Shown: positions 1-44,174 of the stretch, piece after piece
Numbering within the stretch: the first letter of the stretch is position 1
Layout: each line of letters starts with the position of its first letter
Assembly (NCBI GenBank): GCA_007693745.1
Contig: REDA01000005.1
Span: 1-44,174 of the forward strand
Origin: Balneolaceae bacterium
GTDB taxonomy: Bacteria > Bacteroidota > Rhodothermia > Balneolales > Balneolaceae
Direction: 5' to 3'
DNA length: 44,174 nt
Notes under the pieces: generated by a model
What the model was told of the DNA's origin: nothing
Seen by the model: the letters and a program-made list of their open reading frames with translations, nothing else
Database searches by the model: none
Made by a program: the position numbers and the translations under genes

Positions 1-1091
1 TCTTCAGGAAGATCTACAACATAGGCAATGTTTCCTCCGGCCGGATCGATGCTTGTTTGATGATAGCTGTCCCACGCCCCGGTAGTTACAATGACCAGCC
101 CGGTAATGGTACAAACCACAATTGTATCAATAAACGGACCGAGCAGGCCTACGAGTCCGGCATGTACTGGCTCTTTGGTCTTACTGGCAGCCATCGCAAT
201 GGGAGAGGAACCTTGACCTGCCTCATTGGAGAAGAGTCCTCTCTGAACACCATAACTCAAAGTCACGATAAGGGCGCCCGAGCCCACACCCAGAACGCCG
301 GCCTGTGGATTGAAAGCGTGTGAGATAATTGTGATAAAGCCGGGGATCACCTGATCGTAGTTGATCAGCAGGATAATGAGGCCGCCGAGTACATACATAA
401 TGGCCATCAGCGGGACCAGTCTCGCAGTGACATATCCAATTCGTTTTATACCGCCGAGAATCACAGCTGCAACGAGGCTGGCTGTCACAAGACCTGTGAT
501 GTACACAGGTATATTGAATTCCGAGTTCATCACATCGGCAAGTGTATTTGCCTGAATTGCATTGCCTGTGAGAAGAGCACAGATGGAGCCGGCTATTGCA
601 AAAAGCACGGCGAGCCATTTCCAGTTGGGCCCCAGTCCTTTTTCGATATAGTACATGGGTCCGCCGGAAACGGTTCCGTCACTGTTTTTAATACGAAAGT
701 GGACTCCTAATGTCGATTCGGTAAATTTGATGGCCATGCCAAACAGTGCCGTAATCCACATCCAGAATAGAGCACCGGGTCCGCCGATATGAATTGCAAG
801 AGCGACACCTGCAATATTTCCCACCCCTACAGTTGCAGAGAGTGCTGTACTCAGAGCCTGAAAATGATTAATGTCTCCCGAATCTTGCGGATCATCATAT
901 TTCCCTGAGAGCACTTTGAATGCCCGTTTGAACTGGAAGATCTGAATAAATCCGAGACGGATGGTAATAAATATTCCAAAACCGAGGATTACCATTACAA
1001 GAAGGGGTAGTGACTGGTATCCAAAAACTGATTCCGGGAAGTTCCATACATAACTTTCCAGGGTGAAAATAATACGTTCGAAGGTTTCCAT
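1..1091 (-). CDS. Sodium:alanine/glycine symporter (AGCS family), 3' end missing
   Basis: Reading the minus strand from the ATG at 1091 gives an open frame of 363 codons that runs off the left edge. It is a multi-pass inner-membrane protein. The AGCS signature is visible near residues 80-105 (STALSATVGVGNIAGVALAI), and a second conserved stretch, GPFIDTIVVCTITGLVI, lies near the truncated end. Other family-typical pieces are VSGGPMYYIEKGLG and SNEAGQGSSPIAMAA. Members of this family (PF01235) import alanine or glycine with Na+; the substrate cannot be decided here. Full-length members have about 450-550 residues, so roughly the last quarter is outside the window. It is divergent from the HU gene, with a 175-bp intergenic region that must hold both promoters. 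No clear Shine-Dalgarno sequence precedes the ATG. Confidence 0.93.
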   Translation of the reverse strand, partial: METFERIIFTLESYVWNFPESVFGYQSLPLLVMVILGFGIFITIRLGFIQIFQFKRAFKVLSGKYDDPQDSGDINHFQALSTALSATVGVGNIAGVALAIHIGGPGALFWMWITALFGMAIKFTESTLGVHFRIKNSDGTVSGGPMYYIEKGLGPNWKWLAVLFAIAGSICALLTGNAIQANTLADVMNSEFNIPVYITGLVTASLVAAVILGGIKRIGYVTARLVPLMAIMYVLGGLIILLINYDQVIPGFITIISHAFNPQAGVLGVGSGALIVTLSYGVQRGLFSNEAGQGSSPIAMAASKTKEPVHAGLVGLLGPFIDTIVVCTITGLVIVTTGAWDSYHQTSIDPAGGNIAYVVDLPE

Positions 1092-1266
1092 ATCGGGGGG
1101 TTAGCCGTTATTAAATTTCAACAAGACCGAATGTATAAAAGATTTGGCAATATATCTGACAAAATTTGCTCAATTGTGAACGATAAATGAGCTTTTTTAC
1201 TTAAAGACTCAGCAGTTTGTTACATTCATGAACTTAAAATTCCTTCAATAATTCAAATCTACCAAA

Positions 1267-1551
1267 ATGACAAAAGCAGACATCGTTGATGTGATATCAG
1301 GGTCAACAGGATTGACCAAAATTGAAACGGAGGCGGTAGTTAACGGCTTCTTACAGACTGTTATGGATGCAATGAGAAGAGGTGACACCATCGAGCTCAG
1401 GGGTTTCGGAACTTTCAAGGTGGTTAAAAGAGCCAGGCGAATTGCAAGAAATCCGAAAACGAATGAAGAGGTGATTGTTCCTGAGCAATATGCCCCGGTG
1501 CTGAAAATATCGAAAGACTTTAAAAAAGCTGTTAACGAAGCGATTCGTTAA
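1267..1551 (+). CDS. HU/IHF-family histone-like DNA-binding protein
   Basis: This 94-residue protein matches the HU fold along its length: an N-terminal helical dimerisation region starting MTKADIVDVISG, then the beta-arm region with the conserved stretch IELRGFGTFKV followed by RKA-like RRIARNPKTNEEV. The DNA-intercalating proline is in the RNPKT motif. Such proteins bend and compact DNA as dimers in the nucleoid. The length is standard for HU (about 90-100 residues). The ATG at 1267 gives the canonical N-terminus. The gene converges on the large minus-strand operon, with 12 bp between stop codons, and its last codons contain the stem of that operon's terminator (1526-1557). Whether it is HU or an IHF-like paralogue cannot be told from sequence alone. 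Confidence 0.95.
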   Translation: MTKADIVDVISGSTGLTKIETEAVVNGFLQTVMDAMRRGDTIELRGFGTFKVVKRARRIARNPKTNEEVIVPEQYAPVLKISKDFKKAVNEAIR

Positions 1552-1557
1552 CAGCTT
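1522..1557 (-). terminator. Rho-independent terminator of the rqcH-to-barrel operon, embedded in the HU gene
   Basis: A perfect 14-bp inverted repeat lies at 1526-1539 and 1544-1557, with a 4-nt loop. Read on the minus strand it is followed by a run of six T (1527-1522), as expected for a terminator of the minus-strand operon whose last stop codon is at 1566-1564. On the plus strand the loop is GCGA, a GNRA tetraloop, but the following bases (CCTTTATC) are a poor U-tract, so termination of HU transcripts here would be weaker. The HU stop codon (1549-1551) sits inside the right arm. Confidence 0.85.
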
Positions 1558-1563
1558 CCTTTA

Positions 1564-4500
1564 TCAGAAGTCGATTCCGATTGAAAAATAGTGGATTGGC
1601 CTGCTCTGAAAACCTCCCCTTCCGTAAGGCCATCCCACATCATATCTGAAAGGGAGTCCCAGTAATATCGTTCTCAGCCCGAATCCGGCACCTATCAGAA
1701 TATCACCATCCACAATCGTTCTCTCAATGGAGGTCTCTCTCTCGGTAATCAGGCCGGTTGTGGGGTCAAGAAATACTCTTTTCAAAGTTCCAACGCGCCA
1801 GTCCAGTCCGGCACTTTTTGAGAAATAAGAGGGAGCTCCCTGCTGCAGTGTGTACTCGATATCAAAACCCCATGCAGCGCCGATATCAAAGAATGCAGCA
1901 CCTGTCAGATTATAGAGCGGCAGTATGGGGATGGGTCCCGGCAAAATCGCGGCGAAAAGAGGAAATCTGAATTCTGCATTTATGAGAGAGAATTTATCTC
2001 CATAGATGGTATTGAATTCATGCCCTCTGAGGGGGGTTGCGGGGAGGGTAAAGAATGTATCTGCCAGTCGTTCAAACGGAATCTCAGCATCCGACCATCT
2101 CTGGTTAATCCAGCCCAGCATACCGCCCATGAAGAATGTTTGAGAATCCCGTCCATAGGATACTGCTCCGGATCCTCTCAGGGCAATACTGTAACCGAAT
2201 CCGAGGTCAAAGTATTTTCTGTAATCTCCCAGGAGTGTGGCAAACTGAGGTGTTTCAGATCCTGCCGGAGGGCTCCCTGATAATCGGATGGAGTAACGGC
2301 TTCCCCCTCGTGGGGTAATAAATCCGGGCACTGTATAATCACCGGTGAAGGTCAGCTGAGGATAGAGGAACCAGGCACTGTCATTCACCGTACTGCTGGA
2401 TCCAAATCCCTGTACAGTACTGAAATCCCTCGCCACGCCGATTGCAGAAATTCCGTAATCAAATCGTTGATAGCGGTTGAGCGGATATTGAAAATCGATA
2501 GTGGCTCCGAATGTACGGAATCGCAGCAGCTCACCGAAAAACGTTTGAAAATTACGTGACTGATGGAAGAAAGAAGTGAAAAAGTTGGTTCGGTTCCGAA
2601 GGTATCCATACTGGAATGTGTAGTCACTGTTTCGCAGATCAAAAACCAGATTGGAGCCAAAAGAAATCTGATGGTCACCGAAAAGATCTGTCAGTGTCAC
2701 AAATGCAAAAGCAGAAGTTCCGTAATAGGTACTCAGCTGCCCGGCGGCATAACTGAAATCGGGAGAAAACTGCAGCCGGTACTCTTTGGGCCGGAAATAC
2801 CCATCCTCGGTCAGATTGCCTTCCGGTTCGAAGAGCCTGGGGTCGTCCCGAAGCTGTATGGTAGTGTCTCTGATAACCGCTTCACCGAACTGGTAATTTC
2901 TGAAGTCAATTCGCCCGGCCTGTGCTGTTTCCGCAACCGTTTCTGCAAGTTCTTCAGATGTATCATCATCCTGCTGTGGCTGCAGCAGGAGGGAGCTGGA
3001 GATAAAGTTGCCCCTTTGCCGTGCAGCAATCATCTCCTGTACATATCCGATTGCGGGTACGAGTCCGGCTGCCCCTTTTTCATCCCGTTCCAGTGCCCAT
3101 GCATTTGGGGTAAGTTGATTTTCCCTTCGCAAACTGAAGGGAGATCTCATCAGGAAAATATCCGGGAAGCCCTGATTGAGGGCGTTGAAAACCAGCCTGG
3201 TTCCGTCAGCCGAAACGGAGATTTGCATGACTCCGGATTGAAGATCGGTAAGGGGAAAGACAGACCGGCTGGCCATATCGTACTCATAAATATTGGGGAT
3301 ACCATTTTGATCGGAGACGAAGAGAAGCCTGCCGTCATTTGTGAGTGTTGGCTGAGATTCCGACCATCCCGGAGTATTTGTGAGCCGTTCAATGCGATTG
3401 CTGTTCAATCTCACCCGATAGATATCCGTCTGAAAGAAACTGTCGTGCAGCATGGTAGAGTACCCTGCAAGGTGGGTATTGGGTTGCAGCCGCTCACCTC
3501 TGTTCGAAACAAAGTAAACGGTCTGTGAATCGGGGCCCCATGCGGGTTCCTTGTCATTAAACACATCGCCTGTCAGATTTATGAAATCATTTGACACGAG
3601 ATCGAACACGAAAATATCCTGATAAGGACCGATATTTCCGTCAAAGGCAATTTTTGTTCCGTCGGGTGACCAGGCCACAGAGTTGATCGCATCCAGTTCC
3701 GGAAAGCGGATTGTTCGGGTGTCCAGGGTTTCGTAATCCACGATTGCCAGGTTATAAGAGCCCTGAGACTTGCTGGAGAGTGCGATCTGCCGGCCGTCGG
3801 GCGACCAGGAGAGGTTGGGATTCAGGATATTGAGTTCCTCAAACATCGGATTATCCGCACCGCTGATGATGGTTTTGAGTCTTTCCCCGCTGTTTGCATC
3901 CACAACCACAACATCAAAGACGCCCCTTCGGTTCGTGATCATTGCTATTCTGTCGCCTCTCGGGGAGATGGTGGGGCTTGTATTATAGGAACCGGATCGG
4001 GCACGTGTGGTGATTTGGGTTGCTACGCTTGAGAGAGTTTGACGCTCAGCGACTTCAGGAAAGTAGCGTTGTCGCCAGTACTCCATCCAGCGGTCGGACA
4101 GTTCATCAATCTGAAGGCCGAGGGATTGTACCAGAGCCTGCTGAATATTTCTTGTGGTACGGATTCTCTGCATAATTTCAGTGATTTTCTGCCGGCCGTA
4201 CTGATCTGCTATGTAGTACCAGAAGGCCTGTCCGCCTCTGTAGGCAAAAAAGCCCCGCAGCTGAGTAATGGGGGGGAGGTAGTTATTCAGTATCGCATCC
4301 CGGATAAACATGTCGGTTTGTGTATCCCATCCGAGTGCCAGGTATTCGGCCAGACCCTCTTCAAACCAGAGTGGAAAAACCAGCTGAATGTTATTCTGCA
4401 TAATCGATTGAATGGAGCCGCCATAGTAAACATCGTTAATGTAGGCATGCAGCAGTTCGTGCTGGATAGTGCGTCTGAAATCGGCATAATCGCCCATAAA

Positions 4501-4893
4501 GGGCTGTGTCATTCTGTTCTTGAATTTATCTGTCACACCGCCGATACCCTGGGCATCCACCGGCAGCCGAACCACATTGGTTTGTGAGAAATCGCTGTGG
4601 GAATCGTAGATAATCACAGGTATACGGGCCGTGAGTGGTGTCCCAAGATCTTCAACCAGCTGCTTCAGGGAAGATTCCACTGCCTCTGCGGTAAACTGTG
4701 CAAGATGATAATTTTTCGCATCGTAGTAGTAGATATCGAAATGATCCGTTTCGATGTACCGCCAGTCAAACTGTTCGTACTGTACTCTGTTTTTCCCAAA
4801 AAAGAAAAACTGCGAGTATGCTTCCTGAACTGCAGCAACCGAAATAAACAGGGTTGCCAGAAAAATAAGTAGGATTCTTTGTTGCAGACGCAT
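1564..4893 (-). CDS. Exported metallopeptidase-like / TolB-type propeller / outer-membrane beta-barrel protein
   Basis: This 1109-residue protein appears to have three parts. (1) A signal peptide (residues 1-28, ending AYSQ) is followed by a gluzincin-like peptidase domain with HELLH at 145-149 and a downstream WFEEGLAEY (176-184) that probably supplies the third zinc ligand, as in the peptidase MA clan. (2) From about 295 to 580 there are WD40-like PD40 repeats of the TolB kind, for example LSWSPDGRQIALSS and VAWSPDGTKIAFDG. (3) From about 720 to the end there is a series of amphipathic strands resembling a BamA-type surface-antigen barrel, ending in a C-terminal phenylalanine (SIGIDF), which is the usual outer-membrane sorting signal. 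It is the last gene of a six-gene operon that also encodes TamB. No POTRA domain is obvious. The substrate of the peptidase part is unknown; the protein could act in outer-membrane assembly or as a surface protease. Confidence 0.85.
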   Translation of the reverse strand: MRLQQRILLIFLATLFISVAAVQEAYSQFFFFGKNRVQYEQFDWRYIETDHFDIYYYDAKNYHLAQFTAEAVESSLKQLVEDLGTPLTARIPVIIYDSHSDFSQTNVVRLPVDAQGIGGVTDKFKNRMTQPFMGDYADFRRTIQHELLHAYINDVYYGGSIQSIMQNNIQLVFPLWFEEGLAEYLALGWDTQTDMFIRDAILNNYLPPITQLRGFFAYRGGQAFWYYIADQYGRQKITEIMQRIRTTRNIQQALVQSLGLQIDELSDRWMEYWRQRYFPEVAERQTLSSVATQITTRARSGSYNTSPTISPRGDRIAMITNRRGVFDVVVVDANSGERLKTIISGADNPMFEELNILNPNLSWSPDGRQIALSSKSQGSYNLAIVDYETLDTRTIRFPELDAINSVAWSPDGTKIAFDGNIGPYQDIFVFDLVSNDFINLTGDVFNDKEPAWGPDSQTVYFVSNRGERLQPNTHLAGYSTMLHDSFFQTDIYRVRLNSNRIERLTNTPGWSESQPTLTNDGRLLFVSDQNGIPNIYEYDMASRSVFPLTDLQSGVMQISVSADGTRLVFNALNQGFPDIFLMRSPFSLRRENQLTPNAWALERDEKGAAGLVPAIGYVQEMIAARQRGNFISSSLLLQPQQDDDTSEELAETVAETAQAGRIDFRNYQFGEAVIRDTTIQLRDDPRLFEPEGNLTEDGYFRPKEYRLQFSPDFSYAAGQLSTYYGTSAFAFVTLTDLFGDHQISFGSNLVFDLRNSDYTFQYGYLRNRTNFFTSFFHQSRNFQTFFGELLRFRTFGATIDFQYPLNRYQRFDYGISAIGVARDFSTVQGFGSSSTVNDSAWFLYPQLTFTGDYTVPGFITPRGGSRYSIRLSGSPPAGSETPQFATLLGDYRKYFDLGFGYSIALRGSGAVSYGRDSQTFFMGGMLGWINQRWSDAEIPFERLADTFFTLPATPLRGHEFNTIYGDKFSLINAEFRFPLFAAILPGPIPILPLYNLTGAAFFDIGAAWGFDIEYTLQQGAPSYFSKSAGLDWRVGTLKRVFLDPTTGLITERETSIERTIVDGDILIGAGFGLRTILLGLPFRYDVGWPYGRGGFQSRPIHYFSIGIDF

Positions 4894-4906
4894 AGTGATA
4901 ATCTAG

Positions 4907-7057
4907 TTAATTAAAATCTGGTATTGTCAGATCGATTTGCCGTCTATCCAGGTCTGTCCTTGTAACCTGAGCCCTGATAGAATCACCAAGCCGATATTTT
5001 TTGCCTCTGTTTCTGCCGATCAGGCAGTGGAGTTTTGGATGATATACATAATAATCATCCTTCAGCTCACTGACCCGGATCATGCCCTCGCAGTAGATAT
5101 CGTTCAAAAGTATGTAAATTCCGTTTTCGGTTACTCCGCTAATCGTTCCCTCAAACGTCTCGCCAAGCCGGCCGGAGAGAAATTCAACCTGTTTCAGCTT
5201 CACAGAATCCCTTTCGGCTTCCACTGCATAACGCTCTTTTTCACTGCAGTGTTCACCACTTTCCGTAAGTTGAACGAAAGTATATTCATTTCCACCGGAA
5301 TGATAGCGTTTCAGCAGTCTGTGTACAATAACATCCGGATAACGGCGTATCGGGCTTGTAAAGTGTGCATAGTGCGAAAACCCGAGTCCGAAATGGCCGA
5401 TATTACTGGGTGAGTATTCCGCTTTGGCCATAGATCTCAGCATCAGGCCGTTGATGATGTTCTCGAGTGTGGAGCCTGCAACTTTTTTTAGCAGGTCATT
5501 TATTTTTTTTGATGATATGTTACCCGACAGATCAAATTCATACCCGAGGGGTTTGGCGGTTTCCCGGATGTTGTTGAGCTTTTCAAGATCCGGCTTATCG
5601 TGGATCCTGTAGAGAAAAGGATGGTCATTTTTATTTTTTCCGCCCTCTTTTTTTCTGAGGGATTCAACATGAAGTGAAACCGTTTTATTTGCCATCAGCA
5701 TACACTCTTCGATAAGTTTATGCGCGAATAACCTCTCCTTGATGATCACTTCAAGCGGCTTTCCGGATTCGTCGAGCACAAATTTCGGCTCGGGGGTCTC
5801 AAAGTTTACAGATCCCTGCCTGAATCTCTTCTCAAGCAGGATCTCTGCCAGTTTCTGCAGGATCGTAAGTTCAGTTTTGTAAATATGATCTGTTTTCCCG
5901 TCCAGTATGTCCTGTACTTCGTCGTACACAAAACGCTGTTTCGAGTGGATCACTGTTTCTTCAATCGTGTGATTCATCAAATTTCCGGCAGGATCAATTT
6001 CCATGAAACAGCTGTATGCAAGCTTATCTTCGTTTGGCCTGAGGCTGCACACACCGTTACTCAGCCGCTCCGGAAGCATGGGTATAACCCGGTCAACAAG
6101 ATAGACACTTGTGGCCCGCTGAAAGGCCTCCCGGTCGAGTGCCGATCCCCTGGGCATGTAATGGGTAACATCCGCAATATGTACGCCAAGGTAGTAGTTT
6201 CCGTTTTCCAGCAGCTGAATACTCAGTCCGTCGTCAAAATCCTTTGCGTCGGCCGGGTCAATGGTCAGAACGACCTCTTTCCGCATGTCCCTTCTGCGGG
6301 CAATCTCCTGTTGGGGTATGTCGAATGAGATTGTTTCAGCGAACTGCTCTACTTCCGGTGGAAATTCACTGTGGAACTGTTTTTCGGCCAGAATCGAGAG
6401 AATATTCGCTTCATTGGATCCCGCAGTTCCGAGTACCTGCAGGATTTCTGCCTGCGGATATCCCCTGACATCTTCCCACTGAATGAGACGGAATGTCACT
6501 TTGTCTCCGTCTTCAGCTCCGTTAAGGTCTTTAGGGTCCACAAAAAAGTCGATTCTTGAAGACTGGATATCAGCTTTGATCAGCCAGGTGTTTTTTGCCA
6601 CCTCCTCCAATGCACCCACATAAAAAACGCCGGACCTTTCGATCACTTCCTCGATTCGTCCCTGCGGCTTGCTGCTTTTTTTATGATAACCGAGCAGCTT
6701 CACCTTTACGATATCACCGTCCAGTGCTGTACCCATGTATCTTTTTGAGATTTTAATATCCTGATCCCTTCCTTCGGCAATGACGTACCCGTCACCGCTT
6801 CTTATCACATCCAGTTTCCCGGTCACACAGGCGTCATCATCCTGTGCTTCATTCAGCCGAACCAGGTTGCCCCGTGATACAATAACCAGTCCGAGATTTT
6901 TAAGGCGGTTCACTGAAGTGCTGATTTTCTTACTCCCCTTTTTGTTTGCAATTCCAAGTGCATCAGCCAGAAGAGGCATCGGTATCGATGCATCGGGATA
7001 AGATTTTAAAATTTTTATGATCTCTTTTTCGAGTGAGCTTAGTTTTTTTTGATTCAT
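4907..7057 (-). CDS. rnr: Ribonuclease R
   Basis: This 716-residue protein has the full RNase R layout: an N-terminal winged-helix-like region (about 1-65), two cold-shock OB domains (about 75-220), the RNB catalytic domain with the Mg2+-binding motif DPADAKDFDD at 267-276, and a C-terminal S1 RNA-binding domain (about 630-710). The enzyme degrades structured RNA 3' to 5' processively in the cytoplasm. Its length is close to the family norm (about 700-800). It lies 18 bp downstream of tamB and 13 bp upstream of the peptidase/barrel gene, so co-transcription is likely. The C-terminus ends soon after the S1 domain and lacks the long lysine-rich tail of the E. coli enzyme. Confidence 0.96.
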   Translation of the reverse strand: MNQKKLSSLEKEIIKILKSYPDASIPMPLLADALGIANKKGSKKISTSVNRLKNLGLVIVSRGNLVRLNEAQDDDACVTGKLDVIRSGDGYVIAEGRDQDIKISKRYMGTALDGDIVKVKLLGYHKKSSKPQGRIEEVIERSGVFYVGALEEVAKNTWLIKADIQSSRIDFFVDPKDLNGAEDGDKVTFRLIQWEDVRGYPQAEILQVLGTAGSNEANILSILAEKQFHSEFPPEVEQFAETISFDIPQQEIARRRDMRKEVVLTIDPADAKDFDDGLSIQLLENGNYYLGVHIADVTHYMPRGSALDREAFQRATSVYLVDRVIPMLPERLSNGVCSLRPNEDKLAYSCFMEIDPAGNLMNHTIEETVIHSKQRFVYDEVQDILDGKTDHIYKTELTILQKLAEILLEKRFRQGSVNFETPEPKFVLDESGKPLEVIIKERLFAHKLIEECMLMANKTVSLHVESLRKKEGGKNKNDHPFLYRIHDKPDLEKLNNIRETAKPLGYEFDLSGNISSKKINDLLKKVAGSTLENIINGLMLRSMAKAEYSPSNIGHFGLGFSHYAHFTSPIRRYPDVIVHRLLKRYHSGGNEYTFVQLTESGEHCSEKERYAVEAERDSVKLKQVEFLSGRLGETFEGTISGVTENGIYILLNDIYCEGMIRVSELKDDYYVYHPKLHCLIGRNRGKKYRLGDSIRAQVTRTDLDRRQIDLTIPDFN

Positions 7058-7075
7058 TCTGTTTTTTTAGAAAAT

Positions 7076-10000
7076 TTAATTTTCGGCTAACGGGACTTCG
7101 GAATCTTCTTCGTTTCTGATTCCGAAAAGCGAGCGAAAAGCCCCGGATATCCTCTCTCTGAGGTTATTCCAGGTGTTGAACTGCACTCTGGCTTCCACAC
7201 CAACCCCGTTCATTTCCTGACTCTGTCTGGTTTCCAGTCCGCTCGTGTAAGAGAGGGTGGGATCCTGTCTGTGGAATGCGTTGACCGAGAAAGTACGGTT
7301 GATGCGGTATGTGGCTCCAAGATCGCCGATATCACTCTGTTCTCCGGTAATCTGTCCTTCTCGCCGTAGAACGATCCGATCGTCAAAAAGGCGCAGGGCC
7401 ACTCCCAGATCTACTTCATTTGCGGTTGTCAGATTTACGTCAATATCAAAAGTAATATCACTTCTGAGCAGGGAATTGATCTGGTTGGAGAGAAGCGGAT
7501 TGATCACCTGGCTGGTTAGCAGCGGGTTCACAACAATGGCGGTACCGGAGAGCCCCTCAGCCAGGCCAAGTCCCTGCGCCTGTGAGGAGGGTATGAAATT
7601 GCCGCTCAGAAGGATACTTGTTGCCTGGATCAGTTTTTCATCATCATTTTGATTGAGATTGCTGATCTGGCTTGCAATGGTGGGGTCTGCTGTACCTTCA
7701 ACCCCGGTGGGCAGCCTGAAGAAGAATTCATTTTCCACACTGTTTATGGTACCGCCAATCTGGAGCACAAGTTCGACGGGAATACGCTGTGAGGGATCAA
7801 TAAATCCGGCGCTTCCGGAACCGCTGAGCAGGGTGGATACATTCGGACGTGCCCTGTAAACCGCAGTGACATTCAGCGCTGCGTCGATCAGGTCGCCCGA
7901 CCAGCTTATAGTCCCTCCCTCTTCAAGTGTGAACCTTCTGGTGAAGACGTCACCGCTGACAAACTGGTAATTTCCTCCATCGATATTGAAACGACCAAAC
8001 ATACTTACATCCTGATCTTCCAGCAAGATGCGTATCTGACCTGTACCTGAAGTGCTGAGAATGTCGTTGGTAACCGGATCAAAAATGAGTCTTACGTTGA
8101 GAGGGTCATTTGCCTGAAACTGAAGATCCATGGTAAAAAGCTGCAGAAAAGTGAGCGTTTCGTTGTCATCGCCATTGCCTGTCGCCTGCCGGCTCTCGGG
8201 AAGGAGTGAGCTCCAGCTCAACTCTTCGAATGAGTCAACAAAACGGATGAAACGCCTGTCTTGCTCGAAAGCCACTTCCGGTTGCAAAGGTATGGATATC
8301 CGGGATTCCGATGAGATGGAGAGCGGACGGGTTGTACGCAGCAGGGGAGCGGTAGTGGGACCAACGATCTGGGCCTGCCCTGTTCCGAAAATTGAACCGT
8401 AAAAGGGGATATCAGGATCAAATGAATTATTCATAAAATGGAGGTCATTCAGATCGAGTGTCAGGTCGAGTGTGGTAAGACCTGTAAAGCGGTGCAGGTC
8501 AATGGAACCGTATAACAGACCGGTTCCGTTTCTGCTGTCTCTGAGACGTACATCTCTGAGTATCACTCCTTCATTGTAACTGAACTGCACGTTGCCCCCA
8601 AGGGTGTATTCTACTTCTGTAAAAAGTGGCTTCCCGATCACATCATCGACAATAAAACTGCTGTCAAAGTCCAGATGGTTTCTTCCGGCCCTGAAAAAAC
8701 CGGTGCCATTTGCATTTCCCTCGAGTTCCTGAATGATATTGGGAATAATTACAGTGACAATCCACATATCAATTTCCTTGAAATCGGCGTCAAAATAGAC
8801 CAGATCTTCTTCCGTCCCGATTTCATCATCCGGCAATCTGAAATAGCCGGTCAGGAAAATATCCTGTCCTATCCCGTTGTTATTTCGGATATAGCGCGGG
8901 TACTTTTCGGGGTTGGTGAATATGTGGATTTCGGTATCAAACTTTTCACCAATGGGATCAAACCGGCTTAAAAGAGAGATATCACCAATCAGCCGCTCCA
9001 TTAACCGGCCCTCTTCCACCTCCAGTTCACCTTCAATGACTGGCGTGAGGCTTAGGGTTCTTGTGGTGAATTCACCGTTCAGTGTTCCGGAAAAAGTCAC
9101 TCTCCCGCCTATGATGTCTGAAATTGAATTGAGATTCAGGTTTCTTATGGAGTAGTTCACCGCCTCATCGGGCAGGTCGCTGAATGTTCCGTTGATTTCA
9201 ACAACTTCATTCCCGCTTTTTAGCAGAAGTGATTCAATGGCAATACTTTTATCAGAAAAATATGTCATTGACGGAACCCCCTCATTTTTCCATTCATAAG
9301 TACTTCCGGAAAGCTGAAAGTCATGCAATGAAAACTGCACTGAGTTTTCATGAACGGTAGCACTTATAACAGAAGAGAGTGTAAGATCGTGATTCATTCT
9401 ACGGAATACCTGCCGTATTTCGGCCGCGTCATTTCTCATCGAGAGGTTCACAGAGCTGTTTTCCAATTCCTCGCCATTGAATGAGGCAGACTCTGCACTG
9501 ATCTGCAAATCAAATGTTGAGAATTCGCGTAAACGTTGATCACTTCTGAAAATCCCGGTAAAGGCACTGCTGATTTGAGAGCCTCCGATTTCGCCGAAAC
9601 GGAAAAATCTGTCGGAGTAGGAGCCGGTGATCAGAAGCTGTTCATGACTGGCATTCAGTTCAACTGTGGCGGATGCTGAGCTTTGAAGGTCCGGAAGTTC
9701 AGGCAGATATCTTCGCAAAAGGGACAGATCCTTGACATTAAACTGCAGAGACAGGCTCAGTGGTGACATCTTCGGATCTGCAGATGGTGAAGTAATATGG
9801 GAGGAATTAAAAAAGTTCTGTTCAAAGAGAAGTTCGCTTTCGATTTTCGATAACAGATGAGTATTCCAGTAGTGATAAGCGGAACTGATTTTCTGCTGAT
9901 CCAGGTGCCCGTTTACTTCAGCATCCAGAAAAGAGCTTGTAATCCGCAGCTGCCGTAATCCGTTTTCCCTGTTGCTGATGTCAGCATAAAACTGATGTGC

Positions 10001-11752
10001 CGGGAGGATCTCGCCGTCGATCAGGGACTCTCTGATCTCAAAACTGGCTCGTCCGGCAACGTCAGAAGTTTCGGTTCCGGAAATATTGAGGGAGAATGAG
10101 CTGTTAAAGCTGGTATGATCGGCCTGGAATGACTTAAAAATGTTCGTAATGTCAAAACCGTTTACTTCGCCATCCGAGACCAGATGCCGGTGAGAACCGT
10201 TGCGGGAGTAACGGCCATTGGCAGCGATGTTGAAGATCGAGTCATTGCCTTGAATGTCGAACCGCAGGTTATTTTCTGAATAGTCAATTTCGGCGACGAA
10301 TGACTCAAACCGAACGTCCAGGAGTGAGCTGCGGCTCAGGTCGATAAAGCTTTCAAATGCGGCTTCTTCTCCAAAACCATCTCCTTCAACCGAGATGAAA
10401 CCCTGAATGATGCTCTCAGCATCCGGATCTGACATCATCGGGGAGATGTCCAGTGCATCAACCTGCATTCCGAAACTGTAATCAGTCCGGCCGGAGAGAC
10501 CGAGACTTCCATCAAGCGAGAGAGAACCGGATTCAGTTTCAGCTCTGAAGCTGGTCGTTAGCCCCGAGCGGTTACCGTAAAGAGAGCCCCTGACGGTACT
10601 GAGCTGGTATGGATTGAGAAGATCAGGTTGCTGGAAGTAGTTATCGGCGATCCACTCAAATTTTTCCGGTGAAATCACAATATTGTCCAGCGAAACCTGA
10701 TATGAAAAGCTTTCATTGGGAATATCGCGGAGTTCTGCCGAAAAAAGCAGGGATGAAGTTCCGATATTCGCCTGAAGCTTGTTGATGTAAAAAAGATCGA
10801 GGGTGCCATCTGTATCCATTTCCAGATTGACAGGCTGATCAAATTCGGGAAACTGTGGGAAAAATTGTCTTATCCATCCGGAGGAGAAGCTGCTTTCTGA
10901 GATTTCAGCCGAGTAGGAGGCTTCTCTGAACTGCTGGTTCAGGTTCCCGCCCCGAAGATCCACCGGGCTGGCCTCAAAGCTAAAGTCGGCCTGAAACAAC
11001 CCGGTTGAAATTTCAAAACGATTCAATTCCAGATAGCGCTGGTCATTGTAAAACTGGCCGCTCAGATGGAGGTAGTTGTATGGGGTGCCGGGCAGAGAGG
11101 CCTGAAAGGCGGGAAGATCGAAAAACAGTTGTGAATCCCTGATTTCCAGGTACACTGTAAGATTGATGTCGTTGATTTGAAATCCGGGAGAAAGCCCAGG
11201 GAATTCAGGCAGGTTAAGACCTTCGCCAATCTCGGCACTACCCGAAATAACCTGAAGTGACGGGGCAAACAGATCTACTCTTTGAAGAAATCGAAGTGCT
11301 CTCAGTGGCTCATTCCGATCACGATCAGCAGATCGCTGCTGAAAAGCAAGGGCAATATTGGTACTGTTTTCCTCTGTGTTAATCAGAAATTGTGGTGATT
11401 CCAGCACAAAAGAGTTGATCGTGAGGTTACGCCTGAGCATTTCCCACCACCGGATTGAGACATAGGCATTCTCAAACCGGATGACCGGTTGCAGAGAGTC
11501 AGCCGGAGAGTAAACCCTTCCGTTTCTGAACGATGTTGAAAACGGAAGAAACCCGCGAATCTCCTCAATTTCAAGCGTTCCCCCGAACTGATCATTAAAA
11601 GCCACTGTAATCTCATTTCTGAGATACTGTTTGGTTGCAGGAAGCTGAAGGATGGTGGTTAAAAGAATTCCTGCACCAATAAACAAAACCGCAACTGTAA
11701 CCAGTGAGCGGAACAAAAATCGCCAGAGTTTATATACAGATCGCAGAATCAA
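7076..11752 (-). CDS. tamB: TamB-like translocation/assembly module protein (AsmA-like, DUF490)
   Basis: This 1558-residue protein has one N-terminal transmembrane anchor (about residues 10-35), a very long region of short amphipathic strands typical of the TamB/AsmA beta-taco groove, and a C-terminal domain resembling DUF490/TamB_C (about 1150-1530) with GGNYQFVSGDVFTRRF and the family-like ending with VGVEARVQFNTW. Known TamB proteins span the periplasm and are linked to outer-membrane protein insertion and phospholipid transport. It is somewhat longer than E. coli TamB (1259). The start is TTG at 11752, two bases after the aroB stop; I see no ATG or GTG before the membrane anchor, so a non-ATG start is forced. 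A possible outer-membrane partner is the barrel protein two genes downstream; this is inference. Confidence 0.88.
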   Translation of the reverse strand: MILRSVYKLWRFLFRSLVTVAVLFIGAGILLTTILQLPATKQYLRNEITVAFNDQFGGTLEIEEIRGFLPFSTSFRNGRVYSPADSLQPVIRFENAYVSIRWWEMLRRNLTINSFVLESPQFLINTEENSTNIALAFQQRSADRDRNEPLRALRFLQRVDLFAPSLQVISGSAEIGEGLNLPEFPGLSPGFQINDINLTVYLEIRDSQLFFDLPAFQASLPGTPYNYLHLSGQFYNDQRYLELNRFEISTGLFQADFSFEASPVDLRGGNLNQQFREASYSAEISESSFSSGWIRQFFPQFPEFDQPVNLEMDTDGTLDLFYINKLQANIGTSSLLFSAELRDIPNESFSYQVSLDNIVISPEKFEWIADNYFQQPDLLNPYQLSTVRGSLYGNRSGLTTSFRAETESGSLSLDGSLGLSGRTDYSFGMQVDALDISPMMSDPDAESIIQGFISVEGDGFGEEAAFESFIDLSRSSLLDVRFESFVAEIDYSENNLRFDIQGNDSIFNIAANGRYSRNGSHRHLVSDGEVNGFDITNIFKSFQADHTSFNSSFSLNISGTETSDVAGRASFEIRESLIDGEILPAHQFYADISNRENGLRQLRITSSFLDAEVNGHLDQQKISSAYHYWNTHLLSKIESELLFEQNFFNSSHITSPSADPKMSPLSLSLQFNVKDLSLLRRYLPELPDLQSSASATVELNASHEQLLITGSYSDRFFRFGEIGGSQISSAFTGIFRSDQRLREFSTFDLQISAESASFNGEELENSSVNLSMRNDAAEIRQVFRRMNHDLTLSSVISATVHENSVQFSLHDFQLSGSTYEWKNEGVPSMTYFSDKSIAIESLLLKSGNEVVEINGTFSDLPDEAVNYSIRNLNLNSISDIIGGRVTFSGTLNGEFTTRTLSLTPVIEGELEVEEGRLMERLIGDISLLSRFDPIGEKFDTEIHIFTNPEKYPRYIRNNNGIGQDIFLTGYFRLPDDEIGTEEDLVYFDADFKEIDMWIVTVIIPNIIQELEGNANGTGFFRAGRNHLDFDSSFIVDDVIGKPLFTEVEYTLGGNVQFSYNEGVILRDVRLRDSRNGTGLLYGSIDLHRFTGLTTLDLTLDLNDLHFMNNSFDPDIPFYGSIFGTGQAQIVGPTTAPLLRTTRPLSISSESRISIPLQPEVAFEQDRRFIRFVDSFEELSWSSLLPESRQATGNGDDNETLTFLQLFTMDLQFQANDPLNVRLIFDPVTNDILSTSGTGQIRILLEDQDVSMFGRFNIDGGNYQFVSGDVFTRRFTLEEGGTISWSGDLIDAALNVTAVYRARPNVSTLLSGSGSAGFIDPSQRIPVELVLQIGGTINSVENEFFFRLPTGVEGTADPTIASQISNLNQNDDEKLIQATSILLSGNFIPSSQAQGLGLAEGLSGTAIVVNPLLTSQVINPLLSNQINSLLRSDITFDIDVNLTTANEVDLGVALRLFDDRIVLRREGQITGEQSDIGDLGATYRINRTFSVNAFHRQDPTLSYTSGLETRQSQEMNGVGVEARVQFNTWNNLRERISGAFRSLFGIRNEEDSEVPLAEN

Positions 11753-11754
11753 AA

Positions 11755-12864
11755 TCAGGGTATCATTTTAAGATGCCGGAATATCTCATTCCAGGCGTGT
11801 TCAACAGCATTCAGATCTTTAACTGTTGAAATTACGGGATGTTGCCATTCTTTAAGAAGAACAAATCTCAAACTCTCTGAAGTTCGTTTTTTATCCGAAT
11901 ACATGTATTTCAGGAGTCTTTTTGAAGATAACTCATTTTCTGTGACCCTGAACCGGTATAATTTTCGAAACGGTGCGAGGGGTGTCAAATCCTGAAAGTC
12001 ACTGTTCAGCACAAGTTCAGAGAGGGTTTGAGCGGCCAACATACCGAGATAAACTGCTTCTCCGTGACTCATTCTTTCATACCCTGTTTCCTTCTCCAGG
12101 GCATGGGCAAATGTGTGGCCATAGTTCAAATAGGCTCTTCTGCCGGATTCATGTTCGTCGGAACTGACAATGTGAGCTTTGATAGAGGCGCATTTGTGAA
12201 TCAGTTCAGCAAGCCTGGGCCGGTCGGCCGCTCCGGGATTTCCCTGAAGGAAAATTTCTGAATCAGAAAAAATGCCCGCATCCTCAATCGCTCCGTATTT
12301 TAAAATTTCACTAAGCCCGTTAACCCATTCATGATCCGGCAAGGTTTCGAGAAAACCGAGGTCTGAGATGACTCTGTACGGCTGGTAAAAAGTTCCAATC
12401 AGATTTTTTCCGGTCTGATGATTGATGCCGGTTTTCCCGCCAATAGCACTGTCGACCATCGCAAGCAGGGTTGTTGGTACCTGGATAAGCGGCACACCGC
12501 GAAGAACCGCAGATGCCGCGAAAGCACCTAAATCACCAGTCACGCCGCCGCCTATGACGATTACCGGAGTATTTCTCCTGATTCCGCCGCTGAGCAGAAA
12601 ATCGAGACAGCGGATCCACTGTTCTGCAGATTTGCTGTTCTCTCCAACCGGGACCAGATAATGTGAAAAATGAATACCTTCCTGCCTGAGAGAGTGTGTG
12701 ATCCGTTCTTTATGCAAAGACCAGACCCTTTCATCAACGATGAGAAAAACGGTATCTGCTTTCAGTTCATTCAGAGCAGAGCATAGTTCCTCATTGAGGA
12801 TGCCCAACCCGGTATTTACTGAGTAGTGGTTACTATTCGTTTGAATTTCTGCCTGGTACTTCAT
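11755..12864 (-). CDS. aroB: 3-dehydroquinate synthase
   Basis: This 369-residue cytoplasmic enzyme converts DAHP to 3-dehydroquinate, the second step of the shikimate pathway. It shows the NAD-binding glycine-rich motif GGGVTGDLGAFAAS (105-118), the diagnostic stretch VPTTLLAMVDSAIGGKTGIN (129-148), and the metal/active-site segment SEILKYG with E186. The histidine motif NYGHTFAHALE, a metal ligand region, follows. The length is normal. The ATG overlaps the stop of aroK in an ATGA junction, so translation of the two is probably coupled. It is followed almost directly by tamB (2 bp). Confidence 0.97.
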   Translation of the reverse strand: MKYQAEIQTNSNHYSVNTGLGILNEELCSALNELKADTVFLIVDERVWSLHKERITHSLRQEGIHFSHYLVPVGENSKSAEQWIRCLDFLLSGGIRRNTPVIVIGGGVTGDLGAFAASAVLRGVPLIQVPTTLLAMVDSAIGGKTGINHQTGKNLIGTFYQPYRVISDLGFLETLPDHEWVNGLSEILKYGAIEDAGIFSDSEIFLQGNPGAADRPRLAELIHKCASIKAHIVSSDEHESGRRAYLNYGHTFAHALEKETGYERMSHGEAVYLGMLAAQTLSELVLNSDFQDLTPLAPFRKLYRFRVTENELSSKRLLKYMYSDKKRTSESLRFVLLKEWQHPVISTVKDLNAVEHAWNEIFRHLKMIP

Positions 12865-13409
12865 TCGGATGTAAGATTATCTATTTCGGACAGGATTGTA
12901 CCGGCGGTATATGCAGCAGGGTTGGAACTTCCCCCCACAGAGATATGCGCCTGCTTGTAAAAGATCTCTCTTTCAGCTGAAAGCTGCACAATTTTCTCTT
13001 CCAGCTGCCTGGCGGAAAGTCCGCGGATAAGCGGCCGGCGATCATTTCGCTGCAGCCGTTCGATGAGCACAGGCAGAGCTGTATTGATGTAGATGAGCAG
13101 ACCGGACGATTTTACTTTATCAGTAATTTGCTGATTCTGCAGCGTACCGCCCCCGAGTGCCAGTACACCATTATTTTTAGTGATGAAGTTCATGAGAACA
13201 TCATGCTCGGCCTTTCTGAAATAGGCTTCACCTTTTTTTTCAAAAAGTTCAGGGAGAGACAAGCCCTCCCGCTTTTCAATAAGTTTATCCAGGTCATAAA
13301 ATGGACGCTTCAGAAGTGTGGCGAGTTCTCTGCCAACAGCCGATTTTCCAGTGCCCATCATACCGCATAGAAAAAGAAGCGGAATATTCTCTTTGGCTGA
13401 TTTCATCAT
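12861..13409 (-). CDS. aroK: Shikimate kinase
   Basis: This 182-residue P-loop kinase phosphorylates shikimate at the 3-OH. The Walker A motif is GMMGTGKSA (16-24), the substrate-binding acidic pair is in FYDLDKLIE (38-46), and the GGG motif of the family is present as LGGGTLQN. The lid arginines are in QRNDRRPLI. The length is typical (about 170-190). The gene overlaps rqcH upstream and aroB downstream by 4 bp each (ATGA), so the three form one translation-coupled block. There is a second ATG one codon after the first; either could be used. Confidence 0.96.
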   Translation of the reverse strand: MMKSAKENIPLLFLCGMMGTGKSAVGRELATLLKRPFYDLDKLIEKREGLSLPELFEKKGEAYFRKAEHDVLMNFITKNNGVLALGGGTLQNQQITDKVKSSGLLIYINTALPVLIERLQRNDRRPLIRGLSARQLEEKIVQLSAEREIFYKQAHISVGGSSNPAAYTAGTILSEIDNLTSE

Positions 13410-14992
13410 ATCTCCGCAGGTTGTACCAGTTCTACTTTTTCCCGCTGAACTTTAACCGCTCCGGCAGGTGATCCTTTGGGCTTGGTTACATATTTACGCT
13501 TTGTTACAATAACCGGAACAAGTGATGAATTACGCGCTGCCGAGTGAAAAGCAGCTATTGAAGCGGCCCGGAGTATTACCTCTTTGGGGGGCATGGCCTG
13601 CTGATTGTTCATCCGTATCACCACATGTGAACCACTCGCTCCCCTTGCATGCAGCCAGAGGTCTTCCTTGTGGGCTGCTGAGGTGAGCCTGTCATTGCTT
13701 CGGGCATTTTTGCCAATCCAGACCTCATAACTTCCGACAGTGATTTTGCGATAAGGAAGAGATTCAGGTTTCAGGTTTTTTTTGCCCACTCCCAGTTTCT
13801 CCAGAACAGAGGAGTGTTCACGCGACCATTGTTCAAATTGATCGGTTCTTTCAATACCCTCCAGGGATCTGCCGAGTTCGGTTACTTCGGCAAGTTCGTG
13901 CCTTGTGTCGGTCAGGCGCCTTTTCGCCTGCCTGACCGATCGCTCAGTTCGGGCAGATTTATCATAATAGGCCTGCGCATTCTGAGCTATGGACAGCGAT
14001 TCGTCAACAGGGATCCGGATCGGCTGATCAGAATTGTAGTAGTCTGGCAGGATCATTGAGCCATTTTCTGCCTTAAGCTCTTTATGAGCATTAGCCATCA
14101 AAATATGGCCTGTTTTTTCATAAACCTCGGCACGCGACGGATCCGCTGCGGTTTTGTGAAGCTGTTCCAGTCGTAATTGAAGAGAATTCCTCTTTCTTTC
14201 AAGAAGAGGTTTCACTGAGTTAATAAGATGGCTGAACCTGCGCAGTTCAGTGCCCTTGTGATAGGCAAAAGCCACAGCCTCATTAACAGTTCGGAAGACC
14301 CCAAGATTTTTTACCGGCAGTAATTTTTCAGGAATCAGGCAGAGTGAACCATCGTGGAGTACACGGAATTCCGGAGAAGTTTCAATACTTTGAGACAGCA
14401 GCTCTATTTGATCCACAACCTGTTCCGGAGTTTTCTCATCCAGTGAGTAATGATCCACCACTTTTGCGATTAAATGCCTCGGAAAGAGAGGGAACGATCC
14501 GGTGATAATTTTTTTGACAGGGGTGCCTTCTTTCGGTATTTTTTTGTGAATGATTGTTTCACGGGGTTGGGGCTCCGGCCGGCCGGAGAAATAATCGCAA
14601 TTTTTAAAAGATTCAAGAATTTTTCCGTTTTCAATCAGATAAATGTTTGGTTTGTTACCAAACAGAGCGAACCTGAGAATGAGGTTGTTTGAGAAAGTGA
14701 AGCTGAGAAACCTGTCATTTTCAGCCAGTTGAACAGAGGTAACCCTCTGCTGTGTCAACTCGCTGAAAAATGAAGTGATGTTTCTCTTTTTCAGAGACTT
14801 CACCCGGTCTGTAAAAAGGGCTGTTTCCGAAGGATGAGAGGAAAAAATGAGACTACATTCCGGTTTATCAGTACCGAAGGTTGCACTCCATACGCCTTTG
14901 AAAGGGGAGACACTTAAAAGAAAGTGCCGGTTGAGCAGTGTCTTTTCAAAGCTTTTAGTGAGATATTTGAGTGCGTAGTAGTTATTCATCAA
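13406..14992 (-). CDS. NFACT-family protein, RqcH-like ribosome quality-control factor
   Basis: This 528-residue protein has the NFACT arrangement: an N-terminal NFACT-N domain with DR at 93-94 (in ENDRFLSF), corresponding to the pair needed for tail synthesis in Bacillus RqcH; helical coiled-coil segments in the middle (about 250-390); and a C-terminal NFACT-R (DUF814) domain with DLWLHARGASGSHVVI near residue 440. In characterised bacteria, RqcH binds stalled 50S subunits with peptidyl-tRNA and adds C-terminal alanine tails that mark the chain for degradation. It is first in the operon and divergent from the unknown 15032 gene, with only 39 bp between start codons. It is slightly shorter than Bacillus RqcH (about 570). 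Activity as a tailing factor is inferred from the DR pair. Confidence 0.88.
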   Translation of the reverse strand: MMNNYYALKYLTKSFEKTLLNRHFLLSVSPFKGVWSATFGTDKPECSLIFSSHPSETALFTDRVKSLKKRNITSFFSELTQQRVTSVQLAENDRFLSFTFSNNLILRFALFGNKPNIYLIENGKILESFKNCDYFSGRPEPQPRETIIHKKIPKEGTPVKKIITGSFPLFPRHLIAKVVDHYSLDEKTPEQVVDQIELLSQSIETSPEFRVLHDGSLCLIPEKLLPVKNLGVFRTVNEAVAFAYHKGTELRRFSHLINSVKPLLERKRNSLQLRLEQLHKTAADPSRAEVYEKTGHILMANAHKELKAENGSMILPDYYNSDQPIRIPVDESLSIAQNAQAYYDKSARTERSVRQAKRRLTDTRHELAEVTELGRSLEGIERTDQFEQWSREHSSVLEKLGVGKKNLKPESLPYRKITVGSYEVWIGKNARSNDRLTSAAHKEDLWLHARGASGSHVVIRMNNQQAMPPKEVILRAASIAAFHSAARNSSLVPVIVTKRKYVTKPKGSPAGAVKVQREKVELVQPAEI

Positions 14993-15031
14993 TGTAAATA
15001 AGAAATAGAGCAGTTTCTAAGACAAGATACA

Positions 15032-15682
15032 ATGCAATATCCGATTTTTCAGTCTATCGTAAACAGGATTAAAGGCTCGCTGGGTCAACGAAATATAAAT
15101 GTTGTGACGTTCAAAACTTGGGAAGAGTCCAGAATTAATGCAGCCGGGCTTGAGATTGTGATAGACCTCAGGGATTCGACCCGCCATCTTACTCACTTAT
15201 CCATCAATTTCGATTGGGACAGTTTTCGTGAAGCGACACTTGCCAATACACTTTCAGGTACGGATGGCCATCCGATGCTGAAAGCGCGCCATCTTACAGA
15301 GACCCATGTATTCCCTTCAATTGATATCGAAATAGTTTGGCACTTTGATGTAATGAGTTGTCAGCCTCAGCCCGGCCCCGGAGGTGAGGATCACAGAATC
15401 AAACTTGCAAGTGAGTGGATGGATCTGGCCAGTAAAAAAGTGAATGAATTACTGGTCTCGGATGATATCATCACCCGGTGGCATATCGAGATCGATGGGG
15501 ATGAGTATGGCAAATATCTTACTGCAATTAACCTTCTCTCTTATTTTCAGTTCACGGTGGGTGAATTGAAAAGCTTAAACGAGGTTCATGATTATGTGGG
15601 CCGCAAGCTGACCCACCTGCTGTACAAAGCAAACAAGATCATCAAAATAGCAGATGAAAGCGTTATGGTAAATGCCGCCTGA
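15032..15682 (+). CDS. Conserved-looking hypothetical protein, function unknown
   Basis: I do not recognise this 216-residue protein. It has no signal peptide or membrane segment and reads as a soluble globular cytoplasmic protein of mixed alpha/beta composition, with many histidine and aspartate residues (RHLTHLSINFDWDSF, HVFPSIDIEIVWHFDV). Near the middle is a short proline/glycine-rich loop, QPQPGPGGEDHR (about 112-123). The C-terminal third is helical (YVGRKLTHLLYKANKIIKI). It starts 39 bp from the divergent rqcH-like gene, so the two may share a control region. Base composition is like its neighbours. The frame is long, uninterrupted, and ends just before a hairpin, which supports it as a real gene. 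Confidence 0.8.
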   Translation: MQYPIFQSIVNRIKGSLGQRNINVVTFKTWEESRINAAGLEIVIDLRDSTRHLTHLSINFDWDSFREATLANTLSGTDGHPMLKARHLTETHVFPSIDIEIVWHFDVMSCQPQPGPGGEDHRIKLASEWMDLASKKVNELLVSDDIITRWHIEIDGDEYGKYLTAINLLSYFQFTVGELKSLNEVHDYVGRKLTHLLYKANKIIKIADESVMVNAA

Positions 15683-15683
15683 A

Positions 15684-15712
15684 TCAAGGCACATCCCTGA
15701 TGTGTGCCTTGA
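15684..15712. terminator. Inverted repeat between convergent genes, probable weak terminator
   Basis: A perfect 10-bp inverted repeat lies at 15684-15693 and 15703-15712, with a 9-nt loop, starting one base after the stop codon of the 15032 gene and lying between it and the convergent bS22-like gene. No T-run follows on either strand, so it is not a textbook intrinsic terminator. It could still act bidirectionally, or stabilise 3' ends. Confidence 0.5.
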
Positions 15713-15730
15713 GTCACCTCCTGTCAGAAC

Positions 15731-15823
15731 CTATTTTTTCTTCTTATGTCTGTTTTTTCTAAGACGCTTCTTTCTTTTGTGCTTAGCGATTTTTGCTCGT
15801 TTTCTTTTCTTACCACTTGGCAT
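15731..15823 (-). CDS. bS22-like small basic ribosomal protein (AURKAIP1/COX24 domain)
   Basis: This tiny 30-codon gene is easily missed by gene callers. It starts at ATG 15823 and ends with TAG at 15731. The protein begins MPSGKKRKRAKIAKHKRKK and is about two thirds lysine and arginine. The pattern KRKR-KIAKHKRKKRLRKNRHKKK matches the very short proteins annotated as AURKAIP1/COX24 domain or ribosomal protein bS22, found in Bacteroidota and Actinobacteria and bound near the decoding centre of the 30S subunit in mycobacteria. It stands alone, convergent with the 15032 gene and divergent from lysC. A good Bacteroidota-type -7 element lies about 60 bp upstream. Confidence 0.87.
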   Translation of the reverse strand: MPSGKKRKRAKIAKHKRKKRLRKNRHKKKK

Positions 15824-15884
15824 GTGAATTCTTCCGGGTTAAATTTCTTTTGCTGTTAATTGTCGTTATAAAACAGACAGACCT

Positions 15885-15918
15885 CAAAAATACAAAATGT
15901 TTACAATAAAACTAAAGA
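15885..15918 (-). promoter_or_regulatory. Candidate Bacteroidota-type promoter for the bS22-like gene
   Basis: On the minus strand, TATTTTTG (15892-15885) matches the Bacteroidota -7 consensus TAnnTTTG exactly. Nineteen bases upstream lies TTTAG, a two-of-three match to the -33 TTG box. The implied transcript would start near 15878 and have a leader of about 55 nt. The -33 match is imperfect, so this is a candidate only. Confidence 0.45.
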
Positions 15919-16019
15919 GAAACGCCGGAAACCGGAACAACTTTTAACTGATTGGAGTTAAGTTTAGTACAGAAACGTCTGAAAATTGCGTAAATTTATT
16001 TTTTAAAAAAATTAAAGAG

Positions 16020-17372
16020 ATGCCGGATTTATTGAAAGTTGCCAAATTTGGAGGCACCAGCATGGCAGACTACCATGCCATGAAACGTTGTGCAGGGATT
16101 GTGGGGTCTGATCCTGATAAGAAGGTAATTGTAGTAAGTGCTACTGCGGGAACCACAAACCTGCTGACTGAATTTATTGCAGAAAGTGACAAGGAGAGGC
16201 GTTTAGATATCGCGCGGAGAATCCGATTCAAGCATCTCGAACTGTGTAATCTTATTCAGGATAAATTTTCACCACAGAAAAAGATTCTGGGTTTACTTGA
16301 TGAACTTGAACAGATTGCAGTTCGAACACAGCTGATGACATCAATGCTCCGGGACGACATTCTCTCCTTTGGAGAGCGTCTTTCATCTGAACTTTTTACC
16401 GCTGTATTGTCTGAACAGACCGGAAAAGATGCGCACTGTTTTGATGTAAGGGAAATCATGAGAACGGACAACAATTTTGGCAGTGCAGAGCCTGTTATTG
16501 AGGATATTGCCAGGCTTACGGAAGAGAAACTTCTGCCTTTTCTGGATCATAAGTGTATTGTAACCCAGGGTTTCATTGGTTCTGACAGTCATGGATTTAC
16601 CACAACTCTCGGAAGAGGTGGAAGTGATTACTCGGCTGCACTCCTTGCAGAAGCACTGGACGCCGATGTACTTGAGATCTGGACGGACGTTACAGCCATC
16701 TACACTACAGATCCGAGAATTGCAGAAGGTGTGAAGCCGATTACTGAGATCAGTTTTGACGAGGCAGCGGAACTATCCGTCTTTGGCGCCAAAGTCTTGC
16801 ATCCTGCGACAATGGTTCCGGCAATCCGGAAAAATATCCGCGTCTATGTAGGTTCAAGTATTGAACCGGACAAACCGGGTACCTGGATAGTAAAGGAGAC
16901 CAAAGATCACCCGGTAATCCGGGCCGTAAGTCTCAGGCGCAATCAGACCCTGCTGACTGTTCACAGTCTCGATATGCTGCACCGTTTCGGTTTTCTTGCC
17001 CGTCTGTTCACCCTGCTTGCTGATCATAAAATCAGTGTTGATCTGGTGACGACCAGTGAGGTTAGCGTTGCACTTACTCTCGATTCAGATATGAATACTC
17101 CGGGAAAACAGAAACTGACGGATGAGGTTCTTGTGGAACTGAGGTCATTTTGTGAAGTTGAAATAGAGCGTGATCTGGCTCTTATTGCCCTGATAGGGAA
17201 CAGACTGGATACCACGGCCGGACTTAGCGGTCCCGTATTCGGTGCTCTCAAGGAGATTAACGTGCGTCTGATATGCCATGGTGCAAGTACACACAACCTC
17301 TGCTTTCTGGTATCCGAAAAAGAGGCCGAAAAAGTGGTGCAGCGGCTGCATAAAACATTTATTGAGTCATGA
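16020..17372 (+). CDS. lysC: Aspartate kinase (LysC type)
   Basis: This 450-residue enzyme phosphorylates aspartate, the committed step to lysine, threonine and methionine. The kinase signature KFGGTS is at residues 9-14, and the ATP-binding and catalytic region LGRGGSDYSAALLAEAL lies near 200. Two C-terminal ACT regions (about 300-450) probably bind an allosteric amino acid. The overall pattern, including the N-terminus and total length, resembles monofunctional E. coli LysC (449 residues) rather than the ThrA fusion; no homoserine dehydrogenase domain follows. Linkage to dapB, dapA and dapD suggests a dedicated lysine/diaminopimelate isozyme with lysine feedback, which is inference. The ATG at 16020 follows an A-rich stretch without a clear Shine-Dalgarno. 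Confidence 0.95.
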   Translation: MPDLLKVAKFGGTSMADYHAMKRCAGIVGSDPDKKVIVVSATAGTTNLLTEFIAESDKERRLDIARRIRFKHLELCNLIQDKFSPQKKILGLLDELEQIAVRTQLMTSMLRDDILSFGERLSSELFTAVLSEQTGKDAHCFDVREIMRTDNNFGSAEPVIEDIARLTEEKLLPFLDHKCIVTQGFIGSDSHGFTTTLGRGGSDYSAALLAEALDADVLEIWTDVTAIYTTDPRIAEGVKPITEISFDEAAELSVFGAKVLHPATMVPAIRKNIRVYVGSSIEPDKPGTWIVKETKDHPVIRAVSLRRNQTLLTVHSLDMLHRFGFLARLFTLLADHKISVDLVTTSEVSVALTLDSDMNTPGKQKLTDEVLVELRSFCEVEIERDLALIALIGNRLDTTAGLSGPVFGALKEINVRLICHGASTHNLCFLVSEKEAEKVVQRLHKTFIES

Positions 17373-18052
17373 AGAGCCGGAAATATGCTGTAATCGGAAC
17401 CGGGAAAACGGGTAGTTTTGTGGAAGAAATTCTTGGAAGTAAAGCTGTCACATTTGATGAATCTCATCCTCCAACTCTCTCTTCGTTATCGGAAACTGAC
17501 ATTGCGATTATCTTTGTGCCGGGAAGTGCAGCCGGTGAGGTACTTGAGACGGTTTTGGAATCCGGGATTCCTGCGGTCTGGGGGACCACGGGTTATGAAT
17601 GGCCTCAGGGTCTGGATAAGCGCCTGACAGAGAGAAATCTTACCTGGGTAACAGGCAGTAATTTCAGCATTGGCATGAATCTGGTTCGTAAATCCATTGA
17701 AATCCTGGGCAGAGGATCCTCGATTCTAAAAGATCCCCAATTTCATATTCATGAAATACACCATAGCGGAAAGCAGGATGCACCCAGTGGTACGGCACTC
17801 TCATGGAGAGAATGGCTGGGACAGAAATGTGAGATCACCGCTGAGCGTACAGGTGATGTGAAGGGCATCCACACACTTCATCTGAAAACTCCTTCGGAGT
17901 CGATATGGCTGGAACATGAGGCGCATTCCCGAAAAGTCTTTGCGGAAGGAGCAGTCTGGTGCGCTGATTACCTTCTGGATTGTAAAGAACCTGCACCGGG
18001 CTTTCACACATTTCCTGAATTATTTGACAGAGCATTCAGCAACTTATTATGA
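17369..18052 (+). CDS. dapB: 4-hydroxy-tetrahydrodipicolinate reductase
   Basis: This 227-residue enzyme reduces the DapA product using NAD(P)H. The N-terminal dinucleotide-binding loop is GTGKTG (10-15), and the diagnostic active-site motif HEIHHSGKQDAPSGTA lies at 128-143, with the catalytic HH and the KxDAPSGT substrate-binding loop. It is shorter than E. coli DapB (273) but close to the compact Bacteroidota form. Its ATG overlaps the lysC stop (ATGA), and its stop overlaps dapA the same way. Confidence 0.95.
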   Translation: MKSRKYAVIGTGKTGSFVEEILGSKAVTFDESHPPTLSSLSETDIAIIFVPGSAAGEVLETVLESGIPAVWGTTGYEWPQGLDKRLTERNLTWVTGSNFSIGMNLVRKSIEILGRGSSILKDPQFHIHEIHHSGKQDAPSGTALSWREWLGQKCEITAERTGDVKGIHTLHLKTPSESIWLEHEAHSRKVFAEGAVWCADYLLDCKEPAPGFHTFPELFDRAFSNLL

Positions 18053-18930
18053 GAGATCCAATCGTATGGACAGCACTGATTACACCCATGCACGAAGATG
18101 GTTCGGTAAACTATACCGATCTTGAAAATCTGATCCGCAGGCAGGAAGCAGCAGGCAACGGTATTTTGCTGCTTGGAAGTACGGGAGAGGGAATCTCCTT
18201 TTCGGAAAATGAAAAGCAGGAAATCGTACAGTTTGCAGTTTCCCTTGAACCGGACGTCCCTCTTATGGCAGGCGTGGGTGGCTTCAGGCTGGAGGAACAG
18301 ATAAACTGGATACGGTTTTGCAATTCACTTGCCATCGATTCCTTTCTTTTGGTAACACCGCTTTACTCCAAGCCGGCGCTAAACGGGCAGATACACTGGT
18401 TTAAGACGCTGATGGATGCGTCAGAAAAGCGGTGCATGCTCTACAATATACCGTCCAGAAGCGGGATTAAACTGCTGCCGGGTGTTCTTACTGAATTAAA
18501 GGAACATAAAAATCTGTGGGCCATGAAGGAAGCGAGCGGAAGTGTGGATGATTTTATTTTCTACCGCGAAACCCTTCCCGGATTGCCGTTATTTAGCGGT
18601 GATGATGCATTACTGCCGGACTTTTCCGATCACGGTTGTGTCGGCCTGGTCTCAGTTGCAGCCAATGTATGGCCTGCAGCTACGTCTCTTTACACAGAAT
18701 TGTGCCTGGGAGGGAAGAGGGCAGAACTGTTGCCCGGCTGGAAGAGTGTGATCAAATGCCTGTTTTCTGCGCCAAACCCAACACCGGCAAAAATCATTTT
18801 ACATCTCAAAAATTTAATCAGCACTACCACACTTCGGCCACCACTCAGCGAAGATGATCTGGCATCGTACGATCATCTTCTGAAGGCTGACCGGGACATC
18901 CGGGAGTGGTTCGAAAACCAAAAAAAATAA
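18049..18930 (+). CDS. dapA: 4-hydroxy-tetrahydrodipicolinate synthase
   Basis: This 293-residue class I aldolase condenses pyruvate with aspartate semialdehyde. The visible motifs are GSTGEG (43-48), which binds pyruvate; the YNIPSRSG stretch with Tyr132 and the following Arg of the dicarboxylate site (132-139); and Lys160 in WAMKEASG, which forms the Schiff base. The length is normal for the family (about 290-300). It overlaps dapB by 4 bp and is followed after 5 bp by the likely dapD start. Confidence 0.96.
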   Translation: MRDPIVWTALITPMHEDGSVNYTDLENLIRRQEAAGNGILLLGSTGEGISFSENEKQEIVQFAVSLEPDVPLMAGVGGFRLEEQINWIRFCNSLAIDSFLLVTPLYSKPALNGQIHWFKTLMDASEKRCMLYNIPSRSGIKLLPGVLTELKEHKNLWAMKEASGSVDDFIFYRETLPGLPLFSGDDALLPDFSDHGCVGLVSVAANVWPAATSLYTELCLGGKRAELLPGWKSVIKCLFSAPNPTPAKIILHLKNLISTTTLRPPLSEDDLASYDHLLKADRDIREWFENQKK

Positions 18931-18935
18931 AAAGC

Positions 18936-19682
18936 ATGGATTGGAAAGAGGTTTTAACTCAGCTTGAAAACGGAACCGTCAGGGCCGCAGTACCGAAAGG
19001 CGGCGGATGGGTCGCAAATCTTGAGGTCAAAGAGGCCATACTGGCTGCATTCAAAGCGGGTAAAAATGTAAATTACGGGGGTATCTATGAGGGTTTTGTA
19101 GATAAAGATAATCTCCCGCCCCGCAGTTTTGATTCAGAGGATGCGGTACGGCTGGTTCCCGGGGGGTCATCTGTTCGCCGGGGAGCCTATGTTGCACCGG
19201 GAGTGATTATCATGCCGCCAGCCTATATCAATACCGGAGCCTTTGTTGATGAAGGCTCGATGGTTGACAGTCATGCACTGGTGGGTTCATGTGCTCAGAT
19301 AGGCAAAAATGTGCATTTGTCTGCAGGAGTTCAGATCGGCGGAGTCCTTGAGCCGGTGGGTCTCACCCCTGTAGTGATTGAAGACAACTGTTTTATTGGA
19401 GCCGGGGCTGTAATTGTAGAAGGAATACATCTCAAAAGCGGAGTGGTGGTGGCGCCGGGTGTAACCCTCTCCAAATCTGTTCCTGTATATGACTGTGTTA
19501 ATAAAGAAATACTACCCAAGGGATCATCCATACCGGCGGGGGCAGTCATCGTGCCTGGTACAAGACCCGTAAAAAATCCGTGGGCTGTTGAACATAACTT
19601 ATCAGTGGCCTGCCCCATTATTATTAAATACAGAGACGAGGGCAGCAATGCCTCGCTTGAACTGGAAAATGCCCTTCGGTAA
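18936..19682 (+). CDS. dapD: Tetrahydrodipicolinate N-succinyltransferase
   Basis: This enzyme adds a succinyl group to tetrahydrodipicolinate, committing the pathway to the succinylase branch of diaminopimelate synthesis. The left-handed beta-helix hexapeptide repeats are plain in the middle, with the DapD-specific run GAFVDEGSMVDSHALVGSCAQIGKN and GGVLEPVG (succinyl-CoA and substrate site). I chose ATG at 18936, giving 248 residues. An in-frame GTG at 18906 would add ten lysine-rich residues overlapping dapA and is less likely. It is last in the lysC-dapBAD run. The downstream succinyldiaminopimelate aminotransferase and desuccinylase genes are not in this window. Confidence 0.93.
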   Translation: MDWKEVLTQLENGTVRAAVPKGGGWVANLEVKEAILAAFKAGKNVNYGGIYEGFVDKDNLPPRSFDSEDAVRLVPGGSSVRRGAYVAPGVIIMPPAYINTGAFVDEGSMVDSHALVGSCAQIGKNVHLSAGVQIGGVLEPVGLTPVVIEDNCFIGAGAVIVEGIHLKSGVVVAPGVTLSKSVPVYDCVNKEILPKGSSIPAGAVIVPGTRPVKNPWAVEHNLSVACPIIIKYRDEGSNASLELENALR

Positions 19683-19760
19683 AAAAAAATGTAAGGGAGT
19701 ATTTTTTTTCAGTTCTTTAGGGAAAGAATTATAAACAAAAACAAAACGAGGATAACAAAA

Positions 19761-20207
19761 ATGAGTTCATTAAATAAAGCGATGATCATCGGAAGACTGG
19801 GTCAGGATCCGGAGGTACGCTATACACAAAACAATACTGCTGTTGCCACCTTAAGTGTTGCAACATCCGAGAAATACAAGGACCGAAATGGAGAATGGCA
19901 GGAAAACACGGAGTGGCACCGGGTAGTGGCCTGGGGACGAACTGCTGAAATATGTCAGGAGTACCTGAAAAAGGGTTCGCTCGTCTATTTTGAAGGGCCT
20001 ATTCAGACTCGTGAATGGGAGGACAAAGAAGGTCAGAAGCGATACACCACTGAGATCAAAGCCCTGACCATGCAGATGCTGGATACCAAAGGCGGCGGCA
20101 CGGGCGGCGGCGGATTCCAGGAGCCATCAAAAGAGCCGAAATCAGCTGCCAAACCTGTTGAAATCGGCAGCGATTTTGATGATATGGATGATGATTTGCC
20201 ATTTTAA
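19761..20207 (+). CDS. ssb: Single-stranded DNA-binding protein
   Basis: This 148-residue protein begins with the OB-fold domain ([21 protein letters not shown] through about 107), which binds single-stranded DNA as a tetramer. A glycine-rich linker (GGGTGGGG, about 111-118) follows, and then an acidic tail ending DDDLPF, the docking peptide for partner proteins in replication and repair. Length and layout are typical. A GAGGA ribosome binding site lies at 19748-19752, eight bases before the ATG. A strong terminator follows the stop, so ssb is probably its own transcription unit or the end of the dap one. Confidence 0.97.
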
Positions 20208-20229
20208 TAAGAGATATCTTTATTAAATT

Positions 20230-20260
20230 AAATGACGGCCGGTTACAGGCCGTCATTTTT
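20230..20260 (+). terminator. Rho-independent terminator after ssb
   Basis: A perfect 11-bp inverted repeat (20230-20240 and 20248-20258, GC-rich at the loop end) has a 7-nt loop, and its right arm ends in T followed by two more T. It lies 22 bases after the ssb stop and 24 bases before the next gene. The flanking A and T runs could make it bidirectional, but only the plus strand has a gene end here. Confidence 0.87.
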
Positions 20261-20283
20261 ACCGAAAATTAAAAAAGTACCGA

Positions 20284-21657
20284 TTGGAATCTTCAGACGA
20301 ACCTCCGGGACAACTCCTGTTTTTATTTCCCGCTTTGTTCCTCTTCTTCGCTCCGGAAAGCGGAGACGTGTTAAATTACAGTGATCTTCTCCTGCAATTT
20401 TCTGTGATACTGGCCGGACTCGCCGTCAGTGCACTTTACTCCGGTTCGGAGGTCGCCTTTTTTTCTCTGCTGGGTAAACGTGATCAGCTGATGCAGGAAG
20501 ATGCATATACGTCAAGAGACCGCAGAATCCTTCTTATGCTGGATAGTCCCCGAAGGCTGCTGGCTACCATTCTGATCGGCAATACATTTGCCAATATCGT
20601 TACCTCGGTTATTGCAGCTGTAGCAGCAGGAAAAATTGCCTTCCATTATGAGCTGTCCACAGGTTTGGTCTATACCATCGAGATACTTGTGCTTACTTTC
20701 ATGATTCTGATTCTGAGTGAAATAACACCCAAGGTGATCGCCATAAACAATCCGCTGCGCGTTTCCAGATGGCTAAGTTATTTTACCTACAGCAGTTATG
20801 TGCTTTTGGGTCCGGTAGCCAGGCTGATTGCCAGCAGCGCATTGAATCTTGAGAAAAAACTGCCAAAACTGAGTAACAGGATGACGGCGCAGGATCTGAG
20901 GCTGATGGCTGAGATGAGTGAAAAGGAGGGGTCAATAAAAGGAGATGAACGTGAGATTATTGAAAACGTAATTGAATTTGGCAGTACTACAGTCCGCGAG
21001 ATCATGACTTCAAGAGTAAATATTGTAGCTGTGCCTGAGAGCGCAAACCTTCCGGAAGTACTCTTGCTGATCAGGGAAAAGGGCTTGTCAAGGATGCCTC
21101 TGTACAGCAATGATCTGGACACAATTATTGGCGTTATCTATTCAAAAGATGTACTGCCTTACATAAACAGTGAGCTGACAAATCGGGCAATAAACTGGAA
21201 GACCATCGCAAGAAAAGCTCTCTTTATTCCCGCAACGAAAAAACTGGATGATCTGCTGCGGGATTTTCAGCAGGAAAAGACTCACATGGCCATTGTAGTG
21301 GATGAGTATGGAGGTACTGAGGGGATCGTGACTCTCGACGATATTCTGGAAGAAATTGTGGGGGATATCGGTGATGAGTACGATGATGAAGAGGAGAAAC
21401 TCTACACGGAATTCAAGAACGGCATCTATATTTTTGATGCCAAGATCGATCTGGATGACCTGGATGAAATACTTGGGACTGAGATTTCGTCTGATGATGA
21501 CGAATTTGAGACACTGGGGGGGCTGGTCTATCATCTGACAGAACGAATTCCTTCGGTTGGGGAAAAAGTGTCCTACAAGACGATAGAAATGACTGTTCAC
21601 TCAATCAAAAATAACCGGGTTAAAAAATTGAGAGTGAAACTCTTGAATCAGCAATAA
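20284..21657 (+). CDS. CNNM/CorC-type membrane protein with CBS pair (hemolysin C family, GldE-like)
   Basis: This 457-residue protein begins with a DUF21/CNNM membrane domain of about four hydrophobic helices (residues about 5-190, with the GSEVAFFSL motif). Two CBS domains follow (about 215-340; TVREIMTSRVNIVAV is the start of the first, HMAIVVDEYGGTEGIVTLDDILEEIVGDI the end of the second), then a C-terminal CorC_HlyC domain (about 370-450). The family is linked to divalent cation (Mg2+) transport; in Flavobacteriia a relative is GldE of the gliding apparatus. No other gliding genes are present. The only upstream start is TTG at 20284; an in-frame GTG at 20368 is an alternative but would remove a hydrophobic segment that may be a signal anchor. 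Confidence 0.9.
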   Translation: MESSDEPPGQLLFLFPALFLFFAPESGDVLNYSDLLLQFSVILAGLAVSALYSGSEVAFFSLLGKRDQLMQEDAYTSRDRRILLMLDSPRRLLATILIGNTFANIVTSVIAAVAAGKIAFHYELSTGLVYTIEILVLTFMILILSEITPKVIAINNPLRVSRWLSYFTYSSYVLLGPVARLIASSALNLEKKLPKLSNRMTAQDLRLMAEMSEKEGSIKGDEREIIENVIEFGSTTVREIMTSRVNIVAVPESANLPEVLLLIREKGLSRMPLYSNDLDTIIGVIYSKDVLPYINSELTNRAINWKTIARKALFIPATKKLDDLLRDFQQEKTHMAIVVDEYGGTEGIVTLDDILEEIVGDIGDEYDDEEEKLYTEFKNGIYIFDAKIDLDDLDEILGTEISSDDDEFETLGGLVYHLTERIPSVGEKVSYKTIEMTVHSIKNNRVKKLRVKLLNQQ

Positions 21658-21695
21658 AAGATGGATAGAAGTCTGTACTCCCGGAGGACCCGAAA

Positions 21696-22736
21696 ATGAA
21701 TCCAACCCAAAAGCCGCTGATTCTGAACGGAGTTGAACTCAGGTCAATGAACACGTTCGGTGTATCCTCTGTTGCGCCGCTGTTTAGTGAAATTAAATCG
21801 GTGGAGGAGCTGCATTTTTTGAGAGAGAAAGGATTTTTCGACCATTCCCTTCCTTTTGTTCTGGGGGGCGGTTCCAATGTTCTCTTCTCGGAGAAACTGA
21901 CCCGTCCGATTCTTAAAGCCGGAATGAAAGGTGTAAAAATTCTTTCTGCCCGGGATGGTATCGTCAGGGTGGAAGTGCAGGCAGGCGAACAGTGGCCCGC
22001 CCTTGTTGAATGGGCAGTGCAGAAAAATCTGGGTGGACTTGAGAATCTTGCACTCATTCCCGGAACGGCCGGAGCGGCACCGATTCAGAACATTGGTGCC
22101 TATGGTGTGGAACTGAAGGATCTGTTTGAATCACTGAACTGGACCGGTTTCAGTAATTTTTCTGAACGCACATTTACTGCAGAAGAGTGCGCATTTGGTT
22201 ATCGTGACAGCATTTTTAAACAGGAGCTTAAAGGTGCCGGCATTGTGACAAGTATCGTGCTGAGGTTAACCCGTGAAAATCACACGTTAAACTACCATTA
22301 CAAGCCACTGAGAGAGTACCTGGAGCAAAGAGGAGAGTTAAAACCTGACATCAGGAGGATATTTGAGGCTGTGGTCTCGGTTCGCCAGTCAAAGTTGCCC
22401 GACCCGGCGGTAACCGGAAATGCAGGCAGCTTTTTCAAGAACCCGATGATTTCAGAGAAACAATTTAATGAAATAGCAGAGTTATATCCGGAGGTACCCG
22501 GATATCCGGATGAATCCGGATTTGTGAAAGTGCCTGCCGCCTGGCTGATTGAAAAAGCAGGCTGGAAAGGCAAAAGAGCAGGAGAAACCGGAACCTGGGA
22601 TAAGCAGGCCCTGGTTATTGTAAACCACGGCAGAGCGGGTGCGTCTGAAATCCTTGATTTTGCCACGGGCATTCAGAAGGATATAAAAGAAAAGTTCGGA
22701 ATCGACCTGTCACCGGAAGTGAATGTGATTCGCTGA
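21696..22736 (+). CDS. murB: UDP-N-acetylenolpyruvoylglucosamine reductase
   Basis: This 346-residue FAD enzyme makes UDP-N-acetylmuramic acid in the cytoplasmic phase of peptidoglycan synthesis. The FAD-binding loop LGGGSN is at 56-61, and IPGTAGAAPIQNIGAYG at 121-137. The catalytic residues can be assigned by pattern as Arg170 (FGYRDS), Ser245 (GNAGSFFKNP) and Glu341 (SPEVNVIR). The extra segment with Tyr near the C-terminal domain marks it as the long type I (E. coli-like) form. A GGAGG ribosome binding site at 21683-21687 is eight bases before the ATG. Its TGA shares one base with the ATG of the next gene. Confidence 0.96.
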   Translation: MNPTQKPLILNGVELRSMNTFGVSSVAPLFSEIKSVEELHFLREKGFFDHSLPFVLGGGSNVLFSEKLTRPILKAGMKGVKILSARDGIVRVEVQAGEQWPALVEWAVQKNLGGLENLALIPGTAGAAPIQNIGAYGVELKDLFESLNWTGFSNFSERTFTAEECAFGYRDSIFKQELKGAGIVTSIVLRLTRENHTLNYHYKPLREYLEQRGELKPDIRRIFEAVVSVRQSKLPDPAVTGNAGSFFKNPMISEKQFNEIAELYPEVPGYPDESGFVKVPAAWLIEKAGWKGKRAGETGTWDKQALVIVNHGRAGASEILDFATGIQKDIKEKFGIDLSPEVNVIR

Positions 22737-24610
22737 TGAATAAAACAAGAGAGCATTTTCTCAATGATCACATCTTTATGGAGGGGCTGCGTTGTCCGCT
22801 CAAATTAAAAATGATGAATCAGGTATCGGATGCATCATTTCACCATGATGGGTACAGGCAGAGAAACAAACTCTACTTAAGAGATGCTGTCGCACAGCGC
22901 TTCAATAATGTGAAGCATACACCGGATGACACGGAGGATGCCCGTGCAACAACAGAGGAGTGGCTGCAGAGTGAGGATGAGATTACTATCTGCGGTGCGG
23001 TTGTTCATCATCATTCGGCACTCACCCGAATTCCGATACTCAGAAAGAAAGGGGAACAGCTGACGCTGATACAGGTACATGGGAAGCTGAGAAATGAGAG
23101 CCCAAACCGTCTGGAAAAAAAGAATAAAAAAACCCGGCACCACAAGGATTACCTGATACGGGCGGCATTCCGCAGGGAAGTAGTAAAACGAGCTTATCCC
23201 GGGTCAGAAATTCAGATACTCTTTTATCATCCTTTAAGAAATTATGTGTCAGGGACAGAAAATCTCCACCGGTTTAAAGCGATGAAAGAAGTGGAGAAGG
23301 TCAGGGGTGAATTCATGAACCTCTTTACCGAATTCAACGTTACGGAAGAAGTGAAAGCCGAATCTGAATCTCTGTCCGGACCCTTTGTTCATACACTGTT
23401 TGAGGGGATTCCGGTAACAAAAGCCATCGCAAAAATTGAGAGTCTGATGTGGAAAAAATCCGTTCTTTCAGAGTTCGGGCCTCATACAGGCTGCAGTTAC
23501 TGCACTTTCAGGAAAAGAAGTGGGGAGAATCCCGGCTGCTGGGAGCTTCATTTTACCGACAGCTCATTAAAAAAACCGGACCTGCATCTCTATGAGCTTA
23601 TAGGTCACGGTAACCAGAGGGAAGCATCCCATATGGAAATATTCCAGGAACAGGTGACTCTGCACGATGCGCCGGGCTCCTTTGAAGCCATCCGGAACTG
23701 CGGAACCGGAAACATTACGATTCAGCAGCGACGGACATTGCAGATATTGAGTGCCAAAGATAAAGAAGTGCCGCTGTTATGGGTAAGAAAGGAGTTGGCC
23801 GGATTACACACGATTGCCAAACCGATTCACTTCATTGATTTTGAAGCGGCCACATTCGCAATACCCCTGAGAAAACAGATGTCTCCATATCAGCCACTTT
23901 TCTATCAGTTTTCATGTCATACAATGGATGATGACGGGGGGATCAGACACACAGAGTGGCTGGATCTGGATTTTGATGAATCCGATATTCATAAAAGCTT
24001 CATAAGAGAATTAGCCAGGATTCCGGAGATAGAAGCCGGAACGATTGTCCACTATTCCCCCTTTGAAAGGCAGGCGATACATCAGCTTCTGAATGAGTTT
24101 GGCAGTAGGGCTGAAGGGGAAGATGAGGTCTCCTTTCTGAACCGATTTCTAAAAAAAGGTTCAAAGGAAGAGTCTTACCGGTTTTTGGATTTAAACCCCT
24201 GGGTCAGGGATTATTACTACAATCGCCTGATGAAGAATGGGTTGAGCCTGAAAGAGGTGTTGAGGGCTGTTCTGAGGTATGAGCAGCTGACTCAGCAAGA
24301 GGGAAAAACGGCTTCGGATCGATTTTCCGGATCGGTTGATCCCTATTCTGTGATACAAAAAGAGAAATCAGCGATTCAGGACGGATCCTCTGCGATGAAT
24401 GCGTGGATCAGTTTCAAATGCGGTTTACTTACACCACAGGAACTTTCGTATATTCCGGATATCATGAAAAAATATTGTGAGCTGGATTCACTGGCTCTGT
24501 TGCATGTAGCCGAGCACCTGATGAGACTGGGTGAACGGATAGCCGGGGGAGAACAGGAGGGAGATATTGTGGAACGGGATAACGATGGCATGAACAGGGA
24601 ACCGTTTTAA
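22736..24610 (+). CDS. DUF2779 nuclease-like protein (degenerate RecB/Cas4-like half plus DEDD-like half)
   Basis: This 624-residue soluble protein has two recognisable halves. The N-terminal half resembles a RecB/Cas4-like PD-(D/E)xK nuclease with a four-cysteine cluster: Cys20 in GLRCPLK, then Cys253, Cys256 and Cys268 in GCSYC...GCW. The positions where relatives carry the catalytic Asp and ExK read RIPIL (99-103, no Asp) and IQVHGK (112-117, no Glu), so this nuclease site looks lost. The C-terminal half matches DUF2779: FIDFEA with Asp368 and Glu370, HYSPFE near 440, FLDL with Asp485, and YCELDSLALL with Asp584, a DEDD-exonuclease-like pattern. It overlaps murB by one base. The cellular role is unknown; DNA or RNA processing is likely from the fold. 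The degeneracy call is by eye and needs an alignment. Confidence 0.78.
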   Translation: MNKTREHFLNDHIFMEGLRCPLKLKMMNQVSDASFHHDGYRQRNKLYLRDAVAQRFNNVKHTPDDTEDARATTEEWLQSEDEITICGAVVHHHSALTRIPILRKKGEQLTLIQVHGKLRNESPNRLEKKNKKTRHHKDYLIRAAFRREVVKRAYPGSEIQILFYHPLRNYVSGTENLHRFKAMKEVEKVRGEFMNLFTEFNVTEEVKAESESLSGPFVHTLFEGIPVTKAIAKIESLMWKKSVLSEFGPHTGCSYCTFRKRSGENPGCWELHFTDSSLKKPDLHLYELIGHGNQREASHMEIFQEQVTLHDAPGSFEAIRNCGTGNITIQQRRTLQILSAKDKEVPLLWVRKELAGLHTIAKPIHFIDFEAATFAIPLRKQMSPYQPLFYQFSCHTMDDDGGIRHTEWLDLDFDESDIHKSFIRELARIPEIEAGTIVHYSPFERQAIHQLLNEFGSRAEGEDEVSFLNRFLKKGSKEESYRFLDLNPWVRDYYYNRLMKNGLSLKEVLRAVLRYEQLTQQEGKTASDRFSGSVDPYSVIQKEKSAIQDGSSAMNAWISFKCGLLTPQELSYIPDIMKKYCELDSLALLHVAEHLMRLGERIAGGEQEGDIVERDNDGMNREPF

Positions 24611-24619
24611 ATAAAAATT

Positions 24620-24624
24620 GGAGG
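24620..24624 (+). promoter_or_regulatory. Ribosome binding site fixing a GTG start for the M48 protease
   Basis: GGAGG lies nine bases before the GTG at 24634. That start places a lipoprotein signal peptide exactly at the N-terminus, and there is no ATG nearby in frame, so the GTG start is well supported. Confidence 0.7.
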
Positions 24625-24633
24625 GCAAGAAAA

Positions 24634-26154
24634 GTGATTGGAAGAAACAAATTCAGAATTAACAGCAACAGCGTGATCGCGTTCTCTGTGATTGTGCTCT
24701 TTACCTTCAGCAGCTCCTGTGTGGTACAGCAGAGTCCGGTTTCGGGAGTGAACCGTGCCTATGCGTACTCCTGGAATCAGGAAGTGGAAATTGGCAGGCA
24801 GGTGGATTCAGAGATCGTTGCTGAGTTTGGGTACTACAATGATGAAATAGTTCAGAACTACTTCACCGGATTGGGTGAGTTGATTCTTGAAAACAGCCAT
24901 ATGAGAAGAGAAGACACTGCGGAACAGTTCAGAAATACGGAGTTTACGTTCAGAATTCTGGACAGCCCTGTTGTGAATGCGTTTGCATTGCCTGGCGGTT
25001 ATGTGTATGTGACCAGGGGATTGATGGTTCACATGAACAATGAGGCTCAGCTGGCTGTTGTAACAGGGCACGAAATTGGCCACGTTGCTGCCAGGCACGC
25101 CTCGCAGAGAGGGCTGCAGCAGATGGTCGGACAAATTGTAGTTATTGGAGGAGCCATTCTTGGGCAGGAATTGCTCGGCCTGCCGGGAGAGAGTATTTTG
25201 AACCTGAGCGGAACGGCGGCACAGCTGCTTTTCTTAAGAAACAGCCGTGAGCATGAGAGGGAATCTGACCGGCTGGGTGTGGAGTACGCTGCAAAAAGCG
25301 GGTTTGATGCGGCGGAAGGGGCTGCATTCTTTACAACGCTTAGGAGGTTGTCTGATCGTGCCGGTCAAACGCTTCCAAATTTTTTATCCACCCATCCGGA
25401 CCCCGGACAACGGGAGCGTTCCATCCCGGAACTGGCACTCGTATGGGCTGAAAGGGGAGTTGAACAAAACCGGGTGAATGGCAGGGAGTATCTTGAAATG
25501 ATTCGGGGAATGACATTTGGTGAAAACCCCAGAAACGGATTCACGGAAGAGGGAATTTACTACCATCCGGAGCTGGAGTTTCAGTTTGCCTATCCGGAGA
25601 ACTGGCAGATCGTGAATCAACCCACAAGAGTTGTGGCGATCAGTCCCGGAAGAGACGGAGTCATGATTCTCAGAACCGATCCGGATTCGGAAACGGCGAG
25701 GGAGTCCGTCGGGTCATTTTTGCGGGCAAATGATATAGAACCTGAATCAGAGAGGTCACTCAGAAGCAGCGGACGTTACGCCGGTTATGAAGCGGTATTC
25801 ACGATCGAAGAGGAGAATGGAGACCGGTTGAAGGTTCAGATCTATGCAGTGGAGTACGCAGGCAGGGTTTACCGGTTTGTCAATTATACCGATGAAGACA
25901 AATTCAGCAGCTACAGTATGGACTTCACGCTTTCTGTGGCTTCGTTTAATGCACTCACCGATCCGTTAAAACTGGCAATTCAGCCGGTCCGAATTGAACT
26001 CGTGGAAGTTCAGCAGAGTATTTCACTTCGTGAACTGCTGCCATCGGAGCTGCCCATGCAGATCGATCCGGAAGAGGTGGCCATAATCAATCAGCTGCAA
26101 CTGGATGAGAGGATCGAAGCCGGGAGCCTGATAAAAATACCGGTTCAAGATTAA
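24634..26154 (+). CDS. M48-family metalloprotease lipoprotein (BepA/LoiP-like)
   Basis: This 506-residue protein has a lipoprotein signal peptide with lipobox FSSSC, the lipidated cysteine being residue 29. The M48 protease domain follows: NAFALPGGYVYVTRGL (115-130), the zinc motif HEIGH (146-150) and the third ligand Glu210 in ERESDRLG. Bacterial relatives (BepA, LoiP) work at the inner face of the outer membrane, degrading or maturing misassembled outer-membrane proteins. After about residue 300 there is an extra C-terminal region starting FTEEGIYYHPELEFQFAYPENWQI, which resembles a PsbP/DUF1795-like domain, and a short final segment that may be LysM-like. The start is GTG. Direction and spacing (23 bp) fit co-transcription with the DUF2779 gene. 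Confidence 0.9.
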   Translation: MIGRNKFRINSNSVIAFSVIVLFTFSSSCVVQQSPVSGVNRAYAYSWNQEVEIGRQVDSEIVAEFGYYNDEIVQNYFTGLGELILENSHMRREDTAEQFRNTEFTFRILDSPVVNAFALPGGYVYVTRGLMVHMNNEAQLAVVTGHEIGHVAARHASQRGLQQMVGQIVVIGGAILGQELLGLPGESILNLSGTAAQLLFLRNSREHERESDRLGVEYAAKSGFDAAEGAAFFTTLRRLSDRAGQTLPNFLSTHPDPGQRERSIPELALVWAERGVEQNRVNGREYLEMIRGMTFGENPRNGFTEEGIYYHPELEFQFAYPENWQIVNQPTRVVAISPGRDGVMILRTDPDSETARESVGSFLRANDIEPESERSLRSSGRYAGYEAVFTIEEENGDRLKVQIYAVEYAGRVYRFVNYTDEDKFSSYSMDFTLSVASFNALTDPLKLAIQPVRIELVEVQQSISLRELLPSELPMQIDPEEVAIINQLQLDERIEAGSLIKIPVQD

Positions 26155-26233
26155 TGGGCCGCTTTTAAGTTGGGTCAGCAAAGCAGATGAATCAGAGTTT
26201 CAAATACTATGAATCCCAAACACCAATTTTACT

Positions 26234-27532
26234 ATGATTGAACGTTATTCACGTGAAGAGATGTCTGCAATATGGACCGAAAAGGCGCAGTTTCAGGCCT
26301 GGCTTGATGTGGAGCTGGCGGCCTGCCGTGCCTGGAGCCGGCTGGGGGTAATTCCGGAAGAGGATGTGGATCGGCTCTATGAAAAGGCGACATTTGATAT
26401 TGAGAGAATCAAAGCGATCGAGAATGAGACACGGCATGATGTGGTTGCATTTACCCGTGCAGTTTCGGAATCGCTCGGAGAGGAAAAAAAATGGGTCCAT
26501 TACGGACTTACATCCACCGATGTTGTTGATACAGCCAACGGACTCCGGCTCAAAAAGGCGAACCAGCTGATTCGTGAAGCGATAGACAAGCTCCTGGTAA
26601 CACTCTCAGAAAAAGCACTGGAGCACAAGTTCACGGTGATGATGGGACGCACTCATGGCGTCCACGCAGAGCCTACAACATTCGGCCTTAAGTGCGCTCT
26701 GTGGTATGCCGAAATGAAGCGCAACCTGAAGCGATTTGAGCTGGCCGCAGAAGATGTGGAGTTTGGAAAATTATCAGGTGCGGTGGGAACATTTGCACAC
26801 ATTCCGCCCGAAGTTGAAAAGATTACATGCGATCTGCTGGGCATTCAGCCTGCGCCTGTTTCCACACAGACGCTGCAGCGAGACCGCCATGCTCATTATA
26901 TGTCAGTTTTGGCGCTGATTGGATCGAGTCTTGAAAAGATTGCTGTGGAAATCCGGCATCTTCAGCGTACCGAGCTGCGAGAGGCGGAAGAGTTTTTCAG
27001 CAGGGGACAAAAAGGGTCGTCCGCCATGCCACATAAACGAAATCCGATCAGTTCTGAAAACATCACGGGTTGTGCCAGGGTTTTAAGGGGTTATATGATT
27101 ACTGCATTTGAGAATATTCCGCTGTGGCATGAGCGGGATATCTCTCATTCGTCGGCGGAACGCATTATCCTGCCGGATGCCACAATTCTTCTTCACTACA
27201 TGCTCTACAGATTTAACCATGTTGTTGAAAACCTTGTCGTTTATCCTGAGCAGATGAAACTGAATATGGATAAAACGCATGGGCTTGTTTTCTCTCAGCG
27301 GTTGCTGCTCATGCTGATAGAGAAAGGGTGTTCAAGGGAAATGGCTTATGACACGGTGCAGCCCCTTGCCATGAAAGCATGGCAGCAGCAGACGGGCTTC
27401 CGGGATCTTGCAGAGAGTAATGATCAGATACAGCGGTACTTAACAAGCGAAGAGATTGAAGAGGCATTTGATCTGCAGTATCACATGAGAAGAGTGGATG
27501 AAATATTTAAGAGAGCAGGGCTGCTGACGTAG
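26234..27532 (+). CDS. purB: Adenylosuccinate lyase
   Basis: This 432-residue enzyme of the fumarase/aspartase superfamily splits SAICAR and adenylosuccinate in purine synthesis. The superfamily signature is [12 protein letters not shown] (near 260), including the mobile-loop serine. The histidine motifs are [10 protein letters not shown] (about 139-148) and [11 protein letters not shown] (about 89-99). Length is typical (430-450). The gene stands in the same direction as the M48 gene with a 79-bp gap that shows no clear ribosome binding site, so it may have its own promoter. A run of nine T immediately follows the stop, without a proper preceding hairpin. Confidence 0.96.
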
Positions 27533-27557
27533 AATTTTTTTTTGGAACTGTTTTTAT

Positions 27558-27579
27558 GTGTGACATTATGTTGTCACAC
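27558..27579. promoter_or_regulatory. Perfect 8-bp inverted repeat upstream of the 27629 gene, possible operator
   Basis: GTGTGACA and its exact reverse complement TGTCACAC flank a 6-nt spacer, giving a 22-bp dyad. It sits between purB and the next gene, 49 bases before that gene's ATG. The T-run that could serve a terminator lies before, not after, the dyad on the plus strand. The shape and position therefore fit a regulator binding site at least as well as a terminator. Confidence 0.45.
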
Positions 27580-27616
27580 CCCTCCCTTATTTTGTATTTA
27601 AACAAACAACAATAGT

Positions 27617-27621
27617 GGAGG
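27617..27621 (+). promoter_or_regulatory. Strong ribosome binding site for the 114-residue hypothetical gene
   Basis: GGAGG is placed seven bases before the ATG at 27629. It is among the best ribosome binding sites in the window and is the main support that this small unknown frame is translated. Confidence 0.65.
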
Positions 27622-27628
27622 AAAACAG

Positions 27629-27973
27629 ATGAATACAGCCAGAAAACTCAGACAGGAAATCAAAGAAGCAGTTTCAGGCCCGAAAGCGGGTACTCAAAAG
27701 AAGCTTAAGCTCATGGCAACGGCGCGAGGTGAGCGAAAAAGAATGGAAGAGATATTCTCTCTTTTGGGTTGGTCAGAGTTGCCTGAAGAGCTTAAAACGG
27801 CAGTAGCCGCCGATGTAAAAGGTTATGCGGACGAACTGGAAGGCAGGTATTCGACCCGTTGTGAATATGTTCAAAGAAGACGGGAGAGTGTGGACTTCTG
27901 GGTTAGAAGCTTTAAAGACGGCTTTTGTTCATCTGCGACTGCCGCTGAGGCGCTGCAGGTACCGCGTCAGTAA
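27629..27973 (+). CDS. Hypothetical 114-residue protein, function unknown
   Basis: I do not recognise this protein. It is soluble, mostly helical and strongly charged, with a lysine/arginine-rich N-terminal half (residues about 1-35, including KAGTQKKLKLMATARGERKRMEE) and a more mixed C-terminal half (RRRESVDFWVRSFKDGF). It has two cysteines and no signal peptide or membrane segment. The strong GGAGG site and the upstream inverted repeat suggest it is expressed and perhaps regulated. It converges on the glycosyltransferase gene with an 8-bp gap. The basic character could suit nucleic-acid or ribosome binding, but nothing specific supports that. Confidence 0.65.
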   Translation: MNTARKLRQEIKEAVSGPKAGTQKKLKLMATARGERKRMEEIFSLLGWSELPEELKTAVAADVKGYADELEGRYSTRCEYVQRRRESVDFWVRSFKDGFCSSATAAEALQVPRQ

Positions 27974-27981
27974 GGAATCAG

Positions 27982-28752
27982 CTAAAAGATCCGGAGCGCT
28001 TTTGAGTCTTCCAGGTACTGTTCAACAGAACTTTTGAGATTCCCTTCCATTCTGAAATAGGGGTGTTTGACAAGATCTTTTTTGATGTACCGATACCAGA
28101 TAAAATTAAGAAAGCGAACCGGGCTGTTTCTCATACGCCTTCTGAAGTGTTCTGCGTTCCAGGTATTGGAGCCATGGTAGCAGCGAATGAAAAGGTATGC
28201 CATATCTTTTGGCATGATGGTGTATTTTTTCTTTTTCCAGTGATCGAGATAGACCGTGTCTTCTGCCTTGATATAATTCGGATAGCGTATCACGTCACTG
28301 TTCACGTGCATAATGCTTCCGGGGATACCGTAAGTGAGGCTGCCGATAAATGGAAAGTCCTTAAACTCACCATCCTGGATATGAATCAGAGAATAGCTGA
28401 GACAACAGGCGTCCGATCCGTTCTGCAGAACTTTTGCCTGCAGTGTGATCCGGTCGTCGTGATACCAGTCATCATCATCCCACTGAACCAGATAGTCCCC
28501 CTTGGCAGCTTCCAGGGACAAATTCCTGAGTCCACCGAGCCGAAGATGATCATCTTTAGGGATTCGGATGTACTGAAGATCAGAATCGGGGATATCGGTG
28601 AGGATCTCGGAGTAATCTGTCTCACCATCATCGATGATTACCAGCTCCTTATTGGGATAGGTCTGTCTTTTAAAACAGAGGATTGCCCGTTTGGCAATTT
28701 CTTTTCTGTTGGCCGTTACCATCAGGCAACTGACTCGTGGAGGGGATGCCAT
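27982..28752 (-). CDS. Family 2 glycosyltransferase (GT-A fold)
   Basis: This 256-residue protein begins with a GT2 nucleotide-binding region: VSCLMVTANRKE (7-18), the ELVIIDDG stretch with Asp41-Asp42, LGGLRNLSLEAAKGDY, and the metal-binding acidic cluster WDDDDWY (91-97). No membrane segment is visible, so it would act in the cytoplasm on a nucleotide sugar. The acceptor is unknown. It is the last gene of the minus-strand accessory stretch and lies 186 bp downstream of the tectonin gene. A terminator between the two (28871-28906) makes it likely to have its own promoter. Confidence 0.88.
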   Translation of the reverse strand: MASPPRVSCLMVTANRKEIAKRAILCFKRQTYPNKELVIIDDGETDYSEILTDIPDSDLQYIRIPKDDHLRLGGLRNLSLEAAKGDYLVQWDDDDWYHDDRITLQAKVLQNGSDACCLSYSLIHIQDGEFKDFPFIGSLTYGIPGSIMHVNSDVIRYPNYIKAEDTVYLDHWKKKKYTIMPKDMAYLFIRCYHGSNTWNAEHFRRRMRNSPVRFLNFIWYRYIKKDLVKHPYFRMEGNLKSSVEQYLEDSKALRIF

Positions 28753-28870
28753 GCAGAGTTATTTTCAGTGGTTGCAGCTGCTGCTGAAAGTCAGACTGGA
28801 TATTGTTTGTAAACAAAAGAAAAGAGGGTTGTCCGGAACCTGGCCTTTGCCAATCACTCTTTGTCATTTA

Positions 28871-28906
28871 AAAAAAAAGATCCGCCGTTTTGCAGGCGGC
28901 GGATCT
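28871..28906 (-). terminator. Rho-independent terminator after the tectonin-propeller gene
   Basis: A 10-bp perfect inverted repeat (28878-28887 and 28897-28906, GC-rich) encloses a 9-nt loop. On the minus strand it is followed by a run of eight T (28878-28871, the first also closing the stem). It lies 32 bases after the stop codon of the 28939 gene and separates it from the glycosyltransferase. Confidence 0.88.
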
Positions 28907-28938
28907 CTGTTTAGAGAATGTGTTTCTCAGTCAGGTTC

Positions 28939-29664
28939 TTATCTCCAGCCTCTGAGGCGGTAAACAAGATTCCCGTCTCGCTGAATGGCATAGGGTGTCC
29001 CGGTTCCGCCGGCAGCGATTGCCCGCACATTGCCACCCACGTTCATCCAGACAAACCCGGCGTCATTCCATCTGTATACTGCGCCGCTTTCACCAATGGA
29101 CCAGACTTCACCACCTCCGGCACCGATATCCGTTGCCTTCCCGGGCATATTTTGCCATACTGCACCGCGCAGTCTGTAAATCTGAAGGTCATTGATTACC
29201 CAGGGGATTCCGTTGTCATCCACCGTAATCCGCTCGGCGTTTCCACCCATATTCTGCCATGTAAAGGAGTCTTCGTTCCATTTGAAAACGGCTCCACCCT
29301 CTCCAATCACGAATACTTCACCGCCACCGGCACCGATATCCCGGGCTCTTCCGGGAAGGGACTGCCACACTTGTCCGCGGAGTCTGTAGATCTGAAGATT
29401 ATTGATGGCCCAGGGTACACCATTGTCAGCAACGGCGATACGATCTGCGTTACCGGCCATGTTCTGCCATGTGAATGAGTCCTCATTCCATCTGAAGATA
29501 TTCCGGCTCTGTCCGATTGCCCAAACCACGTCGGTGCTGTCACCGCCCGCGGCAATCGATCGTGCCTGTCCCGGAAGGTTTTCCCATACCTGAGCCTGGA
29601 CGGCAGTTGTATTCAGCATCAATAGCAGTGCGATTGACGCGATAATCGTTGAAAGTAATCTCAT
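28939..29664 (-). CDS. Secreted tectonin-type six-bladed beta-propeller protein
   Basis: I take ATG 29664 as start because the protein then opens with a clean signal peptide (MRLLSTIIASIALLLML, cleavage near AVQA-QVW). An upstream in-frame ATG at 29709 would add 15 residues. The mature part is almost entirely six tectonin-like repeats of 34-39 residues, each starting with W and a pattern like WQNMxGxAxxI and containing xxPWAI or xVWxIG. Two blade types alternate (longer NEDSFT-ending, shorter YRLRG-ending), making three copies of a 70-73-residue two-blade unit. Tectonin propellers in other organisms are lectins or surface recognition proteins; a carbohydrate or lipopolysaccharide-binding role is possible. 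There is no barrel, anchor or sorting domain. Confidence 0.87.
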   Translation of the reverse strand: MRLLSTIIASIALLLMLNTTAVQAQVWENLPGQARSIAAGGDSTDVVWAIGQSRNIFRWNEDSFTWQNMAGNADRIAVADNGVPWAINNLQIYRLRGQVWQSLPGRARDIGAGGGEVFVIGEGGAVFKWNEDSFTWQNMGGNAERITVDDNGIPWVINDLQIYRLRGAVWQNMPGKATDIGAGGGEVWSIGESGAVYRWNDAGFVWMNVGGNVRAIAAGGTGTPYAIQRDGNLVYRLRGWR

Positions 29665-29872
29665 AATCTTAGTTAGATTTGGTTTTTGATTAAGTTTAAA
29701 TGTAGCCATTTGTAAATATACTACTATGAGTGAATTAAATAAAACAACGTTTTTTAAAGATTTTACAATACCGGTTTAATATCGCTTTGTAAAACAGTAC
29801 TTATTTACAGGGTTCCGGCTTTCCGGCGAATAATCAGCTTTCAGAGAGCAGGCCGGCGGGAATGTAAGCCGT

Positions 29873-32377
29873 TCAGATTCTGTCTGTGTCTTCAAGCCAC
29901 TGTGCAAGTGCCGGAAGAAAAATCAGTGCTGCCAGCAGCGTTGTAATCACACCGATCAGAGCCAGCTCACCGATGGTTCTGAGTCCCGGATGGAAACTGA
30001 ACAGAAGTCCGATAAAGCCCACCATGGTAGTGAGGGTTCCAATCACACAGTGCTCACCGGTTGATCTGAGCACACTCATGATACTTCCCTTTCCCTTGTC
30101 GCGGTAACGGCTTGCCAGGTGTACCCCGTCGTCGTTGGCGATACCGATAATGGCCGGAAGCACCACAAGGTTAAAGAAGTTCAGTTTCATACTGAAAATT
30201 TCCATGATTAATAGCATCCAGAGGAGTCCGACCGTCAGCGGCAGCAGGGCCAGCATTGCCCATTTGAACGAGCGGAAGTAGTAGAGCATAATCATCACAA
30301 TGAGGGTAAAGACCAGGCCAACCATCCAGGGCGACTCTTTTTGCATGAGCTGCAGCATATCCGCAGCAATAATCGAAGTGGATCCGGCATAGAACACCCT
30401 GCCGTCGTCCAGTTCTATTCGGCCGGCTTCATTTGCAAAGGCGATCGACTGGCGGCCGTCCGACAAGCCGACTCCCGGATAGATCATGACAAACGTGCCT
30501 ATCTCCCCGTCGCGTGTTGTAAACATATCCTTCAGATAGTCGGGCACATCATCCAGATCGATCGGACCGGTTGTTTGTGAAGCGGTTCTGAGCCGTTCAA
30601 TCTCTTCGGAGTCGTCCTCCGCAAAGAAGGGGCGTGCAAGAAGAGCTCTCACTTCATCGATCCTTCCGAGGCGTCGCTGTACATCTTCCTCCACAAGGGG
30701 GTAACGATCCTGAAGTGTCCGGACATCACTGATGGTGGTGTAGGGATTGCTCTCAGACATCTCCCGGATATGTTCTGCGATATAGGTGGCTTCCTCATGG
30801 GATCCCGCTACAATATAGGCGGGATTACTGCCCCTTCTTGCGCTTGAATACCCATCCACAATGGCTTTTTTTGCCTCGAACTCAGGATATCTGGGATCCA
30901 GATTATCAAAATTGTACTCGAATGAAACCCTGGGTAAGAAGAGTATGGCCAGCACTACTGCCACAGAGCTCAGCACCAGTACAGTGCGGGATGCAGGAAA
31001 TCTCTTTCCTGTGTTTTTGGCGTAAACCACCTGCTGTCCTGTTACATTCAGTTTCAGAAGGTTCCATCTTTCGAGGATGGTAATCACTGCCGGCATCACA
31101 CCGAGCATGGCACAAACGGCAAAGAAGATTCCGATTCCGGCAATAAACCCAAACTCGCTGAACCCCCTGAAATCCGCGATCATCAGCACAAAAAGAGCTG
31201 CGGCTGTGGTGGAGGCCGCGATCATCACCGCCTTACCGGTAGTGGTGAATGTGAGTTCAGCAGCTTCCTCGAGTGGTTTTCCGGCGGCTCTTTCTTCAGA
31301 ATACCGCCCAAAATAGTGAACCCCAAAATCAATCCCGAGTCCGAACAGCAGCAGTGCCAGTGTCGAAGTCATCAGGTTCAGATTCCCGATAATCAGGGCG
31401 GCCGTCCCGAAGGTCCAGGTAAGGCTCATGATCAGAGGAACAGCGATAATCAAAAACAGAATGGGAAGCCGTAAGATCTCCTGGAACAAAATTTTTGGCA
31501 CAAATTTGCCGGCAGCCCTGGCATAGTAGGATTTGTAAAGGAAATAGAGAAGAACGATCAGCATCACGGTTGAGGCGCCGATTCCAAAGGTCTTGGCTAC
31601 ATCATTTCTGATCGCCTGTACCTGGATACTCCGGTGCATTAATCTTCCAGCAAGCACAATTTCGAGCTCCGGATGGTAGGAAGCCGGATCCAGTTCGGCA
31701 ATCAGGGCTTCCATGTCGCGGTAAAGTGCATCAATAAAACGAATATTGGTTTGAGATCCGCCGGGAAAAAAACGCAGGGTCATGGATGTACCGTCGGCAT
31801 GAATCGGATAATCATTTCCAACGAGCCAGTTATAGAGATCTTCAAACTCTTCCAGATCTTCCTCTCTGCTGCTCTCTTCACCGTTTTCCTCATCATCAAA
31901 CTCAAGATCCAGGAAAAAGGGATTCAGATCAAGAATGGATTCCTCAAGCTCTTCTTCAAGATAGCTGATCAGCCTTTCGAGCTCATCATCCGTGGCAAAA
32001 TAGAGTGCATTGTTTCTCAGAAATTCCGTCTCTCTTTCAAATTCGACACTGCTCAGATAGGGCACTCCGCCCCGCGTCATGGCCAGTGCCCGTGGAATCA
32101 GATCTTCGGCAAACGCCCTGGAGGCCTCAAATGAAGGACTGATGATCCCGACAGCGACGTCGCTGCCTTCCCCGCCCACGGTGGCTCTCACCTCTTCAAG
32201 GGCAATGATGCTGGGGTACGTTTCGGGAATAAGGTTGGAGTAATCCGTTTCAATATCCAGGTCCTTGGCCTGCATGGCTCCGTAAACGGAAAGAGCCAGG
32301 GCAACCAGTAAGATCAGATAGGGATAGCGGATTACAAAACGGATAACAGGACGCAGGTAATTTTTATTTTCCTTCAT
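29873..32377 (-). CDS. MMPL/RND-superfamily transporter (HpnN-like)
   Basis: This 834-residue inner-membrane protein has the duplicated RND layout: an N-terminal helix (about 10-32), a periplasmic loop, five or six clustered helices (about 240-420), then a second helix (about 455-475), another loop and a second helix cluster (about 680-830). The sterol-sensing/MMPL-like stretches LFGLGIDFGVHYFGRYSEERA and GIANDDGVHLASRYRDKG occur in the equivalent position of each half and carry the acidic residues of the proton relay. Relatives export lipids, hopanoids or other hydrophobic molecules. The first loop holds a very acidic insert (about 150-180, rich in E and D). No membrane-fusion or outer-membrane partner is nearby. 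The substrate is unknown. Confidence 0.88.
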   Translation of the reverse strand: MKENKNYLRPVIRFVIRYPYLILLVALALSVYGAMQAKDLDIETDYSNLIPETYPSIIALEEVRATVGGEGSDVAVGIISPSFEASRAFAEDLIPRALAMTRGGVPYLSSVEFERETEFLRNNALYFATDDELERLISYLEEELEESILDLNPFFLDLEFDDEENGEESSREEDLEEFEDLYNWLVGNDYPIHADGTSMTLRFFPGGSQTNIRFIDALYRDMEALIAELDPASYHPELEIVLAGRLMHRSIQVQAIRNDVAKTFGIGASTVMLIVLLYFLYKSYYARAAGKFVPKILFQEILRLPILFLIIAVPLIMSLTWTFGTAALIIGNLNLMTSTLALLLFGLGIDFGVHYFGRYSEERAAGKPLEEAAELTFTTTGKAVMIAASTTAAALFVLMIADFRGFSEFGFIAGIGIFFAVCAMLGVMPAVITILERWNLLKLNVTGQQVVYAKNTGKRFPASRTVLVLSSVAVVLAILFLPRVSFEYNFDNLDPRYPEFEAKKAIVDGYSSARRGSNPAYIVAGSHEEATYIAEHIREMSESNPYTTISDVRTLQDRYPLVEEDVQRRLGRIDEVRALLARPFFAEDDSEEIERLRTASQTTGPIDLDDVPDYLKDMFTTRDGEIGTFVMIYPGVGLSDGRQSIAFANEAGRIELDDGRVFYAGSTSIIAADMLQLMQKESPWMVGLVFTLIVMIMLYYFRSFKWAMLALLPLTVGLLWMLLIMEIFSMKLNFFNLVVLPAIIGIANDDGVHLASRYRDKGKGSIMSVLRSTGEHCVIGTLTTMVGFIGLLFSFHPGLRTIGELALIGVITTLLAALIFLPALAQWLEDTDRI

Positions 32378-32476
32378 GGATTCTTTGAGGAAGTAATCAT
32401 TATGATTGGATGAGAATAGTCCACAGACCGGAATCGTCGGTGGCTAAAGGTAAGTACTATATGCAAAAGAATCTTC

Positions 32477-33559
32477 TCAGCGGGCAATAAAATAATTTAC
32501 GTATCCTGGTTTAGGTTCGTTTTCATCTGTAATGATATAGCCTGTTCCTCTGTGATCGTAGATCTCACCCCCGAGAACCCTCCTGGCAAGATTCCGTGCC
32601 ACCCAGTTCAGGTCTGCAAAGACCGAACGGCGATCGATCTCTTTCCGGAACTGATAGCGCAGGGGGGGATGACACTCCCGCTGCAGTGAAAAATCGGAAG
32701 GAAATACTCTCTGATCTGAAATAAATGATTTGATCCCGAACGGCACACCAAATCTGGTAGCGGTTACCGTGCCCCCGGAATTGCTGAGGTGGTATCCGAT
32801 AAAGTCCTGTTCGTTCATCGATTTGGGCTGGATGAAGTAGGTAACCTCCCACTCCCCGGGTGAGTTGTGATGCACAAACCGGTATCCGCTGTGAAGGCTT
32901 CGGCCGGTGTTTTCAAAGTGAAATGTGTGATCCATGTAGGCAGTACCCGAAACTTCCTTGATGTTGTCGTTGATACCTGCATGACCGCTTACGGTTGCGA
33001 AAGGAATGTGTGTAATCACTCCGACCTCCTTCCCGTTGATCGTGTACTTCCCGTCACCTGCGATCACACCCGGTGAGATATTGTCAAAAGTAAGATGAAT
33101 GTCGAAACGGTTTCCATCTTTGGCAGTATTCACATAGATCTCGTGATGATCCGGCAGGGCTCCCCTGAACCAGATGTTATCCTGTCTCGGATTGAGGTTG
33201 AACTTGTGCCCATCCTGCTCCTGAGTTAGATTTTCGAGCGGATACTCCCTGCTGATTTCAAAGTTTTCTCCATCGAGATCATACATCGAGATTCTCAGAC
33301 CGCTCACAGCGGAAGAGAAGGGAGAGATGTCTGAAACGGAGAAAATCATGTAGAGACTCATTCCGTTGTCCAGATAGATCTGGTAGTTCCAGAACTCACT
33401 GAAAGAGGATCCATCTTTGGTTTTCGACCAGATATCGTCGGGTTTGGTAAATGTTATACTTTCCTCGGAATCCCTGCACTCATTTTGAGCGGGATCCTGA
33501 AAACCGGCTGGAAGAAATAAGAATGAAGAGAGCAGCAGTGTCAATAGTAAGGAGCTCAT
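32477..33559 (-). CDS. Exported CrtC/AttH/Svf1-like (lipocalin-type) protein, function unknown
   Basis: Starting at ATG 33559 gives 360 residues with a hydrophobic export signal at the N-terminus (MSSLLLTLLLSSFLFLPAG). A TTG at 33592 would add 11 residues and overlap the FkbM gene. The mature protein is rich in beta strands. It has the layout of a double lipocalin-like fold as in CrtC carotenoid hydratases, AttH and yeast Svf1, with GTAYMDHTFHFENTG (about 205-220) at the place of the conserved aromatic/His motif, and a preceding half with LDNGMSLYMIFSVSD. Similarity is by general pattern, so I am only moderately sure. Next to an MMPL exporter, binding or modifying a hydrophobic molecule in the periplasm would make sense. 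Confidence 0.6.
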   Translation of the reverse strand: MSSLLLTLLLSSFLFLPAGFQDPAQNECRDSEESITFTKPDDIWSKTKDGSSFSEFWNYQIYLDNGMSLYMIFSVSDISPFSSAVSGLRISMYDLDGENFEISREYPLENLTQEQDGHKFNLNPRQDNIWFRGALPDHHEIYVNTAKDGNRFDIHLTFDNISPGVIAGDGKYTINGKEVGVITHIPFATVSGHAGINDNIKEVSGTAYMDHTFHFENTGRSLHSGYRFVHHNSPGEWEVTYFIQPKSMNEQDFIGYHLSNSGGTVTATRFGVPFGIKSFISDQRVFPSDFSLQRECHPPLRYQFRKEIDRRSVFADLNWVARNLARRVLGGEIYDHRGTGYIITDENEPKPGYVNYFIAR

Positions 33560-33575
33560 GGGTAGAGTTGTTTGG

Positions 33576-34379
33576 TTATTCCCTCGTGGCAATGACGTAT
33601 TCCCGTTTTTCCTTCAAGGGATGAAATTCGATTTTATTGTATTTTTTTTTCAACGTTTCAACGAGGCCCGAAGTATTGCAAAGATCGTGATGCAGCTCTC
33701 CGGCAAGCTGTTCAATGTTCTGAAATTGAGTGAATCCGGAAAAGACCTTCTCTTCCGCTCCCTCAACGTCAAATTTTAACAGTGATACCTGTTTTGTTCC
33801 GGTCTGTTCCATCAGCTCAGAGAGAGTGATCGTGGCGATGAAAATTTTCTCTTTATGGTTCCCGGTGGAAAGAACAGAGGAGGAGGACCCTCTTTTGACG
33901 TTACGGTAAAACGGGATTTCAGATATCTCAGACCAGACAGCGAGGTTGTAGAGTGAAATATTGGGTAAAACAGATGTGATCTGCTTCAGTCTCCTGAAGT
34001 TTTCAGGATCGGGTTCCACACTGCAGATGGTTGCTCCAGGCCACTTGAGGGCGAAAAAGAGAGTTGAAACCCCGATATTGGCTCCAATATCGAAAATCAC
34101 GGGGCGATCGCCCGCCAATTGGCTGAAGTAATAGGAACCTTTTAAAAAAACTTCATCAAGAAGCTCAAAGTCGCCGGCGTCTTCAAAAAAAAACGGACAA
34201 CTCCTGCCATCAAGGCAGATTTGAGCTGTAAAACGCAATCTGCTTTTCCAGCTGTCATTGATGAGCAGCCAGATTCCTCCTGCAACCATTTTCACTTTGG
34301 AGGGGAGATCGGCTCCCAGTGTATGGGCAACGTCAAAGATAAAACGGACCCGCCTGAATAATCTTTTTAACCATTTCAT
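33576..34379 (-). CDS. FkbM-family SAM-dependent methyltransferase
   Basis: This 267-residue protein has the SAM-binding motif FDIGANIGVSTLFFAL (96-111), the acidic post-I motif SVEPDPENFRRL, and the downstream KFDVEGAEEKVFSG stretch that is characteristic of the FkbM family (PF05050). Members O-methylate sugars or other small molecules, often in polysaccharide or lipid-glycan clusters. Its position between a glycosyltransferase with membrane protein upstream and an exported protein downstream fits that. It lies 29 bp after the membrane protein gene. The N-terminal 60 residues are basic and may be an extension to the core domain. The methyl acceptor is unknown. Confidence 0.9.
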   Translation of the reverse strand: MKWLKRLFRRVRFIFDVAHTLGADLPSKVKMVAGGIWLLINDSWKSRLRFTAQICLDGRSCPFFFEDAGDFELLDEVFLKGSYYFSQLAGDRPVIFDIGANIGVSTLFFALKWPGATICSVEPDPENFRRLKQITSVLPNISLYNLAVWSEISEIPFYRNVKRGSSSSVLSTGNHKEKIFIATITLSELMEQTGTKQVSLLKFDVEGAEEKVFSGFTQFQNIEQLAGELHHDLCNTSGLVETLKKKYNKIEFHPLKEKREYVIATRE

Positions 34380-34408
34380 GGTGTAAAGGTAGAGGGATGT
34401 GGTAATCG

Positions 34409-35389
34409 TTACAATGATTTTTTTGCCATAAAGAGTGTTAGCAGGCTGAGGCCTTTTTCAAGCAGCAGGTTAATGACGAGCAGGCTGGTAAACTCTTCAA
34501 GCGGAATATCCGTAGCCTGAGCCAGGTAGAGGCTCAGGGAGATGTAGATCAGCTCCTTGTTAGGAATAAAGGGAATTTTCCCGATCACCATTTGAAGAGC
34601 AAGGAAATTGAACAGAAGCTGAAGTCCTGCGTAGGGTATAATGATAAACCACTGATAAACCTGCAAAAGTGCCAGCAGAAGTGTTCTTGACGTATGAACA
34701 GAGAAGAGAACGGACGTATCGCGCAAGCTCAGGGAATAGAGTTTTCTCTTAAAAATTGATGCGAGTGTTACGTAAATGGCGATTGCGATGAAAAAAACGA
34801 GAAGAAAGAGGCGGATTTCTTCCTGTATCATGGCGGCCAGTCCGGTTTCGTCGGTGAGCAGAAGCCAGCCGGAAATACCGGAGACCACAAGCCAGGAGGC
34901 GACAACGGAGAGAGAGTTATTGTCGCGAATGAAAGCAAAGACCTCATTTTTAGGCGTGTTAAAACGCTTGTTCAGCCAAGTAAAGAGGTACACTTCACCG
35001 GAATATCCAACAAAGAATTTGTTGTAGATCCGTTTGTAATGGAAAATCCACTGACTTTCAAGAAAGGAGATCGGTACTTTTCTTCTGTAAATAAAATATT
35101 CTGAGAGTGGAAGCCCCGCATAGAGAATCAGAAAGATGAGATAGAAGAGGGGGTTTTTTGGAATATTACTGATAACCTCACCAACACCCACAGACCATAT
35201 CTGCCATATCAGGATCAGGACCAGACCCGCATGAAACAGCTTTTTCGAGAGACTGGAGAGGAGTTTACCCTGTTCTGTACCGGCATACTCCTGAAGTGTT
35301 TCCCCCTTTTTTTTCAGATATGTCAGAACATTTTTCAATACGCACCCAGCACTTTTTTCAGCAGTGGGAGGGAAGAATGTTTGTGCCAT
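34409..35389 (-). CDS. Multi-pass membrane protein, flippase/LPG-synthase-TM-like
   Basis: This 326-residue protein has about seven or eight hydrophobic segments (from about residue 50 to the end), with a charged loop HYKRIYNKFFVGYSGE in the middle and GKIPFIPNKELIY near the C-terminus. The pattern is reminiscent of the lysylphosphatidylglycerol-synthase transmembrane / UPF0104 family, which includes flippase-like proteins, but I cannot confirm it. The ATG at 35389 overlaps the upstream glycosyltransferase gene by 55 bp. A TTG at 35335, overlapping that gene's TGA (TTGA), would remove 18 residues and is a serious alternative. Context suggests a role in moving or anchoring a glycan or lipid precursor. 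Confidence 0.68.
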   Translation of the reverse strand: MAQTFFPPTAEKSAGCVLKNVLTYLKKKGETLQEYAGTEQGKLLSSLSKKLFHAGLVLILIWQIWSVGVGEVISNIPKNPLFYLIFLILYAGLPLSEYFIYRRKVPISFLESQWIFHYKRIYNKFFVGYSGEVYLFTWLNKRFNTPKNEVFAFIRDNNSLSVVASWLVVSGISGWLLLTDETGLAAMIQEEIRLFLLVFFIAIAIYVTLASIFKRKLYSLSLRDTSVLFSVHTSRTLLLALLQVYQWFIIIPYAGLQLLFNFLALQMVIGKIPFIPNKELIYISLSLYLAQATDIPLEEFTSLLVINLLLEKGLSLLTLFMAKKSL

Positions 35390-36402
35390 CGCTGTTCGGC
35401 AAAATTCCTCGCTTTTTTTCCCATTTCAAGAAGTTTTGCATCGTCATCAAGTAGTTTCAGAATCTCATCTGAAGCCCTTTTTTTTCTGCTGATTCGCAAA
35501 CCGATGTCCGCCGGCAGTACATCGGAAGCAATAGACTGCCCAAAAGCGATCACCGGGACTCCGCAGGCGGCGGCCTCGGGGATTACCCTCGGGAAGTGAT
35601 CGTTCAGGCTGGTATGAAAAAAAGAGCGGGCCTTGACGAGATACTCAGGAATCTGATGATTGGGAACCTGTCCCAGCCATTCTATATCCGGCATCTGTTT
35701 TCTGAGAGCCTCTTCTGCAGCACCCCCACCCAAAACAGCGACCCTGAGAGAGCCCGACAGCTCTTTCAGGGCAGAATAGTCTTTATAATAATCCATCAGC
35801 CTGCCGGCAGTAATCACATCCCACTCTTTGGAAACCGTCTGATTTGGGCAAAAGTGTTCTGTATCAACGGATTTTGGAAGAATGAATGCATTCGGGTTGA
35901 TCGTTGATCTGCTGAACTGTTTTCTGAACCAGGTCGGGTTACGCAGAAAAGTGAGCTGATTGCGGGTTTCACAAAGCACTGACGAAGCCGCTGAATTAAA
36001 GCGGCTATGATATTCACCACCCACGACGAAGGACCAGGGAATAGTGCGTGGAATCAAAAGATCCTTAAGGATCTGAAGGCCGGCCCCCCCGTCGGTACCC
36101 TTCAGGAAAAGATGGCCTATTTCCTGATCCCCGGCGTATCGGACCAGCTCTCTGCTGGTATGCTTTTTGGTCCGGCCGGAGAGGGAGTCGGCCGGGAAAA
36201 GACGTATCGTAACCGATATGTCATCATTCCACCGGTACGTATGAACGGACGATTTTTTACCTACCGCCCATAATTCGCACGGATACCCCAGGCTCACAGT
36301 GAGGGCGGGCATCCATTTATCCCTGTTTTCAAGAGAAAGCCACTGCTCTTCCGAAAGCCCCTCATGATAGATGGGATAGGTTTGTAAAAAAATTACATTC
36401 AT
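35335..36402 (-). CDS. Family 4-type glycosyltransferase (GT-B fold)
   Basis: This 355-residue protein has the C-terminal GT-B nucleotide-sugar domain with TAGRLMDYYKDYSALKEL (198-215), a WLGQVPNHQIPEYL segment and the retaining GT4-type ExE-like motif HFPRVIPEAAACGVPVIAFG (269-288, with Glu276 and Ala-rich continuation). The N-terminal domain starts with MNVIFLQTYPIYHEGL, the usual acceptor-domain beta-strand and loop. It is the first gene of the minus-strand stretch, divergent from guaB with a 205-bp intergenic region. The sugar donor and acceptor are unknown. Together with the FkbM methyltransferase and the membrane protein it suggests assembly of a methylated surface glycan. Confidence 0.86.
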   Translation of the reverse strand: MNVIFLQTYPIYHEGLSEEQWLSLENRDKWMPALTVSLGYPCELWAVGKKSSVHTYRWNDDISVTIRLFPADSLSGRTKKHTSRELVRYAGDQEIGHLFLKGTDGGAGLQILKDLLIPRTIPWSFVVGGEYHSRFNSAASSVLCETRNQLTFLRNPTWFRKQFSRSTINPNAFILPKSVDTEHFCPNQTVSKEWDVITAGRLMDYYKDYSALKELSGSLRVAVLGGGAAEEALRKQMPDIEWLGQVPNHQIPEYLVKARSFFHTSLNDHFPRVIPEAAACGVPVIAFGQSIASDVLPADIGLRISRKKRASDEILKLLDDDAKLLEMGKKARNFAEQRWHKHSSLPLLKKVLGAY

Positions 36403-36607
36403 GCCATTAAAGTAGTGAGCAGCACAGGAGAATTCAGTAAAAAAAAGGGTATCAGCCCATTCAGGAATTTCGGACGCAACCGGTTATAAGCCGCTTTTTA
36501 AAAGATAAAGAAGTTTTCAACGGCTCCCACGATAAATTTGGAAAAGGTCCGTTATAGTTCGCGGGGTTTTTTTATCTTATCAAAAATGTAAACCACGAGC
36601 CACTACC

Positions 36608-38083
36608 ATGGATAAACTCAACCCAACAGACAAGATATCCCGGCAGGGTCTGACCTATGATGATGTACTGCTCGTTCCGGGTTACTCAGCTGTATTGCCC
36701 AGAGATACCGATACCCGTGTGGAGCTTGCTCCCGGACTGACGTTGAACATTCCCGTAATGAGTGCGGCAATGGATACAGTATCAGAATACAGGCTGGCTA
36801 TTTCCCTGGCAAGAGAAGGTGGTATTGCCATGCTGCACAAGAATATGACCATTGAGGAGCAGGCTGAACATGTAAGACTTGTCAAACGAAGTGAAAGCGG
36901 GATGATTGTGGATCCGGTAACACTGCCGCCGGAAGCGACGGTGAAAGATGCGCGGGCATTAATGAGAATGCACAAGATCGGGGGAATACCGATTGTAGAG
37001 CAGGGAAACCGCCTCATCGGTATTGTCACCAATCGTGATCTTCGCTTTGAACATTCCGAAAATAAAACACTCGGGGTGATCATGACGAGGGACAATCTGA
37101 TTACGGCCAAGGAAAACACAAGTCTGGAAGAGGCGGAACAGATCCTGCAGCAGTATAAAGTTGAGAAGCTTCCGATTGTCAGCAAAGAGAAAATTCTGGT
37201 TGGACTGATTACGTTTAAGGATATAGAGAAAAAGATGAACTTTCCCAACGCCTGCAAGGATGAAATGGGCCGGTTGCGTGTGGGAGCTGCCGTGGGTGTA
37301 ACTCCCGATACGATGGAGCGGATAGAAGCGCTGGTTGAATCCGGGGTTGATATGGTTACTGTTGATACGGCACATGGCCATTCCCGGGGTGTTCTTGAGA
37401 TGGTGAAACGAATAAAAACGAAGTATCCCGAACTGGCTGTTGTTGGCGGAAATATCGCAACAGCTTCTGCAGCGGAAGCGTTGATTGACGCAGGAGCCGA
37501 TGTGGTAAAAGTTGGTGTGGGACCCGGTTCCATCTGTACAACCAGAGTTGTAACGGGCGTGGGAGTTCCCCAGCTTTCGGCAGTAATGGAAGTGGCACAG
37601 GTGACTTCAAAAAGGGGTGTGGGGCTGATCGCCGACGGGGGGATCAAACAGACCGGTGATATTCCAAAGGCGATTGCGGGTGGCGCCGATGCCGTAATGA
37701 TGGGTTCCATGTTTGCGGGGGTTGACGAGAGTCCGGGTGAAACCGTTATCTACGAAGCAAGAAAATATAAATCCTACAGAGGTATGGGAAGCCTGGGTGC
37801 CATGAAAAGGGGATCCAAAGACAGATACTTTCAGGATGTTGAAGATGATCTGAAGCTGGTTCCGGAGGGAATCGAGGGGAGAGTTCCCTACAAGGGCATG
37901 CTGGGTGAAGTTGTGCATCAGATTACCGGCGGTCTGCGGGCCGCCATGGGGTATGTGGGAGCGGCGGATATCAAGTCGCTCAAGAAAGCGGAGTTTGTGA
38001 AAATATCCCCGGCCGGTTACAGGGAGAGCCACCCGCATTCTGTACAGATTACAAAAGAAGCGCCAAATTATTCTGTCTCCTGA
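36608..38083 (+). CDS. guaB: Inosine-5'-monophosphate dehydrogenase
   Basis: This 491-residue enzyme oxidises IMP to XMP, the first step of GMP synthesis. The (beta/alpha)8 barrel is interrupted by a CBS pair (about 95-215). The catalytic cysteine loop is GPGSICTTR with Cys310 as nucleophile, and the flap contains RGMGSLGAMK. The opening LTYDDVLLVPGYSAVLP is diagnostic. The length is standard (about 485-500). It stands alone: the divergent neighbour is a glycosyltransferase, and the next gene follows after 49 bp without a terminator that I can see. No XMP-binding or adenine-binding riboswitch is apparent upstream. Confidence 0.97.
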   Translation: MDKLNPTDKISRQGLTYDDVLLVPGYSAVLPRDTDTRVELAPGLTLNIPVMSAAMDTVSEYRLAISLAREGGIAMLHKNMTIEEQAEHVRLVKRSESGMIVDPVTLPPEATVKDARALMRMHKIGGIPIVEQGNRLIGIVTNRDLRFEHSENKTLGVIMTRDNLITAKENTSLEEAEQILQQYKVEKLPIVSKEKILVGLITFKDIEKKMNFPNACKDEMGRLRVGAAVGVTPDTMERIEALVESGVDMVTVDTAHGHSRGVLEMVKRIKTKYPELAVVGGNIATASAAEALIDAGADVVKVGVGPGSICTTRVVTGVGVPQLSAVMEVAQVTSKRGVGLIADGGIKQTGDIPKAIAGGADAVMMGSMFAGVDESPGETVIYEARKYKSYRGMGSLGAMKRGSKDRYFQDVEDDLKLVPEGIEGRVPYKGMLGEVVHQITGGLRAAMGYVGAADIKSLKKAEFVKISPAGYRESHPHSVQITKEAPNYSVS

Positions 38084-38132
38084 GGCACGTGAGCAGCCTT
38101 TCGCAGACCGCAATTGATTTCAGCCCGAGCCT

Positions 38133-38978
38133 ATGTGGGAATTTCTAAAAAGAGTATTTACCGAAAAAAAAGAAGGGGTTACACTCGTTCTTCTGGATGA
38201 GAATGAACCCGATATGGCCACTTCATTCAGGCTCAGGTCCAAAGACATGATTCTTGTGATGCTGGTCGTTGCTGCATTTTCGGTGTTTTTATCCGGGCTG
38301 ATATTTTTCTTTACCCCTTTAAACAGTGTCTACCAGAGAAAGCTGGATGATAACTTCCGCAGTGAGGTTATCGCCATTAGCGAAAGGGTGAATGCCCTTC
38401 AGGACTCGCTGCTTGCAAGGGATATGCAGCTGGATGATCTGAAATCGTTTGTCAGGGATGTTCCGGACACCCTGTTTGATGTTCGTGGCGATCTGATTGC
38501 CAATATCAGTCAGCCGGCCAGCCGTTTTTACAGGGGCTCGGCACCCGTATATGCATATGAAATGCTCACGCCCGATGAAATTCAAAATTTCATGAGAACC
38601 GGAAGCGGGCGGCAATTTCCAGGACTTTTCCCCGTTGAAGGAGCTCTTACGCAGCATTTTTCAAGAGAATCAGGACACCTGGGTATTGACATAGCGGCCC
38701 CTTCCGGACGAGAGTTCAGGGCGATTGCAGGAGGGATGGTCGTAAATACTTCCTGGACCATTAACTACGGATTAATGATTTATGTTCAGCATCGTGATGG
38801 CATTATGAGTATTTACAAACATGCTGAACAACTCAATAAGTCGAAAGGGGATTTTGTTCTGAAAGGGCAAACTCTGGGAAGGGTCGGGCACAGAGGGGTG
38901 TTAAGCAGTGGTTCTCACCTGCATCTTGAAATATGGAAAAACGGAATCCCTCAAGATCCGCTTCATTTTTTAATTTAA
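38133..38978 (+). CDS. M23-family peptidoglycan endopeptidase, membrane-anchored
   Basis: This 281-residue protein has a short cytoplasmic N-terminus, one transmembrane helix (about 45-68), a helical coiled-coil-like stalk (about 75-125), and a C-terminal LytM/M23 domain. The zinc and catalytic motifs are intact: HLGID (the HxxxD motif, near 182) and the final HLHLE, with YKHAEQL between them. It should therefore be an active endopeptidase that cuts peptide cross-links in the periplasm. It is 15 bp upstream of a bactofilin gene; this pairing is known from other bacteria (for example Csd1/CcmA in Helicobacter), where the bactofilin positions the enzyme to shape the cell. Confidence 0.93.
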   Translation: MWEFLKRVFTEKKEGVTLVLLDENEPDMATSFRLRSKDMILVMLVVAAFSVFLSGLIFFFTPLNSVYQRKLDDNFRSEVIAISERVNALQDSLLARDMQLDDLKSFVRDVPDTLFDVRGDLIANISQPASRFYRGSAPVYAYEMLTPDEIQNFMRTGSGRQFPGLFPVEGALTQHFSRESGHLGIDIAAPSGREFRAIAGGMVVNTSWTINYGLMIYVQHRDGIMSIYKHAEQLNKSKGDFVLKGQTLGRVGHRGVLSSGSHLHLEIWKNGIPQDPLHFLI

Positions 38979-38993
38979 ATTGTATATTGTTAC

Positions 38994-39425
38994 ATGTTCA
39001 CACAAAAAAATCCTGCACCATTGAACGGAACAGCAAATAAAATGCCCAATCTGAATATGATCAGTGAGGGAACATCGGTTAAAGGAACCATCAACTCGAA
39101 GAGTGATATAAGAATTGCAGGCCGCATCGAGGGGGAGATTGTGTGCAAAGGCAAGGTTATCATCTCATCGCCTGCTGAAATAGAGGGCAATATCAGTTCT
39201 ATTGAAGCAGATGTTGCCGGCAAAGTAAGAGGGATTTTGAAGATCACCGGCAAAGTGACACTTCGGAATACGGCACAAATGATCGGGGATATCATCACAA
39301 AATCGCTGGTAGTGGAAGAGGGCGCCTTTATCAATGGCAGCTGCCGTATGAGTAAACAGGATATCGTGGAAAACCTCCCGTCCAAGGGCTTTCAGCGGGC
39401 GGAACTCGTGAACCAAAATTCCTGA
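38994..39425 (+). CDS. Bactofilin (polymer-forming cytoskeletal protein)
   Basis: This 143-residue protein consists of a short unstructured N-terminus, the bactofilin beta-helix core (about 20-120) made of short repeats such as SDIRIAGRIEGEIVCKGKV and AEIEGNISSIEADVAGKVRG, and a short C-terminal tail. Bactofilins form nucleotide-free filaments at the inner membrane and act as scaffolds for cell-wall enzymes. The adjacent M23 endopeptidase gene, 15 bp upstream, is the likely partner. The gene is followed after 5 bp by the ATP synthase cluster, so the two may be co-transcribed. The N-terminal tail is short, as in small bactofilins. Confidence 0.94.
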   Translation: MFTQKNPAPLNGTANKMPNLNMISEGTSVKGTINSKSDIRIAGRIEGEIVCKGKVIISSPAEIEGNISSIEADVAGKVRGILKITGKVTLRNTAQMIGDIITKSLVVEEGAFINGSCRMSKQDIVENLPSKGFQRAELVNQNS

Positions 39426-39430
39426 TCTTC

Positions 39431-39655
39431 TTGTTCAGCGGATCCGGGAATAAAAAATATATCGAATTCCTTGGGCTTGGCGCAGAGCTGGCGGTCGCAC
39501 TCAGTGCCCCTGTACTGGCCGGATATTGGCTGGATCAGAGATGGGAGACTTCCCCCTGGATGTTACTTGCCGGCATTGTAACCGGATTGCTTATTATGAC
39601 CGGTATTTTCTCGAGGGTAATCAAAAAGGTCACCTCTGGCATGGGTGACAAATGA
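39431..39655 (+). CDS. AtpZ/AtpI-type small membrane protein of the ATP synthase cluster
   Basis: This 74-residue protein has two transmembrane segments (about 14-34 and 42-62) and the stretch AELAVALSAPVLAGYWLDQRW, which is typical of AtpZ proteins that precede the F-ATPase genes in many bacteria. They are thought to help assembly of the c-ring or Mg2+/Ca2+ supply; the exact role is debated. The only start that gives the whole domain is TTG at 39431, 5 bp after the bactofilin stop; no ATG or GTG occurs in frame before the first helix. The start is therefore uncertain by a few residues. Confidence 0.8.
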   Translation: MFSGSGNKKYIEFLGLGAELAVALSAPVLAGYWLDQRWETSPWMLLAGIVTGLLIMTGIFSRVIKKVTSGMGDK

Positions 39656-39658
39656 ATT

Positions 39659-40054
39659 ATGAGCTTTTATAACAGGAAAGAACTCCGGCGACTGCTGATA
39701 TACGGCTTACTGCTCCCCTCTGCTGTTTTAATTCTGATGCTGATTAGTTTCCCACAGATATCTGCGCCAGCTGTGATCTCAGGATTTCTGCTGGGATTTT
39801 TGGCAGTTGGCTTGCAGTTGGGAGCTCTTTTTATTTATCGCAGGAAAGGGCTGGAAAATTTTGTGAAATACTACTACTACAGCCTCGCAGCACGTTTTTT
39901 TTTGATATGTGCACTATTTGCGCTTGTTTTAATCCTTACAAAAATCGATGAAACAGGGTTTACTTTTAGCTTCATAATTTCTTATGTTTGTTATTCTGTT
40001 TTTGAAGTGATTTACCTTACGAATAAAATTAATCATACGAACAGTTCGTTCTGA
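39659..40054 (+). CDS. AtpI-like four-helix membrane protein of the ATP synthase cluster
   Basis: This 131-residue protein has four predicted transmembrane segments (about 13-31, 37-57, 75-95 and 103-121) with a basic loop RRKGLENFVKYYYY between the second and third. Its place directly before atpB, and its size, fit the AtpI / F-ATPase subunit I family, though sequence conservation in that family is low. The role would be assembly of the membrane sector. The ATG at 39659 follows the atpZ stop (ATGA...ATTATG) by 3 bp. It ends 8 bp before atpB. The assignment rests on context and topology, not on motifs. Confidence 0.7.
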   Translation: MSFYNRKELRRLLIYGLLLPSAVLILMLISFPQISAPAVISGFLLGFLAVGLQLGALFIYRRKGLENFVKYYYYSLAARFFLICALFALVLILTKIDETGFTFSFIISYVCYSVFEVIYLTNKINHTNSSF

Positions 40055-40062
40055 CACAGAGA

Positions 40063-41130
40063 ATGCCTTCAGGAAAGATTATTTTCCCCTTAGTTATCGT
40101 ATTATTGCATTTAATCAGCACCCCTCTTTTTGCAGAAGGTTCTGATCTTTCCAGTACAGATGCTGCAGAAGCCTCTGACCCGCCCATTGATGTGATGGGG
40201 AAAGTTTCAAATCACGACTATTTTGAGTTACCCTGGACCAAGGTGTATCTGCCCAGGATTTTGTGGTCAGGCGGTGAATGGAAATTCTACTCAAATACCA
40301 AAGAAGCCACCGAGTCAGGACTATTTCAGGTAACAGAAGCAGGTTTGGTTCGTACCGACGGTGAAGCAATCACACTCGATTTATCGATTACATCTCACCT
40401 GATCTATGTCTGGTTTGGTCTGTTGCTGACCTTTATCATCACCTGGCTGGCTGGTCGTCAATACCGTGCAGGACCGGGACGAGTGAGTGAGCCAAGGGGT
40501 GCATTTCAGAATATATTTGAAGTCTTCTTTACATTTATTCGTGATCAGATCGCAAAAGAGTTTATCCCTGCCGACAAATACAGGAAGTTTGTGCCCTTTC
40601 TTTTCACCATGTTTATGACCATAGCGTTTTTAAACCTTTTTGGTCTGCTTCCCTGGGCTGCAGCCGCTACTGCAAATCTAACTGTCACAGCAACACTGGC
40701 CATCATAACATTTTTTGTAACGCAATTAAACGGTACAAGGGATCACTGGGCTCATGTATTTGTGTTTCCCGGCGTACCTGCATGGTCCCGGATAATTCTC
40801 ACACCCGTTGAAATACTTGGGCTTTTTACCAAACCATTTGCTCTGGCTATTCGTCTTTTTGCAAACATGCTTTCAGGGAAAATTATGATTGTGAGCATTC
40901 TTGGACTGGTATTTGTTTTTACCGAAATGTTCGGAGCATGGGTAGGTGTGAGTTCAGGTGTCTTTTGGGTTCTGCTGACAACGGCTCTCTACTTTCTGAA
41001 GGCACTTGTGGCATTTATCCAGGCCTATGTATTTACCCTGCTTTCTGCAGTATTCATCGGGATGGCAGTGGAAGAGCATCACCATGAGCATGATGAGACA
41101 TCTGTTGCGCATGCAAAAGATGTGAATTAA
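40063..41130 (+). CDS. atpB: ATP synthase F0 subunit a
   Basis: This 355-residue membrane protein forms the proton half-channels next to the c-ring. The essential stator arginine is Arg264 in FALAIRLFANMLSGK. NLFGLLPWAAAATANLTVT (191-209) and the C-terminal helix segment LVAFIQAYVFTLLSAVFIGMAVEEH are the other hallmarks. It is longer than E. coli subunit a (271) because of an N-terminal signal-like helix (residues 6-25) followed by a periplasmic extension to about 105, as is common in Bacteroidota. The C-terminus is histidine-rich (HHHEHDE). It is second in the atp run and 37 bp before atpE. Confidence 0.95.
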   Translation: MPSGKIIFPLVIVLLHLISTPLFAEGSDLSSTDAAEASDPPIDVMGKVSNHDYFELPWTKVYLPRILWSGGEWKFYSNTKEATESGLFQVTEAGLVRTDGEAITLDLSITSHLIYVWFGLLLTFIITWLAGRQYRAGPGRVSEPRGAFQNIFEVFFTFIRDQIAKEFIPADKYRKFVPFLFTMFMTIAFLNLFGLLPWAAAATANLTVTATLAIITFFVTQLNGTRDHWAHVFVFPGVPAWSRIILTPVEILGLFTKPFALAIRLFANMLSGKIMIVSILGLVFVFTEMFGAWVGVSSGVFWVLLTTALYFLKALVAFIQAYVFTLLSAVFIGMAVEEHHHEHDETSVAHAKDVN

Positions 41131-41167
41131 CGATAAAACACTTAAACAAAACAAATAGGTAACAATT

Positions 41168-41392
41168 ATGAGTGCATTAGCAGCAGGAATAGGAGCCGGT
41201 ATTATTGCTTTTTCAGCAGCTTTCGGTATTGGTATGATTGGAAAAAGTGCAACAGAAAGCATTGCGAGACAGCCAGAGGCTGCAGGTGATATCCGGGGTG
41301 CTATGTTGCTTACAGCTGTATTTATCGAAGGTGTTGCTCTGATTGGAGCAATTGTCTGTATCATTCTTGCGCTTGGATTGGGTGCAGATTAA
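41168..41392 (+). CDS. atpE: ATP synthase F0 subunit c
   Basis: This 74-residue hairpin protein forms the rotor ring. Helix 1 (about 5-26) is glycine/alanine-rich (GAGIIAFSAAFGIGMIG), the polar loop is ARQPEA (33-38), and helix 2 carries the ion-binding carboxylate Glu54 in VFIEGVALIG. The residues that mark Na+-binding rings (a helix-1 Gln and a Ser or Thr right after the Glu) are absent, so proton coupling is likely. Length is standard. Confidence 0.97.
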   Translation: MSALAAGIGAGIIAFSAAFGIGMIGKSATESIARQPEAAGDIRGAMLLTAVFIEGVALIGAIVCIILALGLGAD

Positions 41393-41401
41393 CAGAGCCT
41401 T

Positions 41402-41917
41402 ATGATGTACTATTTTCTCTCAGGCGGATTGCTTTCGTTTGAAACCGGTTTTGGTGTCTGGGTACTATTTTCTACTCTGCTTTTTTTATGGGCAATGAAC
41501 AGATGGCTCGTTCCGCCTATAATGAATGCGCTGAATGAGAGAGAAGATAGTATCAAAAACTCTCTTGAGGCTGCTGAAAAAGCACTCTCAAGAGCTGAAG
41601 AGATCTCCCGGGACAATGAAAAAGCGCTCAAGGACGCCGAATCAGCAGCTCAGCAAATCCGTAAGGAAGCCATTGCAGATGCGGAACAACTGCGTACAGA
41701 GCGTATAGAAAAATCCAAACAGGAAGCGGCGCGTATCCTCGAAGAGGCGCGTAATACAATCGAGCAGGAAAAACTGAAGGCACTGAGGGAGCTGAAGAAT
41801 GAAGTAGCTGAACTTGCTATTGAATCAGCCTCTCTGATTATCAAATCAGAGCTCGACAGTAAAAAGAACAGAAAACTTGTAGATTCATTTATTCAGGATC
41901 TATCCAAGAGGAATTAA
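41402..41917 (+). CDS. atpF: ATP synthase F0 subunit b
   Basis: This 171-residue subunit has one N-terminal membrane helix (about 12-32) followed by a long charged helix forming the peripheral stalk (about 40-150, with runs such as EDSIKNSLEAAEKALSRAEE). It links the membrane sector to the F1 head. The gene begins with two ATG codons in a row (41402 and 41405); the choice makes no functional difference. It starts 9 bp after atpE and ends 3 bp before atpH. Length is within the normal range (150-175). Confidence 0.95.
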   Translation: MMYYFLSGGLLSFETGFGVWVLFSTLLFLWAMNRWLVPPIMNALNEREDSIKNSLEAAEKALSRAEEISRDNEKALKDAESAAQQIRKEAIADAEQLRTERIEKSKQEAARILEEARNTIEQEKLKALRELKNEVAELAIESASLIIKSELDSKKNRKLVDSFIQDLSKRN

Positions 41918-41920
41918 AAG

Positions 41921-42469
41921 ATGAGTGCAAGTCAGGCGATCAGACGTTACGCTAAAGCGATGTTAGACAGCGCCTCAGAGACGGGTCAGCAGGAAACACG
42001 GTTTAAGGATTTCCAGTTGATCGGGAATACACTGAACTCATCTCCGGATCTTGGTTTGTTCCTGAAAAGCCCTGTGATAAGACAGGCGCAGAAAAAAGCT
42101 GTTCTCAGGGATATTTTTAAAGGCAAGGTAGATTCGGCAACCATGCAGTTTCTCTCGCTTTTGTCCGACAAAAAAAGGGAGGCTCTGCTCAATGGGATCG
42201 CAACCTCCTACATGAAGCAGTACAAGGACTTCCTCGGGATTATCGAGATAAGGGTCGTTTCATCAGATCCTCTGTCATCTGATCAGATCAAACAGCTTGA
42301 GAAAGAATTGATAAAGCTGACTGATTCAAAAGTTGAACTCAGTACAGAAATCGATGAAAGCCTGATTGGTGGCATCCTGATACAGATCGAGGATACTGTC
42401 ATAGATGGTTCAGTAAAACAGAAATTATCCAGGCTGAAAGAGAAGTATACTTCAGCAGTTTTTGAATAA
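41921..42469 (+). CDS. atpH: ATP synthase F1 subunit delta
   Basis: This 182-residue protein starts with the delta/OSCP helical domain (MSASQAIRRYAKAMLDSA; residues 1-105) and ends with the conserved IDESLIGGILIQIEDTVIDGSVKQKLSRL segment (about 145-173), the family signature. It joins the b stalk to the top of the alpha3-beta3 head. The gene follows atpF after 3 bp and precedes atpA by 20 bp, consistent with tight co-transcription. Length matches the family (about 175-185). Confidence 0.95.
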   Translation: MSASQAIRRYAKAMLDSASETGQQETRFKDFQLIGNTLNSSPDLGLFLKSPVIRQAQKKAVLRDIFKGKVDSATMQFLSLLSDKKREALLNGIATSYMKQYKDFLGIIEIRVVSSDPLSSDQIKQLEKELIKLTDSKVELSTEIDESLIGGILIQIEDTVIDGSVKQKLSRLKEKYTSAVFE

Positions 42470-42489
42470 AAAATTAACTAGGTATCAGA

Positions 42490-44106
42490 ATGAGTCAAGT
42501 AAGACCCGATGAAGTATCGGCGATATTACGAAAACAGCTTACCGGGTTTGAGGGTGAGGCCGACATTTATAATGTAGGAACCGTTCTCGAAGTTGGAGAT
42601 GGGATCGCACGTGTGTATGGTTTGTCCAAGGTGCAGGCAGGTGAGCTTGTTGAACTTCCGGATTCTCTCGACAGAGATGGAAATCCTGTGCGTGGTATGG
42701 TACTTAATCTCGAAGAAGATAACGTGGGTATTGTTCTCTTCGGTTCTTCCAATCTCGTGATGGAAGGACACACTGTAAAACGAACGGAAACGATTGCTTC
42801 ACTTCAGGTAGGCGAAGGATTACTTGGCCGGGTGATTGATCCCCTCGGCAAACCGCTCGACGGTGCCGGTGCCATTGCAGGCGAAACCATTGAACTGCCG
42901 CTGGAACGAAAAGCTCCGGGTGTGATTTACAGACAGCCGGTGAACGAACCTCTGCAGACCGGTATCAAGGCGATCGACTCCCTGATTCCGATCGGGCGGG
43001 GCCAGCGGGAACTTGTGATTGGTGATCGCCAGACGGGTAAAACAGCTGTTTTGCTCGACACAATCATCAATCAGAAAGACACTCAGGATACAGATACTCC
43101 GGTCTACTGCATCTATGTGGTAGTTGGCCAGAAAGGATCCACAGTGGCGTCCATCGTGAATACGCTGAAAGAACATGATGCGATGAGTTATACCACCATC
43201 GTGTCAGCTCCAGCCAGCGCCTCGGCACCCATGCGTTACATTGCACCTTTTGCAGGGGCTGCCATAGGTGAATATTTCCGGGATACCGGACGCCACGCCC
43301 TGGTGATATTTGATGATCTCTCAAAACAGGCTGTAGCCTACCGCGAACTTTCACTCCTTCTGAAAAGGCCACCGGGACGGGAAGCTTACCCCGGTGATGT
43401 ATTCTACCTGCACAGCCGGCTGCTGGAGCGTGCTGCTAAAATCATCAACAATGATGATGTAGCCAGAAAAATGAACAATATCCCGAAAGAACTGGCTCCT
43501 AAAGTGAAAGGCGGCGGATCCCTGACGGCACTTCCGGTAATTGAAACCCAGGCCGGAGACGTCTCAGCATATATCCCGACCAACGTAATCTCTATCACTG
43601 ATGGCCAGATATTTCTGGATACAGACCTGTTTAACTCCGGTATTCGTCCCGCTATCGATGTGGGTATCTCCGTATCGAGGGTAGGGGGCTCGGCCCAGGT
43701 GAAATCCATGAAGAAACTTTCCGGTACACTTAAACTTGACCTGGCTCAGTATCGGGAACTTGAAGCTTTTGCCAAGTTTGGTTCTGATCTTGATGCAGCA
43801 ACCCAGCGACAGCTAAAGAGAGGTGAGCGAACCGTTGAACTGATGAAACAGGGAGAATACAAGCCGCTTTCTGTTGACAAACAGATTGCACTGCTCAAAA
43901 TAAACAGTGAAGGCCTCTTTGAAAAACTGCCCGTGAATAAAATCAGGGAGTTTGAGGACACATTTCTGGAGACGATCGGTGTCAAGTTTTCAAAAAAAAT
44001 GGACGAACTTCGCAAATCAGGTGTATTGGATGACGAATTTTCCGGAGAGCTGGTTGCCGCCGCAAAAAGCACAATAGATCAAATTTTAGCCGTAGCTGAG
44101 GCATAA
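42490..44106 (+). CDS. atpA: ATP synthase F1 subunit alpha
   Basis: This 538-residue subunit carries the non-catalytic nucleotide site of the F1 head. The Walker A motif is GDRQTGKTA (178-186). An N-terminal beta-barrel domain (about 25-95) and a C-terminal helical bundle are present; the signature [17 protein letters not shown] is near 390. Complete and normal in length (about 500-550). atpG begins 4 bp downstream. Confidence 0.98.
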
Positions 44107-44110
44107 ATTC

Positions 44111-44174
44111 ATGGCAAATCTGCGGGACATACGAAATCGTATTACATCGATCAAGAATACACAGCAGATCACCA
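44111..44174 (+). CDS. atpG: ATP synthase F1 subunit gamma, N-terminal fragment cut by the window edge
   Basis: The first 21 codons are visible: MANLRDIRNRITSIKNTQQIT. This is the canonical beginning of the gamma subunit, the central rotor shaft, and its place after atpA fits the usual gene order. The gene runs off the right edge of the window. Whether atpD and atpC follow cannot be seen. Confidence 0.93.
   Translation, partial: MANLRDIRNRITSIKNTQQIT

Follow-up and report, generated by a model that had tools for sequence, protein, structure and literature searches.

A murB-linked DUF2779 protein of Balneolaceae pairs a Cas4-like half that lacks the catalytic residues with a conserved exonuclease-type half

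Introduction

What does a protein built from two nuclease-like halves do once one half has lost the residues for cutting? The question is raised by a DUF2779 gene in the window, which here means the whole 44,174-nucleotide stretch of contig REDA01000005.1 that was analysed (source genome 2.87 Mb, 100 contigs). The initial annotation, made from the letters alone, had read the first half of the product as a Cas4/AddB-like Fe-S nuclease that keeps its four cysteines but has lost its cutting motifs, and the second half as an active DEDD-like nuclease, so that the first half might have switched from cutting to binding. No biochemistry or substrate of DUF2779 is recorded in the open-licence literature that we found; a transposon mutant in a DUF2779 gene of Mycoplasma bovis is on record. 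Classification work placed PF11074 in a clade of presumed 3'-5' exonucleases and noted a DUF83 (Cas4-like) partner (PMC3985635).

Results

A DUF2779 gene at a conserved housekeeping locus

The 624-aa ORF is indeed a DUF2779 protein, with a match to PF11074 over residues 365-500 (E 8e-19, 68.6 bits against a gathering cut-off of 23.3). The residues singled out by the initial annotation (Cys20, Cys253, Cys256, Cys268, Asp368, Glu370, Asp485, Asp584) were found at these positions, and R98-I-P-I-L and I112-Q-V-H-G-K117 read as it had quoted them. The AF2 model was confident (pLDDT 90.8, pTM 0.91). The protein scored far below the curated cut-offs of the TM0106 family (TIGR03491; 12.9 bits against 97.45) and the UU173 family (NF045869; 18.9 bits against 225), had no match in PADLOC or PHROGs, and gave nothing useful in a sequence search of PDB chains (best E 0.06). 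The gene and its immediate neighbours are as follows.

19761-21657, plus strand: ssb and a CNNM/GldE-like gene, upstream of murB
21696-22736, plus strand: murB, a fixed neighbour, whose stop codon shares one base with the DUF2779 start (TGATG)
22736-24610, plus strand: DUF2779 ORF, 624 aa, with a dead PD-(D/E)XK/Fe-S half and a DEDD-type exonuclease half (PF11074, AF2 model)
24634-26154, plus strand: M48 (BepA-like) peptidase, the usual downstream neighbour
26234-27532, plus strand: purB, downstream end of the conserved cluster

The TGATG overlap suggests translational coupling of murB and the DUF2779 gene. Wherever the contig was long enough, the order lysC-dapB-dapA-dapD-ssb-CNNM/GldE-like-murB-DUF2779-M48-purB was fixed in the genus of the window, and ssb-CNNM-murB-DUF2779-M48, mostly followed by purB, was fixed in the Fodinibius group. 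At one locus (L134), M48 was not detected between DUF2779 and purB. No cas gene was linked to the murB-linked copies at the lysC-to-purB locus.

DUF2779 copies that keep the nuclease site, which we call canonical, lie elsewhere: those of the window's genus (L032, L034, L035, L037, L076) are located away from the murB locus, and one genome, LKNA01, carries both kinds (L055 and L076). This genome (G008, in the window's genus) is titled Chitinophagaceae but has the Balneolaceae murB locus, and the title looks outdated. Canonical loci lie near genes for WYL-domain regulators in 9 of 54 cases, not always adjacent, and some have a SIR2-like gene or a phage integrase; loci with WYL, SIR2-like or integrase genes nearby include L069, L038, L100, L098 and L089, among others. 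Such neighbours hint at a mobile or defence role of canonical copies, and the WYL linkage is too loose to claim.

The N-terminal half has lost its nuclease site

The N-half and its elements are located as follows.

22757-23605, plus strand: N-half, residues 8-290, predicted Cas4/AddB-like PD-(D/E)XK fold with catalytic residues lost (profile match to the canonical N-half)
22793-22795, plus strand: Cys20, first of four Fe-S-type cysteines, invariant
22850-22894, plus strand: helix 39-53, the former motif I, now basic RQRNKLYLR where canonical copies have E/Q/K/D-G-G
23027-23041, plus strand: RIPIL, residues 98-102, with Pro100 where canonical copies have the catalytic Asp
23069-23086, plus strand: IQVHGK, residues 112-117, with Gln113 and His115 replacing the catalytic Glu and Lys
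23135-23194, plus strand: helix 134-153, with Arg142 and Arg146 replacing the Asp and Gln of the Q motif
23492-23539, plus strand: Cys253, Cys256 and Cys268 (C-x2-C-xn-C group); 253 and 268 are invariant, and one canonical copy has a gap at 256

Over the hairpin and the next helix, canonical DUF2779 proteins share the consensus RxD ... (L/I)IEVKxKS ... DxAFQ. The catalytic Asp, Glu, Lys and Gln were each present in 61/61 canonical long copies, a sample picked by similarity to the window protein plus one phylum-wide family search and thus no census. The N-half of the window protein matched the profile of the canonical N-half with a probability of 99.8 and an E value of 1.5e-27, with both motifs aligned ungapped: it reads TRIPILRKKGEQLTLIQVHGKL ... 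RAAFR where the canonical counterpart, gap-free over the hairpin, reads IRVDVFEKNGNDVNLIEVKAKS ... DVAFQ. The substitutions are Asp to Pro100, Glu to Gln113, Lys to His115 and Gln to Arg146, and motif I reads RNK in place of E/Q/K/D-G-G. The D, ExK and Q motifs of PD-(D/E)XK/Cas4 nucleases are all absent from the protein, which agrees with the replacement by RIPIL and IQVHGK proposed in the initial annotation. DUF2779 relatives do not as a rule lack the site, an outcome that the initial annotation had named as refuting its proposal: the canonical long copies keep it. In the AF2 model, the changes fall on strands 95-105 and 108-114 and helices 39-53 and 134-153, with H115 directly past strand 108-114.

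The fold of this half appears to be retained, as judged from the predicted structure and the canonical relatives; the assignment is based on these relatives and on Foldseek, as the VIA-align rows span the C-half only. Foldseek matches of the N-half to Cas4, MGME1 and AddAB were weak (best E about 0.02), and the match to Cas4 7mi4 had a probability of 1.00 yet an E value of 0.035 and an rmsd of 6.6. A canonical copy (L069) likewise gave weak matches to the PDDEXK_1 and Cas4 models. By alignment, the N-half is without the residues for metal-dependent cutting, and it presumably no longer cuts.

Cys20, Cys253 and Cys268 are invariant among copies with aligned sequence, and Cys256 is gapped only in the canonical copy L117. 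An Fe-S cluster is most likely kept in the N-half, judging from these retained cysteines. As the cysteines are kept here though catalysis is lost, the cluster, if present, would be needed for a role other than cutting, probably fold or binding. The alignment, the tree and the model bear out the overall picture: the cysteines kept, the cutting site gone and the second half intact.

The C-terminal half retains the exonuclease motifs

The features of the C-half are as follows.

23816-24547, plus strand: C-half, residues 361-604, DEDD exonuclease fold like the exonuclease domains of family B polymerases (VIA-align)
23837-23845, plus strand: exonuclease motif I, D368-F-E370, invariant in the 63-sequence alignment
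24053-24067, plus strand: exonuclease motif II, Y440-S-P-F-E444, with Glu and not the usual Asp; E444 invariant in the 63-sequence alignment
24188-24190, plus strand: Asp485 of a conserved DL motif, invariant in the 63-sequence alignment
24473-24487, plus strand: exonuclease motif III, Y580-C-E-L-D584; Y580, C581 and D584 invariant in the 63-sequence alignment

Residues 361-610 matched the 3'-5' exonuclease domain of family B polymerases with Z of 12-13 over about 170-190 residues (rmsd about 3-4.5; VIA-align), and hhalign matches of the C-half to PF10108 members and bacterial family B polymerases were weak or partial. The 63-sequence alignment, which includes the dead clade, shows no variation at D368, E370, E444, D485 or D584. 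In the wider DUF2779 set, Glu444 was found in almost all copies examined, with Gln in two canonical copies. The lineage points to the exonuclease half as the part on which selection was never relaxed, and the motifs suggest that this half would act as a 3'-5' exonuclease.

The DEDD acids named by the initial annotation (D368, E370, D485, D584) need one exchange. We assigned motif II from the alignment with TM0106-type proteins, together with the match in fold and what is generally known of DEDD motifs. From DnaQ and family B polymerases, we take a Glu of the E444 type to be the motif-II metal ligand and an Asp of the D485 type to belong to a separate conserved motif. In the profile alignment, E444 lies opposite the Glu of YxxYE and D485 opposite VDL. 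Because E444 is aligned with the motif-II Glu and D485 with the separate VDL motif, the second acid is most likely Glu444 (YSPFE) and not Asp485, and the list most likely should read D368, E370, E444 and D584.

The nuclease site was lost once in the murB-linked lineage

A scan of genome contigs with a single sequence found no relatives, and an alignment-based scan found them. An orthologue was present in 26 of the 28 genomes of the window's genus; one of the others (G017) has no copy and one (G022) has a canonical copy only. Further murB-linked copies occur in eight more Balneolaceae genera (g3, g7, g21, g24, g25, g27, g28, g32); the form with a dead N-half is common to dozens of related species. 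Relatives in named records are Balneolaceae, including Rhodohalobacter sulfatireducens and many MAGs titled Balneolaceae. We also surveyed the sequence downstream of murB in twenty regions from 17 other genera of the family: where a DUF2779 gene follows murB, every copy has Pro for Asp, and elsewhere M48, purB or other sequence comes after murB. In several Balneolaceae genera (L123, L124, L127, L132, L136, L137), no DUF2779 gene was found between murB and M48.

In the tree, the murB-linked copies all lie on one side of one branch (SH-aLRT 100); a previous tree placed the genus group and the Fodinibius group each on one side of a branch (100 and 99). Pro stands at the Asp position in 38/38 dead-clade copies with sequence there, and none has the catalytic Glu. 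The clade-wide pattern, seen in 26/28 genomes of the genus, rules out chance or sequencing error. Rhodohalobacter-type copies have Pro100 and Gln113 in 27/27, His115 in 25/27 and Arg or Lys at position 146 in 27/27. Fodinibius-type copies have Pro100 in 11/11 and H, Y, Q, F or L, never Glu, at position 113; they keep Asp142 and Gln146, each in 10/11. As Pro100 occurs in both branches and Gln146 is kept in the Fodinibius type, the Asp was lost before the two branches split and the Q motif later. We conclude that the catalytic loss was one event at the base of the murB-linked Balneolaceae lineage.

Losses at the same nuclease site were apparently separate in some short (about 500 aa) DUF2779 proteins: L154, L157 and L158, of one taxonomic family, keep the Asp but show Lys or Arg at the Glu position of ExK, and L159 has Ser in place of the Glu. 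L155 is a near copy of L154, and the cysteines are kept in L154, L155, L157 and L158. The DUF2779 of L090, from a contig titled Rhodothermia bacterium, is identical in the tree to L161 (G063, of the window's family), and here title and taxonomy differ.

A conserved basic signature stands at the old site

Within the genus clade, P100, Q113, H115, G116 and K117 are each found in 23/23 copies, R146 in 22/23, K45 in 22/22 and N44 in 20/21. The replacement signature, RQRNKL, RIPI, IQ(I/V)HGK and AAYR, is conserved and basic, which indicates at the sequence level that the lost site was replaced rather than eroded. The dN/dS of close genus pairs was 0.19, 0.16 and 0.14 for the N-half (three pairs) and 0.126, 0.091, 0.075 and 0.115 for the C-half (four pairs); the values are rough, as several dS exceed 1 and a fourth N-half pair was not computable owing to saturated synonymous sites. 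Purifying selection acts on both halves.

The N-half carries a mean net charge of +7.3 in the genus clade, compared with -4.0 in canonical copies. Of this shift of +11.4, +10.2 falls in the 62 residues of the three old-site elements and +1.2 in the other 206, a concentration matched by 1.2% of random triplets of stretches. Most neighbouring proteins of the window are acidic (M48 -25, CNNM -22, lysC -13; murB -1). The C-half of the dead clades is likewise more basic than its canonical counterpart. Since most of the shift sits in the three former site elements, the switch from cutting to binding suggested by the initial annotation becomes more likely. In the Fodinibius-type branch, where the Q motif and Asp142 are kept, the charge shift is less focused (+6.6 within the three elements and +4.7 outside them), and the basic patch therefore differs within the clade.

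Comparison with known systems

Canonical DUF2779 proteins (PF11074; family F.17 of the RNase H-like classification) share the two-half build, the cysteines and the exonuclease motifs of the window protein, but keep the PD-(D/E)XK site and were not found at the murB locus. TM0106-type proteins (COG2251/TIGR03491) also begin with a RecB/Cas4-like half and continue with an RNase H-like exonuclease half, with aligned YxxYE and VDL motifs; the members found are about 1,100 aa long compared with 624 aa, and COG2251 has tandem AAA domains (PMC3985635). Cas4/AddB Fe-S nucleases resemble the protein in four-cysteine layout and probably in fold, whereas it lacks their catalytic Asp, Glu, Lys and Gln.

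Two published cases show that the PD-(D/E)XK fold can be reused after catalytic loss. RecC has a nuclease-like domain that lost catalysis within a DNA-processing protein and passes or guides a DNA strand (PMC1185551). Unlike the window protein, it has helicase-like domains and another set of partners, and the strand is guided by another face of the domain; because RecC binds DNA on a face other than the old site, basic residues at an old site do not have to mean that binding takes place there. The nucleocapsid protein TP1 of TTV1 derives from a dead Cas4 that lost the catalytic Glu, and its basic surface is proposed to bind DNA (PMC4625639), as we propose for the N-half here. TP1 lost the Fe-S module, whereas the window protein kept its four cysteines and the fused exonuclease half.

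Proposed role and alternatives

Taken as a whole, the explanation that we favour, and consider rather probable, is that the dead Cas4-like half grips nucleic acid and feeds the C-terminal 3'-5' exonuclease. The former active-site surface would have been rebuilt with conserved basic residues and would most likely grip a strand or an end; it would present this strand to the C-terminal DEDD-type domain, which would degrade it 3'-5' with D368, E370, E444 and D584 as metal ligands. We infer that the two halves are coupled in this way. The gene has become a fixture of a housekeeping locus, where ssb lies two genes away. A more specific version is put forward tentatively, and we would not be surprised to see it fail: at a housekeeping locus near ssb, a Cas4-like domain was converted once and stably to an Fe-S clamp for nucleic acid, which steers the family-B-polymerase-like exonuclease fused to it. 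If so, a patchy, possibly defence-associated nuclease family was tamed for core DNA or RNA processing. The lineage offers a natural separation-of-function variant of DUF2779. In active Cas4/AddB/Dna2-type nucleases, the roles of the Fe-S cluster in catalysis, DNA binding and fold are hard to disentangle; a lineage with the catalytic residues lost and all four cysteines kept clade-wide separates these roles and makes them testable.

An N-half that is merely structural or docks proteins, held by the Fe-S cluster without touching nucleic acid, would make the new motif a protein or small-ligand interface. The locus, which mixes cell-wall and metabolic genes with ssb, and the non-basic members of the new conserved set (P100, G116, L118, N44) fit such a role. 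This seems unlikely, though worth keeping in mind, given that most of the charge shift falls on the former active site and that the dead relatives of the same fold, RecC and TTV1 TP1, contact DNA or are proposed to.

It is decidedly improbable that the exonuclease half is no working DNA nuclease either, with the protein acting on RNA or only as a binding scaffold. The Glu in place of Asp at motif II would agree with this, as would the literature found, which records no substrate; yet Glu is the family norm at motif II, and the five C-half acids stay invariant even in the dead clade.

We regard it as very improbable that the N-half still cuts with relocated catalytic residues, such as His115/Lys117 together with D11 or D50. 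Active-site residues can migrate in PD-(D/E)XK enzymes, K117 is kept, and the genus clade conserves two acids, D11 (20/21) and D50 (18/22). However, no other acid of the N-half proper reaches 80% conservation, and both lie far from the hairpin along the chain; D50 is replaced by N or R in some copies, and D11 is Lys or Arg in the Fodinibius-type branch. Motif I disappeared along with the Asp, Glu and Lys, as did the Q motif in the genus, and no substitute Asp or Glu conserved within or beside the hairpin of the dead clade was found in the alignment. The proposal of a lost site in the initial annotation is thereby strengthened. A decaying pseudogene with meaningless motif losses, favoured by nothing except the losses themselves, is refuted by the open frames in 26/28 genus genomes, the fixed locus, purifying selection and the new invariant signature.

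Other genes of the window

A 114-aa protein (27629-27973, plus strand) has no confident Pfam match; it follows purB in most relatives, with 44-58% identity. The dapB gene (17369-18052, plus strand) encodes a short protein of 227 aa with a partial DapB_N match below the TIGR00036 cut-off, and its position is conserved across the genus.
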